DNA of 64,000 nt, taken from positions 96,841-160,840 of the forward strand of contig CACYHW010000011.1 in NCBI GenBank assembly GCA_902774335.1, given 5' to 3'. Positions within the stretch are counted from its first letter, which is position 1, and each line of letters opens with the position of its first letter. Below are positions 1 through 64,000 of the stretch, piece by piece. Below the pieces are notes generated by a model. That model did no database searches. It was not told the DNA's origin and saw nothing but the letters and a program-made list of their open reading frames with translations. This DNA comes from an uncultured Bacteroidales bacterium (GTDB lineage: Bacteria; Bacteroidota; Bacteroidia; Bacteroidales; Bacteroidaceae). The position numbers and the translations under genes are program-made.

Positions 1-4
1 CCCT

Positions 5-2999
<2,995 letters not shown>

Positions 3000-3001
3000 T
3001 T

Positions 3002-3679
3002 ATGCGTATAGACATTCTTACAGTGTTTCCTGAGATGCTTGAAGGTTTTTTCAACTGCTCAATGATGGCCCGTGCCCAGAAAGCGGGTCTTGCTGAGATA
3101 TGTCTGCATGATATCAGGGATTATACCACCGATAAGCACCACAAGACCGATGACTACCCTTTTGGCGGTTGCGCAGGCCTTGTAATGAAGATCGAACCCA
3201 TTGACAGGCTCATCACCGACCTCAAGTCACAGCGCCACTATGACGAGGTAATATACACATCGCCCGACGGTGAGACCTTCAATCAGCAGATAGCTAACGG
3301 CCTCTCACTGCTTGAGAACGTGATAATCCTGTGCGGTCACTACAAAGGAATCGACTACAGAATACGTGAACACCTTATAACCAGAGAGATAAGTATCGGT
3401 GATTACGTCCTGACGGGTGGCGAACTGGCCGCTGCGGTCATGACTGACAGTATTGTTCGCCTTATCCCCGGTGTCCTGTCCGATGAGCAGTCAGCCCTTT
3501 CAGACAGTTTTCAGGACAATCTTCTGGCACCTCCCGTCTATACCCGCCCCGCCGATTACAAAGGCTGGAAAGTCCCCGATGTCCTCCTGTCTGGCAACCA
3601 AGCCCTGATAGACGACTGGGAGTTCAAACAGTCCCTGGAGCGCACCAAACGCCTCCGTCCTGACCTCCTTAAGGAATGA
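3002..3679 (+). CDS. trmD: tRNA (guanine-N1-)-methyltransferase
   Basis: Methylates G37 of tRNAs carrying a G36 using S-adenosylmethionine, which prevents +1 frameshifting. The 225-residue protein has the SPOUT trefoil-knot signature, including [13 protein letters not shown] and the knot segment [16 protein letters not shown], and ends with the usual helical C-terminal domain. Length is typical. Translation starts at the only ATG placed after the tandem TAnnTTTG boxes. It is a single-gene unit converging on pyrD, with a structured repeat (F2) between them rather than a simple terminator. Confidence 0.97.
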
Positions 3680-3682
3680 TAA

Positions 3683-3893
3683 GGTTTCCAGTTAGGAGTA
3701 AAAATTAAGGCGCCCAAATGGCGCCATAATTTTTACCCGGCCTGGAAGGCCGGCAAGCGAAGTGAAACGGAGCGCGTTTCCGGAAGGAAACTAAAAAAAG
3801 GTTGTTTCTAGTACGCAGAAAAGTTTCCATCCTGACCGCTTAAGGCCAAAGGCCGTAAAGCGCAACACCCGAGCCGGCGAAGCCGCGAGCAAT
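3683..3893 (+). repeat. Structured intergenic repeat F2, copy 1
   Basis: One of two copies (other at 11249-11463). In order: GGTTTCCA (3683-3690); a long hairpin 3698-3736 with stem GTAAAAATTAaGGCGCC; a second perfect hairpin 3737-3753 (CCGGCCT-gga-AGGCCGG); a conserved stretch starting AAGCGAAGTGAAACGGAGCG that also folds; the direct-repeat echo AGTTTCCA (3822-3829); a third hairpin 3837-3862; and a CGAGC/GCGAGC tail. The conserved core is nearly identical in both copies, while hairpins one and three differ in sequence yet stay base-paired. It lies between converging trmD and pyrD and ends 6 bases from the pyrD stop. The family is not one I can name. Confidence 0.8.
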
Positions 3894-3898
3894 CATAT

Positions 3899-4810
3899 TT
3901 ATACTTCCAATGCTCCGATAATCTCCTGAACAGAACTAAATCCGTGCCGCTCCAGATACTCCTCAATCCCATCCACAACCTTCTCCGAGATGCTGGGATC
4001 AATAAAGTTAGCCGTACCGATCTGAACCGCACTTGCGCCAGCAAGAAGGAACTCAACCGCATCGGTAGCGCTGCATATCCCACCCAGTCCGATGACAGGA
4101 ATTTTTACCGCCTTGGCAGTCTGCCAAACCATGCGCAGAGCCACGGGCTTGACTGCCGGTCCGCTCATGCCGCCGGTAATGGTTGAGAGTATGGGACGAC
4201 GCTTCTCGGCATCGATGGCCATACCCAGCATGGTGTTTATGAGTGATACGCTGTCGGCACCTGCACCCTCCACTGCACGGGCAATCTCGGTAATATCGGT
4301 AACATTAGGTGAAAGCTTGACAATCAAAGTCTTATCGTAAGCCTTACGCACGGCCGATACCACCTGGGCGGCGCTCTCGGGCTTAACGCCGAACGCCATT
4401 CCGCCCTGCTTTACGTTGGGGCATGATATGTTCAGCTCAATGGCCGGTATGTCATCGAGAGTATTGATTATGCTTGCTGTCTGAACGTAGTCATCAATGC
4501 ATGATCCGGAAACATTGACAATAATAGCTGTCTGGATTTTTCTTACCTCCGGATAGATATGGTCCACAAAGTAATCCACACCCTTGTTCTGCAGTCCAAC
4601 CGCATTCAGCATGCCCGAAGGAGTCTCGGCCATACGCGGATAAGGATTGCCCTGGCGGGGATTGAGAGTGGTACCTTTTACTATTATGGCGCCCAGACGG
4701 CTGATATCCATAAAGTCGGCATATTCCGTTCCGTACCCGAATGTGCCTGATGCGGTCATCACCGGGTTTTTGAGCTCAAGTGAGCCTATCTTAGTATTCA
4801 GTTGAACCAT
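3899..4810 (-). CDS. pyrD: Dihydroorotate dehydrogenase B, catalytic subunit
   Basis: Oxidises dihydroorotate to orotate in pyrimidine synthesis, using FMN and passing electrons through PyrK to NAD+. The 303-residue protein has class 1B features: NKGVDYF near residue 80, [10 protein letters not shown], and the catalytic-cysteine loop [13 protein letters not shown]. The 3' end is followed at once by repeat F2. It starts 13 bases inside the end of pyrK, so the two subunits are translationally coupled and form the PyrDK heterotetramer. No other pyr gene is adjacent. Confidence 0.96.
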
Positions 4811-5577
4811 TTCAGTCTGTCTGTTTCAAATACGGGACCTTCTTTACATACACACACGTTGCCCTGATCGGCTGTATCCTCAACGCAGCACAGGCAGGCA
4901 CCTATTCCGCAGGCCATACGGTGCTCCAGGGATACCTCGCAGGCGGTTTCATGCTCCTTTGCCCAGCGTGCAACGGCCTTGAGCATAGGTGTGGGACCGC
5001 AGGCATAAATCCTGTCGAACTGGTCGCTGTCAAGCAGGAGACTGTGGTTTGTCACAAATCCTTTCTCGCCGGCCGATCCGTCCTCGGTTGTCATGAACAG
5101 GTCGCCGTACTTAGTGAACTCCTCCTTGCGCAGAATAAGTGACTCATTGCGTCCACCAAACAGGAATGTGGGTTTGATTCCGTGCTCAGCAAACTCCTGG
5201 CCCAGGAAAAGCAGCGGTGCCACTCCCACTCCGCCTCCTATAAGCAGAGGATGGGCTGAATGGGTTGTGCGGTAGCTGAATCCGTTGCCCAGAGGCAGCA
5301 GGACGTTTACCTTGTCGCCGGCTTTGAGCTGTGCAAGCGACTGGGTTCCCTCGCCTACAATTTGAATCAGGAACTCAACCAGGCTTTTGGCGCGGTCAAT
5401 GGCGTGTATTGATATCGGTCGACGGAGAATAACCTTGGCCGAAGGCACCTGAAGCTCGGCAAACTGTCCGGCTGCCATATCGGGGAGTTCACCCGGATAT
5501 TGGAGCGTAAGCAGTGTGGCGCAGGGGCCTACCATGCGGTTGTCCGCCACCAGCATATCTGATTGGAATTTCTTCAT
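4798..5577 (-). CDS. pyrK: Dihydroorotate dehydrogenase electron transfer subunit
   Basis: FAD and [2Fe-2S] protein that carries electrons from PyrD to NAD+. The 259-residue protein has an N-terminal ferredoxin-reductase-like FAD domain ([10 protein letters not shown]), a nucleotide-binding domain ([21 protein letters not shown]) and a C-terminal iron-sulfur cysteine cluster, [13 protein letters not shown] followed by a further cysteine in NVCVC. These are the PyrK hallmarks and separate it from other reductases. It is the promoter-proximal gene of pyrKD, with a TACCTTCG -7-like box at 5595-5602 on the minus strand. Confidence 0.95.
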
Positions 5578-5610
5578 GCTTTGTCAATTTATGCGCGAAG
5601 GTAGTTTAAT

Positions 5611-5710
5611 TAATTGAGAATTGGGAGTTGAGGATTGAGAATTCTTTCAGTCGCTCCGCTTTGTGAAAGCGTCCCTTCGGGCCGAGCGGATACGCGGAAC
5701 CTGCGTAAGT
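5611..5710 (+). repeat. Repeat F3, copy i, with AT-rich heptads
   Basis: AT-rich heptad units of the type TTGAGAA/TTGAAAA (5611-5644) lead into a GC-rich core, TTTCAGTCGCTCCGCTTTGT then GAAAGCGTCCCTTCGGGCCG (about 5645-5690). Matching cores occur at 46546-46630 and, inverted, near 55610-55655. Downstream heptads in the opposite sense (TTTTCAA, TTCTCAA; 5751-5780) bracket the LRR-gene terminator. It lies between pyrK and the LRR gene. Confidence 0.75.
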
Positions 5711-5727
5711 GTTCTATAAAAAAAATA

Positions 5728-5751
5728 GCTTGCGATTCATCGCAAGCTACT
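5728..5751 (-). terminator. Terminator hairpin after the LRR gene
   Basis: Perfect inverted repeat TAGCTTGCGAT/ATCGCAAGCTA with a minimal loop, flanked by an A run on the left and pyrimidine-rich sequence on the right, so it can act in both directions. On the minus strand it follows the LRR gene stop by about 30 bases and is followed by a T run. Confidence 0.7.
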
Positions 5752-5782
5752 TTTCAATTTTCAATTTTCAATTCTCAATTGA

Positions 5783-6706
5783 TCAATATTCCTGAGCATT
5801 CTTGAAATCGCGCCACTCCAGACGTCTCTTGTAGTTGAACTGCTGTCCCTTGGGAACATACAGCTTGGCGTTCTGCTTGGTAGCGTCATCGAATACGGTG
5901 GGGCTGCAGTGAGGCGGCCACATACCGTGTGAGTTCACCAGAGCCAGCTTGGGGCAGTTCTTGAATGCATCGACACCGATAATTCTTACGTTGCCGCCCA
6001 GCTCAACCTCCTCAAGGCTTGCGCAGTTCTTGAATGCAAAGTCGCTGATTGCGGTTACAAAGTTACCTATGTTGACCTTCTTGAGTGATTCGTTGTCCAT
6101 GAATGCGCCTGTGCAGATAAGGGCTACATCCTCCGAAATAACGTAATCGGCAGCCTCCTTCTTGGCCGGATACTTGATGAGCATCTTGCTGTCCTTACTG
6201 TACAGAACGCCGTCTATATCCTTGTAAGACTGGTTGTTCTCGTTAACGGTGAACTTCTTTATGCCAGAGCAGTCATTGAATGAATCGGATATACGCAGAA
6301 CGCTGAACGGAATGTCGATTGAAGTAACCTCCTTGCATCCGTAGAATGCATTCTGCTCGATCTCCATTACACGGAACGTAAAGTCGTTGTCCTGACCTGT
6401 AGTGATGAATGAAGGTATGCTTATATCACCTTTATAATTACTGGGGCCGTCATCAAAGTTCTTGCGGCCGTTGGTTCTGTCCCAGGTAAGTGAGACGTTA
6501 CCGAAATTATCCAGGATCTTATAGCAAAGAGTGGTTCCGTTGTTGTATTTGACGGTAATGATCTGATTCTCCACGTTGGCTTCCAACTGCTTTACGAGCA
6601 AAGTCTGCCATACCTCGTTCTGGTTTGTCTTTGAGACCTCTCTGCTGCTTTTGCAACCAACGAGTGAGAATGCAACGATAGCTAGTGTAAATAGATATTT
6701 TTTCAT
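5783..6706 (-). CDS. BspA-type leucine-rich repeat lipoprotein
   Basis: Predicted outer-surface or periplasmic lipoprotein of 307 residues. The N terminus MKKYLFTLAIVAFSLVGCKS is a lipoprotein signal with the lipid-bearing cysteine at residue 18. The body carries degenerate BspA/LRR_5 repeats, seen as recurring AFYGCKEVTSIDIP, AFMDNESLKKVNIG and AFKNCASLEEVELG units, a fold linked in Bacteroidota to adhesion or protein binding. The final segment (KLYVPKGQQFNYKRRLEW) is the usual cap of such domains. It is transcribed alone from a well-formed promoter. The ligand is unknown. Confidence 0.85.
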   Translation of the reverse strand: MKKYLFTLAIVAFSLVGCKSSREVSKTNQNEVWQTLLVKQLEANVENQIITVKYNNGTTLCYKILDNFGNVSLTWDRTNGRKNFDDGPSNYKGDISIPSFITTGQDNDFTFRVMEIEQNAFYGCKEVTSIDIPFSVLRISDSFNDCSGIKKFTVNENNQSYKDIDGVLYSKDSKMLIKYPAKKEAADYVISEDVALICTGAFMDNESLKKVNIGNFVTAISDFAFKNCASLEEVELGGNVRIIGVDAFKNCPKLALVNSHGMWPPHCSPTVFDDATKQNAKLYVPKGQQFNYKRRLEWRDFKNAQEY

Positions 6707-6737
6707 AGCTGTAGTTAGTTATAGGTTCTTCTACAAG

Positions 6738-6769
6738 CAAATATAGCTATCGAATTTAAAAAAATCAAA
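6738..6769 (-). promoter_or_regulatory. Promoter of the LRR lipoprotein gene
   Basis: Reading the minus strand, TTTG (6769-6766) is followed after 20 bases by TATATTTG (6745-6738). This matches the Bacteroidota primary sigma consensus well. The ATG lies 31 bases downstream of the -7 box. Confidence 0.75.
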
Positions 6770-6778
6770 AAATCCGTA

Positions 6779-7258
6779 TTATTTTTTTAATTCCGATGAA
6801 AATTTCTGATACGTGCCGTCCTCAAAGAAAATTACCACCTCTTTTACCCTGGAAGACCTGCATGCTTCAAGGGGCTCAGAACCGCCGTTAACCTCTTTGT
6901 AATCACGTTTTTTACGTGTTTTTTGGGGTGCGTTTTCCTCTTTGACATTTGAAAATTCGGGAGAATTCCGTACATCGGGCTGAAAAAACGCGCTCTCCAT
7001 TCCCGGCAGGAGGGGGTAATCGGGTACCGAAGGTGTATTTTCCTCAAGTCCCTGGATGGCCGATCCTTTTCCGTTTAGCAGCCACTCAAGTTCGACGTTG
7101 GGAAAAGAGTTGTGAACCGCCATTACAATTTTCAGACTCGGTTCGTTTCTTCCGCTCAAAATGTGCTGAAGTGTGGCCCTCTGAATTCCGATTGCGTTCG
7201 CGAACTGTGTCGGTGTGAGATGCAACAGTTCCATCAATTGTATCAGTCTCTCTTTCAT
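6779..7258 (-). CDS. XRE-family helix-turn-helix regulator
   Basis: DNA-binding regulator of 159 residues. Residues 1-66 form a Cro/CI-type helix-turn-helix: QLMELLHLTPTQFANAIGI is followed by the recognition helix ATLQHILSGRNEPSLKIV. The rest is basic and proline-rich with low complexity (KTRKKRDYKEV) and no recognised domain. The same arrangement is common in small Bacteroidota regulators. Its own promoter lies inside a cluster of ACAAATGTA sites, so it is probably autoregulated. It is not next to phage genes, and its regulon is unknown. Confidence 0.85.
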   Translation of the reverse strand: MKERLIQLMELLHLTPTQFANAIGIQRATLQHILSGRNEPSLKIVMAVHNSFPNVELEWLLNGKGSAIQGLEENTPSVPDYPLLPGMESAFFQPDVRNSPEFSNVKEENAPQKTRKKRDYKEVNGGSEPLEACRSSRVKEVVIFFEDGTYQKFSSELKK

Positions 7259-7287
7259 GTCAAAAATGTGCCATTTTTATCGGTGTT

Positions 7288-7751
7288 ACAAATGTATCGA
7301 TAATATTTATGTTTTGCAATACACATTTGTATTATACTTTTGGGCGATACAAATGTAAATAGAAACAAATGTAAATGGTATATTCGGAGGGAATCCGGTA
7401 TATGGCTGAAGTATGCCTGATATGTTGTAATAATTTAGTTTGGTTTTATCATCTAATGTGCTGACAATGATACTATTATTGATATTTCTACTGTCGCTTT
7501 TCCGGGTGTCCGGCCTTTTTGCATATCGTCCTTCCGATTTTTAACCCAATGCTTTATCTTAGATTATGTAAGTATTCTGATTAATAGTAATTTATCATAC
7601 GCAAACAAAGGTGCATGCAATTTTGCATAAAATCAGACAGACCCCTATCCGCCCCTGACAGGCATATTTGTGTATGATACATTTGTTATGTAAACAACAC
7701 TCTAATGTGTCATTTACAACTGGATAAATTGGTAAAAATGGAACAAATGTA
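7288..7751. promoter_or_regulatory. Array of ACAAATGTA sites in a 0.6 kb non-coding region
   Basis: The 613-base gap 7259-7871 holds no convincing gene. It contains ACAAATGTA or its complement at 7288-7296, 7323-7331, 7349-7357, 7365-7373 and 7743-7751, with a one-mismatch copy at 7679-7687. The unit is nearly palindromic (TACAAATGTA) and its complement reads TACATTTG, a valid -7 box. The copy at 7289-7296 is well placed as the -7 of the XRE gene (TTG 20 bases upstream). Candidate operators for the XRE protein, overlapping promoters. Confidence 0.5.
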
Positions 7752-7769
7752 TAAGTTAAACAAAGTTAA

Positions 7770-7790
7770 AGGCTGCCCGTCGGACAGCCT
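7770..7790 (-). terminator. Probable holA terminator
   Basis: Hairpin with arms AGGCTGcCC/GGaCAGCCT and a three-base loop, about 80 bases downstream of the holA stop on the minus strand. It is followed there by TTTAACTTTGTTT, a weak T-rich tail. Confidence 0.55.
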
Positions 7791-7871
7791 CTGAAAACTC
7801 AAAATCGGCGAGATTTCAAAATTTGAGAAATACTCCGCCTGTTACCCGAAAAATGGAATTCTCGTAATTTC

Positions 7872-8918
7872 TTAGTGAAGTATGATGTATAGAAGCTCCT
7901 TGAGCAGTCCCTCCCCTGTATTTGCAGTCGCATCCAGACCTTTTGACTTGGCATCGTACTTGCGGATGGTGCTGATTATCTGCATTGTCTGGGATGCGGT
8001 ATAGTTTCGCATGCCGGTTGTATAGTCCCTGACGCCCCAGGTGCTTTTAAGGTCCAGCTGATCGGCTATACCCCTATCGGTCTTGTCGGGGGCGTAGAAT
8101 GCCAGCATCAGATTGGCAAAAAACGGGAAAATAGCTGCTGTAACCAGCTGTATGGGGTATGTTTTGGGGTTGCTTTCGTAATATGCGGCAATCTTGTTTG
8201 CCTTAAGGACGTTCTTGTTTATTATGGCGTCGCGGAACTCGAATATGTTGTAATCCTTGCTGATTCCCACGTGCTCCTCGATAAACTCGGGTGTAACCTC
8301 CTTTACGCCCTCTGGAAGCGCTGTGACAAGCTTTTCCAGCTCTCCGTTCATCCTGCACAGATCGGCTCCAACGGATTCGCTCATCATTGATATGGCTTTG
8401 GGCGACATTTTGAGGCCATGCTCGTTCAGGAACTCCCCTATGAACTCGGGCAGTGCATCGTCCTTGACCTTCTTGGACTCGAACAGCACGCCGTTCTTTT
8501 CGATTACGGCAACTATCTTCTTGCGCCTGTCCAGTGATCCGTTTTTGTGGCAGAATACCAGCACGGTGCTGGGCTGAGGCTGTGTAAGGTATGCGCTCAG
8601 TATGTCCGACGGGCTGCCGCCTAACTCGGAATCCTTTTTCATAAGGTGCTGCGCCTCCTTTACTATGATAACCTGCCTGTCGGAGCCCATAGGATACGCT
8701 CTGGCGCGCTGGATCACCTCGTTCATGGTGGTCTCGTTACCGTACAGGACTATCTGATTGAAATCTCTTGCCTCTTCGGGGAGTGCATGCTCCCTGATAT
8801 AATCTGCTATTGAGTCTATAAAGAACGGCTCGTCACCCATCAGGTAGTACACAGGACAATATGTACCCTTTTCAAGTTCCTTCATAACCTGACGGTATGC
8901 TGTTCCGGATGTTGCCAT
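7872..8918 (-). CDS. holA: DNA polymerase III delta subunit
   Basis: Clamp-loader subunit that opens the beta sliding clamp. From the ATG at 8918 the protein has 348 residues and begins MATSGTAYRQVMKELEKG. The conserved CPVYYLMGDEPFFID segment follows, then the degenerate AAA+ domain and the C-terminal helical collar (LLKELLYIILH). An upstream GTG at 8948 would add ten residues; I prefer the ATG because family members start about this far before the YYLMG motif. A TATCTTTG box at 8983-8976 on the minus strand overlaps the ATG of the divergent HsdR-N gene. Confidence 0.93.
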   Translation of the reverse strand: MATSGTAYRQVMKELEKGTYCPVYYLMGDEPFFIDSIADYIREHALPEEARDFNQIVLYGNETTMNEVIQRARAYPMGSDRQVIIVKEAQHLMKKDSELGGSPSDILSAYLTQPQPSTVLVFCHKNGSLDRRKKIVAVIEKNGVLFESKKVKDDALPEFIGEFLNEHGLKMSPKAISMMSESVGADLCRMNGELEKLVTALPEGVKEVTPEFIEEHVGISKDYNIFEFRDAIINKNVLKANKIAAYYESNPKTYPIQLVTAAIFPFFANLMLAFYAPDKTDRGIADQLDLKSTWGVRDYTTGMRNYTASQTMQIISTIRKYDAKSKGLDATANTGEGLLKELLYIILH

Positions 8919-8982
8919 ATCAAATTCGTTTTGTAACTTCGCGTCCACAGTAACAACTGCGTCACTGCATTTTTACAAAGAT

Positions 8983-9435
8983 ATGACTGATAATTTGAAT
9001 TTGCCACCATTTGAGCCCAAAATATCCGAACAGGGTCAAAAAACGCTCATATGGGACCCTATTCGCAAGTTGTGGACGCCACTCACGCCCGAAGAACAAG
9101 TGCGTCAGGCATTCGTTTCATATCTTATTAACTACAAAGGATATCCGGCATCGCATATAGCAAACGAGCAGGCCATAACCTTAAGTGGAATGAGTCGCAG
9201 ATGCGATTCGGTAGTCTATGACAAAGCTGGTCAGCCCAAAGTTATAGTAGAATACAAACGCCCAACCGTAAACATAACCCAGAAAGTTTTCGACCAGATA
9301 GCCCGCTACAACCTGGTTCTCCATGTGGACTACCTCATAGTCTCAAACGGCCTCAAACACTATTGCGTCAAGATGGATTATGTTACTGGTAGATACTCCT
9401 TTCTTAGGGATATTCCTAGTTACGCAGAACTGTAA
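8983..9435 (+). CDS. HsdR N-terminal-domain nuclease-like protein
   Basis: A 150-residue protein matching only the N-terminal (HSDR_N_2-type) domain of type I restriction subunits. It has a PD-(D/E)XK-like core: an aspartate in RRCDSVVYD and the E-x-K pair in VIVEYKRP, preceded by an arginine-rich helix (EEQVRQAFVSYLI). There is no helicase and no HsdM or HsdS nearby, so it is not part of a restriction system here. Small proteins of this kind are common in Bacteroidota genomes, and the role is unknown. A TAACTTCG box at 8934-8941, with TTG 19 bases upstream, is a likely promoter and lies inside or just upstream of holA. Confidence 0.8.
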   Translation: MTDNLNLPPFEPKISEQGQKTLIWDPIRKLWTPLTPEEQVRQAFVSYLINYKGYPASHIANEQAITLSGMSRRCDSVVYDKAGQPKVIVEYKRPTVNITQKVFDQIARYNLVLHVDYLIVSNGLKHYCVKMDYVTGRYSFLRDIPSYAEL

Positions 9436-9459
9436 TGAAATTGAAAATTGAGAATTGAG

Positions 9460-9591
9460 AAGGTGACAATGGGGACGGTTCCGTTTGGCCCCTTTTTGCT
9501 AAATAAAAACAGCGGCTTAATTATAAGTCGCTGTTCTTTTAGTGGTTAACTATAAAAAGGGGCCAAACGGAACCGTCCCCAATGTCACCTT
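9460..9591. repeat. Inverted repeat F4, copy 1, enclosing a terminator
   Basis: Two 38-base arms (9460-9497 and 9554-9591) are complementary with one mismatch. The arm runs AAGGTGACAATGGGGACGG then TTCCGTTTGGCCCCTTTTT. The 56 bases between hold a separate hairpin. The outer edge of the right arm includes part of the stop codon of the converging zinc-ribbon gene. The arm family recurs at 47528-47605 and 63871-63898. Arms of this type resemble REP/REPIN sequences linked to Y1 (RAYT) transposases; that link is from memory, not shown here. Confidence 0.8.
9508..9540. terminator. Bidirectional terminator inside F4
   Basis: Arms AACAGCGgCTTA/TAAGtCGCTGTT with a four-base loop, flanked by AAATAAA on the left and CTTTTAG on the right. 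It serves the HsdR-N gene on the plus strand and the zinc-ribbon gene on the minus strand. Confidence 0.65.
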
Positions 9592-10417
9592 AATCCTCTT
9601 CAGCGGCAGCCTTGCGGGTGCGGCGCTTGGGAACCTCAACCTTCTTGACCTCCTCCTTAACGCCGGCAAGCTCGGGATCGATCATGATACGGCCGCAGTA
9701 CTCGCAAACGATGATTTTCTTGCGCATGCGGATGTCGAGCTGGCGCTGAGGCGGAATCTTGTTGAAGCAACCGCCGCATGACTCACGCTGAACGTAGACG
9801 ATACCCAGACCGTTGCGTGTGTTGTTGCGGATACGCTTGAAAGACTGGAGCAGACGGGGCTCGATAGTGAGCTCGAGCTGCTTTGAACGCTCACGCAGTC
9901 TCTCCTCTTCCTGGCGGTTCTCCTCGATAATCTCCTGAAGCTCAGACTTCTTAACCTCAAGATCCTGCTTCTTCTCCTCAACCAGAGCCTTGTTATTCTC
10001 AATCTCGTCCTTCTTGGCGTTGATGGCCGATGTGAACTCGCGGATACGCTTCTCGGCAAGCTCAATCTCAAGGTTCTTGAACTCAATCTCCTTGTTCAGT
10101 GAATCGAACTCACGGTTGTTGCTAACGTGGTCCTGCTGCTCCTGATACTTGGCTACAGCGGCCTTTGATACCTCGATCACGTTCTTGTTCTCAGCTACGC
10201 CCTTGCTCATCTCTACAACGTCCGAGCTGGCCTTCTCGATGCGGGTGGTCAGACCTGCAATCTCATCCTCGAGGTCCTGAACCTCAAGCGGAAGTTCACC
10301 GCGCAGAGTCTTGATCTTGTCGATTTCGGACAGCATTGTCTGCAGCTGGTACAGAGACTGGAGCTTCTCCTCTACGGAGTACTCTGAAGGATCTTTCTTA
10401 GTTTCTTTTGTTGCCAT
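9590..10417 (-). CDS. Coiled-coil zinc-ribbon protein (CdsZ-like)
   Basis: A 275-residue protein with a long charged coiled coil (about residues 15-190; many E/K heptads such as LEIELAEKRIREFTSAI) followed by a C4 zinc ribbon, CGGC and CEYCG, near residues 213-240. The Lys/Arg-rich tail is low complexity. Proteins of this architecture, found across bacteria including Chlamydia and Bacteroidota, are placed in the zf-RING_7/CdsZ group and are thought to bind nucleic acid or ribosome-associated partners; the function is not settled. Its ATG is 2 bases after the Nif3-gene stop, so the two form an operon, as often seen in this phylum. Confidence 0.85.
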   Translation of the reverse strand: MATKETKKDPSEYSVEEKLQSLYQLQTMLSEIDKIKTLRGELPLEVQDLEDEIAGLTTRIEKASSDVVEMSKGVAENKNVIEVSKAAVAKYQEQQDHVSNNREFDSLNKEIEFKNLEIELAEKRIREFTSAINAKKDEIENNKALVEEKKQDLEVKKSELQEIIEENRQEEERLRERSKQLELTIEPRLLQSFKRIRNNTRNGLGIVYVQRESCGGCFNKIPPQRQLDIRMRKKIIVCEYCGRIMIDPELAGVKEEVKKVEVPKRRTRKAAAEED

Positions 10418-10419
10418 AG

Positions 10420-11196
10420 TTATATGTAATAATTTATCGGATTCGTCTTGATTGCGGTTTTGACAACCTTGAGAGCCGGGAACTCATCCTTCAGGATGTC
10501 GGCAATCAGGTCGACCGTGAACTGCTCACTCTCAAAATGACCGGTCTCAATAAGCTTTATCAGGCCGTCATATCCAAAGAAGCGGTGATACCCTATCTCG
10601 CCCGTCATAAAGGCGTCTGCGCCCTCCTGTACGGCCTTATCGGCCAGGAATGCGCCCGACCCTCCACACACGGCCATGCGGCTTATCCTGCGGCCCAGAG
10701 AGCCGTTGTGTCTGATGCATGTCACGCCGAACTTCTGCCTGATCTGCTCCAGCAGCTCCTCTTCGGTCACGGGTTCCTTGAAGAGGCCGATGATACCGGC
10801 GCCGTTTCCGTCGGGACGGATGTCCAGCGGCTTTACGTCGGTCAGCCCCAGAACCTGCGCAATACGCATGTTGACGCCCTTTGAGGCGTTGTCAAGATTG
10901 GTATGGCTGGCGTAGATGGTGATTCCGGCTCGCACGGCATCCATTACGATGCTGCCTATGTTGTCATCGGTAAGCTTACGCAGCGGACGGAACAGCAGCG
11001 GATGGTGCGACACAATCAGGTTGCATCCGTTCCTGATGGCCTCGTCAACTACCTGACGGGTCACGTCCAGACACAACAATGCCCCTGAAACTTCCGACTC
11101 TGTAGTTCCTACCTGCAAGCCTGAATTGTCATAATCATCCTGCAGTGGCAGAGGCGCGAATCTCTCAAGGGCAGCAATTATTTCCCTGATTTTCAT
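10420..11196 (-). CDS. Nif3-like dinuclear metal protein
   Basis: Member of the NIF3/YbgI (DUF34) family, hexameric proteins with a two-metal centre. Reported annotations as GTP cyclohydrolase 1 type 2 are not secure. Metal-ligand motifs are visible: VSHHPLLF near residue 63, YASHTNLDNA near residue 98 and the C-terminal HFESEQF. At 258 residues it matches the short form and lacks the PII-like insertion of the roughly 370-residue members. An ATG at 11196 is preferred over the GTG just before it. Co-transcribed with the zinc-ribbon gene. Confidence 0.92.
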   Translation of the reverse strand: MKIREIIAALERFAPLPLQDDYDNSGLQVGTTESEVSGALLCLDVTRQVVDEAIRNGCNLIVSHHPLLFRPLRKLTDDNIGSIVMDAVRAGITIYASHTNLDNASKGVNMRIAQVLGLTDVKPLDIRPDGNGAGIIGLFKEPVTEEELLEQIRQKFGVTCIRHNGSLGRRISRMAVCGGSGAFLADKAVQEGADAFMTGEIGYHRFFGYDGLIKLIETGHFESEQFTVDLIADILKDEFPALKVVKTAIKTNPINYYI

Positions 11197-11248
11197 CACC
11201 TTTCCTTAAAGTGTGGTGCAAAGGTAATACAATTTTTCCAAAATGAAA

Positions 11249-11463
11249 AGAATTCCATCCAGTAGTAAAAATAAGTCCCGCAAGCAAAGCATGCGAGACT
11301 TATTTTTACCCGGCCTGGAAGGCCGGTAAGCGAAGTGAAACGGAGCGCGTTTCCAGAAGGAAACTAAAAAAAGGTTGTTTCTGATACGCAGATAGAATTC
11401 CATCCCGAGGCTTTAAGCCGTAGGCGCTAAAAGCCCCAAAAACGAGCGAAGCGAAGCAGCGAG
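11249..11463 (+). repeat. Structured intergenic repeat F2, copy 2
   Basis: Same order as copy 1. A 12-base direct repeat AGAATTCCATCC (11249-11260 and 11394-11405) brackets the central part. Hairpin one (11264-11309) has arms GTAAAAATAAGTCcCGC and its complement, a different stem sequence from copy 1. Hairpin two (11310-11326) and the stretch to 11393 are almost identical to copy 1. Hairpin three (11409-11435) again differs but pairs. The element lies 16 bases past the pncB stop and upstream of the Nif3 gene. Apart from it, the 11200-11478 gap holds nothing I recognise. Confidence 0.8.
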
Positions 11464-11478
11464 TATCCCTCTCGGCCT

Positions 11479-12675
11479 TTAAATCAAGCCCAATATCACT
11501 TTATAAGAGTGCACCTCATCCGGATCACCCAGCTCCTTACCCGGAGTGTCGGACAACTTAACGCACCTGTATACATGCTGGCGCGGGTTAACCTGGAACG
11601 TCTTAAGCTTCATAACGATGTTAAGAGGATCCACCGTTCCCACATCATTAGTCAAGTTGGTGCCAATTCCGAACGATACCCTGATGCGGCCCTCAAAGTA
11701 CTTCTGGATAGCCAGAGCGCGGTCAAAGTCAAGAGCATCGCTGAACACGATTGACTTTGTCATGGGGTCAATGTGGTATGATTCGTACTTGGCAATGATC
11801 TTGTCACCGAACTCGAACGGATCACCGCTGTCGTGACGAACGCCGTCGTACAGCTTAGCCATATCCAGCGAGAAGTTGCGCAGGAACACCTGAGTGGTAA
11901 AGCAGTCAGGCAGCATGGTACCCATGTTGCCGCCGTAAATCTCGGCCCAACGGCGCATAACGTAGTAGTTTGCCTCCTTGGGACCCATGAATGCGGCTGT
12001 CGCCATCATGAGCTCGTGCGCCATAGTGCCTATGGGCTTGAGGTTGGGACGTATGGACTGGTATTTCATTGCAAAATATACGGTCGACGAGCCGATAAAG
12101 TACTTGGCGTGACGTGTCAGGTACTCCGTAACATGATCCTCCACCTCATGTGAGTAGCGGCGGCGCATACCGAAGTTGGCAAACTTGAGCTGATTCTCGT
12201 TCGATATGGCGACCTTCTTCTCAAGCTGGCTGTCGATGTATGCCCAGTCGGGCTCAGTCTTCTCGTATATCTTGTAATAAACCTCTGATACAGTGCTCAG
12301 TATGGGTATCTCATAAAGGGTGACCTTGTATATCAGGTCCTTGGCCTCGATGTGCAGGTGTCCCTCCTCATCAAGCGAGATATCAATGATATCGGCATTG
12401 AAACGGAACCCCTTGAGCCACTCAAAGTAGCACTGAGGTATGAAATAGATATTGGAGAGGCACCAGTTGAACTCTTCATCGGTAAGGGCCAGCGTCTCCA
12501 GTTTCTTGAACTCCTTGCGCAACAGATCAACAAACTCCGGTGTGAATTTCATACCGTTGCGGTCATTGAAACAGAATGTGCCTATACCCTCCGGAGTTGT
12601 CCGTTGGTAATAGTATGACATGGAGAATTTGTAGAGGTCATTCTCCAGCATACTTTTTACAGTGGTGCTCTCCAT
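11479..12675 (-). CDS. pncB: Nicotinate phosphoribosyltransferase
   Basis: Converts nicotinate and PRPP to nicotinate mononucleotide in the NAD salvage (Preiss-Handler) pathway. The 398-residue length fits the PncB family. Recognisable segments are LENDLYKFSMSYYY at the N terminus, FANFGMRRRYSHEVED, the central GTMAHELMMA loop, and VRHDSGDPFEFG with SFGIGTNLTND, which build the phosphoribosyl site. It lies 7 bases downstream of a nicotinamidase gene in the same direction, so both salvage steps are encoded together. Confidence 0.96.
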   Translation of the reverse strand: MESTTVKSMLENDLYKFSMSYYYQRTTPEGIGTFCFNDRNGMKFTPEFVDLLRKEFKKLETLALTDEEFNWCLSNIYFIPQCYFEWLKGFRFNADIIDISLDEEGHLHIEAKDLIYKVTLYEIPILSTVSEVYYKIYEKTEPDWAYIDSQLEKKVAISNENQLKFANFGMRRRYSHEVEDHVTEYLTRHAKYFIGSSTVYFAMKYQSIRPNLKPIGTMAHELMMATAAFMGPKEANYYVMRRWAEIYGGNMGTMLPDCFTTQVFLRNFSLDMAKLYDGVRHDSGDPFEFGDKIIAKYESYHIDPMTKSIVFSDALDFDRALAIQKYFEGRIRVSFGIGTNLTNDVGTVDPLNIVMKLKTFQVNPRQHVYRCVKLSDTPGKELGDPDEVHSYKVILGLI

Positions 12676-12682
12676 AAAATCT

Positions 12683-13321
12683 TTATTTATAAATCTTTAT
12701 GTTGTTCTCGTTCATGTATGTAACAAGAGGCTCGTTGCTCTCGATCGATGCTACGCCCTCCAGGTAAACAGAAAGCTCAAAACCAACCTCATTGCTGAGT
12801 CTTACCAGGTTCTTGAGAGTTTCCAGAACGCAGTACTCGGCAGCGATACCGCATACAACAACCTTGTCACCCTTTACAAAGAGATCCTGGTCGTCGGCCT
12901 TGGTATTCTCAAACTGACCGTACTCCTCCTTGTCCTGAGCCATACCCTTGGGAAGGAACTTTACATTGTCAACGTCAATGTTGTCCAGGATTCCGTCGGG
13001 AAGAGCGGCGCCTACGGTGTAACGTACGCAGTGCTGAGGCCAGATACCGCCGTTAGCTTTGAATGAGCAGTGGTTCCATGGGTGCCAGTCAAGAGTAAAA
13101 TAGACCTTGTCGAACTTGGTAAGCACGTTCTTGATAGGCTCAACAACGCGGGTACCGTCGGTTGCGGGAAGGTTTCCGTCAATGAAATCCTTCTGGAGGT
13201 CCACTACGACCATAATGTTTGCGGGTTCACGGTTTGTCATAACTGTCTTCTTTTTGTTACCTGTGCAGGCAACCATTGCAATTACTGCAACTGCTGCAGC
13301 AAAAAACTTAAATACTTTCAT
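12683..13321 (-). CDS. Nicotinamidase (isochorismatase family) with lipoprotein signal
   Basis: Predicted to deamidate nicotinamide to nicotinate. PncA residues are all visible: catalytic Asp in VVDLQKDF, Lys in FLPKGM, Cys in GIAAEYC, and metal ligands in LDWHPWNH plus GIWPQHC. Unlike classical cytoplasmic PncA, it has an N-terminal lipoprotein signal, MKVFKFFAAAVAVIAMVACT, with the lipid cysteine at residue 19, so it should be exported and membrane-anchored. The mature domain is then of standard size. A TAAATTTG -7 box lies at 13361-13354. pncB follows after 7 bases. Function is well supported; location is inferred from the signal. Confidence 0.9.
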   Translation of the reverse strand: MKVFKFFAAAVAVIAMVACTGNKKKTVMTNREPANIMVVVDLQKDFIDGNLPATDGTRVVEPIKNVLTKFDKVYFTLDWHPWNHCSFKANGGIWPQHCVRYTVGAALPDGILDNIDVDNVKFLPKGMAQDKEEYGQFENTKADDQDLFVKGDKVVVCGIAAEYCVLETLKNLVRLSNEVGFELSVYLEGVASIESNEPLVTYMNENNIKIYK

Positions 13322-13353
13322 TTCAATAACTAAATAACAATCATTTCAGGCTG

Positions 13354-13361
13354 CAAATTTA
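13354..13361 (-). promoter_or_regulatory. -7 box of the nicotinamidase-pncB operon
   Basis: TAAATTTG followed by CAG on the minus strand, 32 bases before the ATG. No clear -33 element is seen. Confidence 0.55.
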
Positions 13362-13412
13362 GTGATAATAATGAATTGTTTTGGTATCTTTACCCAACAA
13401 AAAAGTAATTAT

Positions 13413-14486
13413 ATGAAGGACTTGACCGGACGTATTCCCCTCTATTTCATAATTGGCTGCCTGTGTATTCTTTCATCATGCGGCAATGAAAAATCAGGGG
13501 CCGATGACAATGACATCATTGATGTTGAGCCTACCGGAGCGGAGGAACTTTTCTCTGTGGTGACACTGAACGTTGACGGATTGCCTAAAAGCATCAATAT
13601 CATGGACTTATACGATTTTTCCGTCAATGAAGACGGTCCCGGTGCCGAGTATACCCCCAGGATAAGCCGATATCTGGCAGACATGAATTATGATTTCATA
13701 TCGGTTCAGGAGAACTTCAACTATGATCCTCAGTTATATTCCTCACTTTCTGCAAATTATGACAGAGACATCTGGCCGGGTGAATTGGATCTGGGTAAGA
13801 AGACAACTGATTTCCGTTTCATTACGGACGGTCTGAATGCATTCTGGAAGAAAGACATAACCGCCAACCGGGCCGACAGTGTCAGTTGGACAGCCAGTTA
13901 CGGTAAGTTCAACCATGCCTGGGACGCTATTATCACCAAGGGTTTCCGCCGCTATGACCTGATACTCAGTGAAGGCAGTAAGGTGGTAATCTATAATATG
14001 CACATGGACGCGGGCGATGATGAAGATGAGGCCAAGGGCCTTGACGGACCTGACCGCCGAGCCAGAATGTCCCAATGGCGTCAACTCAGGGATTATATTC
14101 TCAGACATCTGGATAAACGTCCCGTGATAATCATGGGTGACCTGAACAGCTGGTATGAGCGTGACAGCATCAAGATACAGTTCATTGATGAGATAGAAAA
14201 GACCGGCCGCGCCACGGTAAGTGACGTCTGGATAGAACTTGTCAAAAACGGCAGTTATCCTGAAATATTTGACGGAATAGTGACCCATGATCCCGGCTCC
14301 GTAGACTGGAGCCGCAACGGGGAATTGCTTGATAAGATACTGTATATCAACCCCAAAGGCGGTGCCCGGCTTTATCCTATGAACATATTCATAGACCATG
14401 AGGGTTATCAGAAAGATGATGGCACTCCCCTGGGTGACCATAGTCCGTTGTCTGTCACATTCAAGATCAGGAATCAAGCCCTATAA
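13413..14486 (+). CDS. Secreted endonuclease/exonuclease/phosphatase-family lipoprotein
   Basis: A 357-residue protein of the EEP superfamily (DNase I, phosphodiesterases, sphingomyelinases). The signal MKDLTGRIPLYFIIGCLCIL followed by SSC is a lipoprotein leader. Superfamily motifs are TLNVDGLP near the start of the mature domain, ISVQENFN (metal-binding glutamate), VIIMGDLNSWYERD and the C-terminal catalytic GDHSPL. The NMHMDAG segment resembles secreted sphingomyelinase-like members, but the substrate is not certain. I use the ATG at 13413; the upstream in-frame starts would ruin the signal peptide. It is transcribed away from the nicotinamidase operon. Confidence 0.85.
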   Translation: MKDLTGRIPLYFIIGCLCILSSCGNEKSGADDNDIIDVEPTGAEELFSVVTLNVDGLPKSINIMDLYDFSVNEDGPGAEYTPRISRYLADMNYDFISVQENFNYDPQLYSSLSANYDRDIWPGELDLGKKTTDFRFITDGLNAFWKKDITANRADSVSWTASYGKFNHAWDAIITKGFRRYDLILSEGSKVVIYNMHMDAGDDEDEAKGLDGPDRRARMSQWRQLRDYILRHLDKRPVIIMGDLNSWYERDSIKIQFIDEIEKTGRATVSDVWIELVKNGSYPEIFDGIVTHDPGSVDWSRNGELLDKILYINPKGGARLYPMNIFIDHEGYQKDDGTPLGDHSPLSVTFKIRNQAL

Positions 14487-14495
14487 TCCAATCCT

Positions 14496-14526
14496 TTTGG
14501 TTTAATGGCGGAAAATGATATTTTTG
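14496..14526 (+). promoter_or_regulatory. Promoter of the dcp-type peptidase gene
   Basis: TTTG (14496-14499), 19 bases, then TATTTTTG (14519-14526), the best full match to the Bacteroidota -33/-7 promoter in the window. The ATG follows 18 bases later. Confidence 0.8.
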
Positions 14527-14544
14527 CAGAACAAACAATTTGAT

Positions 14545-16638
14545 ATGAATAAAACAATCATCGCAGCTGCCGTAGCAGCGGTTACATTTATGTCTTGCAG
14601 TGAAAGAACCAATCCGCTCTTAGTGGAGAGCAATTTGCCGTATGGTGCAGTGGAGTTTGACAAGATAAGCTCATCGGACTATATGCCCGCCTTCAAGGAG
14701 GGATTCCGCGAGTATAAGGAAAACATAGACAAGATTGCGGCCTGTACCGATGCCCCCACCTTCCGGAACACCATCGAGCCCCTGGAACTGTGCGACAAAA
14801 TGCTGGCCAGGGTAAGCAGCGTCTTCTACAACCTGATGGAGACCGATGCCGATGACATCATGAAAGAGACCGAGGAGAAGGTCATCCCCATGGAGACCGA
14901 GGCCAATTCATACCTCTATATGAACGATGCTATCTTTAACAGAATCAAGACATTATACGATTCAAGGGAGAGCATCGGACTGACCATCGAGCAGCAAAAG
15001 GTTCTTGAAAAATATTACCGCCGATTTGTAACCGGCGGCGCCCTGCTGGACGATAAGGCCAAGGAGCGCTTTGTGGAGATCCAGAACCGTCTTGGCGAAC
15101 TCCGCATCAAGTATGCCAAGAACGTTCTTGACGAGAGCAACGCATACGTACTCAACGTGACCGATATCAAGCGTCTTGAGGGAATCAGTCAGGACCAGCT
15201 TGAGGCTGCAGCCGCCCGTGCCAGGGAGCAGGGACAGGAAGGATGGTCATTCAACGTACAGAAACCCTGCTGGATACCTTTCCTGCAGACCTGTAAGGAC
15301 CGCGACCTGCGCGAGCAGATGTACAAGGCATACTACACCCGCGGCAACAACAATAACGAGTTTGATAACAAGGAGATAATAAAGGAGACCTTAACACTGC
15401 GTCTGGAGCTTGCCCGCCTGCTTGGATATGAAACCTTTGCCGATTTCGTACTCGAGGACCGTATGGCCAAGACCCCCAAGGCCGCATATGACCTGCTCAT
15501 GGAGATATGGAAGTATGCCCTGCCCCAGGCCAAGCGCGAGCGCGACGAGATGCAGAAGATAATCGATGCCGAGGGCGGTAATTTCCAACTGGAGGCCTGG
15601 GACTGGTGGTACTACGCCGAGAAACTGCGCAAGCAGAAGTATGATCTGGACGAGTCACAGCTCATGCCCTACCTGAGCCTTGACAATGTACGCAAGGGCT
15701 CCTTCATGGTAGCCGAGACACTGTTCGGAATCAAGTTCCGTAAGGTTGACAACCTGCCGGTATATCATCCCTCAGTCGAGACCTGGGAGTGCCTGGATGC
15801 CGACGGCAGCCATCTGGCATACTTCTACACCGACTGCTTTGTACGCCCCACCAAGCGTCAGGGCGCATGGATGACCAACTTTACATACGAGTATAACTTT
15901 GCAGGACAGAGCCAGCGTCCCACTATCGTGAACGTATGCAACTTCTCGCTGCCTACCGATACCCTGCCCTGTCTGCTCTCCATCGACGATGCCCGCACCG
16001 TTTTCCATGAGTTCGGCCATGCGCTTCACGGCATGCTCACACAGTGTCACTACATAACCGTAGCCGGCACAGCCACACCCAATGACTTTGTCGAGATGTG
16101 CTCACAGATCATGGAGCACTGGGCAATCGAGCCTGCCATCCTCAAGCAGTACGCATTCCACTACAAGACCGGCGAGCCTATCCCCGACAACCTGATTGAG
16201 AAGATGCAGAACGCCGGCCACTTCAACACCGGATTCGAGACCGTAGAGCTTGTAGGAGCCGCCCTGCTGGATATGGAGTACCACATGCTCACCGACTACT
16301 CAGACTTTGATGACCAGAAGTTCGAGGATCAGATATCGGCCAAACTGGGAATGATACCGCAGATTGAATACCGTTACCGCGGCACATTCTTCAGCCATAT
16401 ATTCACCAACGACTATTGTGCCGGCTACTACAGCTACCTCTGGGCCGAGGTTCTGGACTGCGATGCGTTCCAGTGCTTCAAGGAGGAAGGACTCCTCAAC
16501 CCGGAGACAGGCAAGCGTTACCGCCAGAACATACTCGAGAAAGGCAGCAGCGACGACCTCATGGAGCTCTACCGTCGTTTCCGCGGCCATGATCCCAACC
16601 CCGAGGCAATGTTACGTAACCGTGGACTAATCAAATAA
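14545..16638 (+). CDS. M3-family peptidyl-dipeptidase (Dcp-like) lipoprotein
   Basis: Zinc metallopeptidase predicted to cleave dipeptides from peptide C termini, exported to the periplasm or outer membrane. The 697-residue protein begins with a lipoprotein signal (MNKTIIAAAVAAVTFMSC, cysteine 18). The M3 active site HEFGHALHG has the zinc histidines at residues 488 and 492, and the third ligand is in FVEMCSQIMEHW downstream. Length matches oligopeptidase A/Dcp. The ATG at 14545 is chosen because it begins the signal peptide and follows the promoter. The EamA gene follows after 13 bases and is likely co-transcribed. Confidence 0.93.
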   Translation: MNKTIIAAAVAAVTFMSCSERTNPLLVESNLPYGAVEFDKISSSDYMPAFKEGFREYKENIDKIAACTDAPTFRNTIEPLELCDKMLARVSSVFYNLMETDADDIMKETEEKVIPMETEANSYLYMNDAIFNRIKTLYDSRESIGLTIEQQKVLEKYYRRFVTGGALLDDKAKERFVEIQNRLGELRIKYAKNVLDESNAYVLNVTDIKRLEGISQDQLEAAAARAREQGQEGWSFNVQKPCWIPFLQTCKDRDLREQMYKAYYTRGNNNNEFDNKEIIKETLTLRLELARLLGYETFADFVLEDRMAKTPKAAYDLLMEIWKYALPQAKRERDEMQKIIDAEGGNFQLEAWDWWYYAEKLRKQKYDLDESQLMPYLSLDNVRKGSFMVAETLFGIKFRKVDNLPVYHPSVETWECLDADGSHLAYFYTDCFVRPTKRQGAWMTNFTYEYNFAGQSQRPTIVNVCNFSLPTDTLPCLLSIDDARTVFHEFGHALHGMLTQCHYITVAGTATPNDFVEMCSQIMEHWAIEPAILKQYAFHYKTGEPIPDNLIEKMQNAGHFNTGFETVELVGAALLDMEYHMLTDYSDFDDQKFEDQISAKLGMIPQIEYRYRGTFFSHIFTNDYCAGYYSYLWAEVLDCDAFQCFKEEGLLNPETGKRYRQNILEKGSSDDLMELYRRFRGHDPNPEAMLRNRGLIK

Positions 16639-16651
16639 TAAGGACTTATTT

Positions 16652-17566
16652 ATGACATTTACCGGAATTCTGTTCCTGATCATTGCGACCGTATGCGCCG
16701 CAATGTTCTCTGTCGCGTTCAAGATCTTTCATCGCAAGAACATCGATTCACATCAGGCGATATTCTTCAATTACCTGACAGCTTTTGTGATGGGTGTGCT
16801 TTTCTCACTTCACGGTGAGGTGGTTGTCAATCCCTTCAAGGCCAGTTGGCTGGTGCCCGTAATCATACTGGGATTCATTTTCATGGCCGGTATGGTCCTG
16901 CTCTCTGAGTCCACCCGTCGCGTTGGTGTAGCCATCTCCACAGTCTGCAGCCGTGCATCGATGGTTATACCGATCATTGTATCATATCTTCTGATCCAGG
17001 GCAGTGACAAGCCTAAATGGCTGCTTATATGCCTGGTTCTGGTTGCCATGACCCTTACCGTATGGACCGGAAAGCAGGAAAGCGGACATAGAATAACCCT
17101 GATGGACATCCTGGCACCGCTTTCCGTATTCCTGGCATTCGGCGCCAGCAACTCGTTCCTCAAGGTGCTTCAGCATAAGGTAACTGTGGCCGATACGGCT
17201 GCCGGACTCTCCCAGCAGGCCATCAACAGCGAGTTGTCGCTGGTTACCGCATCGGTATTCTTTGTGGCCATGGTCATTTGCTCCTACTCATTCTTTACCA
17301 AGGACGAGAGCGGCAAGCGCACCCCTATCCGGTTCAAGAACATTCTGGGAGGCGCAGCATTGGGCCTTATCAACTATTTCTGCACCTACACTCTGATGCT
17401 GGCCATGAAGACCATCGACTCCTCCCTGCTGTTCCCGCTCCATAACATCGGAATAGTTGCCATAGGAGCCTTGGTAGGCATGTGGGCATTCCATGAAAAG
17501 ATGAAACCGCACCAAATACTCGGAATGGTACTCGCTGCGGTCTCAATAGCCCTGCTCTGTATTTAA
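16652..17566 (+). CDS. EamA/DMT-family transporter
   Basis: Inner-membrane transporter of 304 residues with about ten hydrophobic segments arranged as two EamA repeats (for example LFLIIATVCAAMFSVAFKIF at the start and IGIVAIGALVGMWAFHEKM in the second repeat, a typical signature). Substrate cannot be read from the sequence. Members of this superfamily include amino-acid exporters and the riboflavin importer RibN. Its 3' end overlaps the converging FMN-riboswitch receptor gene by 4 bases, which makes flavin transport a possibility worth testing, but it shares its promoter with the upstream peptidase gene. Confidence 0.88.
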   Translation: MTFTGILFLIIATVCAAMFSVAFKIFHRKNIDSHQAIFFNYLTAFVMGVLFSLHGEVVVNPFKASWLVPVIILGFIFMAGMVLLSESTRRVGVAISTVCSRASMVIPIIVSYLLIQGSDKPKWLLICLVLVAMTLTVWTGKQESGHRITLMDILAPLSVFLAFGASNSFLKVLQHKVTVADTAAGLSQQAINSELSLVTASVFFVAMVICSYSFFTKDESGKRTPIRFKNILGGAALGLINYFCTYTLMLAMKTIDSSLLFPLHNIGIVAIGALVGMWAFHEKMKPHQILGMVLAAVSIALLCI

Positions 17567-20500
17567 TCAAATATCAGCTTTACGCCCAGCTGGAGGTACC
17601 AGCAGTTGGAGTTTGATTTATCCATATCGAAGGTCTTGGAAACAAGGCCTTCTTTATTTGTGGCCATTGTAAACTGCGGATATCCGTCGGCATCGGCACC
17701 CTTGTACTCAAGGATCTTGGCATTGTTGCAGGCCGATGGTGTTCTCATGACACCCCAGCTGCTGTTGATAAGGTTGCCTACGTTCATGATGTCGAGTGAC
17801 AGCTGCAGTGTCTCGTTGTTGCGCTTGGAGCCTCTCAGAGCGCCTACGTTGAAGTTCTGTGCCAGGTGCAGGTCAAAACGGTTGAGCCAGGGCATACGGG
17901 CTGCGTTTGCATCGGCATACTCACCCTTGTGCTTACTCAGATACTTGTCCTGGTTTACAAAGTTCCAGAAGGCCTGCTGCTGAGCCTCGGCAGTGAATGT
18001 GCCGTTGTCAACAAACTTGAGTTCATCCTTTGTGGCAGGTATGTAAATCAGGTCGTTATTGATTCCGTCGCCGTTCATGTCAGTGGTATAGACGTAGCTG
18101 TAAGTTCCGGCAGTGTAACCTGTGTAGAACAGACCTATCTCGGTGCTCATGAACTTGTTCTTGGAGTATCCCAGACGGTATGTTGCCATAGCAGTCAGCT
18201 TATCGGGAATAACATAGGCCGACGGGCGCAGAACCTGCTCGTTGGGGCTGTTCACGTTCACGTCGTTGCGCCATGCTGAGTTCAGTTGGGAGCCCTTCAT
18301 ATCCTGTACGGACATTGAAACCTGATGTATGTATGAGAGCTCGGTCTTGAGGCCATAGATAGGCTCAGCCTTCAGAGTACCGCCCAGAGACCAGCTGTAA
18401 CCCTTGTCGGTATTGCTTATCACCATGGCGCCGCCCGATTTTGATACAGTAGGCTGAACAGCGGCTATTCCCTTGTAGTTCACTCTGTTGTCGGCACCGT
18501 TAAAGCGCGGTGCGGCATCGTCGCAAATCTGGTTGTAGTTCTCTACGTAAACAGCGTTGATATCCTTGTTGTAGATACCCTCAACCGATACTGCCAGGGG
18601 GAATGCCAGTCCGTCGGGCTCATAGTCCACAGCCAGTGATGTCTTGAACACCTGGGGCAGTTTGAAGTCACCTGCAATACCGGTTATGGTTGTGTTGTTA
18701 AGCGTAGGATTGGGGTTGGCAGTCATGGACAGGCCCTGCTGTATCAGGTAGTTTCTGAGAGCCTCCTCGGTGTAGAGGAAGTTGTTCTGCAGGCCCTGCT
18801 GCATAGCGTTTGTGGGGTCCGATGACATCACGGTTCCCTGCAGCATACCGCTGCTGTTGGGGATTGTGGCAAAGAACACCAGGGGAATTCTGCCTGTAAA
18901 GAGGCCTGCACCACCGTGTACGGTAAGAGTATGTGCATCGTCCACATCCCAGTTGAATCCTACACGGGGTGAGAACTGCACGTTAGCCTTGGGCCAGCGG
19001 CCGTTGTCAATTACGGGAGCCTGATAGCCTGCGGGCACCTGACCGGGAGCATAGAAGTGGTTTGTCCAGTCCAGAGCCTTGAATGACTCGTTGGTTGTGA
19101 GCGGCTCATAGTACTGCATATGATCAGCTCTAAGACCGTAAGTGACAGTAAGGTTGTCGGTTATGTGTGATTCGGCCTGCAGGAATGCTGCTGTCTGACC
19201 GAACGATGTACGTGATGCGGGATCGTCAATGCCGTCGTATGTATATGTCATACCGAATGCGGCGGGAACGGCCTGATTGATAAAATCCTCAAGTGAGTTG
19301 TAACGGTAGTATCCCGTGCCGAACATACGGTAGTTGGTGGCACCCTTCTGGTACTGATAGCTCAGACCTGCTGTGATGGTGCTGTGAGCCAGTGTCCAAC
19401 GTATATGGTCACTGATATTATATGTACGTACATAGTTTCCTGTACCCTTTGTGAATGCCTCGCAGCCTGCGCTCATAAAGGCGTCATAGTCCTTAAGGAT
19501 ATCGATATGGGGGAAATCTGCTGACTCCGTTCCTCTCAGGTTGCTTACGTCCGATATGCTTGCCGAGAACTTGTTGCTCATGCGGCCGCTCAGACGGCTG
19601 TTCAATTCGGCTACTGCCGACCAGGCATTGTCGTTCTGGGTATAGCAGTTGTTGCGGAATACGTATCCGCTCTTTGATACTCGGTCATTTTCAGTCGTGG
19701 CACCTACTGTGCTCTTTCCGCTGGGTGTGAACCACTGCTTGTTGCCGGTCCAGTTGTAACGCAGCATCAGGTTGTGGTTGTTATTGATGTTCCAGTCAAT
19801 GCGGGCCAGCATCTTGGTGTTTGTCTGGTCGCCGTTCGAGAGGTCATAGCTACCTGCGTCGTAACCGTAGGCCTTGAGGGCAGTTGCGAACTGCTCCATA
19901 TCGGCCGCTGTAACACGGCTTATCTTGCCTGCTGCATCGCCTACACCATCCTCTGAGAGTTTGTACTCGGTTATCGGACTAGGTGTGGTAACATACTCAG
20001 CATTAACAAAATAGAACAGCTTGTCTTTAAGTATCGGACCACCCAAGGTGAATCCTACTGTGGTGTGGCTGCTGCTTACCCTGTTGCCCAGGTCTATTCC
20101 GTCAATCTTGTTGCCGCGCAGTTTCTCGTTATGAAAATAGGTGTATGCGGTACCCTTGAAGGTGTTTGTTCCTGACTTGGTGATTACGTTGATTCCGCCT
20201 CCGGTAAAGTTGCTCTGACGTACGTCGTACGGGGCAATTGCAATCTGCATCTCCTCTACGGCATCTATAGAGATAGGTGTGCCGGCGCCGGGGAGATCGG
20301 CCGAAAGACCGAAGCTGTTGTTCATTATAGCGCCGTCTATTGTGAGCGTTGTAACGCGGCCGTCACGGCCTGCCATTGTGTTTTCAATGCCGCTGTAGGG
20401 TGACAGACGTGTGTAGTCCAGCATGCTGCGGTTAACTGACGGCAGCATGGACATGCTCTCCCTGTTCACGTTGTATATCTGTCCGGTGCGGGTTTCGTTG

Positions 20501-20991
20501 AAGTGTGTGCTCTCTCCGCGGATGGTAATGGTGGGGATGTTCACGTTATCCTCCTTGAGGACTGTGTTGAAGTTGTAATCCTTACCCAATGAAAGTATCA
20601 CATTGTCGTAAGCCACCTCCTGATAGCCTAGGAATGAGATCTTTACAAGGTAATTGCCGGGTTTGAGGCCTGACAGCGAGTAGATACCGAAACGGTTGGT
20701 TACCGTGCCGTAGAATGCACCGGTCTCGTTGTTGGTTACCAGGACTGCAGCTGCCTGAAGCGGCTCACCCTCGGAATCCTTTACGGAACCGCTGATGGTT
20801 GCTGTGGTGTTCTGGGCCGATGCCTCTGTCCAGGCAAACAGCAATAAAAAAAGGCACGCAAACTTGAAGAGTCTGAATGACACACTGCCGGCCAAAGCCG
20901 AAAAACTGAACTCGGATGTCTTGTTCATGCCCTTGGCACAAACAAGTTTTGCAGGCGCGATAACGCCTGACAGGACTGTTTTGATACTCAT
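17563..20991 (-). CDS. Oar-like TonB-dependent receptor under an FMN riboswitch
   Basis: Outer-membrane receptor of 1142 residues. After a long leader with a hydrophobic core (FKFACLFLLLFAWTEASAQ) comes a carboxypeptidase-regulatory-like beta domain (about residues 62-150, GSVKDSEGEPLQAAAV), then a plug (GRDGRVTTLTIDGAIMNNS; GGGINVITKSGTNTFKGT) and a long beta-barrel, as in Oar-type receptors. No SusD partner is present. The longer reading frame from 21006 starts inside the riboswitch GGATGGGAG motif and is not a real start. I choose ATG 20991, with GGAG 8 bases upstream; ATG 20928 is a possible alternative. Control by FMN suggests uptake of riboflavin or a related flavin. Confidence 0.9.
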   Translation of the reverse strand: MSIKTVLSGVIAPAKLVCAKGMNKTSEFSFSALAGSVSFRLFKFACLFLLLFAWTEASAQNTTATISGSVKDSEGEPLQAAAVLVTNNETGAFYGTVTNRFGIYSLSGLKPGNYLVKISFLGYQEVAYDNVILSLGKDYNFNTVLKEDNVNIPTITIRGESTHFNETRTGQIYNVNRESMSMLPSVNRSMLDYTRLSPYSGIENTMAGRDGRVTTLTIDGAIMNNSFGLSADLPGAGTPISIDAVEEMQIAIAPYDVRQSNFTGGGINVITKSGTNTFKGTAYTYFHNEKLRGNKIDGIDLGNRVSSSHTTVGFTLGGPILKDKLFYFVNAEYVTTPSPITEYKLSEDGVGDAAGKISRVTAADMEQFATALKAYGYDAGSYDLSNGDQTNTKMLARIDWNINNNHNLMLRYNWTGNKQWFTPSGKSTVGATTENDRVSKSGYVFRNNCYTQNDNAWSAVAELNSRLSGRMSNKFSASISDVSNLRGTESADFPHIDILKDYDAFMSAGCEAFTKGTGNYVRTYNISDHIRWTLAHSTITAGLSYQYQKGATNYRMFGTGYYRYNSLEDFINQAVPAAFGMTYTYDGIDDPASRTSFGQTAAFLQAESHITDNLTVTYGLRADHMQYYEPLTTNESFKALDWTNHFYAPGQVPAGYQAPVIDNGRWPKANVQFSPRVGFNWDVDDAHTLTVHGGAGLFTGRIPLVFFATIPNSSGMLQGTVMSSDPTNAMQQGLQNNFLYTEEALRNYLIQQGLSMTANPNPTLNNTTITGIAGDFKLPQVFKTSLAVDYEPDGLAFPLAVSVEGIYNKDINAVYVENYNQICDDAAPRFNGADNRVNYKGIAAVQPTVSKSGGAMVISNTDKGYSWSLGGTLKAEPIYGLKTELSYIHQVSMSVQDMKGSQLNSAWRNDVNVNSPNEQVLRPSAYVIPDKLTAMATYRLGYSKNKFMSTEIGLFYTGYTAGTYSYVYTTDMNGDGINNDLIYIPATKDELKFVDNGTFTAEAQQQAFWNFVNQDKYLSKHKGEYADANAARMPWLNRFDLHLAQNFNVGALRGSKRNNETLQLSLDIMNVGNLINSSWGVMRTPSACNNAKILEYKGADADGYPQFTMATNKEGLVSKTFDMDKSNSNCWYLQLGVKLIFD

Positions 20992-20996
20992 AAATT

Positions 20997-21099
20997 CTTC
21001 TCCCATCCAGACTATACTGTCGGTACCGTAATCGCAACGGTTCGGCCTTTCGGCTCGCGGACTTTACCGCCGGTCGGGGAATTGCGCCCCACCCTGAAG
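20997..21099 (-). ncRNA. FMN riboswitch (RFN element)
   Basis: On the minus strand the aptamer reads CTTCAGGGTG, then CAATTCCCCGACCGGCGGT, AGTCCGCGAGC, two variable stems (P4 GCCGAAAGGC; P5 around CCGTTGCGATTACGG), CCGACAGTATAGTCTGG and ATGGGAGAAG. These are the conserved RFN blocks, and CTTC/GAAG closes P1. The ATG of the receptor is 5 bases past P1. A further hairpin, CAGGCG-ttatcg-CGCCTG, lies within the first codons (about 20955-20972). No run of T follows, so control is probably at translation. Confidence 0.96.
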
Positions 21100-21173
21100 T
21101 TTTACGCCTGCAAATTTCCGCTTTCTGCACGACTCTGCAAAGCATTTTCTGCTAAAAAAGATAAATGTTTTAG

Positions 21174-21390
21174 CCAGTTTACTCCGCCTGGACATCAGTA
21201 TTCGGGAGACGACGTTACGGGGCTATTCCGCACCCCTCCGGACCCTAAACGCCGAACTCGTCCTTATCGTCCCCTACGGGGCCGAACGTTCCTCAAACAA
21301 GCGGCGTTCTTAACGGGATCCTCCAGGGCGCTCCACTCACGCCCCTCCACTGACGCTCCCGAATACTGATATCCAGGCTCCGTAAACTGG
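21174..21390 (-). repeat. Palindromic element F1, copy A
   Basis: A 217-base element with imperfect 35-base terminal inverted repeats. The left arm starts CCAGTTTACTCCGCCTGGAC at 21174; the right arm ends at 21390 and differs from the complement at four positions. The interior, on the minus strand, shares blocks such as GGATCCCGTTAAGAACG, GGCCCCG.AGGGGAC and CGTTTAGGGTCCG with copy B at 22068. The two copies are in opposite orientation around the toxin-antitoxin pair. No ORF is plausible inside. Confidence 0.8.
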
Positions 21391-21419
21391 AATGCCACAC
21401 GCACCCAGCATCCTTTTTC

Positions 21420-21450
21420 TTGTTTTTTTCTCTCAAAAACAATATATTTG
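21420..21450 (+). promoter_or_regulatory. Toxin-antitoxin promoter
   Basis: TTG (21420-21422), 20 bases, TATATTTG (21443-21450), 29 bases before the antitoxin ATG. Confidence 0.6.
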
Positions 21451-21479
21451 TCATACAATTAATTATTTGACAGAATTAT

Positions 21480-21707
21480 ATGAAAAACATCAAAAAAGAA
21501 GTTTGTGAACCGGCAATACCTTATGCTATAAATGCCGGCAATAGAGGTATGTTTGCAAAGACGACAGTTCAACACAATCCCTACTCCATTGAAGAAATAC
21601 ATCAAATGGTTGCTGAAGGCGAAAAACAGTTTGCTTCGGGTCAATGGCAGGACAGCAAAGAAATGTTCTTGGAAATAGATGAGGCTTTAGCCAAAGAAAA
21701 ACACTAA
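21480..21707 (+). CDS. Putative antitoxin of a ParE/RelE-type pair
   Basis: A 75-residue acidic, helical protein (C-terminal half IEEIHQMVAEGEKQFASGQW) directly upstream of a toxin-like gene, with a 12-base gap. The order antitoxin-toxin is the usual one for ParDE and RelBE loci. I see no standard ribbon-helix-helix or Phd motif in the N terminus, which is short and cysteine/proline-containing. The antitoxin call therefore rests on size, position and the partner. The pair lies between two inverted F1 elements, which fits a mobile or recently arrived cassette. Confidence 0.7.
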   Translation: MKNIKKEVCEPAIPYAINAGNRGMFAKTTVQHNPYSIEEIHQMVAEGEKQFASGQWQDSKEMFLEIDEALAKEKH

Positions 21708-21719
21708 ACTACCTTTTTA

Positions 21720-22049
21720 ATGAGAGTAAGATGGAACAAGCAGTCCAAGGAACAACTAATCCGGGCTGCAAGTTACATCCGTCATGAATTCGGTCAGGAA
21801 TCAATGAACGATTTTATGGCGGAGATGAAGCGTACAAATAGACTTCTTGATAAGAACCCTCATTTGGGTCAAGTTGAACCATTATTGTCAGACCATCCAT
21901 CCAAATACAGAAGTATTGTGGTTTGCAGTTATAACAAAATAGTTTACCGTATTGTAGATAAACACATAGAGGTGACAGCACTTTGGGACACCCGAAGAGA
22001 ACCCAACAATCAAATAGAGCAAACCATCAATCAATATCCCAACAAATAA
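21720..22049 (+). CDS. ParE/RelE-superfamily toxin
   Basis: A 109-residue protein of the plasmid-stabilisation toxin superfamily. Family features are the N-terminal MRVRWNKQSKEQLIRAASYI helix with paired lysines and arginines, the FMAEMKRTNRLLDKNPHLGQ middle, the YRSIVVCSYNKIVYRIVDKH strands and the C-terminal VTALWDTRREPN motif. ParE members poison DNA gyrase and RelE members cleave mRNA at the ribosome; the sequence does not say which applies here. The antitoxin lies immediately upstream. Confidence 0.88.
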   Translation: MRVRWNKQSKEQLIRAASYIRHEFGQESMNDFMAEMKRTNRLLDKNPHLGQVEPLLSDHPSKYRSIVVCSYNKIVYRIVDKHIEVTALWDTRREPNNQIEQTINQYPNK

Positions 22050-22067
22050 ACATTCCCATTTGCAGAA

Positions 22068-22297
22068 GGTTTTCTTTTACACTCCGCCGGACTAACCACC
22101 TTTGGGACCATCAGTGCAGCGACGTTAAGCGTAGCACCCCGAAGGATCCCGTTAAGAACGGCGCATGTCTGAGGCACGTTAGGCCCCGAAGGGGACTAAA
22201 AGGCCGAGTTCGACGTTTAGGGTCCGTAGGGGTGCGAAGTAGTCGCGGAACGTTGCGTCCCAAAGGTGGTTAGTCCGGCGGAGTGTAAAAGAAAACC
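22068..22297 (+). repeat. Palindromic element F1, copy B
   Basis: A 230-base element with perfect 41-base terminal inverted repeats, beginning GGTTTTCTTTTACACTCCGC at 22068 and ending at 22297. Compared with copy A the arms share TTTAC, TCCGCC, GGAC and GGGA but differ in the stretch between, and each copy's arms still pair. The core matches copy A in inverse orientation. The right arm also supplies the T-rich tail of the aspS terminator on the minus strand. Confidence 0.8.
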
Positions 22298-22320
22298 GCT
22301 CCTCAATAACGAGAAGCGGT
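22295..22320 (-). terminator. aspS terminator
   Basis: Hairpin ACCGCTtCTC/GAGgAGCGGT on the minus strand followed by TTTTCTTTT, about 35 bases past the aspS stop. The T tract is part of the F1 copy B arm. Confidence 0.7.
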
Positions 22321-22330
22321 AAAAAACGTG

Positions 22331-22353
22331 CAATTGGGGCCTGACCCCAATTG
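22331..22353. repeat. Palindrome F5, copy 1
   Basis: CAATTGGGG-cctga-CCCCAATTG. The flanking minus-strand context is TGATA before and CAC after the palindrome. The TGA of that context is the aspS stop codon. Further copies lie at 61012-61034 and 63336-63358. Confidence 0.8.
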
Positions 22354-22355
22354 TA

Positions 22356-24110
22356 TCATTTCAAGTCAATTTTAAGCTGGAGCTCATCAAGCTGAGACTG
22401 GTCGAGCGGACCGGGAGCATCGAGCATGACGTCGCGACCGGAGTTGTTCTTGGGGAACGCTATGCAGTCGCGGATGCTGTCAAGCTTGGCAAAGATGCTG
22501 ACAAAGCGGTCCAGTCCGAATGCCAGACCACCGTGAGGAGGTGCACCGAACTTGAAGGCGTTCATAAGGAATCCGAACTTGGCCTGAGCCTGCTCAGGTG
22601 TAAAGCCCAGAATCTTGAATATGGTAGCCTGCAGCTTGCTGTCGTGGATACGGATAGAACCGCCACCAACCTCAATACCGTTGATAACCATATCATAAGC
22701 ATTGGCGCGAACGCTTGCAGGATCAGTATCAAGCAGAGGAATATCCTCAGGCTTAGGTGATGTGAACGGATGGTGCATAGCCATCAGACGGTTCTCTTCA
22801 TCACTCCACTCGTACATGGGGAAGTCAATCACCCACAGGCACTTGAACTTGTTCTTGTCACGAAGACCAAGCTCATCGGCCACCTTAAGGCGGAGCTCGG
22901 AGAGCTGCTTGCGGGTCTTCATGGCGTCATCACCCGAGAGGATCAGTATAAGGTCACCTGCCTCAGCGTTCATGGCAGCCTTAAGCTGCTGCAGGACCTC
23001 CTGGCTATAGAACTTGTCGACCGATGACTTGACGCTGCCGTCAGCCTCAACGCGTGCGTAAACCATACCCTTGGCACCAATCTGAGGACGCTTAACATAC
23101 TCTGTAAGAGCATCAATCTGCTTGCGGGTGTAAGTAGCGGCACCCTTGGCGCAGATACCACCTATGTAAGCGGCACTGTCAAACACACCGAATCCATAAC
23201 CCTTGAGAACATCCATCAGTTCTACAAAGTGCATGTCAAAACGAAGGTCCGGTTTGTCACTGCCGTAGTATTTCATTGCGTCCTGCCAGGTCATACGCTG
23301 GAAGGGCTCTTTAAAGTCAATGTTAAGGATGCTCTTGAACAGATGCTTGGCCATTGCCTCGAATATCTGGAGGATATCCTCCTGCTCCACGAATGACATC
23401 TCGCAGTCAATCTGAGTGAACTCAGGCTGGCGGTCAGCGCGCAGGTCCTCGTCGCGGAAGCACTTGGCAATCTGGAAGTAACGGTCAAAACCTGATACCA
23501 TAAGCAGCTGCTTAAGGATCTGGGGGCTCTGAGGTAGAGCATAGAACTGACCCGGGTTCATGCGTGAGGGAACCACAAAGTCACGTGCGCCCTCAGGGGT
23601 CGAGTTGATAAGAATAGGTGTCTCAACCTCCATGAAGTTCAGGTCGTCCAGGAACTTGCGGATCTCCATAACCATCTTGTGGCGCAGTTCCAGGTTCTTG
23701 CGGACACACTGGCGGCGCAGGTCAAGATAGCGGTACTTCATGCGAAGGTCATCGCCGCCGTCGGTCTCATCCTCGATTGTAAAGGGAGGCGTATCGGCCG
23801 CATTGATAACGTTCAGGGAGTTAACCAGAATCTCAATGTCACCTGTAGGAATCTTGGAGTTCTTGCTTGAACGCTCGCTCACCTTACCGGTAATCTGGAT
23901 TACGTACTCGCGTCCCAGACGGCTGGCCTGCTCGCAAAGTGCGGCGTCGGTAGCATCGTCAAACACAAGCTGGGTTATGCCGTAGCGGTCACGCAGGTCA
24001 ACAAAGACCATACCACCCATTTTTCTAACTCTCTGCACCCATCCTGCCAGTGTCACGGTACTGCCGGCATCGGTCAGACGGAGCTCTCCACAAGTCTTGC
24101 TTCTAAACAT
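22356..24110 (-). CDS. aspS: Aspartyl-tRNA synthetase
   Basis: Charges tRNA-Asp. The 584-residue length fits the bacterial type with the GAD insertion. Order: N-terminal OB-fold anticodon domain ([20 protein letters not shown]), class II motif 2 ([18 protein letters not shown]), GAD domain, and motif 3 (GLAFGLDRF) near the C terminus. It is monocistronic, with a TAAATTTG box at 24144-24137 and a terminator formed against repeat F1. The stop codon lies in an F5 repeat. Confidence 0.98.
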
Positions 24111-24136
24111 AAAATCAGATTCTGTAAAAAGACCTG

Positions 24137-24144
24137 CAAATTTA
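24137..24144 (-). promoter_or_regulatory. aspS -7 box
   Basis: TAAATTTG followed by CAG on the minus strand, 26 bases before the ATG. Its -33 element is unclear. The plus-strand lipoprotein gene has TAACTTCG at 24229-24236 with TTG 18 bases upstream. Confidence 0.5.
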
Positions 24145-24286
24145 CCCTTTTGTTTGGGAATTGCATAAGAATAAAAGCGGATTTGTTCTAAATCGGTCTC
24201 TGGTATATTGTTATTGGTAATTTTTATCTAACTTCGCAGAGTTATATTTATATTATTTAAGGTAAAACTCACTAAAAATACTATTT

Positions 24287-24649
24287 ATGAGAAAGACTTT
24301 GTTTCGTTTATCATTAGTTCTTGCAACCGTTCTGGTACTCTTTGCAAGCTGCGGTAAGGATGAGTATGATGAGGATCTGCTGATCGGCTCATGGAGCGCT
24401 ACAGACAATGCGAGTTACGTATTTCATCAGGATCATACCGGTCAACGTACCAAGGACGGCCGTACACTTCCATTTACATGGAGCCTGGACGGTGATGAAC
24501 TTGAGCTTGAGATAGAAGGATATGAAGTAGGAGAAAGTAGTATTACCGTATTCTCGGTATACATCATCGAGGAGCTCAACGAGACCCGCATGGAGGCATA
24601 CGACAAAGAGGATAGTTCTAAGACCATCATAGTATTCACCAAGAAATGA
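24287..24649 (+). CDS. Small lipocalin-like lipoprotein
   Basis: A 120-residue lipoprotein. The signal MRKTLFRLSLVLATVLVLFA ends in SC, with the cysteine at residue 22. The mature part (IGSWSATDNASYVFHQDHTG, then alternating strands to SKTIIVFTKK) looks like the small lipocalin-like beta-barrel domain frequent in Bacteroidota lipoproteins (DUF-type 'lipocalin-like'). The ligand is unknown. The stop overlaps the ATG of the AsmA gene (ATGA), so the two proteins are co-translated. Confidence 0.8.
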   Translation: MRKTLFRLSLVLATVLVLFASCGKDEYDEDLLIGSWSATDNASYVFHQDHTGQRTKDGRTLPFTWSLDGDELELEIEGYEVGESSITVFSVYIIEELNETRMEAYDKEDSSKTIIVFTKK

Positions 24650-27600
24650 AACCGAAATTAAAAAAGGCTCTTAAGATCTCAGGAATCACTCTGGGATCGA
24701 TTGTGGGTCTGTTACTCATTGTAGTCCTGCTGGTTTGCATACTGGTATTCTCTTCATCCAGTCTGACAAATATCGCGGAGAAGGCAATTGACAAGTACTC
24801 TCCCGCCCGCGCCAAGATAGACGACGTGGACCTGACTCTTGTCGGCTCATATCCGTTCCTGGGCTTCCGCCTGAACGGACTTGTAGTCTACGATGACATG
24901 GAGGAGTCACCCTCCGATACACTCGCCGCTGTTGACGAGTTTACCGTCACCGTTGATTTCAAGAGCCTGTACAAGGAAAAGAAGATCATTCTGACCAACC
25001 TCTTCATAAACGGTGTAAGCGCCAACCTCTTTACGGCTGCCGACGGACGTTCCAACCTGGACGTATTCGGTACCGGAGAGCCTGAGCCCGAACCCGAGCC
25101 CGAAAAGGAGTCTGGTGACCTGGATATCTACGCCGACCTTCAGAATATCAAGGTAGACGGCATAAACGCCTCATATACAGACCTTTCGTCCGGTACTCTT
25201 GCAGCAATCAAGGGACTTGACGTAGAGCTCAAGGGACTGCTCAACTACGACAGTCTGGAGGCTAAGACAGGCGTCAAGATCGCCTCTATAACCGCTGCAA
25301 TCAACAACGACTCCACCGATCTGTCGGCCAGCCTGAATGATTTCAGGATTAACGGTAACCTGACCAAATTCGGCAGCGACGTCAACGCCGACCTGACCCT
25401 GAACCTCAAGGATACCAAGGCCGCCATGGGCGACATCAACGCTCAGATTGACGGTATCAAGTTAATCCTGGATAAACTGAACTGCACATTGGGCAACGAG
25501 GGCCTGGGTGACGTTACAGCCGGCCTCAATATCAGTGTGGCCGATGTAAAGGCCGCTCTTCCGGGCATATCGGCCTCAACGGGAAATATCACAATGAAGA
25601 CCCCCAGGGCCATATTTACCGGCGACAGCGCCCATGTATCGGACTTTACTTTCGATACCCGCGCCATTGCAGTTGAGATGCAGGATTCGACAGGTGTAAT
25701 AACCAAGGCTGATATAGAGAAGGTGCTTGTAGGCCTGGATGCCGGACTCAAACTGGATATGAGCAATGTGGCAGCCGCTCTTGCACTGGCTGTCGAGGGT
25801 ACCGCATTCGAGATGGGCGGCGATACACCCGTCAGCGTCCAGTCCGATGAGATCAAGCTGGATGTCAATGCAGGCCTCAAGGCCGATGATCTGGCAGCCG
25901 ACACCAAGCTGACCATCCCCTCAATCAATGTTGTAATGGGCGGAGAGACATACGTACCGGGCTGGTCCATGGGTCTTACCCTACCCCTTGAGGCCAAGAC
26001 CGACCTGACACGCTTTGCCATCCTGAACGGCGCCAATGTTGATGTCAACGGACAGCGTATAGGATTCAGCGGAAACGGCACCATAAGCGGTTCCAACAAT
26101 ATCGCAGGCCGCGTACGCATCAACACGATGGAGGATCTTGACATAGACCGTCTTATCTCCATGATTCCGGAGTCATTCCAGAGCATGCTTGACGGAATAG
26201 ACGTTCATGGTACCGTAGGACTTGACATCAACGTCAGGGGCGGCATGAACAACAGCGGTCCTGTGCTCAACACAGCCACCGCCGATATCAAGCTCCAGCA
26301 GCTTGAGGCATCGGTCAACGACTCGCTCAAGGCCGCATCGGGCAAGCTCACGCTCCATGCAAACTACCCCAGTACCATCGCTGTTGACAAGGACCGCCAG
26401 ACTGCCGACGTAGCTCTCCAGGCTTCCGACCTGCAGGTTTCAATGGTTGACTCCACCACCATCAACGCTTCGATCGACGGCTTTGGCCTGAACGCATCGG
26501 TAGCCGGTCTGATGGAGGCTGTGGACAAGATGAACGTACAGGTAGACATCAGCGCCCGCCAGATTGAGGGCGACATGGACACCATATTCGGAACCCTTAA
26601 GAACACCGTCGTCAACCTGAACATGGCACCTGCCGACGGCACCCTTGCCATGAAGGCCGATGTGGCATTCGACGGTCTCACAGCCGGTATGGGCAGCATG
26701 CTCTCAGCTAAGCTGGGCGGCACATCCCTGCAGGCTATGGCACAGTATGACTCCACCAAGGTTGAGATACTGAACCAGTGGAACCCCCAGATCAAGATGA
26801 AGCTCAAGGACGGTCAGGTTGATATGCTGGCCTCGCCCATATGCCTCAAGACACTGGACTTTGACTTCTCGCTTGGCCGTTTCAATATCAATGAGTGCCG
26901 TGCCGAGATTGACGACTCCGATATCCAGCTGTGGGGCGATGTATACAATATAGGTGAGTTCCTGGACGACAAGGGCCTGCTTACCGGTGAGCTCTATGTG
27001 GAGTCCGATCATATGAACCTGAACAACCTGATGGCTCTTACAGGCAGTGAGGCCGATCAGGAGGCTGTTGAGGAGACTGTACAGGATATCGAATCCGGTC
27101 AGGACACCATCAGCAGCGGTCCTATCATGATTCCCAAGGGTATCGACCTGACACTCTATACCAATCTGTCCAAGGTTGACTTCAATCAGCACAGCTTCAA
27201 CAATGTGGGCGGTGACGTATCCATCAAGGACGGTGTTATTGTGCTCCAGGAGCTTGGTTTCTCATCCAAGGCAGCCGAGATGCAGCTTACAGCCATCTAC
27301 CGTACTCCTAACGTTGAGGACCGTTTCATGGAACTTGACTTCCATCTGCTGGATATCGAGATCGACGAGCTGATTGACCTTGTTCCTGCAGTTGACTCAA
27401 TCGTTCCTATGTTGAAGGCACTGTCGGGTAAGGCACAGTTCCACTTGTCGGCCCAGACCTATTTGGAGCCCGATTATATCACTCACGGACCGTTGTATCC
27501 GCAGATGTCATCGCTTATCGGTAACGCAGTTATCGAGGGTGCCAACCTTGTGGTTCTTGACAACGAGGTGTTCAACAGCATCAAGCGCAAGCTGCTCATG

Positions 27601-28014
27601 AGCAAGGATGCAAGTCCTGTGATTGACAGCTTGGATGTTGAGCTTCAGGTATTTGACGGAAAGGTTGACCTCTATCCTACCCGCATCAAGATGGACCGTT
27701 ACGAGGCTATCATCAGCGGACGTCACAATATCGACGCCGGATTGAGTTGCAACTACAACGTATCCATTACACAGACTCCTCTGCCTGTACGTCTGGGTGT
27801 GACCGTGAGCGGTCCGCTTAACGACATCTCGGCCTTCCCAATACGTCATATCAAGGTGGGACGCGCCAAGTACGGCAAGCTTTACCGTCCTGAGAAGTCC
27901 GGTAAGGTTGAGGAAGCTATCCTGCGCCGCAAGAGCACTATCCTGAATACTGCACGCTCTAACGTACGTCCGCGCTCCAGCGCCAAGCACGTCAGCGAGC
28001 CGGTGACACAATAG
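24646..28014 (+). CDS. AsmA-family membrane-anchored protein
   Basis: A 1122-residue protein with an N-terminal membrane anchor (about residues 10-35, SGITLGSIVGLLLIVVLLVC) and a very long repetitive beta-rich periplasmic region. It ends in an AsmA-type C-terminal domain (GLDIEIDELIDLVP; INGLVV-like repeats of VDLTLVGSYPFLGFRL at the start). AsmA and related TamB/YhdP proteins are linked to lipid transfer to the outer membrane and its assembly. A short acidic proline-glutamate stretch (EPEPEPEPEKE) separates the N-terminal domain from the rest. The last codons, VTQ and stop, lie in a palindromic repeat. Confidence 0.88.
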   Translation: MKPKLKKALKISGITLGSIVGLLLIVVLLVCILVFSSSSLTNIAEKAIDKYSPARAKIDDVDLTLVGSYPFLGFRLNGLVVYDDMEESPSDTLAAVDEFTVTVDFKSLYKEKKIILTNLFINGVSANLFTAADGRSNLDVFGTGEPEPEPEPEKESGDLDIYADLQNIKVDGINASYTDLSSGTLAAIKGLDVELKGLLNYDSLEAKTGVKIASITAAINNDSTDLSASLNDFRINGNLTKFGSDVNADLTLNLKDTKAAMGDINAQIDGIKLILDKLNCTLGNEGLGDVTAGLNISVADVKAALPGISASTGNITMKTPRAIFTGDSAHVSDFTFDTRAIAVEMQDSTGVITKADIEKVLVGLDAGLKLDMSNVAAALALAVEGTAFEMGGDTPVSVQSDEIKLDVNAGLKADDLAADTKLTIPSINVVMGGETYVPGWSMGLTLPLEAKTDLTRFAILNGANVDVNGQRIGFSGNGTISGSNNIAGRVRINTMEDLDIDRLISMIPESFQSMLDGIDVHGTVGLDINVRGGMNNSGPVLNTATADIKLQQLEASVNDSLKAASGKLTLHANYPSTIAVDKDRQTADVALQASDLQVSMVDSTTINASIDGFGLNASVAGLMEAVDKMNVQVDISARQIEGDMDTIFGTLKNTVVNLNMAPADGTLAMKADVAFDGLTAGMGSMLSAKLGGTSLQAMAQYDSTKVEILNQWNPQIKMKLKDGQVDMLASPICLKTLDFDFSLGRFNINECRAEIDDSDIQLWGDVYNIGEFLDDKGLLTGELYVESDHMNLNNLMALTGSEADQEAVEETVQDIESGQDTISSGPIMIPKGIDLTLYTNLSKVDFNQHSFNNVGGDVSIKDGVIVLQELGFSSKAAEMQLTAIYRTPNVEDRFMELDFHLLDIEIDELIDLVPAVDSIVPMLKALSGKAQFHLSAQTYLEPDYITHGPLYPQMSSLIGNAVIEGANLVVLDNEVFNSIKRKLLMSKDASPVIDSLDVELQVFDGKVDLYPTRIKMDRYEAIISGRHNIDAGLSCNYNVSITQTPLPVRLGVTVSGPLNDISAFPIRHIKVGRAKYGKLYRPEKSGKVEEAILRRKSTILNTARSNVRPRSSAKHVSEPVTQ

Positions 28015-28036
28015 GGACTGTCCCTATTGTGTCACC
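28002..28036. repeat. Perfect 35-base palindrome at two converging gene ends
   Basis: GGTGACACAATAGGGAC-t-GTCCCTATTGTGTCACC, followed by another TATTGTGTCA. The AsmA stop TAG is in the left arm, and the converging transporter takes its TAG from the extra unit on the other strand. It can act as a terminator hairpin in both directions. The TGACA...GGGAC pattern is reminiscent of F4. Confidence 0.85.
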
Positions 28037-29787
28037 TATTGTGTCAAAGCAACGAGAGCCTGGGAGATATTGATAATAAAGTCACCCATGGTTTCCAGCT
28101 CCTGAATAAGGTCAAAGTAATAAACGCCTGCCGCGTAATCATATGATTTGACCTCCATGTTCTTGAGGTGCTCCTCACGTAGCGCATCACGCATGACGTT
28201 TATGGCATCCTCGGCGGTATAGGCGTTTGAAATGTCAGTTACGTTAGCCAGAGAAAGATTGGTATTCATGACTTCATAGGCGTTCTGCATGGTGTCAAGC
28301 ATCTCAGCTATACGCTTGCGCATAAGGTCGTTGAATACCTTGCCGTGGTCGCGTTTACGCTGCAGCAGACGTGAAATGGCCTCACCTGAATCACCCAGAG
28401 ACTCCATCTCGCCTATAATCTTGAAATAGGCCTTGACCTGCATGCGTGCCTGGTCCGATATCTCATTCTGGCTCACCTGGTTAAGGTATGTGGCAATCTC
28501 AAATTCAATGCGGTCCGTAATCTCTTCATACTTGACCAGCTTGTCGCGGAAATCATCGAATTTGTCGGTCTCAGACTCCTGAATGGCCTGACGTACATAT
28601 CCGAATCCCTTTTCGCATATCTCACCAAAGTGGTTTATCTCCTTGCGTGCCTCGGTTATGGACAACTCGGCCAGGTTGGCGTTAGCCTTGCCTATATAAA
28701 CCAGATGGAATACCTCTTTCTCCTCTTCCTTGTTGGGAACCATCTTCATAACCAGTTTTTCCAACTGAGGTATGAACCATACCAGGATAAGGGTTGTGAT
28801 GATGTTGAACAGAGAGTGAACTATAGCAACGCTGTACGGCAGACTGCTTGCAAGGCTTGTCTGAGCCTGCAGGGCATCACCTGTAAGACCGGTCTGTGAC
28901 AACAGTGTAAAATCACACGTCAGGGGATTGGGGAATCCCAGAGCCTCAACGATATAGGCATTCAGTTGCATGTATGGCCTGAACAGCGCAATTACCAGTA
29001 TCGAACCGAACAGGTTGAATACCAGGTGTGCACGGGCCGTACGCTTTGAACTGATGTTTGTGGATGTAGCAGCCAGGTTTGAAGTGATTGTGGTACCGAT
29101 GTTCTCACCCAGGATGAACGCTACGGCATTAGGGAAGGTAATCACACCGCAGGCCAGAAGCAACATTGTGATACTTGTTGCGGCGGCCGATGACTGCAGG
29201 CAGAAGGTCATCACAGCACCGATGATAATGAACAGCACTGTGCTCAGCCCCATATCGGTTATAGGAGCAAGGAAATTACGTACACCCTCGCTTGAGAGCA
29301 GCGGATATGATGTATCCTTAAGCATGCTCAGGCCTAGGAACAGGAATGCAAATCCTATCAGGAACGAGCCGAAATCCTTGGTTTTCTGTTTCTTGAAGAA
29401 TGATGAGAGTACAAATCCCACGAATATCAGCGGGATGGCAATAGCACCAAGGCTGAATGATCCGTCCATCGAAACGGCAAACAGCCAAGCAGTTACCGTA
29501 GTACCGATGTTTGCACCCATGATGACGCCGATTGCACTGCGCAAAGTCATAAGACCGGCGTTCACAAAGCTTACCAGCATAAGTGTCGTTGCGGTCGATG
29601 ACTGCACCAGTACGGTCACTAAAAAACCGGTAAAAAGGCATTTACCGGTGTTCGAAGTCATCTTTTCAATAAAGGAACGCAGGCCCTTACCTGCAAATCT
29701 CTGAAGGCTGCTGCTCATGAGGTTCATTCCGAAAAGGAACAACGCCAAACAGCCTAACATCTTGAGAATCTGATAAAAAATATCCAC
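28036..29787 (-). CDS. Na+/phosphate cotransporter with PhoU-like domain
   Basis: Inner-membrane protein of 583 residues. The two inverted Na_Pi_cotrans repeats show the paired signatures QSSTATTLM with GANIGTTVTAW and QSSAAATSI with GENIGTTITSN. The C-terminal third (after VPNKEEEKEV, about residue 350) is a soluble helical PhoU-like domain. This is the NptA/YjbB class, which imports or exports phosphate with sodium. The start is a GTG at 29787; no ATG is available, and a TACCTTTG box lies at 29822-29815. The stop comes from a repeat shared with the converging AsmA gene. Confidence 0.93.
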   Translation of the reverse strand: MDIFYQILKMLGCLALFLFGMNLMSSSLQRFAGKGLRSFIEKMTSNTGKCLFTGFLVTVLVQSSTATTLMLVSFVNAGLMTLRSAIGVIMGANIGTTVTAWLFAVSMDGSFSLGAIAIPLIFVGFVLSSFFKKQKTKDFGSFLIGFAFLFLGLSMLKDTSYPLLSSEGVRNFLAPITDMGLSTVLFIIIGAVMTFCLQSSAAATSITMLLLACGVITFPNAVAFILGENIGTTITSNLAATSTNISSKRTARAHLVFNLFGSILVIALFRPYMQLNAYIVEALGFPNPLTCDFTLLSQTGLTGDALQAQTSLASSLPYSVAIVHSLFNIITTLILVWFIPQLEKLVMKMVPNKEEEKEVFHLVYIGKANANLAELSITEARKEINHFGEICEKGFGYVRQAIQESETDKFDDFRDKLVKYEEITDRIEFEIATYLNQVSQNEISDQARMQVKAYFKIIGEMESLGDSGEAISRLLQRKRDHGKVFNDLMRKRIAEMLDTMQNAYEVMNTNLSLANVTDISNAYTAEDAINVMRDALREEHLKNMEVKSYDYAAGVYYFDLIQELETMGDFIINISQALVALTQ

Positions 29788-29814
29788 TTCTAAACCTCTT
29801 GTGTGTTATCGGTA

Positions 29815-29822
29815 CAAAGGTA
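29815..29822 (-). promoter_or_regulatory. -7 box of the Na/Pi transporter gene
   Basis: TACCTTTG on the minus strand, 27 bases before the GTG start. It lies just past the stop codon of the upstream hydrolase gene, so the transporter has its own promoter. Confidence 0.5.
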
Positions 29823-29837
29823 ATAATATTTCAATTA

Positions 29838-30599
29838 TTACAAATTTTCAAGCACAAGTCCATCGTATGCAAACTGAACATGCTCCGGGAACTTGGGGTT
29901 CATGATTGCATGCATGCCTGCGCGGTGGCTCATATGCACGAAATAGGTCTCACGGGCCCCTACTTTCTCCGCAAACAGCACGGCCTGACGTACGTTCTGG
30001 TGAGTGGGATGCTCCTTGGTATGCAAGGCGTTGACCACAAGAGTCTCAGTGCCTTCAAGCAACTTGAAAGACTCATCGTCCATGCTCTTCATATCGGTAA
30101 TGTATGTCAGGTTTCCGATTCTGAAACCCAGAATGGGCAGGTTGCCGTGCATTACGCGTATGGGCAGTATCTCCAGATCACCCACCCTGAACCTTTTACC
30201 CGGCTCAATCTCACACAGTTCCATATGAGGCACGCGGGGATTGATATTTTGGTTGAAACAATACGGCATACTCTGCACGATATGACCTATCACGTTCTTC
30301 TCGGCATAGATGGGAATGGTGGTCGTTGTGCAGTAAGGACGCAGGTCGTCCAGACCTCCTATATGGTCGTAGTGCTCGTGTGTAACAATCACAGCGTCAA
30401 GCTGTTCGATGCCAGCTCTTAAAGCCTGCTGACGGAAGTCCGGACCGCAGTCAATGATGATTTTGGTGCTGTCCGTTTCAATCAGGGCCGATGTGCGCAG
30501 ACGCTTGTCGCGGGGATCCGTCGACATGCATGTCTGGCAGTGGCAGCGCATCTCAGGTACGCCAATCGAAGTTCCGGTTCCAAGGAAAGTCAGTTTCAT
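29838..30599 (-). CDS. Metallo-beta-lactamase-fold hydrolase (PhnP-like)
   Basis: A 253-residue cytoplasmic metallohydrolase. The MBL signature THEHYDHIGG (near residue 74) carries the two-metal site, with further ligands in DCGPDFRQ, ALHTKEHPTHQ and YFVHMSH. An extra cysteine/histidine cluster at the N terminus (MRCHCQTCMS) matches the structural zinc site of the PhnP group, which act as phosphodiesterases on cyclic phosphates. There is no phn operon here, so the true substrate is unknown. Its ATG overlaps the murB stop by 4 bases. Confidence 0.9.
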   Translation of the reverse strand: MKLTFLGTGTSIGVPEMRCHCQTCMSTDPRDKRLRTSALIETDSTKIIIDCGPDFRQQALRAGIEQLDAVIVTHEHYDHIGGLDDLRPYCTTTTIPIYAEKNVIGHIVQSMPYCFNQNINPRVPHMELCEIEPGKRFRVGDLEILPIRVMHGNLPILGFRIGNLTYITDMKSMDDESFKLLEGTETLVVNALHTKEHPTHQNVRQAVLFAEKVGARETYFVHMSHRAGMHAIMNPKFPEHVQFAYDGLVLENL

Positions 30600-31594
30600 A
30601 TATAGTTCACCTCGGTCGAGAGGGATATTCCGAATTTCTGTTTTACATCCTCGATAATGGTGTCGGCCAGGCGCTTTACATCGGCCCCTGTGGCACCGCC
30701 CTTGTTCACCAGTACCAGCGCCTGCTTGTCATAAACGGCTGCGGGGCCCAGTGAGCGGCCTTTCCAGCCCGATTTCTCAATCAGCCAGCCTGCGGGAACC
30801 TTTACGCCGCCCGGTGCGGGATATGAGGGAACATCGGGATAGTTACTCCTTATTATATTGAACTCCTGCTCAGATATTACAGGGTTCATAAAGAAGCTGC
30901 CGGCATTGCCAAGAACCTTGGGATCAGGCAGTTTGCTCTCGCGTATGGATATCACGGCCTGCCTTATGTTGGCCAGTGTGGGACCGCCCAGGCGCTCCAC
31001 CTCCTGCCCCAACGCACCGTATCCCAACTTGGGCTGCGCAACCTTGGAGAGCGAGAATATAACGTATGCAACGGCGTACTGACCCCTTAGTTCATTCTTG
31101 AAAATGCTCTGGCGGTATGCATAGTTGCACTCCTTATTGCTGAAATCGCGCTCGCTTCCGTCGGCCAGGCAAATGGTCTGGACGGTGTCTATAACGTCCT
31201 TTGCTTCAACTCCGTAGGCGCCTATGTTCTGGACTGCGCTGGCTCCCACCTCACCGGGAATGGCCGAGAGGTTCTCCACGCCCCAGAATCCGTTAATGGA
31301 GCACCAAGCCACAAAATCATCCCAAACCACACCTGCGCCCACCTTGACGTGGACATCCTTATCGGTGCTGGCAATTATGTCTATTGATGAGATGGTTGAG
31401 TGCAGGACGGTGCCTTTAAAGTCGCCCATGAACAGCAGGTTACTGCCGCCGCCTATCATCAGAATGGGCTTACTGATATCGAGTAATGCGTTTTTGAGCT
31501 CATCGGTCGATGCCCAGTCAATCAGGCTGTCAGCCCTGACATCCATACCGAATGTGTTCCTGTCCGCAAGTGAACAATTGTCTCTTACTGTCAT
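30596..31594 (-). CDS. murB: UDP-N-acetylenolpyruvoylglucosamine reductase
   Basis: FAD enzyme that reduces enolpyruvyl-UDP-GlcNAc to UDP-MurNAc in peptidoglycan synthesis. The 332-residue protein is a type I (E. coli-like) MurB with NTFGMDV near the start, the FAD loop IGGGSNLLFM, GVENLSAIPGEVGASAVQNI, the type I YAYRQSIFK loop, and the proton-donor serine in NAGSFFMNP. The TATTTTTG box ends only 4 bases before the ATG, so the mRNA is probably leaderless or nearly so. It is followed by the MBL hydrolase in an overlapping operon. Confidence 0.97.
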   Translation of the reverse strand: MTVRDNCSLADRNTFGMDVRADSLIDWASTDELKNALLDISKPILMIGGGSNLLFMGDFKGTVLHSTISSIDIIASTDKDVHVKVGAGVVWDDFVAWCSINGFWGVENLSAIPGEVGASAVQNIGAYGVEAKDVIDTVQTICLADGSERDFSNKECNYAYRQSIFKNELRGQYAVAYVIFSLSKVAQPKLGYGALGQEVERLGGPTLANIRQAVISIRESKLPDPKVLGNAGSFFMNPVISEQEFNIIRSNYPDVPSYPAPGGVKVPAGWLIEKSGWKGRSLGPAAVYDKQALVLVNKGGATGADVKRLADTIIEDVKQKFGISLSTEVNYI

Positions 31595-31598
31595 GCTG

Positions 31599-31647
31599 CA
31601 AAAATACTCATTCTAGTTGGTGTTCCACTCATTTTTTGCTAATTTTG
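31599..31647. promoter_or_regulatory. Divergent murB/pheS promoters
   Basis: Minus strand: TATTTTTG at 31606-31599, then CAGC and the murB ATG. Plus strand: TTGG (31617-31620), 19 bases, TAATTTTG (31640-31647), 23 bases before the pheS ATG. The two core promoters overlap and may compete. Confidence 0.65.
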
Positions 31648-31670
31648 CACTCCGAAAAACAGTAACCGCG

Positions 31671-32690
31671 ATGTTAGAGAAAATTGAACAGTTAATCGCC
31701 GAGATAAACGGACTCAAGGTAGAGTCAGCCGAGCAGCTGGAGGCCCTGAGACTCAAGTATTTAAGCAAGAAAGGCGCCATCAATGACCTTATGGCCGATT
31801 TCCGTAACGTTCCCAACGACCAGAAGCGTGAGATCGGACAGAAGCTCAACGAGCTCAAGAATCTTGCCCAGGATAAGATCAACAGCCTCAAGGAGGCCTT
31901 TGAGGCCAAGAAAGCCGTTGACGAGAAGCCTGACCTGACCCGTACCGCCTATCCTGTTGAACTTGGAACCCGCCACCCGCTGAACATTGTCAAGAACGAG
32001 ATTATCGAGATATTCTCACGCTTAGGCTTTGTTTTGGCCGATGGTCCCGAGGTTGAGGATGACTGGCACGTATTCTCAGCCATGAACTTTGCCGAGGATC
32101 ACCCCGCACGCGATATGCAGGACACCTTTTTTGTGGAGGCTCATCCCGACATCATCCTGCGTACCCACACATCGTCCGTTCAGAGCCGCGTTATGGAGGT
32201 TTCAGAGCCGCCTATCCGCATCATCTGCCCGGGCCGTGTATACCGTAACGAGGCCATCAGCTATCGCGCACACTGTTTCTTCCACCAGGTTGAGGCCCTC
32301 TACGTTGACAAGAACGTAAGCTTTACCGACCTCAAGCAGGTTCTGCTCTACTTTGCACAGCAGATGTTCGGTCCCGACACCAAGATCCGTCTGCGTCCCA
32401 GCTACTTCCCCTTCACCGAGCCTTCGGCCGAGATGGATATCAGCTGCAACATTTGCGGCGGTAAGGGTTGCCCCTTCTGCAAGGGTACCGGTTGGGTTGA
32501 GATCCTGGGTTGCGGTATGGTGCACCCCAACGTGCTGGAGCTCAACGGCATAAACAGCAAGGAATACACCGGTTTCGCCCTGGGTATGGGTATAGAGCGT
32601 ATAACCAACCTCAAATACCAGGTTAAGGACCTGCGCATGTTCTCCGAGAACGATATCCGCTTCCTCAAGGAGTTTGAGGCAGCCAACTGA
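31671..32690 (+). CDS. pheS: Phenylalanyl-tRNA synthetase alpha subunit
   Basis: Catalytic subunit of the heterotetrameric enzyme. From ATG 31671 the protein has 339 residues: an N-terminal coiled coil (MLEKIEQLIAEINGLKVESA), then the class II core with RTHTSSVQSRVM, motif 2 (GRVYRNEAISYRAHCFFHQV) and the C-terminal GFALGMGIERITNLKY. The 18-codon upstream extension overlaps the promoter and is excluded. A four-cysteine element, CNICGGKGCPFCKGTGW, is visible in the core and is known in several bacterial PheS lineages. nth follows after 15 bases. pheT is not in the window. Confidence 0.97.
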   Translation: MLEKIEQLIAEINGLKVESAEQLEALRLKYLSKKGAINDLMADFRNVPNDQKREIGQKLNELKNLAQDKINSLKEAFEAKKAVDEKPDLTRTAYPVELGTRHPLNIVKNEIIEIFSRLGFVLADGPEVEDDWHVFSAMNFAEDHPARDMQDTFFVEAHPDIILRTHTSSVQSRVMEVSEPPIRIICPGRVYRNEAISYRAHCFFHQVEALYVDKNVSFTDLKQVLLYFAQQMFGPDTKIRLRPSYFPFTEPSAEMDISCNICGGKGCPFCKGTGWVEILGCGMVHPNVLELNGINSKEYTGFALGMGIERITNLKYQVKDLRMFSENDIRFLKEFEAAN

Positions 32691-32705
32691 TAAGGTAACA
32701 TCCCT

Positions 32706-33341
32706 ATGAAAAAGAGGGAGTTATATGAAATATGCAGCCAAAGGCTTGAGCAGGCATATCCTGCGGCGGCCACCGAGCTGCATTTTTCGTCTCCGTACCA
32801 GCTGCTTGTGGCAGTCATGCTCTCGGCGCAGTGCACCGACAAGCGTGTCAATATGGTTACTCCCGCCCTTTTTGATGCCTTCCCCACAGTACGGGATCTG
32901 GCTGCCGCCACACCCGAGCAGGTGTTTCCGTTTGTAAAAAGTGTTTCATATCCCAATGCCAAGTCTGAGCATCTTGTGGCTATGGCACGTCAGGTGTGCG
33001 AACGTTTTGACGGTGTGATTCCGTCGCAGATGGACAGCCTTACGTCGCTTCCCGGTGTAGGCCGAAAGACCGCCAACGTTATGCTGGCAGTGGCTTTTGG
33101 AGGTCAGGCCATGCCTGTGGACACTCATGTATTCCGCTTGAGCCGTCGCATAGGGCTTGTTCCGGAAAGATGCTCCACTCCGCTCAGCGTTGAAAAGGAA
33201 CTTGTAAAATACTTTCCCAAGGACCGCCTGTCCGATGCACATCACTGGCTCATACTCCACGGCCGTTACGTCTGTACCGCCCGCGCCCCCAAGTGCGCAG
33301 CATGCTGTCTGAACGACATTTGCCGCAGTAGCAATTATTAA
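32706..33341 (+). CDS. nth: Endonuclease III
   Basis: Base-excision-repair glycosylase and AP lyase for oxidised pyrimidines. The 211-residue protein has the helix-hairpin-helix LPGVGRKTANVM with catalytic Lys121, catalytic Asp139 in PVDTHVFR, and the [4Fe-4S] pattern C-x6-C-x2-C-x5-C at the C terminus (CTARAPKCAACCLNDIC). All key residues are intact. It follows pheS in the same direction and is probably co-transcribed. Confidence 0.97.
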   Translation: MKKRELYEICSQRLEQAYPAAATELHFSSPYQLLVAVMLSAQCTDKRVNMVTPALFDAFPTVRDLAAATPEQVFPFVKSVSYPNAKSEHLVAMARQVCERFDGVIPSQMDSLTSLPGVGRKTANVMLAVAFGGQAMPVDTHVFRLSRRIGLVPERCSTPLSVEKELVKYFPKDRLSDAHHWLILHGRYVCTARAPKCAACCLNDICRSSNY

Positions 33342-33401
33342 TAATAATTGATGCCCGAATGGGCTTGTTTTGAGCGGATTTGTGTAATTTTGCAGCCAAT
33401 T

Positions 33402-34238
33402 ATGAACTCAATGGAACAGAAAGATATATTTGAAAGCATCAGAGACGTCAAGAAGGCTCTGCAGAAAGCTGATAAATACATTCCCAAAGTTGAGGAGCGT
33501 TCAATCGACCGTGCCGAGATAAAAGAGGCCGTCAAACTATTCCGTCATGTGGTGTTCGGCAACTTTTTCGGTGCCCTTGACCTCTCCACTTCACTGAGCC
33601 GCCTTTATTCCATCCTGTCACACCAGATAGGTTATATCGGCCGCATATTCCATGAGCCCCTGCCTTGCTGTGCCGAGGATATGGCGCAGCAGTTCATCGA
33701 GAGCATTCCCGAACTTCGCCGTCTGCTCGGAACCGATGTCAAGGCCATCTTTGACGGCGATCCCGCAGCCGTAAGCCACGAAGAGGTCATCCTGTGCTAT
33801 CCCTCACTGGTAGCCATGATACACTACCGTATGGCTCACCGTCTGCTTGAGATAGGCGTACCCATCCTGCCCCGCGTCATAACCGAACTTGCCCACTCGC
33901 TCACCGGAATCGACATTCATCCGGGTGCCCGTATCGGTGAGTTTTTCAGCATTGACCACGGAACAGGCGTCGTTATTGGCGAGACTGCAATCATCGGCAA
34001 TCATGTGCAACTCTATCAGGGAGTTACGCTTGGTGCCAAGAGCTTCAAGTTCGATGAGAACGGCAATCCCATCAACATTCCGCGTCACCCCATCATCGAG
34101 GACAACGTGGTCATCTACTCCAATACATCGGTGCTGGGTCGCATAACCATCGGCCACGACTCGATTATCGGAGGTAACGTCTGGCTTACACAGGACCTTC
34201 CGCCCTACTCCAAATTCTTCCAGAATAGAGAGAAATAA
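33402..34238 (+). CDS. cysE: Serine O-acetyltransferase
   Basis: Makes O-acetylserine for cysteine synthesis. From ATG 33402 the protein is 278 residues (a second ATG, 33411, is three codons on). The N-terminal helical domain leads into the left-handed beta-helix of hexapeptide repeats (HPGARIGEFFSIDHGTGVVI; GNHVQLYQGVTLGAKSF), with the catalytic Asp-His pair in that stretch. It is of the EpsC type common in Bacteroidota. The TAATTTTG box at 33385-33392 leaves a very short leader. The upstream in-frame GTG/ATG extension is not conserved-looking and is excluded. Confidence 0.93.
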   Translation: MNSMEQKDIFESIRDVKKALQKADKYIPKVEERSIDRAEIKEAVKLFRHVVFGNFFGALDLSTSLSRLYSILSHQIGYIGRIFHEPLPCCAEDMAQQFIESIPELRRLLGTDVKAIFDGDPAAVSHEEVILCYPSLVAMIHYRMAHRLLEIGVPILPRVITELAHSLTGIDIHPGARIGEFFSIDHGTGVVIGETAIIGNHVQLYQGVTLGAKSFKFDENGNPINIPRHPIIEDNVVIYSNTSVLGRITIGHDSIIGGNVWLTQDLPPYSKFFQNREK

Positions 34239-34310
34239 TGGAACGGAAATGGCAGAAAAAGAGTAATTTTGCGAATCAGAATTAACAACAACTACTAAAC
34301 AACTGATATT

Positions 34311-35561
34311 ATGACAATTGACAAATTCAACTTCGCCGGAAAGAAGACTTTCGTGCGCGTTGACTTCAACGTTCCCGTTGATGAGAACTTCAACATCACC
34401 GATGATACCCGTATCGTCGCTGCTATGCCTACCCTCAAGAAGATTATCGCCGATGGCGGTCGTCTTATCATCGCTTCACACATGGGTCGTCCCAAGAAGA
34501 ACCCGGATCCCAAGTACTCACTCAAGTACATCCTCAAGCATGTATCAGAGTGCCTTGGTGTAGATGTTAAGTTCGCTGAGGACTGCGCTAAGGCTCAGGA
34601 GCAGGTTGCCGCTCTCAAGGACGGTGAGGCTCTGCTGCTCGAGAACGTTCGTTTCTATGCCGAGGAAGAGGGCAAGCCCCGTGGCATCGAGAAGGAGGAT
34701 CCCGCATATGATGCTGCCAAGAAGGAACTCAAGGCCGCTCAGAAGGAATTTGCCAAGACTCTCGCTTCATACGCCGACGTTTATGTAAACGACGCATTCG
34801 GTACCGCTCACCGTAAGCACGCTACCACAGCTGTTATGGCTGACTTCTTCGACGCTGACCACAAGATGTTCGGCTACCTCATGGAGAAGGAGGTTGTAGC
34901 TGTCGAGAAGGTGCTCAACAACTCAGTTAAGCCTGTAACCGCTATCATCGGTGGTTCAAAGGTTTCTTCTAAGATCACCATCATCGAGAACCTGCTTCAG
35001 AAGGTTGACAACCTGGTTATCATCGGCGGTATGGCTTACACCTTCGTTCTTGCCAAGGGCGGTAAGGTTGGTAACTCACTCTGCGAGCCCGATCAGGTAG
35101 ACGTTGCTCTGGCTGTTCTCAAGAAGGCCGAGGAGCTGGGCGTTAAGATTGTCCTCCCCGTAGACTGCCTTGCAGCCGATAACTTCGACAACAACGCCAA
35201 CACTCAGGTTGTTGACAACAACAACGTACCCGACGGTTGGGAAGGTATGGATATAGGTCCCAAGTCAGCTGCTCTGATGGCTGGTGTTATCGAGTCATCC
35301 AAGACCATCCTCTGGAACGGTCCTGCCGGTGTATTCGAGTTCAGCAACTTCCAGGCCGGTACCAAGGCTATCGCTACTGCCGTTGCCAACGCAACTGCCA
35401 AGAACGGTGCTTTCTCACTCGTTGGTGGCGGTGACTCTGTAAGCGCTGTCAAGCAGTTCGGTTTTGCCGATAAGGTATCATACGTATCAACCGGTGGCGG
35501 TGCTCTGCTCGAGGCTATCGAGGGTAAGGTTCTGCCGGGTATCGCTGCAATCAAGGGATAA
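34311..35561 (+). CDS. pgk: Phosphoglycerate kinase
   Basis: Glycolytic kinase interconverting 1,3-bisphosphoglycerate and 3-phosphoglycerate with ATP formation. The 416 residues show [20 protein letters not shown] at the start, SHMGRPK, the [11 protein letters not shown] insertion typical of the phylum, [22 protein letters not shown] and the nucleotide-site [10 protein letters not shown] near the C terminus. Codon choice is strongly biased, as expected for a highly expressed gene. TAATTTTG at 34264-34271 is a likely -7 box, giving a leader of about 40 bases. A strong terminator follows. Confidence 0.98.
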
Positions 35562-35601
35562 TAAGTATCGCTTAATCCGCGAATTATTCGTATATTTGAA
35601 A

Positions 35602-35635
35602 CCGCTGGAGTTATTCTCCGGCGGTTTTCTTTTTA
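35602..35635 (+). terminator. pgk terminator
   Basis: Stem CCGCtGGAG/CTCCgGCGG with a five-base loop followed by TTTTCTTTTTA, 41 bases past the pgk stop and 11 bases before the next ATG. Confidence 0.85.
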
Positions 35636-35645
35636 CTATCGCAAT

Positions 35646-37778
35646 ATGACAGCTGATGAGGATTTGAAAAGGCGTGCTGCACAGATCAAGGAGATGCTCT
35701 TGGGTTCACGCCTAAGGGAGGCTCTGGAGCAGATTCAGGTGCAGATGGCGGGCGTATCGGACTGGTCGGTCAACTCCAGGTTCGAGGATATAGACCGCTC
35801 CTACCGTTACATGCTCCAGTACTTTGGCCAGGGCTCGCCCGACGAGCACCGTGCCGATGTCTATCATCAGCTTGTACGCCGTGCCCTCCAGCTCAACGAC
35901 GATGTGCTCCAGGCGCGTCTGCAGGGCGAGTCAATGCTGCTCTACTACCAGCATCTGCGCTCTACCCAGACCCGTACCGAGAACATCGAGGGAATACGCC
36001 TGGCGCTGGAATCCTTTATCGAGACCAAGGATACCGCAGCCCATGAGCGCATGCTGGGGCTCCTGTTCGACCTTATCTGGACAAACGGCCAGTGGAGTAC
36101 GCAGGATTCAGCCTCACTGCAGGAACTCATTGATTCACCTCTAGTTATGGAGGATGATTCGGCCCTTGCAGTCAGTGCCGTCACCCTGTCGCTTCTGGAG
36201 CGCTTTGATCCGCTCAAGTGCCTGTTCCTGTGTCAGGCGGCACAGAATCTGAGCATGACGGTCTCCATACGCGCCCTGACAGGCCTTTCCGTCACTCTGA
36301 TAGGCTATAGCGACATCCTGCCCTTCTATCCCGAAATCAAGGACCGCATCACCCTGCTCTCCGACGAGCCGGGCATCAGCGAGCGCATGCTCAAGGTCCA
36401 GATGGCTCTCCTGCTGTGCCGCGAGACCAAGGAGATAGACCGCCGTATGCGCGAGGAAATCATCCCCACAATGCTGCGTAACCCCAAATTGGGCGACCTG
36501 ATGCGCGAGGAACTGGAGCGTGACGGCGCCAGCCCCGACTGGGCCGACTGGATAGAGCGCAGCGACGTCAAGGACAAGCTCATGCAGATGACCGAACTCC
36601 AGATGGAGGGGGCCGATGTCTATATGGGCACCTTCTCACACCTTAAGAACTACCCCTTCTTCCGCGAGATACACAACTGGTTCCGCATATTCAGCATGGA
36701 CCAGCCCGACGTATCGCGCAGCCTGGGCGACATGTTTCTGCGTTCAGTAGTAGGCAAATCCATGCTCACCAACGGAACGTTCTGTAATTCAGATAAATAC
36801 TCATTTGCGCTCACCTTCTCGCAGATACCTCAGGATCAGCGAGACATGATTATGGGCCAGATTGACGGACATGTCCAGGAGGAGATGGAGGAGTCGGCCA
36901 GCAGCGCCGTGCCCGCATCGGCGCAGGAGAACATCGCAGCCCGTCAGTACGCTCAGGACCTGTACCGTTTCTTTAATCTGTTCTCGCGCCGGCACGAGTT
37001 CCGCAATCCTTTCGATAACGGTCTTAACCTGTTATCGGACAATATATTATCCATTCTTGTTAAAGCCGATGAGTCCGTCAAGACAATAGCCGCATGGCTG
37101 CTTGGCAAGGACTACTTTGACGAGGCCGTACAGGCATACAGGCTCATGGAGGAGAACGCCAATCCCTACTCCGCCGACTACCGCTTCTATCAGCAGATGG
37201 GTTACGCACAGCAGCGCATTCAGCAGTATGACGACGCTCTGGAGTCTTACCGCCGTGCCGACATACTCCAGTCCGACAACGGCTGGACCTTGCGTCACAT
37301 GGCTCAGTGTCTGCGCCTGACATCCCGTCCGGCCGATGCGCTGGAGCTGCTCCTGCAGGCCGAAAAACGTGATTCTGAGAACCTGTCGCTGCAGATCCAG
37401 ATAGGTGACTGCCTGGTGGACCTCAAGAGGTACGATGATGCCCTGACGCGCTTCTTCAAGGTGGATTACCTCAAGCCCGACTATCCCAAGGCCTGGCGTG
37501 CCATAGCCTGGTGCGCACTTCTGGCCGGCCGTATGGACAAGTCCATCGAGTACTACGACAAGCTTATGAAAGCCCGCCCAACAGGCAACGACAGCCTCAA
37601 CGCAGGTCACGCCTATCTGGTATCCGGAAATATCCAGCATGCCGTAGCCCTGTACCGTCAGAGCCGTAAAATACTGGGCGCCGAGGCTTTTGAGGCCGAG
37701 TTCGAGAAGGACCGTCCCATACTTATCGGCCGTGGAATTCAGGAGCAGGATATCCCGCTTATACTTGACCTTATTTGA
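35646..37778 (+). CDS. Tetratricopeptide-repeat protein
   Basis: A 710-residue protein without a signal peptide or membrane segment. The N-terminal 450 residues are helical and unrecognised. TPR units are clear from about residue 480 on: FDEAVQAYRLMEENANPYSA, YDDALESYRRADILQSDNGW and YDDALTRFFKVDYLKPDYPK, plus MDKSIEYYDKLMKARPTGN. It is probably a cytoplasmic scaffold, and the partner is unknown. It starts just after the pgk terminator, with a TATATTTG box at 35591-35598 overlapping that region. Confidence 0.8.
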   Translation: MTADEDLKRRAAQIKEMLLGSRLREALEQIQVQMAGVSDWSVNSRFEDIDRSYRYMLQYFGQGSPDEHRADVYHQLVRRALQLNDDVLQARLQGESMLLYYQHLRSTQTRTENIEGIRLALESFIETKDTAAHERMLGLLFDLIWTNGQWSTQDSASLQELIDSPLVMEDDSALAVSAVTLSLLERFDPLKCLFLCQAAQNLSMTVSIRALTGLSVTLIGYSDILPFYPEIKDRITLLSDEPGISERMLKVQMALLLCRETKEIDRRMREEIIPTMLRNPKLGDLMREELERDGASPDWADWIERSDVKDKLMQMTELQMEGADVYMGTFSHLKNYPFFREIHNWFRIFSMDQPDVSRSLGDMFLRSVVGKSMLTNGTFCNSDKYSFALTFSQIPQDQRDMIMGQIDGHVQEEMEESASSAVPASAQENIAARQYAQDLYRFFNLFSRRHEFRNPFDNGLNLLSDNILSILVKADESVKTIAAWLLGKDYFDEAVQAYRLMEENANPYSADYRFYQQMGYAQQRIQQYDDALESYRRADILQSDNGWTLRHMAQCLRLTSRPADALELLLQAEKRDSENLSLQIQIGDCLVDLKRYDDALTRFFKVDYLKPDYPKAWRAIAWCALLAGRMDKSIEYYDKLMKARPTGNDSLNAGHAYLVSGNIQHAVALYRQSRKILGAEAFEAEFEKDRPILIGRGIQEQDIPLILDLI

Positions 37779-37806
37779 TTAACCATTAATCCAACAATAC
37801 ATTATT

Positions 37807-40146
37807 ATGAAGAGAAAGATCCTGTTTTACGCTCTGTCAGCCCTGCTGCTTGTGTCGTGCAAGCAAAAGAGTGAGGGCACTAAGCTTTATTGGTGTTATT
37901 ACGAGCCCGTAGAGAAGAAAGTCGAGGCTGTCCTCAAGGATATGACCCTGGACGAGAAGATCGGTCAGATGCTGCAGCTCAACCTGCCGCAGATAGGCCA
38001 CACAGACCGTCAGGGCAAGTTTGTGATCGATGATGACAAGCTTGAGGAGGTAATAGGCAAGTATAAGGTAGGTTCACTCCTGAACACACCTCAAACCATC
38101 CCTCCCACACCCCAGGAATGGGCAGTCATTGTCAAGAAGATTCAGGACAAGTCCATGGAGGTGCTGGGTATCCCCTGTCTTATCGGACTTGACCAGAACC
38201 ACGGTACCACATACACCAGCGGCGGTACACTCTTTCCGCAGAACATCAATATGGCCGCCACGTTCAACCGTAGTGCCACACGCAAGGCTGCTGAGATAAC
38301 CGCCTATGAGACACGTGCCAGCAACGTACCCTGGACATTCTGCCCCACTCTTGACCTTAGCCGCAACCAGCTATGGTCACGCTGCTGGGAGAATTTTGGT
38401 GAGGATGCATATCTGAATGCCGCCATGGGCTTTTCGGCTGTGGAAGGATTCCAGGGTGCCCCCAACGGTATCGACAAATACCATATCTCAGTATCTCTCA
38501 AGCATTACATGGGTTACGGTGTTCCCGTATCGGGTAAGGACCGTACTCCCGCCATCATCAACCCCATGGAACTGCGTGAAAAGTTCTTCCAGCCCTATCT
38601 GGCCGGTATCACTGCAGGTGCCCTTAACGTGATGGTCAACTCAGGAATGGTGAACGGTGTCATGACTCATGCCAACCATGAGCTGCTCACCGTATGGCTC
38701 AAGGAGCAGACCGGCTGGGATGGCATGGTGCTCACCGACTGGGCCGATATTGACAACCTCTACAACCGTGACAAGGTTGCCAAGGACAAGAAAGACGCCA
38801 TACGTCAGGCCATCAATGCCGGTATCGACATGTCAATGGACCCCTATAGCCTGCAGTTCTGCGACCTGCTCAAGGAGCTTGTCGAGGAGGGTCAGGTTCC
38901 CATGAGCCGTATCGACGATGCCGTACGCCGTATCCTGCGCATGAAAGTGCGTCTGGGACTGTTTGAGCAGCCCTTTATGGATCTGGCCGATTATCCCGAC
39001 TTTGGAAGCGAAAAGCATGCCGAGGTTGCCCTCCATGCTGCCGAAGAGAGTATGGTTCTGCTCAAGAACGACGGTATTCTCCCCATTGCAAAGGGCAAGA
39101 AGATACTCCTGACCGGTCCCAACGCCAACAGCATGCGTTGTCTGGACGGTGGCTGGAGCTACTCCTGGCAGGGTGATATGGCCGATGTATGCGCCGCACA
39201 GTACAACACCATATACGAGGCAATGGTCAATAAGTTCGGTGCCGCCAACGTGATTCTGGAGCAGGGCGTCAAGTATACCCGCGGAGCCACCTTCGAGGCC
39301 GAGGCCAAGCCCGAGATCGAGAAAGCCGTTGCAGCAGCCCGCAAGGCCGATATCATCATTGCCTGCATCGGTGAGAACTCCTACTGCGAGACTCCCGGTA
39401 ACATATCGGACCTGACACTCTCCAAGAACCAGCGTGACCTTGTCAAGGCACTTGCTGCTACCGGCAAGCCCATCATTCTGGTGCTCAACGAGGGACGTCC
39501 CCGTATCATTGCCGATATCGAGCCCCTGGCAAACGCCATTACCGACATCATGCTGCCGGGTAACTACGGCGGTGACGCTCTGGCCAACCTGCTGGCCGGC
39601 GATGCCAACTTCAGCGGCCGACTGCCCTTTACCTACCCCAAGGAGGTTCATTCACTCATCACATACGACTACAAGCCTTGCCAGGAGGTTGACAAGATGG
39701 CCGGAGCCTATGACTATGATGCTGTTGTATCAGTACAGTGGCCTTTCGGTCAGGGTAAGAGCTACACTACCTTCAAGTACTCCAACCTCAGGGCAAGCCG
39801 TGACCGTATCGTAGCCAACGGACTGGTCCGTTTCAGCGTTGATGTCACCAACACAGGTAATGTAGCCGGTATGGAGAGCGTGCTGCTCTTTACCAGCGAC
39901 CTGATTGCCACCGTTTCGCCCGATGTGCGCCGTCTGCGTCAGTTTGCTAAGGTAGAGTTGGCTCCCGGTGAGACCAAGACCGTTGATCTGGATGTTCCCA
40001 TGAACGATTTCGCATATGTCGGCCCGGACGGAAAGTGGATTCTCGAGGAGGGTGATTTCAAGATTCAGGTTGGAACCGAGACAATGATTCTGAACTGCCC
40101 CGAGACACATAAGTTTGAGGAGCCCAATATCCACTACATTCATTAA
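37807..40146 (+). CDS. Glycoside hydrolase family 3 lipoprotein
   Basis: Predicted beta-glucosidase or beta-xylosidase, exported. The 779-residue protein starts with a lipoprotein signal ([18 protein letters not shown], cysteine 18). The GH3 N-terminal barrel is followed by the catalytic nucleophile Asp311 in [11 protein letters not shown], the second alpha/beta domain ([26 protein letters not shown]-like [14 protein letters not shown]) and a C-terminal fibronectin-III-like domain ([17 protein letters not shown]). This is the BglX arrangement. The GH43 gene follows in the same direction after 88 bases with its own -7 box. Confidence 0.93.
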
Positions 40147-40234
40147 AAAATGAGCCGAAAGGCGTTTAACTTTTTACTATTTTTGCAATCTAATAGAAAG
40201 TTGAACAAATAACCAAGTAACCAATTATTATAAA

Positions 40235-42388
40235 ATGACAGCCAATAGACTTTTCAGAAGCATCATGCTGCTCTTGGCATGTGCTTTGGTTCTGTCAACA
40301 CAGAACCTCAACGCTGCGAAAAAGGCCAAGGATGGCCAGGTTAAGGCTTCACAGCGTTTTGTGCATAACTACGGCGGACGCGGTAACCCCTATCTGCCCC
40401 TTTGGGAGCATGTACCCGACGGCGAGCCCAAGGTATTCGAGGATCCCGACCGTCCCGGCCACTACCGCGCATATATCATCGGCTCACACGACGTAAGTGC
40501 CAACCGCTACTGCGGTCCCGATATCCGTATCTGGTCTGCTCCCGTTGAGAACCTGAACGAGTGGCGTGACGACGGCCCTGTATTCACATATCAGGCAGCC
40601 AACGGACGCTGGGACGTAATGTACGCTCCTGACCTTGTTGAGGTTATCGAGAAGGACGCCAAGGGCAAGGACAAGAAGGTCTATTATCTCTATCCCCACA
40701 GCCGCGGTCCCCGTCGTGAGGCTATGGTCTGCAAGGGTGACCGTCCCGACGGCCCCTTCACTCCACTCAACCTTGACGAGAACGGTGCCGCCATCGAGGG
40801 CAGCTGCATAGGTTTCGACCCCTCTGTATTCATTCAGAAGGTGACCGATAAGGACGATCCCGACTATGCAAAGGGCTTCCGTGCATACGCATTCTGGGGC
40901 TTCCAGCACTCAACAGGTGCACAGCTCGACCAGGAAACTATGTACTCAGTACGTCCCGGCACAGAGCGTGTTGATCCCCTGCTCCCCGCCAGCTCAAGCT
41001 ACGGCCGCGTACGCGGTCCTCAGGATGCAGCCAGCTATCCTGCTCTGGCCGAGGGTCAGAATCCCGGTGACTTCAACTTCTTCGAGGCTTCATCCATCCG
41101 TCAGGTTGGTAACAAGTACGTGATGATATTCTCAGGTTACTCAGGTCCTGACTACGGTCTGGGTTCAACCAACTCAGCCCTGCGTTACTGCTACGGCGAT
41201 TCTCCTCTGGGTCCCTGGAAGAGCGGCGGTGTAGCTGTTGACTCACGCGGTCCTATCCTCAACGAGGACGGCAGCAAGCTCATCACAGCTAACTTTGCTC
41301 ACAACACCCACGGCAGCATCGAGCAGATCAACGGCCAGTGGTACATATTCTATCATCGTCCTCCGAGAGGCAACGGTAACGCCCGTCAGGCTATGGTTGC
41401 TCCCGTTAAGATTACATGGGACGAGAAACCCGTATCAGAGGGCGGTAAGGTGGTCATCACTGGTTACGATCCCTATGCTCCCGATGAGGTTTGGACAGCC
41501 AAGGCTTCCAACGGTGACGAGTACACCGGTGCCGAGGTTACATCCGAGGGCTTCAACATCTTCGGTCTTCCCCCCTACGCTTACTATTCAGCAGGTTACG
41601 CATGCGTATTCATGAATAAGGACGGCGGTCAGAACCGTAACTCACTCCAGGACAACTGGGATATCTGGAACAACGAGCAGATCTGCAACGTTGACGCCGG
41701 CGATATCATCGGTTACAAGTACTTCGGTCTGGGTGGCCTCAAGAAGGATACCAAGGGTATCGAGGCATTCGACGGCACTACCTCCAAGCAGCATTCATCA
41801 TTCAACGTCTGGTTCAAGAGAACTACCGGAGAGGGCGGTATCAACATCAAGGTTATGATGGACGGTCCCTGGAAGAACGATGTATGGAAGGGTAAGGAGA
41901 TCGGTAAGATCAAGATTCCTGCAAACTCTCCTGTTGACGATGTTCAGAAGTATACTATCGACGTATCTGAGTTTGTTGACGATATCGAGGGCAAGCACGC
42001 CATCTATCTGGTATTCGACGCTGCTACAGACGGTGCTATCGGCCAGTTCTACGGTTGCGGATTCAACACCAAGACCACTTCACTCAAGCGCCCCAAGCCT
42101 CCTGTGCTTAACGTAACTATCGGCGGAAAGGCTATTGAGCTGCCTACCGAGCCTATCCACTCAAATGACGACAACGGTTATACCGATAACACTCACTATG
42201 AGATGGACTACAAGCTGGAGCCCGGCCAGAAGTCAAAGATTGCTGTAGAGTGCCTCTGGTCAACAATGCAGTTCTGGGTTGAGCAGATCAAGGGTGATGA
42301 GGGCACCGCTGTCATCACTGCCGAGTACCTCTTCCCCGGTACCACCAGCACTCAGACCAAGGTCTACAAGATCAATATCTCAAAGTAA
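40235..42388 (+). CDS. Glycoside hydrolase family 43 protein with C-terminal carbohydrate-binding domain
   Basis: A 717-residue secreted protein (signal MTANRLFRSIMLLLACALVL ending near NLNA). The five-bladed beta-propeller occupies about residues 40-410: GEPKVFEDPDRPGHYRAYI, WDVMYAPDLVEV, IGFDPSVFIQ and HGSIEQINGQWYIFYHRPPR, motifs of GH43 (arabinofuranosidases, xylosidases and related exo-enzymes). The C-terminal part (about 430-600) looks like a CBM6-type beta-sandwich, followed by an Ig-like tail. The exact activity is not readable. TATTTTTG at 40178-40185 may be the promoter. A strong terminator follows. Confidence 0.88.
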   Translation: MTANRLFRSIMLLLACALVLSTQNLNAAKKAKDGQVKASQRFVHNYGGRGNPYLPLWEHVPDGEPKVFEDPDRPGHYRAYIIGSHDVSANRYCGPDIRIWSAPVENLNEWRDDGPVFTYQAANGRWDVMYAPDLVEVIEKDAKGKDKKVYYLYPHSRGPRREAMVCKGDRPDGPFTPLNLDENGAAIEGSCIGFDPSVFIQKVTDKDDPDYAKGFRAYAFWGFQHSTGAQLDQETMYSVRPGTERVDPLLPASSSYGRVRGPQDAASYPALAEGQNPGDFNFFEASSIRQVGNKYVMIFSGYSGPDYGLGSTNSALRYCYGDSPLGPWKSGGVAVDSRGPILNEDGSKLITANFAHNTHGSIEQINGQWYIFYHRPPRGNGNARQAMVAPVKITWDEKPVSEGGKVVITGYDPYAPDEVWTAKASNGDEYTGAEVTSEGFNIFGLPPYAYYSAGYACVFMNKDGGQNRNSLQDNWDIWNNEQICNVDAGDIIGYKYFGLGGLKKDTKGIEAFDGTTSKQHSSFNVWFKRTTGEGGINIKVMMDGPWKNDVWKGKEIGKIKIPANSPVDDVQKYTIDVSEFVDDIEGKHAIYLVFDAATDGAIGQFYGCGFNTKTTSLKRPKPPVLNVTIGGKAIELPTEPIHSNDDNGYTDNTHYEMDYKLEPGQKSKIAVECLWSTMQFWVEQIKGDEGTAVITAEYLFPGTTSTQTKVYKINISK

Positions 42389-42406
42389 GGGATAGCAGAT
42401 AACAAA

Positions 42407-42440
42407 AATAAGGGTCGCGATTGCGACCCTTATTTTTTTT
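42407..42440. terminator. Strong bidirectional terminator, GH43 and tRNA-Ser
   Basis: Perfect 12-base stem AATAAGGGTCGC/GCGACCCTTATT with a four-base loop and a following T8 on the plus strand. On the minus strand it lies directly after the tRNA 3' end and has its own TTTGTT tail. Confidence 0.9.
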
Positions 42441-42441
42441 G

Positions 42442-42526
42442 CGGAAGAAGAGGGATTCGAACCCCCGGACCCGTGAAGGTCAACGGTTTTCAAGACCGCC
42501 GCATTCGACCACTCTGCCATCCTTCC
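42442..42526 (-). tRNA. tRNA-Ser (anticodon TGA)
   Basis: 85-base class II tRNA on the minus strand. The acceptor stem GGAAGGA pairs with TTCTTCC (one G-T), discriminator G. The anticodon loop CTTGAAA gives TGA, reading UCA-type serine codons. A long variable arm (TTGACCTTCACGGGTCC region) and the T loop GGTTCGAATCC are present. CCA is not encoded. Confidence 0.96.
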
Positions 42527-42623
42527 TAAAAGCGCTGCAAAGGTGGAGATTTTTTTTTGAAACAGCAAGCACTCTCCCACTTTTTTGATTACTTTGCAGA
42601 AAAAATAACCCAATATTTATAAT

Positions 42624-43982
42624 ATGGACAAGAATAAGGTTACGGAGTTCATTAGACATCGGGTGCTGGAGAGATTTGCCTTGGGGGCCGATGCGGCATC
42701 GCAGGAGGAGGTTAATTCCAATATCCATAAGGGAATAATGATTCGGGGCACAAATCTTTGGGTCCTGATATTCGCCATATTCATTGCATCGCTGGGTCTT
42801 AACACCAACTCGACGGCAGTTATCATCGGCGCCATGCTTATATCCCCGCTTATGGGTCCTATCATCGGCATGGGTTATTCCATGGGTGTGTATGATTTCA
42901 ACCTGCTCAAGGAATCACTGCGTAACTTCCTGTTCATGATTGTGGTAAGCCTTATCACATCGGCCGTATTCTTTACGCTTCCGCTTATCACATCCACCCA
43001 GAGCGAGTTGCTGGCACGTACGCAGCCTACTACATACGATATTCTGATTGCACTATTCGGCGGTCTGGCCGGCATGGTTGCCCAGACACGTAAGGACCGC
43101 ACCGGTACCGTTATTCCTGGTGTGGCCATTGCAACCGCCCTTATGCCCCCACTCTGCACGGTTGGCTACGGACTGGCTACATTCCAGTTCCGCTTTATGC
43201 TGGGTGCGCTGTATCTGTTTACCATAAACTCCATTTTCATTGCGCTGGCATCGTTCATAGTAACCCGTGTAATGAAATTCAAGATGATAGGTGAACTGGA
43301 GCCCGACAAACTCAAGAAACTCAAGAGCGCGATGGTTGCAGTCATCATTATCGTGACCCTGCCCAGCGTTCTGATAGCCATCTCAATCATACAGAGGTCA
43401 GCATTCGAGAACAACTACCGGAATTTTGTGAACGAGGCTTTCAAGTATGACAACACCTTTGTTGTTGAGTCAACATATGAGTACAATGCCAACCCGCGCA
43501 AGCAGTCTGTGATTGAGGTACGTCTGTTCGGCGAGCCCCTGTCGGAGAACGTGATAAACAACATACGCGGTCAGATGTCGAGCGTTTACCATCTGCCCAA
43601 GGTTGACCTGGTGGTGCGTCAGTCCAACCAGGAGGACGGCGGAATAGCCATCACGGCTCTGCAGAGCAACTACACCGAGATGCTCAACGAGAAGAACCGC
43701 CAGATTTCACATCTGCAGGAGCAACTTTCGTCCATACGTACGGCCGATACGCTTGCCGTGAGCAACATGACCCGTGAACTGGGCATATTCGTACCCGAGA
43801 TAAACGACATGTCGTTGCAGCGCCATATTTCATACAATACTGACGGCGCGGCCACTGATACATCATATATCTGCATCATCTCATTCCGGGATGGTACCGA
43901 TATACAGCCCAGAATAGATCTGATAAAAGACTGGCTCACCAAACGTGCCGATGCCACCAACATAAACATTCTTGTCAAGTAA
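42624..43982 (+). CDS. DUF389 family membrane protein
   Basis: A 452-residue inner-membrane protein of the DUF389 (TIGR00341/YhhN-unrelated) family. Five to six hydrophobic segments (residues about 45-215) include the family blocks STAVIIGAMLISPLMGPIIG and VIPGVAIATALMPPLCTVGY. These glycine/proline-rich helices resemble a transport or channel fold, but the function is not known. The C-terminal 200 residues are soluble with a short coiled coil (EKNRQISHLQEQLSSI). mutS2 starts 1 base after its stop, so they are co-transcribed. Confidence 0.88.
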   Translation: MDKNKVTEFIRHRVLERFALGADAASQEEVNSNIHKGIMIRGTNLWVLIFAIFIASLGLNTNSTAVIIGAMLISPLMGPIIGMGYSMGVYDFNLLKESLRNFLFMIVVSLITSAVFFTLPLITSTQSELLARTQPTTYDILIALFGGLAGMVAQTRKDRTGTVIPGVAIATALMPPLCTVGYGLATFQFRFMLGALYLFTINSIFIALASFIVTRVMKFKMIGELEPDKLKKLKSAMVAVIIIVTLPSVLIAISIIQRSAFENNYRNFVNEAFKYDNTFVVESTYEYNANPRKQSVIEVRLFGEPLSENVINNIRGQMSSVYHLPKVDLVVRQSNQEDGGIAITALQSNYTEMLNEKNRQISHLQEQLSSIRTADTLAVSNMTRELGIFVPEINDMSLQRHISYNTDGAATDTSYICIISFRDGTDIQPRIDLIKDWLTKRADATNINILVK

Positions 43983-43983
43983 G

Positions 43984-46524
43984 ATGATATATCCTGACAA
44001 TTTTGAACATAAGACAGGTTTTGACGAGATCAGACAGATGCTCGCCGACCGCTGCATATGCCCGCTGGGAGTCCAACTGGTTGATGATATGCAGTTTATG
44101 ACTGAGTTCCAGACCGTTGAGAAGTCGCTGGACCAGACCATGGAGTTTGTCAGGATACTCACCGAGGGCAAGTCGTTCCCCGATCAGAACTATCACGATC
44201 TGCGTGAGGCTCTCTCCCGCATCAAGGTGATAGGCACCTGGATGGACGAGACCGAGCTTCTGGGCCTCTGGCGTTCGCTTGAGACCATCAGCGGTATAGT
44301 TGACTTCCTGAACAAGGAGGAGAACCAGGGTCTCTACCCCAACCTGTCCGAACTTGCCGCAAGCGTAGCCGTATTCCCTGCCATCACACAGGGAATCAGC
44401 CACATACTCACCAAGTTCGGCAAACTCAAGGACAACGCAAGCCCGGAACTGTACCGCATACGCATGGATCTGGCCAACACATCGTTCAGCATCTCACGTA
44501 TCCTGAACGGCATACTCAAGCAGGCCCAGACCGACGGTTATGTGGATAAGGACGCCGCTCCCACCATGCGTGACGGCCGATTGGTGCTTCCCGTGGCTCC
44601 CGGACTCAAACGCAAGATACGCGGCATAGTCCACAACGAGTCGGCATCGGGCAAAACCGTCTTTATCGAGCCCGAGGAGGTGGTCGAGGCCAATAACCGC
44701 ATCCGTGAGCTTGAGGCCGATGAGCGCCGCGAGGTGACCCGTATCCTGATTGCATTCACCGATTCCATACGTCCCGAAATACCCTCAATACTTGAGTCCT
44801 ACGCCTTTATGGCGCAGATTGACTTTATCCGTGCCAAGGCGCGTCTGACCATCGATTTCGATGCCTGCAAGCCCATTCTGGAGCGCAAGACCGTTGTCGA
44901 CTGGGTTCAGGCCGTGCATCCGCTGCTCAAGCTCTCGCTTGCCAAGCATGACAAGAGCGTGGTTCCCCTGGATATCGATCTGGACTCCAAGAACAGCATC
45001 CTGCTTATATCTGGCCCCAACGCCGGCGGTAAATCCGTCTGCCTCAAGACCGTGGGACTGCTGCAGTACATGCTTCAGTGCGGTATTCCGGTGCCCATGC
45101 GCCCCAACAGCCACGCTGGCATATTCAAGAGCATATTCATTGACATTGGCGACGAGCAGAGCATCGACGATGACCTGTCCACCTACTCCAGCCATCTGCT
45201 CAACATGAAGAACATGCTCCGTAATGCCGATAACCGCAGCCTTATCCTTATCGATGAGTTCGGTAGCGGCACGGAGCCCGGTATAGGCGGCGCTATTGCC
45301 GAGGCTGTCCTGTCGCGTTTCAATAAGAACCGCGTATTTGGCATCATAACCACTCACTATCAGAATCTTAAGCATTTTGCCGACGGCAACGAGGGCATAC
45401 GCAACGGCGCCATGCTCTACGACCGCCACCTGATGCAGCCCCTATACATACTGCAGATTGGCAACCCCGGCAGCTCGTTTGCCGTCGAGATTGCGCGCAA
45501 GATAGGTCTGCCTGAGGATGTGATCGAGGATGCAACGCAGATTGTAGGCCGCGATTACGTTAATGCCGATAAGTACCTACAGGATATTGTACGCGACAAG
45601 CGTTACTGGGAGAACAAGCGCCAGAACGTGCATCAGCTGGAAAAGCAGCTGGACCAGCAGATCGAGCAGCACCGTCAGGAACTTGAATCGCTGCAGAAAG
45701 AGCGCAAGTCAATCATACGTGAGGCCAAGGAGCGAGCCGATCAGCTCATCCAGGACTCCAACGCCATGATTGAGAACACCATACGCACCATCAAGGAGGC
45801 TCAGGCCGATAAGGAACTCACCCGTCTGGCACGTCAGGAACTCACCGAGTTCAAGGAGGCTATCGATGACCGTCAGGCTAATACCGAGCAGGAACTCAAG
45901 ATCCAGCGCAAGATGGAGCGCATCCGTCAGAGCCAGGAACGCCGTGAGCAGCGCAAACGCGACAAAGTCCTCCGCCCCACTCAACCCTCACCTTCTTTGA
46001 ATACGGAGAAATCCGAGAATTCCGATAATTCTCAATTCTCCATTCTCCATTCTCAATTTAAATTCAAGGTTGGTGACACCGTCCGTCTGGCCGGCCAAAC
46101 CCAGGTTGGTGAAGTGATATCGGTCAACAAGAACGATATAACGGTTGCATTCGGCCAGATAACCACATCGGTCAAAGCCAACCGCTTAGAGCCCGCCCAG
46201 CCCGTCAAGGCCCAGGATGTCCGCACCGCCACATACGTAAGCAAGCAGACACACGACGACATCTACAACCGCAAGCTTGCCTTCAAGCCCGATATCGATG
46301 TCCGCGGCATGCGCGGTGACGAGGCTATACAGACTGTGATGCACTTTATTGACGACGCCACGCTGATTGGCATGAGCCGCGTGCGTATCCTGCACGGCAC
46401 CGGTAACGGCATACTGCGCAACCTTATCCGCCAGTACCTCCACACCGTACCCGCCGTCAAGGACTACCACGACGAGCACATACAGTTTGGCGGTCATGGT
46501 ATTACGGTTGTTGATATAGGGTAA
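43984..46524 (+). CDS. mutS2: MutS2 endonuclease with in-frame repeat insertion
   Basis: MutS2 binds branched DNA and stalled or collided ribosomes. The 846-residue protein has the MutS core (clamp coiled coils), a Walker A LISGPNAGGKSVCLKT, Walker B LILIDEFGSGTEP, a long coiled coil (about 520-670) and a C-terminal Smr nuclease domain (DVRGMRGDEAIQ, ILHGTGNGIL). Between coiled coil and KOW-like segment, residues NSQFSILHSQFKF are encoded by AT-rich heptads (46027-46064) of the same kind as in intergenic repeat F3. Start ATG 43984; the longer TTG frame overlaps the previous gene. The stop is followed directly by an F3 copy. Confidence 0.95.
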   Translation: MIYPDNFEHKTGFDEIRQMLADRCICPLGVQLVDDMQFMTEFQTVEKSLDQTMEFVRILTEGKSFPDQNYHDLREALSRIKVIGTWMDETELLGLWRSLETISGIVDFLNKEENQGLYPNLSELAASVAVFPAITQGISHILTKFGKLKDNASPELYRIRMDLANTSFSISRILNGILKQAQTDGYVDKDAAPTMRDGRLVLPVAPGLKRKIRGIVHNESASGKTVFIEPEEVVEANNRIRELEADERREVTRILIAFTDSIRPEIPSILESYAFMAQIDFIRAKARLTIDFDACKPILERKTVVDWVQAVHPLLKLSLAKHDKSVVPLDIDLDSKNSILLISGPNAGGKSVCLKTVGLLQYMLQCGIPVPMRPNSHAGIFKSIFIDIGDEQSIDDDLSTYSSHLLNMKNMLRNADNRSLILIDEFGSGTEPGIGGAIAEAVLSRFNKNRVFGIITTHYQNLKHFADGNEGIRNGAMLYDRHLMQPLYILQIGNPGSSFAVEIARKIGLPEDVIEDATQIVGRDYVNADKYLQDIVRDKRYWENKRQNVHQLEKQLDQQIEQHRQELESLQKERKSIIREAKERADQLIQDSNAMIENTIRTIKEAQADKELTRLARQELTEFKEAIDDRQANTEQELKIQRKMERIRQSQERREQRKRDKVLRPTQPSPSLNTEKSENSDNSQFSILHSQFKFKVGDTVRLAGQTQVGEVISVNKNDITVAFGQITTSVKANRLEPAQPVKAQDVRTATYVSKQTHDDIYNRKLAFKPDIDVRGMRGDEAIQTVMHFIDDATLIGMSRVRILHGTGNGILRNLIRQYLHTVPAVKDYHDEHIQFGGHGITVVDIG

Positions 46525-46695
46525 TTGAGAATTGAAAAGTGAGAATTCTTTCAGTCGCTTCGCTTTGTGAAGGTTTAGCTCGACGGCCCCGGAGGGGGAA
46601 AGTCAAAGCGTCCCTTCGGGCCGAGCGGAGAATTGAAAATTAAAAAAACGCACCGCATGGTCAATTCTCAATTCTAAATTCTAAATTCTCAATTT
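46525..46695 (+). repeat. Repeat F3, copy ii, filling the mutS2-nfo gap
   Basis: Heptads (TTGAGAATTGAAAAGTGAG), then the F3 core TTTCAGTCGCTTCGCTTTGT, an insertion of about 40 bases not present in the other copies (GGTTTAGCTCGACGGCCCCG and following), the end of the core (AAGCGTCCCTTCGGGCCGAG) and opposite-sense heptads up to the nfo ATG at 46696. The whole gap between the two genes is this repeat. Confidence 0.8.
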
Positions 46696-47529
46696 ATGAA
46701 ACATATCGGTCCACACGTATCAGCTTCCGGGGGCGTTTTCAACGCTCCCATCAACGCAGTTTCTGTTGGGGCATCGGCCTTTGCACTGTTTACCAAGAAC
46801 CAGCGTCAGTGGTTCAGCACACCTCTGCAACAAACTGAAATTGAAAGGTTTAAGGCCGGGGTCTTAAAGTCCGGAATCGAGGCCCGATACATACTTCCTC
46901 ATGACAGTTACCTGATCAATCTGGGCAGTCCGGACCCCGAGGGTTTGGAGAAATCACGTGCCTCATTCCTGGAGGAGATGCAGCGCTGCGAGCAGTTGGG
47001 ACTCACCATGCTCAACTTCCACCCCGGCAGCCATCTCAAGCAGATTACTCCCGAGGAGTGCATGGACCGCATAGCCGAGAGCATCAACATCACTTTGAAG
47101 AAGACCAAAGGTGTAACTGCAGTAATTGAAAACACTGCCGGACAGGGCTCAAACATCGGTTTCGCCTTCTGGCAGATCAAACGAATAATAGACGGAGTCA
47201 ACGATAAGAGCCGCGTGGGAGTCTGCATCGACACCTGCCACACCTACACCGCCGGCTACGACCTCAAGAACGCCTACGAGAGCGTCTGGGAGGAGTTTGA
47301 CAACGAAATTGGTATGGAATACCTGCGAGCCATTCACCTGAACGACAGCAAAAAGGAACTGGGAACCCGCGTAGACCGCCACGACTCCATCGGACAAGGC
47401 TTCCTGGGCCTGGACTTCTTCAAAAAGATAATGCAAGACCCCAACCTGAACCACATCCCCTTCATCCTGGAAACCCCCGACGAATCCCTCTGGCCTGCTG
47501 AGATTAAGCTTCTGCACGAGTTGGAGTGA
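46696..47529 (+). CDS. nfo: Endonuclease IV
   Basis: AP endonuclease with a three-zinc TIM barrel, acting in base-excision repair. The 277-residue protein begins [17 protein letters not shown] and carries the metal-ligand motifs [53 protein letters not shown] with [11 protein letters not shown], and the C-terminal ILETPDES. All are intact. The leader is pure F3 repeat, and the last bases including part of the stop fall in an F4 palindrome. Confidence 0.97.
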
Positions 47530-47605
47530 GAAGGTGACAAAGGGGACGGTTCTGTTTGGCTCGACTTCGCGAGCCAAACAGAACCGTCCCCTTTGTCACC
47601 TTCTC
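47528..47605. repeat. Perfect palindrome F4, copy 2
   Basis: Two perfect 36-base arms, GAGAAGGTGACAAAGGGGAC then GGTTCTGTTTGGCTCG and its complement, around a six-base loop. It overlaps the nfo stop and ends 5 bases before the stop of the converging regulator gene, so it can terminate both. Confidence 0.85.
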
Positions 47606-47610
47606 TCCTC

Positions 47611-50600
47611 TCACTTCTGCTCCTCAGCCTCAAGCTGGCGGATGTACTCAGTGGGACTGACGCCGTAGTACTGCTTGAATGTGGTCGAGAAGTGTGTCTG
47701 GGATGAGAATCCTACGCTGTAGGCAATCTGAGACACATTAACTTTCTTTTCCTTGAGCAGCTTCATTGCCTGCTGCATACGGATATTCTGCATGAATCGG
47801 GCAGCGGAGAATCCTGTCAGTTCCTTAAGCTTACGGTGCAGCTGTGTGCGGCTCATGCCAACCTCGTCAACCATCTGGGATATGTTGAAGTCGCTGTTGG
47901 ACAGGTTCTTGTTCACGATTGCCATGACACGCTTCATAAAGAGCTCGTCGCTGGACTCAAACTGAATCTGCTCCACCTTCTCGGCCTGCTCCTGTTGTCC
48001 CGAGAACTTACCCTTTACAATCAGTCGGTTGTTGATCAGGTTAGACATAAGCGACTTAAGCTCACTCATATAGAACGGTTTGGGCAGATAACTGTCGGCA
48101 CCCGTGTCAAGACCCATCATACGGTCCTGCAGCTTGTTCTTGCCGGAGAGCATGATAATAGGAATATGGCTTACCAGCGAGTTGCCCTTAAGCGTCTTTA
48201 CAAGCTGAATGCCGTCCATCTCGGGCATCACCACATCGGTAATGATAAGGTCAGGCATCTGTGAAACAGCCAGTTTGAGTCCCTCCTTGCCGTTACGGGC
48301 GGTAATAATCTTGTAGTTATGCTTGAGGCTGTCCGACAGATAATCCAGCATGGAGTCATCGTCATCCACTACAAGCACCTTTAAAGTGCCCTTGGACTGC
48401 TTGGACTCATCGTCATAATCCAGATCCAGACTAACCCTGCCGCGTTCCAACTGCGGACGTGCAATCTGGTCGGAGTCAATGATATCCTCCTGCGGTATGT
48501 GGTTGTTACCCAGCGGCAGGCGGAACGAAAATACGCTACCCGTCTGACCGTCCGTACGGTTCTCGGCCCAGATGGTACCGCCGTGCATTCTGATAAGCAT
48601 CTGGCTGTAGTTCAGGCCGATACCCATACCCATGGTGGTGGACGTCATCTTGTTGTTGGAGCGGTAGAAACGCTGGAAAACGCGGTTTATATCGTCCTTG
48701 TTGAGTCCGATACCGGTGTCCGATACCGATACCTGAACGTAGTTGTGCAGAGGACCCTTCTCGCGGTCATCGGTCCCTACCTCAACGCTTATCTCGATTG
48801 TGCCGTCGTCGGGCGAGTATTTGAAAGCGTTGGACAGCAGGTTCATCATCACCTTGTCGATGCTGTCGCGGTCAATCCAGACCGGCTGCTCCTCCATCTG
48901 GTGGTTGAACGCAAAGTTGATGTTGCGCTTCTCGGCCGTCTGAGTGTAGAGCTCGAACGGTCCCATCAGGAAGTTAATCAGGTCGGTCTTGGCAAAATGG
49001 AGCTGCATCTGGCCCTCATCGTACTTACGCATATCCAGCAGCTGGTTTATGAGCGACAGTATTCGTGTGGAGCTCTTGTGCATCTGGCGCAGGTTGGACT
49101 GTATCTCCACCGGCACGTTCTCAGTGGCCAGCATATCCTCCAAGGGCGAAATCACCATCGTCATAGGTGCGCAGATCTCGTGAGCCACATTGATGAACGA
49201 CTGGAACTTAGCCTCGTCCATCTCCCTTTCGCGCGACTTGCTGCGAATCCTGAAAATCACCATCACAAGCACCAGAACCATCAGCAGGTAGACGCACATT
49301 GCGAATGTTGTGGCGTACCAGGGCGCCTCGATCTTAATATAATAGGTTGTGGGTTCCGATACGATATCGTTCAGCCTGGCCCTCACGGAGAGCGTGTATC
49401 GGCCAAAACCAATCTTGGAGAATGTAAAGCGGTTCACGCCAGCCGGGTTGCTTATCCACTCGTTGCGGCCCGGGCTCATGGAGTACTCGTAAATCAGACT
49501 CTGCTCCTCACCGTAGTTGAGCGTGGTGAACTCCAGCGTGAACGAGTTGTCCTTGTATGCCAGACGGAACTGCTCCGACAGGCTCAGCGGCTTCTCGGTA
49601 ATTCTCTTGCCACCCGATAGCGACTGTGACGTAATCTGCATGCCGTTCACGTAAAATCCGGTCATGATGACCCTGTTCACCGTCGAACCCGTTGAAATGT
49701 TGTACGGATAGAACGCCGTGATACCAAAGTTACTTGCAAAATATGCCCTGTCGTCCATTACCGAGAAGGCCGATACGCGGTTAAACGCCTTATCCTCGGT
49801 GTAGAAACGGCTGATTTCCATAGTGTTGGGATCGATGCGGTTGATGCCGCTAGGCGTCGATACCCAGATGTATCCGTCGTTATCCTTGACCATGCTGCGG
49901 ATATCGTCGTTGGACAGACCCTTGGCGGTATTTATAAGGTAAATCTCGCCGTTCATGGTGTTGTATATGATGATACCCTTGGTCGTGCCGAACCAGAGCA
50001 CGCCCTCACGCTGCTCCAGTATGCAAGAGCAGCCTGATGTTCCCATGGTGCTCTGCAGCTTGGAACTGCCTATAAAGGTGTTGTGGTCAATGTCAAAGCA
50101 GTCGGCACCGTTGTCGTGGCCTATCCACAGGTGGTTCCAGCTGTCCACAATCAGGAAGTGAATCCAGTCGTTTGATAGATACTGACCGTTGCGGCCGGCC
50201 TTGGCAAAGTCGCTGTAAACCTCCACTTTATCAACATCATCAGGGTCTATCCTGCTGAATCCGTTACCCAGCTCCGAGAAGTAAATCCTGCCCTGCTGGT
50301 CCTCGGCAATGGACGATACGTTGGAGTATTCGTTTATCATCACCGTGGTGAGCTGTCCCGTGTTGGGATCCAGCCTGGCCAGTCCTCCGCTGGGATATCC
50401 GGCCCAGATACGGTCCTTGCTGTCGCGGAACAGGCAGCTTATATAAGGTGCGCGGCGGCCGTCACGTATTACGCGTCCGTCACTTGCAAAACAGGTCAGA
50501 CCGTTGTTGTTGTAACCCACCCACAGACGGCCCTCAGTATCGGTCACAAGTGCCGTAACAGTACCCGAAACGTCGCGGCTGTAGTTACTGAAGTTCCAGT

Positions 50601-51588
50601 AATCGAACTCGTTACGGTCCTTGGTCACCAGAATCAGGTCGGCCTGAAAACATCCAATCCACCTGTTTCCCGCCTTGTCAATGTAATAGGCGCTCACGTC
50701 CAGTTTCTCCAGACTGCGGTCCGAAGGCTTCAGTTCTACGCGCTCCAGCTCGTACTTGTCGTTGAGCGCCAGCAGACCCTTGCCTCGCAGGGATATCTTG
50801 AGTCCCTCCTTATCCATGAACGAATGGGTAATCTCCCACACGCCCTCATCGGACGTAATCCTGCTGAGCCTGTGCCCGGACGGACTCCACATGAACAGAT
50901 GGTTGTTGGTGGTAATGTATATGTTGCCGTCCTGGTCGCTGTTTATTCCCGTAATGTCGCGGTCAATGATATCGGGCATGAATTCCGATACCTTATCGGT
51001 CTTGGGATCATACAAAAGCACGCCTGTGGGTGTTCCCAGCCAGATTATGCCCTCGCGGTCCTCGATCATGGTCCTGTAAACGCCGCCCGATGCAATGTTG
51101 GTGTTCAGGCTCACCACGCTGTTCATCTGTTCCGGATTCTTGGGGTCGATCCAGTAGATGCCGTCACCCTGTGCGGCCACCCATATCCTGCCGTCGCTGA
51201 ACTGGCTTATCTTCTGTACGTATGTGTAACGCCTTGTTCCCGCAAACGGAACGGTATAGAAGCTCTTCTCGCTGGGTCGCTGGTACTGTACGCCGCGGTT
51301 TGTTCCAATCCACAGTGTTCCCTCGTCGTCAATGTACAGGCTCTTCACGTAGTTGCTCATGAGCGACAGCGAGTCGTTGTCATCGTGATAGAATTTGTAG
51401 AAATTATAGCCGTCATAGCGGTTCAGACCGTTCTCCGTTCCAATCCAGATAAATCCGGACTGATCCTCGCAGATGGCATGGAACCTGTTGTCGGACAGTT
51501 GTCCGATGGAATAACGGTTAATTCGCTGTGCCACGACAGGTAACGAGCACAGGATACCGGCAAGCAGTACAATTATTGGTTTACGCAT
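47611..51588 (-). CDS. Hybrid two-component system regulator (HTCS)
   Basis: One-protein sensor and transcription factor of 1325 residues. Order: signal peptide (MRKPIIVLLAGILCSLPVVA), about fourteen Reg_prop propeller repeats (DQSGFIWIGTENGLNRYDGY and variants), a Y_Y_Y domain, one membrane segment near residues 760-782, HisKA with the phospho-histidine in NVAHEICAPM (about 802), HATPase, a receiver with the aspartate in ITDVVMPEMDG (about 1117) and a C-terminal AraC-type HTH. Such regulators bind glycan fragments in the periplasm and switch on nearby glycan-use genes. Neighbouring SGNH, GH3, GH43 and GH115 genes are candidate targets, although no SusCD pair is present. Confidence 0.95.
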   Translation of the reverse strand: MRKPIIVLLAGILCSLPVVAQRINRYSIGQLSDNRFHAICEDQSGFIWIGTENGLNRYDGYNFYKFYHDDNDSLSLMSNYVKSLYIDDEGTLWIGTNRGVQYQRPSEKSFYTVPFAGTRRYTYVQKISQFSDGRIWVAAQGDGIYWIDPKNPEQMNSVVSLNTNIASGGVYRTMIEDREGIIWLGTPTGVLLYDPKTDKVSEFMPDIIDRDITGINSDQDGNIYITTNNHLFMWSPSGHRLSRITSDEGVWEITHSFMDKEGLKISLRGKGLLALNDKYELERVELKPSDRSLEKLDVSAYYIDKAGNRWIGCFQADLILVTKDRNEFDYWNFSNYSRDVSGTVTALVTDTEGRLWVGYNNNGLTCFASDGRVIRDGRRAPYISCLFRDSKDRIWAGYPSGGLARLDPNTGQLTTVMINEYSNVSSIAEDQQGRIYFSELGNGFSRIDPDDVDKVEVYSDFAKAGRNGQYLSNDWIHFLIVDSWNHLWIGHDNGADCFDIDHNTFIGSSKLQSTMGTSGCSCILEQREGVLWFGTTKGIIIYNTMNGEIYLINTAKGLSNDDIRSMVKDNDGYIWVSTPSGINRIDPNTMEISRFYTEDKAFNRVSAFSVMDDRAYFASNFGITAFYPYNISTGSTVNRVIMTGFYVNGMQITSQSLSGGKRITEKPLSLSEQFRLAYKDNSFTLEFTTLNYGEEQSLIYEYSMSPGRNEWISNPAGVNRFTFSKIGFGRYTLSVRARLNDIVSEPTTYYIKIEAPWYATTFAMCVYLLMVLVLVMVIFRIRSKSREREMDEAKFQSFINVAHEICAPMTMVISPLEDMLATENVPVEIQSNLRQMHKSSTRILSLINQLLDMRKYDEGQMQLHFAKTDLINFLMGPFELYTQTAEKRNINFAFNHQMEEQPVWIDRDSIDKVMMNLLSNAFKYSPDDGTIEISVEVGTDDREKGPLHNYVQVSVSDTGIGLNKDDINRVFQRFYRSNNKMTSTTMGMGIGLNYSQMLIRMHGGTIWAENRTDGQTGSVFSFRLPLGNNHIPQEDIIDSDQIARPQLERGRVSLDLDYDDESKQSKGTLKVLVVDDDDSMLDYLSDSLKHNYKIITARNGKEGLKLAVSQMPDLIITDVVMPEMDGIQLVKTLKGNSLVSHIPIIMLSGKNKLQDRMMGLDTGADSYLPKPFYMSELKSLMSNLINNRLIVKGKFSGQQEQAEKVEQIQFESSDELFMKRVMAIVNKNLSNSDFNISQMVDEVGMSRTQLHRKLKELTGFSAARFMQNIRMQQAMKLLKEKKVNVSQIAYSVGFSSQTHFSTTFKQYYGVSPTEYIRQLEAEEQK

Positions 51589-51648
51589 TCTAAGACAATT
51601 AGGTTCATTTGTAATTCATTAAAGGCAAAGTAACTGATTATTCGTAAA

Positions 51649-51703
51649 TGTTCCAAGTGGAACACAGTTAATGAAACATTTCTTAACGTCTTGAACATTC
51701 AAG
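51649..51703. promoter_or_regulatory. Two palindromes between the HTCS and esterase genes
   Basis: TGTTCCA-ag-TGGAACA (51649-51664) and CTTGAA-ca-TTCAAG (51690-51703) lie in the divergent gap. Candidate regulator sites; HTCS sites are usually direct repeats, so the link is weak. TATCTTTA at 51730-51737 is a possible -7 box for the esterase gene. Confidence 0.3.
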
Positions 51704-51776
51704 TTTTACTCTCTTGAGTTTAAAATGCGTATCTTTACCAGCAAATGCTGAAACAACTGTAATCAAAATAAACTGT

Positions 51777-52973
51777 ATGAAACTTAAATCCTTTTTACTG
51801 ACCGCCGTCTTAGCGGTATCGAGTCTTTCACCCGCTGTTGCCCGCAAGCATTGGGTAGCCACATGGGCCACAGCCGAACAGGTAGTAGAACCTCATAACT
51901 GCCCCCCTGCCCCCGGTCTGGAAGGCAACTCCATCCGTCAGATAGTCCAGACATCCATCAGCGGCAAGGTGGTCCGCGTCAAGTTCTCCAATGAGTTCAG
52001 CCAGGGCCCCGTTACCATCAACGCAGCCGAGATAGCACAGGCAGCCACAGCAGGCAGCAGCAGCGATATCATAGCCGGCACCGAGGTGAGCCTCACCTTT
52101 GGCGGCAGCAAGTCCGTAACCATCCAGCCGGGTGAGCTGGTTGTATCGGACCCCGTTAAGTTCCCCATGAGCACACGCCAGAACGTTGCAATCACAATGC
52201 ACCTGGGTCAGGCATCGTCCACCAGCGTAACCGGTCACCCCGGTTCACGTACCGACTCCTATCTTATTCAGGGTCAGGGCTCTGACTTCAGTAACGCAGT
52301 CAAGACAGCACACTGGTACATCATCAACGCCATAGAGATCAAGGCCGAGAAGAAGGCCCGCGCCATCGTGGTCCTGGGTAACTCCATCACCGACGGCCGC
52401 GGATCCACCACCAACGGGCAGAACCGCTGGACCGATAACCTGTCACGCCGTCTGCTCGCCAACAAGAAGACCAGTCGCGTATCGGTCCTGAACATGGGAC
52501 TTGGCGGCAACTGCATCCTTCAGGGCGGCCTTGGACCTACAGGTAAGAGCCGTTATCCGCGTGACCTGTTCCAGCAGGAGGGCGTCAAGTACATCATTCT
52601 GTTCGAGGGTGTCAACGACCTGGGCGGACGCGGCGACGCAATTGCAAAGGCAAACCAGATCCAGGAGGTCTACAAACAGATTATCGACGAGGCTCACGAG
52701 CGCGGAATCAAGGTTTACGGTGCTCCCGTAATGCAGTTCAAGGGTAACAACTACTACAGCGAGAACCACGAGGCCGGCCGTCAGCAGCTCAACCAGTGGA
52801 TCCGCACAAGCGGTTACTTTGACGGTGTCATTGACTTTGACGCTGCAATGGGTAATCCCGACGATCCCGCACAGCTCAATCCCAAGTATCTGTTCGAGAA
52901 CGACTACCTCCACCCCAACGCCGACGGTTACGTCCAGATGGGTGACTGCATCGACCTGACTCTGTTCGAGTAA
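51777..52973 (+). CDS. Secreted SGNH/GDSL hydrolase
   Basis: Predicted esterase of 398 residues with a signal peptide (MKLKSFLLTAVLAVSSLSPA, cut near VARK). SGNH blocks are visible: catalytic serine in VLGNSITDGRGS, glycine in LGGNCILQGG, asparagine in FEGVNDLGG and the Asp-His pair in NDYLHPNADGY. An N-terminal region of about 170 residues forms a beta-sandwich-like domain (VRVKFSNEFSQGPVTINAAE), an architecture found in carbohydrate esterases that deacetylate plant polymers. I use ATG 51777, which starts the signal peptide. The location next to the HTCS supports a role in glycan breakdown. Confidence 0.9.
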   Translation: MKLKSFLLTAVLAVSSLSPAVARKHWVATWATAEQVVEPHNCPPAPGLEGNSIRQIVQTSISGKVVRVKFSNEFSQGPVTINAAEIAQAATAGSSSDIIAGTEVSLTFGGSKSVTIQPGELVVSDPVKFPMSTRQNVAITMHLGQASSTSVTGHPGSRTDSYLIQGQGSDFSNAVKTAHWYIINAIEIKAEKKARAIVVLGNSITDGRGSTTNGQNRWTDNLSRRLLANKKTSRVSVLNMGLGGNCILQGGLGPTGKSRYPRDLFQQEGVKYIILFEGVNDLGGRGDAIAKANQIQEVYKQIIDEAHERGIKVYGAPVMQFKGNNYYSENHEAGRQQLNQWIRTSGYFDGVIDFDAAMGNPDDPAQLNPKYLFENDYLHPNADGYVQMGDCIDLTLFE

Positions 52974-53039
52974 TTTACTGGAAATAGTTTAACTTTTTGC
53001 CTTTATATCGCTATTTAAGCTAAACACTTGAATGACGAT

Positions 53040-54725
53040 ATGAAGGCAAAATTTTTGTGCTCTATAGTTTCTGCAGCCCTGTTCTCGGCGGCTGCTTTCG
53101 CACAGTTCCCGGGAGGCGGATTCCCTGGAGGTGGTGGATTCGGGGGCGGATTCCCCGGTGGCGGATTTCCTGGAGGTTTTGGAGGACGTTTCCCGTTTGA
53201 TCCTCAGGAACAGGGCGGCCAGATGCCCGGCGGAATGCCCATGGGAGGCGGTTTCGGAATGAATGCCGAGTATAATCCCTCATCGGCCCCCAACAACGTG
53301 GATTTTACATCGTCCAATCTGCCTATCGTGATAATCCAGACCGAGAGCCCCACCCTGACCAACCGCTCAAAGACCGGTGGCACAATGAAAATCATTGACA
53401 ACGGCTCCAAACGCAACAAAGTGACTGATCCGGCCAACGGATACGACGGCAATATCAGGATAAAACTGCGCGGAAACTCATCGCTATTCTTTGATCAGAA
53501 GCGCTTTACGCTCGAGACCGTCACCCCCGAGGGCAAGTCCAACAACGTTGAACTCCTGGGTATGCCGGCCGATAATGACTGGGTGCTGCTGGCTCCCTTC
53601 AACGACATATCCATGATGCGCGACCCCTTTGCATTCGACCTCTGGAACGAGATGGGCCACTGGGCACCGCGTAACCGCTATTGCGAGGTGGTCATGAACG
53701 GCCGTTACATAGGCGTCTACATACTCTGCGAAAAGATAAAGCGTGCCGAGAACCGACTGAGCATAGCCAAACTCAAAAAGACCGATACCAGCGGTCTGGA
53801 ACTCACAGGAGGCTACATAGTACGTATCGACCCGCCCGATGAGGGTGAGAAATCATTCCAGTCCGATGTTCCCGGCATCATCACAAGCGGTGGTATGGGA
53901 GGCTTTGGCGGCATGGGAGGATTCGGCGGCGGATTCGGCGGAGGCCGTGCCACGGTAACATGGTCTTACTTCTATCCCAAGTCCGAGAACCTTGCCCCCG
54001 AGCAGGAAGAATACATCAGCAACTACATCAAGACCACCGAGAAGGTCATTCAGAGCGATAATTTTGCCGATCCCAAGGAGGGTTACGCAAAATATATTGA
54101 CGTAGAGTCATTCGTGGACTACATAATCCATACCGAGCTCAGCCTCAATGCCGACGGCCTTAAGCGCAGTACCTATTTCTACAAGACCAAGCAGAATGAG
54201 GACGGCACTGGCGGCAAACTGCATGCAGGCACTGTCTGGGACTATAACCTGGCCTACGGAAACTGCAATTTTGCCAACGGTAACAACATCCAAGCCTGGG
54301 TCTATAACGGCGGCGAGACCAACCCCACCCCAGCCATGTTCAAGCGCCTCATGGAGGATCCCGCATTCGTGGCAAAGGTCAAGGCCCGCTGGAAGGAACT
54401 CCGTAAAGGCGTCCTGAGCATCGATAACATCAACAAATACATTGATAATCATGCGGCACAGCTGGCCGAGGCCAAGGACCGCCAGTTTGCACAGTACACC
54501 AACCTGCTTGTACCCGAATCACAGAATCAGAACCGTAGCGGTCGTAACGGCGGCTTTGGCGGCGGAATGGGCGGTTTCGGAATGGGCGGCTTTGGTGGAT
54601 TTGGAGGCGGTGACGCCGTCGGAATGTTCGCTGCATACCGCGTATCCAGCTACCAGGAGGAAATCGCAACCCTCAAGAAATTCTTTGCCGACCGCATAGC
54701 ATTCCTGGACCGCAACTGGAAATAA
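53040..54725 (+). CDS. Secreted CotH-family protein kinase with Gly-rich segments
   Basis: A 561-residue exported protein. The signal (MKAKFLCSIVSAALFSAAAF, cut after AFA) is followed by a Gly/Phe/Pro-rich stretch (residues about 22-75). The CotH core has KLRGNSSLFFDQKRFTLE, ILCEKIKRAENRLSIAKL, FVDYIIHTELSLNADGLKRS and WDYNLAYGNCNF, matching the atypical secretory kinase family (spore-coat CotH); the usual WDFD of that block reads WDYN here. More Gly-Gly-Phe repeats interrupt the core (about 285-305) and precede the C terminus. ATG 53040 is used, not the upstream TTG. A second Gly-rich secreted gene follows. Confidence 0.87.
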   Translation: MKAKFLCSIVSAALFSAAAFAQFPGGGFPGGGGFGGGFPGGGFPGGFGGRFPFDPQEQGGQMPGGMPMGGGFGMNAEYNPSSAPNNVDFTSSNLPIVIIQTESPTLTNRSKTGGTMKIIDNGSKRNKVTDPANGYDGNIRIKLRGNSSLFFDQKRFTLETVTPEGKSNNVELLGMPADNDWVLLAPFNDISMMRDPFAFDLWNEMGHWAPRNRYCEVVMNGRYIGVYILCEKIKRAENRLSIAKLKKTDTSGLELTGGYIVRIDPPDEGEKSFQSDVPGIITSGGMGGFGGMGGFGGGFGGGRATVTWSYFYPKSENLAPEQEEYISNYIKTTEKVIQSDNFADPKEGYAKYIDVESFVDYIIHTELSLNADGLKRSTYFYKTKQNEDGTGGKLHAGTVWDYNLAYGNCNFANGNNIQAWVYNGGETNPTPAMFKRLMEDPAFVAKVKARWKELRKGVLSIDNINKYIDNHAAQLAEAKDRQFAQYTNLLVPESQNQNRSGRNGGFGGGMGGFGMGGFGGFGGGDAVGMFAAYRVSSYQEEIATLKKFFADRIAFLDRNWK

Positions 54726-54793
54726 TCAAATCTCCATTAAACCATTTTGCATATAACCAATCAAAGAAATACAATCTTTGATTTGACCTTTAT

Positions 54794-55495
54794 ATGCAAT
54801 TCAAAAGAACCCTAACCCTTATCGTTGCACTGCTGGTATCGGCTGTCGTTTTCGCCCAGCGCGGAGGCGGTGGCGGAGGTGGCGGCTTTGGCGGCGGAGG
54901 CGGTATGGGCGGCCCCGGCGGTGGCCGTGGAGGTGCCGGTATGGGTGGTGGCCGAGGCGGAAACCGCGGTTTTAACGGCGGTGGAGGCGGATTCGGACGT
55001 GCCGGTCAGGCCGATGAGGGCACACCTATGATACGAATGGGTGCCTCGCTCTACTGGGACAACGGTTCAAACAACATGATACGCGAGGATGACCTCAAGA
55101 AGAGCCTTGGCGACGATGAATACGCTAAGTACGAATCGGCCCGCCGTCTCTTTATCAAGGGCGATAACCGCGAGAGCATAGGCGTTATGCTCTACATCCC
55201 TACCGCCATAGTCACACTGATTGCTGCCGTAAAAGTTGAGGACGAACCTGATCTGTCCAAGACACTGTTCATCACAGCTGGCTCCATGTTTATTCCCGCA
55301 ACAACATTCTTCACGATAGGACACGCCAAAAAGGTTAAAGCCAAAAGACAGTTAGACGATATTGCTGAAACTTACAATCACGAGCTGGAATTAAAGGAAG
55401 CCGGCAAGCACATTCAATTCGAGTTTGAGCCTGCGGTGTTCTTGCCGCAGGACAACTCACCCGCTTTGGGACTCACAGTTAGTTTAGGATTTTAA
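54794..55495 (+). CDS. Gly-rich exported protein, possible CotH partner
   Basis: A 233-residue protein of unknown function. The signal (MQFKRTLTLIVALLVSAVVF, cut after FAQ) is followed by about 45 residues of almost pure Gly with Phe, Met, Arg (GGGGFGGGGGMGGPGGGRGG). The rest has two hydrophobic segments (IGVMLYIPTAIVTLIAAV and LFITAGSMFIPATTFFTI, about 125-170) and a charged helix (KKVKAKRQLDDIAETYNHEL), so it is probably a membrane protein. The same leader-plus-Gly design as the kinase just upstream suggests a linked job, for example substrate and kinase; this is inference. Confidence 0.7.
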   Translation: MQFKRTLTLIVALLVSAVVFAQRGGGGGGGGFGGGGGMGGPGGGRGGAGMGGGRGGNRGFNGGGGGFGRAGQADEGTPMIRMGASLYWDNGSNNMIREDDLKKSLGDDEYAKYESARRLFIKGDNRESIGVMLYIPTAIVTLIAAVKVEDEPDLSKTLFITAGSMFIPATTFFTIGHAKKVKAKRQLDDIAETYNHELELKEAGKHIQFEFEPAVFLPQDNSPALGLTVSLGF

Positions 55496-55542
55496 AAGGG
55501 TTAATTAGTAATTAGGTTATTTATTAAGTAAGTGTGAAAAAA

Positions 55543-55570
55543 GGCTCCGAGAACCCCGGAGCCTTTATTA
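55543..55570 (+). terminator. Terminator after the Gly-rich gene
   Basis: Stem GGCTCCG/CGGAGCC around a seven-base loop, preceded by A6 and followed by TTTATTATT, 48 bases past the stop. Confidence 0.75.
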
Positions 55571-55583
55571 TTAAATCTAACTA

Positions 55584-55671
55584 AATTTTCAATTTTCAAT
55601 TTTCAATTCTCCGCTCGGCCCGAAGGGACGCTTTCACAAAGCGAAGCGACTGAAAGAATTCTCAATTCTCC
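55584..55671 (-). repeat. Repeat F3, copy iii (inverted)
   Basis: On the plus strand: TTTTCAA heptads, then the complement of the F3 core (CTCCGCTCGGCCCGAAGGGA, CGCTTTCACAAAGCGAAGCG) and TTCTCAA heptads. The outer heptads encode the last residues of GH115 (EN) and its TGA stop on the minus strand. Confidence 0.8.
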
Positions 55672-58220
55672 CTTACATAAGGGCTCTCCGGCATAAACAA
55701 ATAACTCTTAATATATCCGCCGCAGTCCATAACAACCTTCTCAAACACCGTACCCGGCTCAATAGGACGGATAGTCAGCGTATGCTCACCCTTGGCAGCC
55801 TTGCCCAGCTGTACGCGGTCATCCTTGACGCGAGTGGCAACCGTAGGATAGTAAACCGAGTAGATATTGCGCTGATCCTCGTTCAGGCGCTCGTTGAACA
55901 CCACCTCAACCTCCTGGCCGCCATCCAGGCTTACCATGTAACGGTGTCCCTCCAGACGGTAGAATGTAAGTGTTGCGTTCACAGCTATTACGGCCGATAA
56001 GTTCTCAACGTCGTCGGTCAGGTTGAACTTGTAGGTCATCGATGCGCCGTCGGTAGGCTGGCTGTAAGGCATCAGAGCTACGCCTGAGAGTGTGCGGCCC
56101 ATGAAAGGAATTGTGGTCCACTGGGCAGTACCTGTTGTCACTGCGCTCTGGCTGTAGAAGTGCTCGGCCTCCATTGCAACCACTCCGTCCTTCTGGGTGA
56201 ATACGTATCCTCCCTCCTTCTCGCCCTTCTCTACACGTGTTACGCGGGGCTGAGTATCGGCACGGAAGTTATCATTCCAGCTGGTGTAACCTATGTGCTT
56301 CTGGATCATCATGCCGTTCCACTTTCCGCCGGCCATCTCCTTGTTGTAGTATGCGCAGAGCTCGGCGTCACGCTTAAAGTCGCGCTCGCAACGCTCGGCC
56401 CAGTAGTTTGCTGCGGGATCGTTGTTGCGGGCCAGCTTCTGGTTCATGGCCTGGCTGTAGTACATATCGTAGATGTTGCCCATGGCCTGCACGGGGAACA
56501 GAATTATCTGCTGATAGGCGTCGCGGTACTCTGGCTTCAGGCGCAGATACTGGCGCAGGGCCTCGGCCTCCAGACGTGCGTAGTCGTCGCAAACCTGTTC
56601 AAACTCACCGGTCTCGAGTGAGTAGTACTGACGGGCATCCAGCATCTCGGCGCTGATACGGCCGTTGTACTTGCAGCACAGGTTCAGGATTCTTGCGGCC
56701 TCCTGAGCCTCCTCCTCGCCAAAGAACTCAAGGCAGAAGTCGTATGTGTGGTCCAGCAGGGTCTCAACTGTGAATGATGTGGGGTTCCAGGCCATATCCA
56801 GGAACAGCGTTATGGGATATTCCATGGGCTTGAGGTCGCCTACGTTGAGGACCCAGATCTTGTCTACTCCGTAGTCGTAGGTCAGTTGCATCTGCTCCCA
56901 GAGGTGCTGTATGGGTGTGATGTTCAGCCACTTGGAGTTACGGGGTGCACCTACGTAGTCAACGTGATAGTACATACCCCAACCGCCTTTGCGCTTGCGC
57001 TCCTCGGCATTGGGCAGACGGCGAATGTCACCCCAGTTGTCATCGGACAAAAGGATTATTACGTCATCAGGCACACGCAGGCCCTTGTTGTAGTAGGTCT
57101 GAACCTCCTTGTAGAGTGCCCATACCTGGGGGCGCTTCTCGGCGGGCTTGCCGGTTACCTCCTTGATTATCTGACGCTGGTCGGCAAACAGTCCCTCCAG
57201 CATCTTCATGTTGTCCTCGTCGCTGCCACGCAGCTCGGCATCACCGTCACCGCGCATACCTATTGTAATAAGGTCCTCTGTATCCTTGGCGCGCTCCACG
57301 CCCTCACGGAAGAACCTCTGCAGCTCCTGCTTGTTGGTGGTATAGTCCCACTGACCGCCGTAGGCCTTGGGGTTACGCGCCCATTCCTGATGGTTGCGGG
57401 CCATAGGCTCATGGTGGCTTGTACCCATGATTACACCCATCTCATTGGCAGTCTTTGAGTTTTCGGGGTCATCGGCATAAAATGCCCAGTCCCACATGGC
57501 GGGCCACATAAAGTTACCGCGCAGACGCAGGATCAGTTCAAAGCAGCATGCGTAGAAATCATGTCCGCCGCGCTCGGTGCCGAATGTATTCTTTACCCAA
57601 GTGGTCAGACACGGAGCCTCATCATTCAGGAATATGCCGCGGTAGGTCACAGCGGGCTCACCTGCGGTGTATGTGCCCTTGGCAAGAGATACGTTATCCT
57701 TGTGCTCAATGGGAACATCGGCCCAGTAGTACCAGGGAGATACACCAATCTGCTCGGACAACTCGTAGATACCGTAAATGGCACCACGCATATCGCTACC
57801 GGCAATCACAAGAGCCTCGTCAATGCCCTTCAACGGATTGCTTACAACGGTCATGATATACTTCTCGCGCTTGCCCTGCAACTCCTTCTTGTCAATCTTC
57901 TTACCCTTGATTATCTGAGCAATGAACTTGCTGTCAATCGTACCCACAATCACGGGCTTGCCGGACACTGCAGCATCATCATTCAGCACCTGTGCCTCCT
58001 GCCCTGCCACAGCCTTGAAATCCTTCTGCAAAGCCTTCAGAGCAATCTGAACTCCGCTCTTGTCGGCCTCATCGGCCAGAATCTGAACGGGCTTGCCGTT
58101 CTCTATCAGCGTAAATCTGTCACTTGATAACTCATTGAATGAAATGCCTTTGTTATCGGCAGCAAGGGCCGATGCACACGTCAGCGCAAACACGCTCAGG
58201 ACCATTAGGATCTTTCTCAT
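55662..58220 (-). CDS. Glycoside hydrolase family 115 (alpha-glucuronidase)
   Basis: Predicted xylan alpha-1,2-glucuronidase, releasing (4-O-methyl)glucuronate side chains. The 852-residue exported protein (signal MRKILMVLSVFALTCASALA) has the GH115 blocks YRGIFLNDEAPCLTTWVKNT, LRLRGNFMWPAMWDWAFYAD, MGTSHHEPMARNHQEW, DDVIILLSDDNWGDIRRLPN and WVLNVGDLKPMEYPI. The C-terminal 150 residues form a carbohydrate-binding-like beta domain. The size is normal. TACCTTTG at 58261-58254 is its -7 box. The HTCS and the esterase upstream make a glucuronoxylan role likely. The stop codon is part of an F3 repeat. Confidence 0.95.
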   Translation of the reverse strand: MRKILMVLSVFALTCASALAADNKGISFNELSSDRFTLIENGKPVQILADEADKSGVQIALKALQKDFKAVAGQEAQVLNDDAAVSGKPVIVGTIDSKFIAQIIKGKKIDKKELQGKREKYIMTVVSNPLKGIDEALVIAGSDMRGAIYGIYELSEQIGVSPWYYWADVPIEHKDNVSLAKGTYTAGEPAVTYRGIFLNDEAPCLTTWVKNTFGTERGGHDFYACCFELILRLRGNFMWPAMWDWAFYADDPENSKTANEMGVIMGTSHHEPMARNHQEWARNPKAYGGQWDYTTNKQELQRFFREGVERAKDTEDLITIGMRGDGDAELRGSDEDNMKMLEGLFADQRQIIKEVTGKPAEKRPQVWALYKEVQTYYNKGLRVPDDVIILLSDDNWGDIRRLPNAEERKRKGGWGMYYHVDYVGAPRNSKWLNITPIQHLWEQMQLTYDYGVDKIWVLNVGDLKPMEYPITLFLDMAWNPTSFTVETLLDHTYDFCLEFFGEEEAQEAARILNLCCKYNGRISAEMLDARQYYSLETGEFEQVCDDYARLEAEALRQYLRLKPEYRDAYQQIILFPVQAMGNIYDMYYSQAMNQKLARNNDPAANYWAERCERDFKRDAELCAYYNKEMAGGKWNGMMIQKHIGYTSWNDNFRADTQPRVTRVEKGEKEGGYVFTQKDGVVAMEAEHFYSQSAVTTGTAQWTTIPFMGRTLSGVALMPYSQPTDGASMTYKFNLTDDVENLSAVIAVNATLTFYRLEGHRYMVSLDGGQEVEVVFNERLNEDQRNIYSVYYPTVATRVKDDRVQLGKAAKGEHTLTIRPIEPGTVFEKVVMDCGGYIKSYLFMPESPYVREN

Positions 58221-58253
58221 AACTATATTTGGTTAATTGTTTTGTCTTACACG

Positions 58254-58261
58254 CAAAGGTA
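58254..58261 (-). promoter_or_regulatory. GH115 -7 box
   Basis: TACCTTTG on the minus strand, 33 bases before the ATG. No clear -33 element is present. Confidence 0.5.
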
Positions 58262-58276
58262 ATCACATTTTGCAGA

Positions 58277-58468
58277 CTTTCCAAATCCCGCCAAACTCTC
58301 CCCATTTTCCGCCAAAGTGTCCCACACTCACCCCTCTCCTGCGCTCTGTGGCGCCGCTCGCTGTGTTACATACCCTCATCTCGAGGCTGTGTCCCACACT
58401 CACCTGCGTCAGAAGCTAGTTTGGGGCCGATGGGCGTGGGACATCTTGGCGGGATTCTGCGACTTGGA
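58277..58468. repeat. Degenerate inverted repeat upstream of GH115
   Basis: TCCAAATCCCGCCAA near 58277 and TTGGCGGGATT near 58453 are complementary, as are AAGTGTCCCAC (about 58313) and GTGGGACAT (about 58436). GTCCCACACTCACC occurs twice in direct orientation (about 58318 and 58391). No gene is plausible. Together with F6 it fills the 441-base gap between GH115 and the COG2122 gene. Confidence 0.5.
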
Positions 58469-58474
58469 ATCAGC

Positions 58475-58675
58475 GACTTTCCCATTAAAAAAGGGGGTAT
58501 ACCCTTCCAAAAGCGGCCTTCGGCCGGCCCTCCCACCACACTTTATATCTATTCCGAAACCATGAACAAGTTCCTGGTTCCAGAATAGCTACAAACTGTA
58601 GCGGGCCCCTCCCACTGGTCACGCGTGGGTGCGAGACTTTTTCCAGGGTATACCCCCTTTTTTAATGGAAAAGTC
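58475..58675. repeat. Palindromic element F6
   Basis: A 201-base element with 31-base arms, GACTTTcCCATTAAAAAAGG then GGGTATACCCT (58475-58505) and the complement at 58645-58675, with one mismatch. The interior holds GCGGCCTTCGGCCGG and a long hairpin around AACCATGAACAAGTTCCTGG. The right arm encodes the last residues (RLFH) and TAA stop of the COG2122 gene on the minus strand. Confidence 0.75.
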
Positions 58676-59399
58676 TTAGCTCGTATTGGCCGGTTACTGC
58701 TAGTTGGTCGTCTTTGATGGCTAATGCTCCCTGGATTTCGGGAATGGCTTGGATGCTTTCTATTACGGGTTGCAGGTCGTTTACCGTCTTAATTCGGTTG
58801 GCCATTGCTGTGGCGTAGCTGTCGGCCAGCAGGACGTCGCGGCACACAATCATCATGGCGTCGGCACGGCCCAGGCTCAGCGAGGGACCTACTGTGCCGC
58901 TGGAGGTGCAGATTCCGCACGGAAATGCTGCTGCGGGTATGTGGAGGCCTACTTTTTCGGATAGCGGGGATTGGCCGGCAAATACTGATATATCCATGTC
59001 CTCAGCAACTGAAGCATATATGTCTCCCCCATTCTCCACTATAACCTCCTTGGTTCCCAGAAAATTGGCCACATGCTTGGCTACGGCTCCGGCTACGGCA
59101 CTCATGGGGCCTATTCCGGTCTTGTGGCTCACGCGGGACATCTCTTTCATTATTCCCGGAGCTTCCAATCCTGCATCGTAAGGTGTCAAGGCTGACTTGT
59201 ACTGCGGGTCCATTAGCAGATAGGCGTCCATCTGGCGGCGCAAATCCACCAGGAAACCATAGACCTCATCCTCCATAGAAGCACGATAGGAGCCGCTGTC
59301 GACTCCTATCCAAAGGTCTGATTCAAGGAACTTTACACAGAACCAGCGTCTCCCGTCATCCGAGAAACGGCTTCGGTAACTGCGCTCAGTATAATCCAT
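58662..59399 (-). CDS. COG2122 (UPF0280, ApbE-like) protein of homocysteine synthesis
   Basis: A 245-residue protein of the UPF0280/COG2122 family, related in fold to ApbE. Family blocks are SHKTGIGPMSAVAGAVAKHV, VIVENGGDIY, CTSSGTVGPSLSLGRADAM and DSYATAMANRI. The Methanosarcina homologue (MA1715) was reported to aid sulfide assimilation into homocysteine, and this gene sits in one operon with the other two parts of that pathway. The biochemical role of COG2122 is still unclear. The ATG at 59399 is used; the frame extends to a TTG that overlaps the ferredoxin stop. Its C-terminal residues come from repeat F6. Confidence 0.9.
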   Translation of the reverse strand: MDYTERSYRSRFSDDGRRWFCVKFLESDLWIGVDSGSYRASMEDEVYGFLVDLRRQMDAYLLMDPQYKSALTPYDAGLEAPGIMKEMSRVSHKTGIGPMSAVAGAVAKHVANFLGTKEVIVENGGDIYASVAEDMDISVFAGQSPLSEKVGLHIPAAAFPCGICTSSGTVGPSLSLGRADAMMIVCRDVLLADSYATAMANRIKTVNDLQPVIESIQAIPEIQGALAIKDDQLAVTGQYELRLFH

Positions 59400-59401
59400 T
59401 A

Positions 59402-59812
59402 TCAATCAGCAAATTCAATATGGAACAGCTTGAGCGGGCAAGCGGTTATACACATCTTGCACACCACGCACTTATCGGGCTGGAAACGGAGCTTCCAGTC
59501 GGGGGCTCCTATACTCAGGGCTCCTGAAGGGCAGGCCGATGTGCAGGCTCCGCAACTTATGCAGTGAGACTCGTCATAGCTGATCTTCTTTTCAAGGGGG
59601 CTCACTCCTACTCCAGTCGACTGCATGAAATCGATTGCTTGGCGTATGTGCTCGGCATCGGAATCCAGTTCGAGAACAAGCTTGCCTACGCGGCCTCCGT
59701 CTATATCGGCCTTGATGATGCTCACCATTATGTCGAACTTCTTAATCAGCTCATAGATAAGCGGACGGGTTGCTGAACCGTCGGGGAATGAAACAACAAC
59801 TTTCTTTGTCAT
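59402..59812 (-). CDS. NIL-domain ferredoxin (homocysteine synthesis)
   Basis: A 136-residue protein with an N-terminal NIL domain (VVVSFPDGSATRPLIYELIK) and two C-terminal [4Fe-4S] motifs, CISCGACTSACPSG and CVVCKMCITACP. This matches the MA1822-type partner of the COG1900 protein, thought to supply electrons or sulfur-handling capacity during sulfide transfer to aspartate semialdehyde. The gene lies 11 bases after the COG1900 gene and 2 bases before the COG2122 gene. Both cluster motifs are complete. Confidence 0.93.
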   Translation of the reverse strand: MTKKVVVSFPDGSATRPLIYELIKKFDIMVSIIKADIDGGRVGKLVLELDSDAEHIRQAIDFMQSTGVGVSPLEKKISYDESHCISCGACTSACPSGALSIGAPDWKLRFQPDKCVVCKMCITACPLKLFHIEFAD

Positions 59813-59823
59813 AACTATCTGAT

Positions 59824-60969
59824 TTACTGATTAATTTCCTTTAAACCTTGCAGTGATGTTCCGGTGGGCATGGGCCTTACCGGAGCAGTCAGTTCAAACT
59901 CTCCCTTCTCAATCCAATCCTTCAGGATGGCGGCAATCTTACGGGCCTTGTTGAGGCTTGAAAGCGGAGCGGTATGGATCTTCTTGCCCATAAACTCTAT
60001 CTCACCGGAGCGCAACTGCTCATAGTTGACCTTGCCAATCAGTTCGCCACGGCCGCCGTAATCCTCAATGAACGTATCAATCTGGCAGTTACGTATGCTT
60101 ACGCGGTGTGCCAGGTCCTCATCCAGCAGCGGGATAGGAACACCTATGCCTACGTACATAGTGACGCCGTATTTCTCAAAATATGCGCCGCGCAGGAACT
60201 CACTGGACATCTCACGCATCTCGCCCATCACGGCCAATGTACGCGCATTGCCCATCGGCACACCATACTCGTTAAGAGGCTTGCTGCAGTTGAACTGGGT
60301 GCCGTTCCAAACCACGTAACCCTGTGTGCCACAAAGGAATATGCGGGTTCCAAGGCCGATGGTACGGCATTCGGGATCATTCAGCAGCGGTGAAAGTTCA
60401 CCGGCCGAACTGTATGACGCATTCTTCATGCGGGGCAGCAGCGTCCCCATGTAGGTATATAATGTGCGGTCCGTGGAGTTGACAGCCACATTGTAGTTCT
60501 GATATGCGTTACGCGGATTCATCAGGATGGCCTCATTAATGCAATCCAGATTGATCTCGGTCCTGATATGCTTGCGCGGATAGCAGTCGGTACCCTTACC
60601 CCAGGCCTCGAGTGTCACGTTCTTGCCGTCAATCAGGTCCTGGATTATGTGTGCGCCGCCGTATGAAGGGTTCTGCGGGTTGCAGTCAGTTGCGCCTACG
60701 TATGTATCGACAGCAGCCAGACCGCCGCTTACAGGAACACCGTTCAGCTCAATCCTCTCCATGCGGATGGGCGGATTGGCGTGACCAAAGTTCAGAATAG
60801 CGCCGCTTGAACACATTGCGCCGAAAGTCGCAGTCGATACCACATCAACCTTTTCAAGAATCTCCTTGGGTTTCATGGTCTTGGCCATTTCCGATACCTC
60901 CTCGGCCGTCAGAACCACGGCCTTACCCTTGCGGATCTTCTCATTAATCTCCTCGTAACTCTTACTCAT
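59824..60969 (-). CDS. COG1900 homocysteine-forming protein
   Basis: A 381-residue protein of the DUF39/COG1900 family, the main enzyme of the alternative homocysteine pathway that turns aspartate semialdehyde and sulfide into homocysteine. Visible blocks are TATFGAMCSSGAILNFGHAN, YVGATDCNPQNPSYGGAHII, LGTRIFLCGTQGYVVWNGTQ and GVPIPLLDEDLAHRVSIRNC, with several conserved cysteines (in MCSSG, TDCN, FLCG). The CBS domains of some archaeal members are absent. I use ATG 60969; the first 15 codons of the longer frame are a poor fit. An F5 palindrome lies upstream. Confidence 0.92.
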   Translation of the reverse strand: MSKSYEEINEKIRKGKAVVLTAEEVSEMAKTMKPKEILEKVDVVSTATFGAMCSSGAILNFGHANPPIRMERIELNGVPVSGGLAAVDTYVGATDCNPQNPSYGGAHIIQDLIDGKNVTLEAWGKGTDCYPRKHIRTEINLDCINEAILMNPRNAYQNYNVAVNSTDRTLYTYMGTLLPRMKNASYSSAGELSPLLNDPECRTIGLGTRIFLCGTQGYVVWNGTQFNCSKPLNEYGVPMGNARTLAVMGEMREMSSEFLRGAYFEKYGVTMYVGIGVPIPLLDEDLAHRVSIRNCQIDTFIEDYGGRGELIGKVNYEQLRSGEIEFMGKKIHTAPLSSLNKARKIAAILKDWIEKGEFELTAPVRPMPTGTSLQGLKEINQ

Positions 60970-61011
60970 CTCAAAGTATTCTAAAACGACTGCAAAGATA
61001 ATAAAATGATA

Positions 61012-61034
61012 CAATTGGGGTCAGGCCCCAATTG
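61012..61034. repeat. Palindrome F5, copy 2
   Basis: CAATTGGGG-tcagg-CCCCAATTG, preceded by TGATA and followed by CAC, as in the other copies. It lies 43 bases before the COG1900 start, in the divergent gap to plsC. Confidence 0.8.
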
Positions 61035-61139
61035 CACAATTTCGCCACAAACCAAAGCACATTAACCACATTTATAATATATGTACAAAAAGTACCACCC
61101 CGAATGATTACTTTTGCAGCCTTATTAAAAACAAACCTT

Positions 61140-61691
61140 ATGTGGCGAAAATTCTGCGGATGGATACTTAGAGTCTGGGGCTGGGAGACGAGCCCTTTCC
61201 TGCCCCCTGAACCCAAGTGCATACTTCTGGGCGTGCCCCACACATCGATGCTTGACTTTGTAGTGGCTTACCTGTTCTACGTCTCAATAGGCGGCAAGAC
61301 CTTCTGCATGGTCAAGAAAAGCCTCTTCTTCCCGCCTCTTGGCTGGATTCTGAGAGCCATCGGCGGCATACCCGTGGACCGCAAGCATCCCTCATCGGTA
61401 GTACGCTCCGTAATAAGGGAGATGGAAAAGACCGACCTTATGCACCTGGCCATTGCCCCCGAGGGTACCCGCAAGCCTATAGCCCGATGGAAAACCGGCT
61501 ACCATTTTATAGCAAAAGCCGCCAACATTCCCGTTTATCTGTGCTACTTTGACTGGGGCCGCAAGAAAGTTGCCGTAGACCGCAAGGTAGAACTGACCGA
61601 TGATGCCAACGCCGATACCCGCCGCATCCAGGAGATATACGAAAGCATGAACCTTAAGGGACGCCACCCGCAAAACTACATTACCGGATAA
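61140..61691 (+). CDS. 1-acyl-glycerol-3-phosphate acyltransferase family protein
   Basis: A 183-residue PlsC-superfamily acyltransferase. The catalytic H-x4-D is HTSMLD (His34, Asp39), followed by the glycine-rich GGIPVDRK and the phosphate-site APEGTRKP. Such short members in Bacteroidota acylate lysophospholipids or related lipids. ATG 61140 is chosen because it follows a TACTTTTG box at 61109-61116 and gives a normal N terminus; the 36 codons upstream run through the promoter. The acyl-CoA ligase gene follows after 16 bases. Confidence 0.9.
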   Translation: MWRKFCGWILRVWGWETSPFLPPEPKCILLGVPHTSMLDFVVAYLFYVSIGGKTFCMVKKSLFFPPLGWILRAIGGIPVDRKHPSSVVRSVIREMEKTDLMHLAIAPEGTRKPIARWKTGYHFIAKAANIPVYLCYFDWGRKKVAVDRKVELTDDANADTRRIQEIYESMNLKGRHPQNYITG

Positions 61692-61707
61692 ATACCTTAC
61701 AAGATAA

Positions 61708-63333
61708 ATGAGACACAGATTTACAACCCTTGCAGATCTGCTTGAATACACAGCAACAGTAAATAATGACCGCCTTGCATCGGACTATGTGGACGGCGGT
61801 TGCAGTTACACATTCTCACAGTTCCGTGACAAGGCCGACCAGCTGTCAGGCCTGCTTGGCACATTCGGCCTCAACCCCGCTGACAAGGTAGCCATCCTGT
61901 CCGAGAACATGCCCAACTGGGCCGTTGCCTTTTTCTCCATAACAGCTCACGGACGTATAGCAGTGCCCATGTTGCCTGACCTTTCGCCCAATGAGGTTGA
62001 GAATATCCTCACCCACTCCGAGACGAAGGCCATATTCGTAAGCCGCAAACAGTTACCCAAAATCAGCCAGGAGACATACCAGAGGCTGAATTTGATCATT
62101 GACATAAGTACTTTTGACCTTATCAAGGCCGAGGATGAGAGCTATACCTGCGACGGACGCAGCAAAGTGCCCGATGCCACCGATATAGCCGCCATCATAT
62201 ACACATCGGGCACCACAGGCAACGCTAAAGGCGTGATGCTGAGCCACCGCAACTTCTGCCACAACGTGCTGGAGGCGTGGTACGCACACAAGGTCTACCG
62301 CCGCAAGGACGTGTTCCTGTCCATTCTGCCGCTGGCCCATACGTATGAGATGAGCATCGGCATGCTCTACCCGCTCTCCACCGGCTGCCCCGTATATTAC
62401 ATCCAGAAGCCCCCTACTCCCACCATACTGAGCCAGGCGCTGCTCAAGATACGCCCCACCACAATCCTGTCGGTGCCGCTTATTATAGAGAAGGTAATCC
62501 GAGGCAAGATATTCCCCACCATAGCCGGCAGCAAGTATCTGCGTTACATGAAAAAACACTTCCCGCACATACTCTACTATCTGGTGGGCAGGAAAGTAAA
62601 GCAGCAGTTCGGAGGCCGCGTAAGGTTCTTCGGTGTTGGCGGCTCCAAGCTGGACCGCGAGGTTGAGGAGTTTTTGAGGAACATCAAATTCCCCTATGCA
62701 ATAGGTTACGGACTCACCGAGACCGCCCCGCTCATCTGCGATGCCGGTCCCAAACGCACCCATCTGGGCACCACCGGAACATCATCGTTCGAGGTCCAGG
62801 TCCGCTTGGCCGATGTCAACCCCGAGAACGGTCAGGGAGAGCTGCAGGTAAAGGGCCCCAACGTAATGCTGGGATACTACAAGGACTACGCCCGCACCCG
62901 CGCCGTGATGACCGATGACGGCTGGATGCGCACCGGCGATATCGCCACTGTCGATAAGAAAGGCCGATACTCCATCCTGGGCAGATCGGGCAACGTAATC
63001 ATCGGCGCATCGGGCGAGAACATCTACCCCGAGGAGATTGAGAGCGTCATCAATAAGATATCGGACGTAAACGAATCGCTCGTGATAAGCCGCGCCGGAC
63101 AGCTTGTGGCACTGGTACAGTTCAACGACGGCGCCATAGACTGGAACCTGGAGGGCCAGGAAAAGTTCCTTGAGGCCATAGAGAAACGCAAAAAGGAGGT
63201 GATGGAATTCGTGAACTCCAAGGTGAGCCAGTTCCTCAAGATCCGTGACGTGGAGGTAATGAAAGAACCCTTCAACAAGACCGCCACCCACAAGATCCGC
63301 CGCTTCCTCTACCAAGACAAAAACAAAAAATGA
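61708..63333 (+). CDS. Long-chain acyl-CoA synthetase (AMP-binding)
   Basis: A 541-residue adenylate-forming enzyme activating fatty acids with CoA. The ATP loop YTSGTTGNAKGVMLSH (about residue 168), motif GYGLTETAP, and MRTGDIATVDKKGRYSILGR are intact, and the C-terminal lysine lies in FNKTATHKIRRF. No signal peptide. It is flanked by an acyltransferase and a thioesterase, which suggests a small acyl-handling operon. The stop TGA belongs to an F5 repeat. Confidence 0.93.
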   Translation: MRHRFTTLADLLEYTATVNNDRLASDYVDGGCSYTFSQFRDKADQLSGLLGTFGLNPADKVAILSENMPNWAVAFFSITAHGRIAVPMLPDLSPNEVENILTHSETKAIFVSRKQLPKISQETYQRLNLIIDISTFDLIKAEDESYTCDGRSKVPDATDIAAIIYTSGTTGNAKGVMLSHRNFCHNVLEAWYAHKVYRRKDVFLSILPLAHTYEMSIGMLYPLSTGCPVYYIQKPPTPTILSQALLKIRPTTILSVPLIIEKVIRGKIFPTIAGSKYLRYMKKHFPHILYYLVGRKVKQQFGGRVRFFGVGGSKLDREVEEFLRNIKFPYAIGYGLTETAPLICDAGPKRTHLGTTGTSSFEVQVRLADVNPENGQGELQVKGPNVMLGYYKDYARTRAVMTDDGWMRTGDIATVDKKGRYSILGRSGNVIIGASGENIYPEEIESVINKISDVNESLVISRAGQLVALVQFNDGAIDWNLEGQEKFLEAIEKRKKEVMEFVNSKVSQFLKIRDVEVMKEPFNKTATHKIRRFLYQDKNKK

Positions 63334-63335
63334 TA

Positions 63336-63358
63336 CAATTGGGGTCAGGCCCCAATTG
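63336..63358. repeat. Palindrome F5, copy 3
   Basis: CAATTGGGG-tcagg-CCCCAATTG. The preceding TGATA supplies the stop codon of the acyl-CoA synthetase, and CAC follows. It lies between that gene and the thioesterase gene. Confidence 0.8.
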
Positions 63359-63381
63359 CACGTTTAGCAAACTTTATACAT

Positions 63382-63852
63382 ATGAGAAAGATAATCAACC
63401 CCTGGATAGGAACTCCCAGTTATAACTGTTTTGTATGCTGCCCCACCAACCCCAAGGGCCTGCACCTGGAGTTTTATGAGGACGGTGACTATGTGGTAAC
63501 CAAGTTCAAACCCACACGTGACTACGAGAGCTGGGAGAACACCCTGCACGGTGGAATCCAGGCGCTCCTGATTGACGAGACCGCCGGTTGGGTGGTTTGC
63601 CGCAAACTGCAGACCAACGGCGTGACCTCAAAGATGAACATGGAATACCTCAAACCTGTCAGTTCACATCTGGACGAGATCACCGTCCGCGCCAAGATAA
63701 GCAAGATGATGCGCAACGTAGCCTTCATCGAGGCCGAATTGATGGATGCCGATAACACCGTCCTGACCCGTGCCGAGCTTATCTATTTCTGCACACCCAA
63801 GTTCAAGCTTGACGAGAACAATTTCCACGAATTCAAGCTGGAAGGCGAGTAA
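63382..63852 (+). CDS. PaaI-family hotdog thioesterase
   Basis: A 156-residue single hotdog-fold protein. The family signature is LHGGIQALLIDETAGWVV (about residue 53), the HGG with the downstream acidic residue being the catalytic part, followed by SKMNMEYLKPV. Probably hydrolyses acyl-CoA esters. It follows the acyl-CoA synthetase with a 48-base gap filled by an F5 palindrome. Confidence 0.88.
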   Translation: MRKIINPWIGTPSYNCFVCCPTNPKGLHLEFYEDGDYVVTKFKPTRDYESWENTLHGGIQALLIDETAGWVVCRKLQTNGVTSKMNMEYLKPVSSHLDEITVRAKISKMMRNVAFIEAELMDADNTVLTRAELIYFCTPKFKLDENNFHEFKLEGE

Positions 63853-63870
63853 GAATCACCGTCAGGCAGA

Positions 63871-63898
63871 TGACAAAGGGGACGGTTCCGTTTGGCTC
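63871..63898 (+). repeat. Half of F4, copy 3, interrupted by an IS
   Basis: TGACAAAGGGGACGGTTCCG then TTTGGCTC, matching the left arm of the 47.5 kb copy. The expected complementary arm does not follow within the window. An IS3 end begins 9 bases later, in the place of the loop. Confidence 0.75.
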
Positions 63899-63906
63899 AT
63901 GTGAAG

Positions 63907-64000
63907 TGAACCCCAAAAGTTGGACGGATTAATTAATGATTTGATATTTGGAGAGCTCGGTATTGTGCCGGGCTCTTTCCGTCTAACCTCAGTTTGATTC
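63907..64000 (-). mobile_element. IS3-family insertion sequence, right end (continues past window)
   Basis: Starts with TGAACCCCAAAAGTTGGAC, a typical IS3-family terminal inverted repeat, and encodes a transposase C terminus on the minus strand. It is inserted in an F4 palindrome. The other end and the target duplication lie outside. Confidence 0.8.
63933..64000 (-). CDS. IS3-family transposase, C-terminal fragment at window edge
   Basis: Reading the minus strand from the window end, the last 21 residues IKLRLDGKSPAQYRALQISN followed by H and TAA match the usual C terminus of IS3 OrfB (rve-type integrase core; compare K-L-x-G-x-SP-x-x-Y). The stop is 24 bases inside the inverted repeat end, as expected. 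Only the tail is visible, so intactness cannot be judged. Confidence 0.75.
   Translation of the reverse strand, partial: IKLRLDGKSPAQYRALQISNH

Follow-up and report, generated by a model that had tools for sequence, protein, structure and literature searches.

Cobalamin riboswitches control BtuB-type vitamin receptors. These systems share with the locus studied here a vitamin receptor under riboswitch control, and differ from it in ligand and aptamer. In Bacteroides thetaiotaomicron, the thiamine receptor OMthi (BT2390) is controlled by a TPP riboswitch and was tested by deletion (PMC5613172). In both OMthi and the present locus, which come from one phylum, a TonB-dependent receptor stands behind a riboswitch for a vitamin, and biosynthesis trades off against uptake. 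OMthi concerns thiamine, and the present case concerns flavin. The FMN riboswitch (RF00050) has the same aptamer sequence and fold elsewhere, and the same control of flavin supply, but the targets described for it are enzymes of the rib pathway and transporters of riboflavin rather than a receptor. Sun et al. 2013 (PMC3766115) list these two kinds of target in the sections available, none of them in Bacteroidaceae, and the main text to that extent mentions neither TonB nor the outer membrane. The riboflavin transporters RibU, RibXY, PnuX, RibN, ImpX, RfnT and RibZ also serve flavin uptake, and no outer-membrane receptor is described with them in the available parts of the sources (PMC6593275, PMC4418817). 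The literature that we searched contained neither a dedicated outer-membrane flavin receptor nor an FMN riboswitch before an outer-membrane receptor. Vitamin riboswitches before receptors are already known for cobalamin and thiamine.

The locus lies in a 64,000-nucleotide stretch of an uncultured Bacteroidales genome, hereafter the window. Its features are as follows.

16652..17566, plus strand: EamA-family transporter (Pfam EamA)
17563..20991, minus strand: Oar-like TonB-dependent receptor (class A), 1142 aa, its ATG overlapping the aptamer end
20815..20874, minus strand: probable receptor signal peptide, codons 40-59, ending ...TEASA/Q (judged by eye)
20875..20991, minus strand: N-terminal extension, codons 1-39, before the receptor's own signal peptide (from comparison with homologues)
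20920..20946, minus strand: predicted hairpin H2, 12 pairs and a 3-base loop, within the reading frame
20952..20969, minus strand: predicted hairpin H1, 7 pairs and a 4-base loop, within the reading frame
20991..21105, minus strand: full-length FMN riboswitch aptamer, or RFN element (RF00050, cmscan)
21111..21141, minus strand: promoter-like element TTTG-N19-GAAATTTG, directly upstream of the aptamer (read by eye)
22356..24110, minus strand: gene taken as aspS, the upstream neighbor marking the locus in our locus comparison

A preliminary description of this DNA had placed a complete RFN aptamer directly before a large outer-membrane receptor. The covariance-model search that it proposed for the minus strand bore this out: RF00050 matched at 100 bits (gathering score 66.2, E 5.4e-22) over the full model, positions 1-138, and the match abuts the start codon. 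The outer coordinate of that description (21099) falls 6 bases short of the aptamer 5' end at 21105. No second FMN riboswitch match was found in the genome, which is 87% complete. When 32 related aptamers were aligned, standard pairs filled 91.9% of pair cells and 62 columns were invariant; two of the 32 precede ribBA. Compensatory double changes occurred in 9 of 28 aptamer pairs (shuffled mean 3.7) and in 18 alignment cells (6.1 in shuffles). Further pair types numbered 15 compared to 12.9 in shuffles, a value reached by 82 of 500 shuffles. These pair counts use the Rfam structure, which differs from the RNAalifold structure of the same alignment carried by model R1. The P1 helix was paired in just 79.8% of cells, and its duplex estimates ranged from -2.9 to -7.0 kcal/mol across 26 leaders.

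No terminator-like site was found at 20700-21700. The promoter-like element has one mismatch to the Bacteroides-type consensus, TTTG...TAnnTTTG. Exact copies of that consensus occur at 5 sites in the window compared to 0.81 expected; the site at 21111..21141 is inexact. Because this candidate promoter adjoins the aptamer, the 5' leader would be almost the aptamer alone.

The receptor frame taken from the mechanical first ATG runs from 21006 to 17563 on the minus strand (1147 aa), with that ATG inside the aptamer. The ATG at 20991-20989 is the likelier start (1142 aa), because all 26 riboswitch-bearing members of the genus have an ATG within -2 to +1 relative to where the aptamer ends. Pfam domains CarboxypepD_reg and then an OMP_b-brl_4 barrel give the protein the Oar-like make-up, and Oar-like receptors share it with class A as a whole. 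The riboswitch-linked members of class A mostly differ from other Oar-like receptors in an extra N-terminal extension. To our knowledge, Oar-like receptors have no known flavin substrate. The receptor had no NCBIfam match and no Pfam Plug match at E 0.001. A Plug match is present in the Oar-like relative L354, so limited search sensitivity is the likely cause. The AlphaFold model (pLDDT 80.2, pTM 0.76) had 391 PDB structure matches at E <= 0.001; the best 50 of the 391 are all TonB-dependent receptors, led by FusA (4zgv, E 1.5e-29). As modeled, the receptor has the overall fold of plugged outer-membrane barrels; the signal-peptide region of the model is partly helical and of low confidence.

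The EamA transporter is the convergent neighbor of the receptor in 20 of the 23 genus loci that extend past it, with another frame between the two in one of the 20 (L249). It had no NCBIfam match at E 0.001. It is possible, as a guess, that it is an inner-membrane partner of the receptor or an inner-membrane riboflavin transporter. The upstream gene at 22356..24110 is presumably aspS, encoding aspartyl-tRNA synthetase.

We assessed riboflavin biosynthesis across the genus with two enzymes, lumazine synthase (RibH) and FMN/FAD synthase (RibF). RibH was found in none of 37 genomes, the window's genome included, and RibF in 36 of 37; just 8 of the 37 reach 90% completeness while staying at or below 5% contamination. 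This extends the earlier remark that no rib biosynthesis gene lies nearby. RibF without the other rib enzymes is a published rule for a riboflavin auxotroph (PMC6593275). Because RibH was not found and RibF is kept, members of the genus, which are uncultured gut-type bacteria, are probably riboflavin auxotrophs.

A survey of receptors behind RFN elements had also been suggested. We observed one FMN riboswitch in 26 of the 37 genus genomes, and all 26 precede a receptor (21 class A, 5 class B). The other 11 had no riboswitch match. Three of these (G050, G070 and G088, 96-98% complete) also lack RibH, yet have a class A receptor without a riboswitch at its locus. Classes A and B use the same locus, and linked-gene trees require several class changes there. 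Each of the 9 genus members in a family sample carried exactly one class (A in 7, B in 2). Of the 13 closest relatives (L013-L025), 11 have the riboswitch; the remaining two lie on contigs that start at the gene or within it. More distant class A homologues (L026-L092, 28-42% identity) had no FMN riboswitch before them in 67 loci, nor did 17 further loci, although the upstream region is missing from a few of the contigs. Two weak matches at class A homologue loci (E 0.055 and 0.57) were discarded. The class A tree has 110 rows, 11 probable duplicates of genomes already included having been removed beforehand.

RibH was present in 126 of 151 genomes of the family sample. All 10 genomes with a riboswitch before a receptor lacked RibH, and both genomes with a riboswitch before ribBA had it; because of shared ancestry within the family, the 10 do not count as independent cases. 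Another genus of the same family (n = 6) showed class B without RibH in two genomes, a riboswitch before ribBA with RibH in two, and RibH with no riboswitch match in two. Class A homologues occurred in 46 of the 151 genomes, many with RibH, so class A overall is not a flavin family.

In the order sample, the first gene behind the FMN riboswitch was class B in 36 cases, ribD in 31, ribBA or ribB in 11 and A-like in 1 (n = 79 classifiable of 82 examined, after 3 of 85 rows were dropped, namely the row of the window itself, one truncated by a contig end and one weak). Class B stood behind FMN riboswitches in 15 families. It is thus the usual FMN-controlled receptor in this sample, and the Oar-like receptor looks like a replacement. 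In some class B loci, a nucleotide pyrophosphatase and another receptor, which can be of the Oar-like type, are also present. Homologues of type I phosphodiesterase / nucleotide pyrophosphatase followed receptors in 9 of 37 extended order loci, one as a fragment; a Pfam check covered 7 of the 9. The window locus showed no gene of this kind. The class B tree places one riboswitch row, L342, among the others and gives one of the control rows an absurd branch. Among PDB sequences, class B matched only 6v81 (E 2.6e-08) and 9c4o (E 1.4e-07) at E 0.01. These are YncD/PqqU receptor entries, and the match is partial, in the plug region, and carries no implication of a shared substrate. The title of 9c4o gives pyrroloquinoline quinone, which is a redox cofactor. 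Similarity of class B to the NCBIfam BtuB models was weak and far below cut-off.

These data suggest flavin uptake under FMN control, as the preliminary description had supposed for an FMN-controlled receptor. We consider this reading well supported because RibH is absent and RibF kept, a receptor stands behind every riboswitch in the genus, class B follows 36 of 79 riboswitches in the order sample, and some loci add a pyrophosphatase; receptor-type riboswitches in the family sample are also confined to RibH-free genomes. Very probably, a riboflavin auxotroph imports riboflavin or flavin nucleotides with a TonB-dependent outer-membrane receptor, and FMN represses translation of that receptor. 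Variant aptamers occur in other riboswitch classes, and the aptamer could likewise have drifted to sense another ligand. We regard this as highly improbable given a full-length match well above the gathering score and the invariant columns shared with aptamers before ribBA. The riboswitch could also respond to FMN while the receptor imports something else needed in a low-flavin state, such as an iron chelate. Among the PDB matches listed, the nearest folds are indeed mostly iron or siderophore receptors, as expected for any such fold. Cross-talk between flavin and iron does exist: adding riboflavin to Vibrio cholerae lowers tonB1 along with many genes of iron uptake, but in the available parts of these reports no FMN riboswitch ahead of a receptor is involved (PMC5816637, PMC6041382). 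We find import of another substrate unlikely, as receptor-type riboswitches in the family sample go with RibH absence, two unlike receptors substitute for each other in a RibH-free genus, and nucleotide pyrophosphatases occur in some related loci.

Those pyrophosphatases bear on a version of flavin uptake rather than an alternative to it: the substrate may be a flavin nucleotide (FAD or FMN) instead of free riboflavin, with a periplasmic or surface pyrophosphatase trimming FAD in related loci. The genes after receptors speak for it, but none was seen at the window locus and sequence cannot tell the substrate. We hold this version to be conceivable, if somewhat doubtful. Pyrophosphatases after class B in some loci do suggest FAD scavenging, and class B loci offer a testable candidate family of outer-membrane flavin receptors.

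Under FMN-controlled flavin uptake, scarce FMN would let the weak P1 helix open, freeing the start codon so that the receptor is made. The receptor would import flavin with TonB energy, and RibF would convert it to FMN and FAD. Plentiful FMN would stabilize P1, which would pair bases just before the AUG and block initiation. In most of the genus, the Oar-like receptor would be fused behind the class B leader and first codons.

Riboswitch-free class A homologues start close to the signal peptide. In the riboswitch-linked extension, the first about 24 codons of class A resemble the start of class B; the similarity was clear over 20 bases of a single pair, which scored 35 compared to at most 26 in 200 shuffles, and was weaker in the remaining pairs. 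It appears that class A took the place of class B behind the same RNA while keeping these codons, and class B is probably the older occupant. The kept codons contain two hairpins with compensatory changes, which are a candidate part of the switch; the regulatory RNA probably extends into the reading frame. In the background, 10 of 121 frames had a stem of 7 or more pairs capped by a tetraloop; these frames have mechanical start codons, and some of them may be receptor genes. Fold z-scores of the first 75 bases in 12 of the 26 riboswitch-linked genes were -3.89, -1.81, -0.01, -2.11, -2.10, -3.77, -4.25, -0.86, -1.65, -2.40, -1.97 and -1.75, compared to -0.59, -0.97, 1.12, -1.72, -0.43, 0.15, -2.16 and -0.10 in 8 controls. 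By these scores, L135 and L005 lend no support to in-frame hairpins; L135 is misplaced in the 26-row first-codon alignment. Anti-aptamer pairing between first codons and aptamer was considered and set aside: folds of 10 genus leaders, judged by eye, showed no conserved pairing common to A and B, and duplex predictions for 26 leaders likewise showed none common to the two classes.

We tentatively suggest, short of calling it probable, that the aptamer and about 24 codons form a movable cassette. P1 would clamp the start codon without a platform, the in-frame hairpins would complete the switch, two unlike flavin receptors would have been swapped repeatedly, and old signal-peptide codons would be kept for RNA fold and not for protein. 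If so, the hairpins might keep the start window open or hold the ribosome. The genus offers a natural experiment, with one riboswitch and two receptor classes swapped under it, and the in-gene RNA structure seems to have outlived the exchange.

Rfam analysis of ten homologous receptor loci placed an FMN riboswitch before ribBA at L233. The same analysis returned a SAM-II match on the opposite strand at L031, one FopS sRNA and three tRNAs.

A complete FMN aptamer directly precedes an Oar-type receptor gene in the window, as the preliminary description had proposed:

21105-20991, minus strand: full-length FMN aptamer (100 bits, E = 5.4e-22)

This was the only FMN riboswitch match in the genome (2.35 Mb, 87% complete). 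The A of the ATG of the 1142-residue receptor frame is the last base of the aptamer, and the mechanically called frame begins 15 bases upstream of that ATG, within the aptamer. The receptor carries CarboxypepD_reg and OMP_b-brl_4 domains, and its predicted model (pLDDT 80.2; <50 for residues 1-61) matches solved TonB-dependent receptors. Receptors of this Oar-like kind are called class A here; class B is another class of TonB-dependent receptor.

The riboswitch is conserved in the genus, where we observed one copy per genome in 26 of the 37 genomes examined. A receptor gene came first at all 26 loci: class A at 21 (locus L148 being counted from the 39 residues before its contig ends) and class B (~750 residues) at five. 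An aspS-like gene upstream and a gene for an EamA transporter downstream were common to most loci of both classes. Among the class B loci, both neighbours were found at L097 and L249, only aspS at L250 and only EamA at L096 and L251. EamA followed the receptor in 20 of the 23 loci that reach that far, with another frame intervening at L249; L241, L250 and L253 depart from this arrangement, and at L101 and L245 the upstream genes are others than aspS. Within this setting the receptor has been exchanged. The aspS tree (20 rows, three class B) requires at least two changes of receptor class, and the EamA tree (21 rows, four class B) at least three. Because shuffled class labels required no more changes on these linked-gene trees (500 of 500), receptor class did not track lineage. 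Each of the nine genus members in the family sample had exactly one receptor class (seven A, two B; thresholds 1e-100 and 1e-40). At L249, the aspS-like gene is separated from the riboswitch by a sigma-70-like gene and a pair of small frames that lack Pfam hits (4143-5741); similar-sized frames occur in this position at L254, L257 and L259.

Lumazine synthase (RibH, PF00885) was found in none of the 37 genus genomes, and the same model matched 14 of 14 well-known genomes as a positive control. FAD synthase (RibF, PF06574) was present in 36 of the 37. The auxotrophy rule in PMC6593275 is that RibF is present and the rest absent; we applied it to RibH and RibF. RibH was found in 126 of the 151 family-sample genomes. 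Of the 12 with a riboswitch, it occurred in both of those with ribBA and in none of the ten with a receptor, although these ten cases are not independent because the 12 genomes fall in three genera. The best single case is a within-genus contrast among six genomes of one other genus.

The ATG lay at -2 to +1 relative to the aptamer end at 26 of 26 genus loci. A promoter-like element, TTTG-N19-GAAATTTG (read by eye), ends 5 bases upstream of the window's aptamer, the 20700-21700 interval yielded no terminator-like site, and the leader has little or no space for a separate expression platform. FMN would stabilise P1, the closing helix next to the start codon, and so hide the start; low FMN would free it. 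The receptor would then import flavin, with riboflavin, FMN or FAD as candidate substrates.

Counting from the start codon (+1), 26 of 26 loci have a hairpin (4-base loop) starting between +22 and +29, with 7-8 pairs in 25 and five in L135, and a second hairpin follows in most folds. Standard pairs filled 97.7% of pair cells in the class A alignment (18 rows, 14 distinct) and 89.2% in the combined alignment of both classes (26 rows, 22 distinct). Pair-change counts, which sequence relatedness inflates, gave changes on both sides at 6 of 19 class A pairs (2.3 on average in shuffles, none of 500 reaching the observed count) and at 12 combined pairs (6.4; 0 of 500), with 14 further pair types in class A, below the shuffled 17.9. 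Combined covariation was 0.420 vs 0.255 when shuffled, and slid controls did not exceed 46.4% standard cells or a covariation of 0.146. Because pairing persists across amino-acid changes and both receptor classes, these alignments argue for selection on the in-frame hairpins at the RNA level. The favoured candidate role is to keep +1 to +20 open while P1 is open.

Four class B leaders from two other genera have their chosen start codon ~85-100 bases beyond the aptamer (at L008, if the more upstream candidate of the two is taken); in these, part of the leader can pair with the first codons instead (by eye). Downstream of the aptamer, L004, L008, L009, L010 and L336 share a GCCTTG.ATTGT.TGCC-like stretch (by eye) that can pair with class B first codons in the folds inspected; such leaders apparently use a platform unlike that of the window's genus. 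In another family (f63), the class B start abuts the aptamer at L268, L311 and L316, as it does in the window's genus, with early in-frame hairpins in folds of the last two.

We found no FMN-riboswitch-controlled outer-membrane receptor in the full-text literature searched on flavins, receptors and related subjects, including passages of PMC12405394, PMC5756330, PMC11475020, PMC5613172, PMC13209645, PMC5816637, PMC6041382 and PMC4418817; most subscription papers lie outside this scope, and prior notice is possible. PMC3766115 describes FMN regulons in every group studied but Bacteroidaceae, Mycobacteriaceae and Cyanobacteria.

FMN riboswitches occurred in 29 of 395 phylum-sample genomes, the window's own included. 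At the 29 loci of the other 28, readable first genes, judged by eye from start sequences, were ribB- or ribD-like and none was receptor-like; several were unclear. In the order sample, FMN riboswitches occurred in 84 of 393 genomes, and placement of receptors behind them, as first described for the window, recurred. Of the 82 rows examined among its 85, 79 had a classifiable first gene (36 class B, 31 ribD, 11 ribBA/ribB and one class A-like gene that runs off its contig) and three had none. The 36 class B receptors span 15 families and share 30-45% identity with genus class B. On the class B tree, two label changes separated 39 riboswitch-linked proteins from 15 others (shuffles 13.3), five of the latter being second receptors from riboswitch loci. 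Our inference is that FMN-controlled receptors in the order are ordinarily of class B.

Among 37 extended order-sample loci (three too short for later genes), class B was followed by an Oar-like gene in six, and nine held a nucleotide pyrophosphatase homologue, one a fragment. On a 67-row tree, five of the six Oar-like second genes formed one clade and one fell elsewhere, all apart from the genus clade. Unless losses are invoked, FMN riboswitches acquired Oar-like receptors on three or more occasions. In other family genomes (L222-L226), a class B relative that lacks the riboswitch lies close to lipoprotein-like genes and to a relative of class A, so the classes are linked there too.

On a 110-row class A tree, the 19 riboswitch-linked rows and genome G070 formed one supported clade, whose sister (G050 and G088) occupies a different locus without a riboswitch. 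No riboswitch was found upstream of more distant class A receptors in the loci searched. In G070 the receptor immediately follows the aspS-like gene and the riboswitch is absent, which reads as riboswitch loss. Most riboswitch-linked class A proteins carry ~39 extra residues ahead of their own signal peptide (L135 lacks this extension), and riboswitch-free homologues start close to the signal peptide. Because the first codons of the extension resemble the class B signal peptide (19 of 20 bases identical in one pair), in an alignment continuing through both hairpins, our model is a fusion in which class A was placed behind a class B leader and first codons.

Two inverted repeats lie between the window's receptor and aspS-like genes, beside a ParE-like toxin gene (21720-22049), and look like small mobile elements:

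21174-21208 and 21356-21390: inverted repeat 1, 35 bases, 88-89% complementary
22068-22123 and 22242-22297: inverted repeat 2, 56 bases, 88-89% complementary

Adjoining the locus, 11479-13321 holds a gene that we take to be NAPRT-like together with a nicotinamidase-like gene of the isochorismatase family; the two may form a niacin salvage pair. At L031, a SAM-II riboswitch match (5858-5917, minus strand) neighbours a gene for an Oar-like receptor, which is encoded on the other strand.
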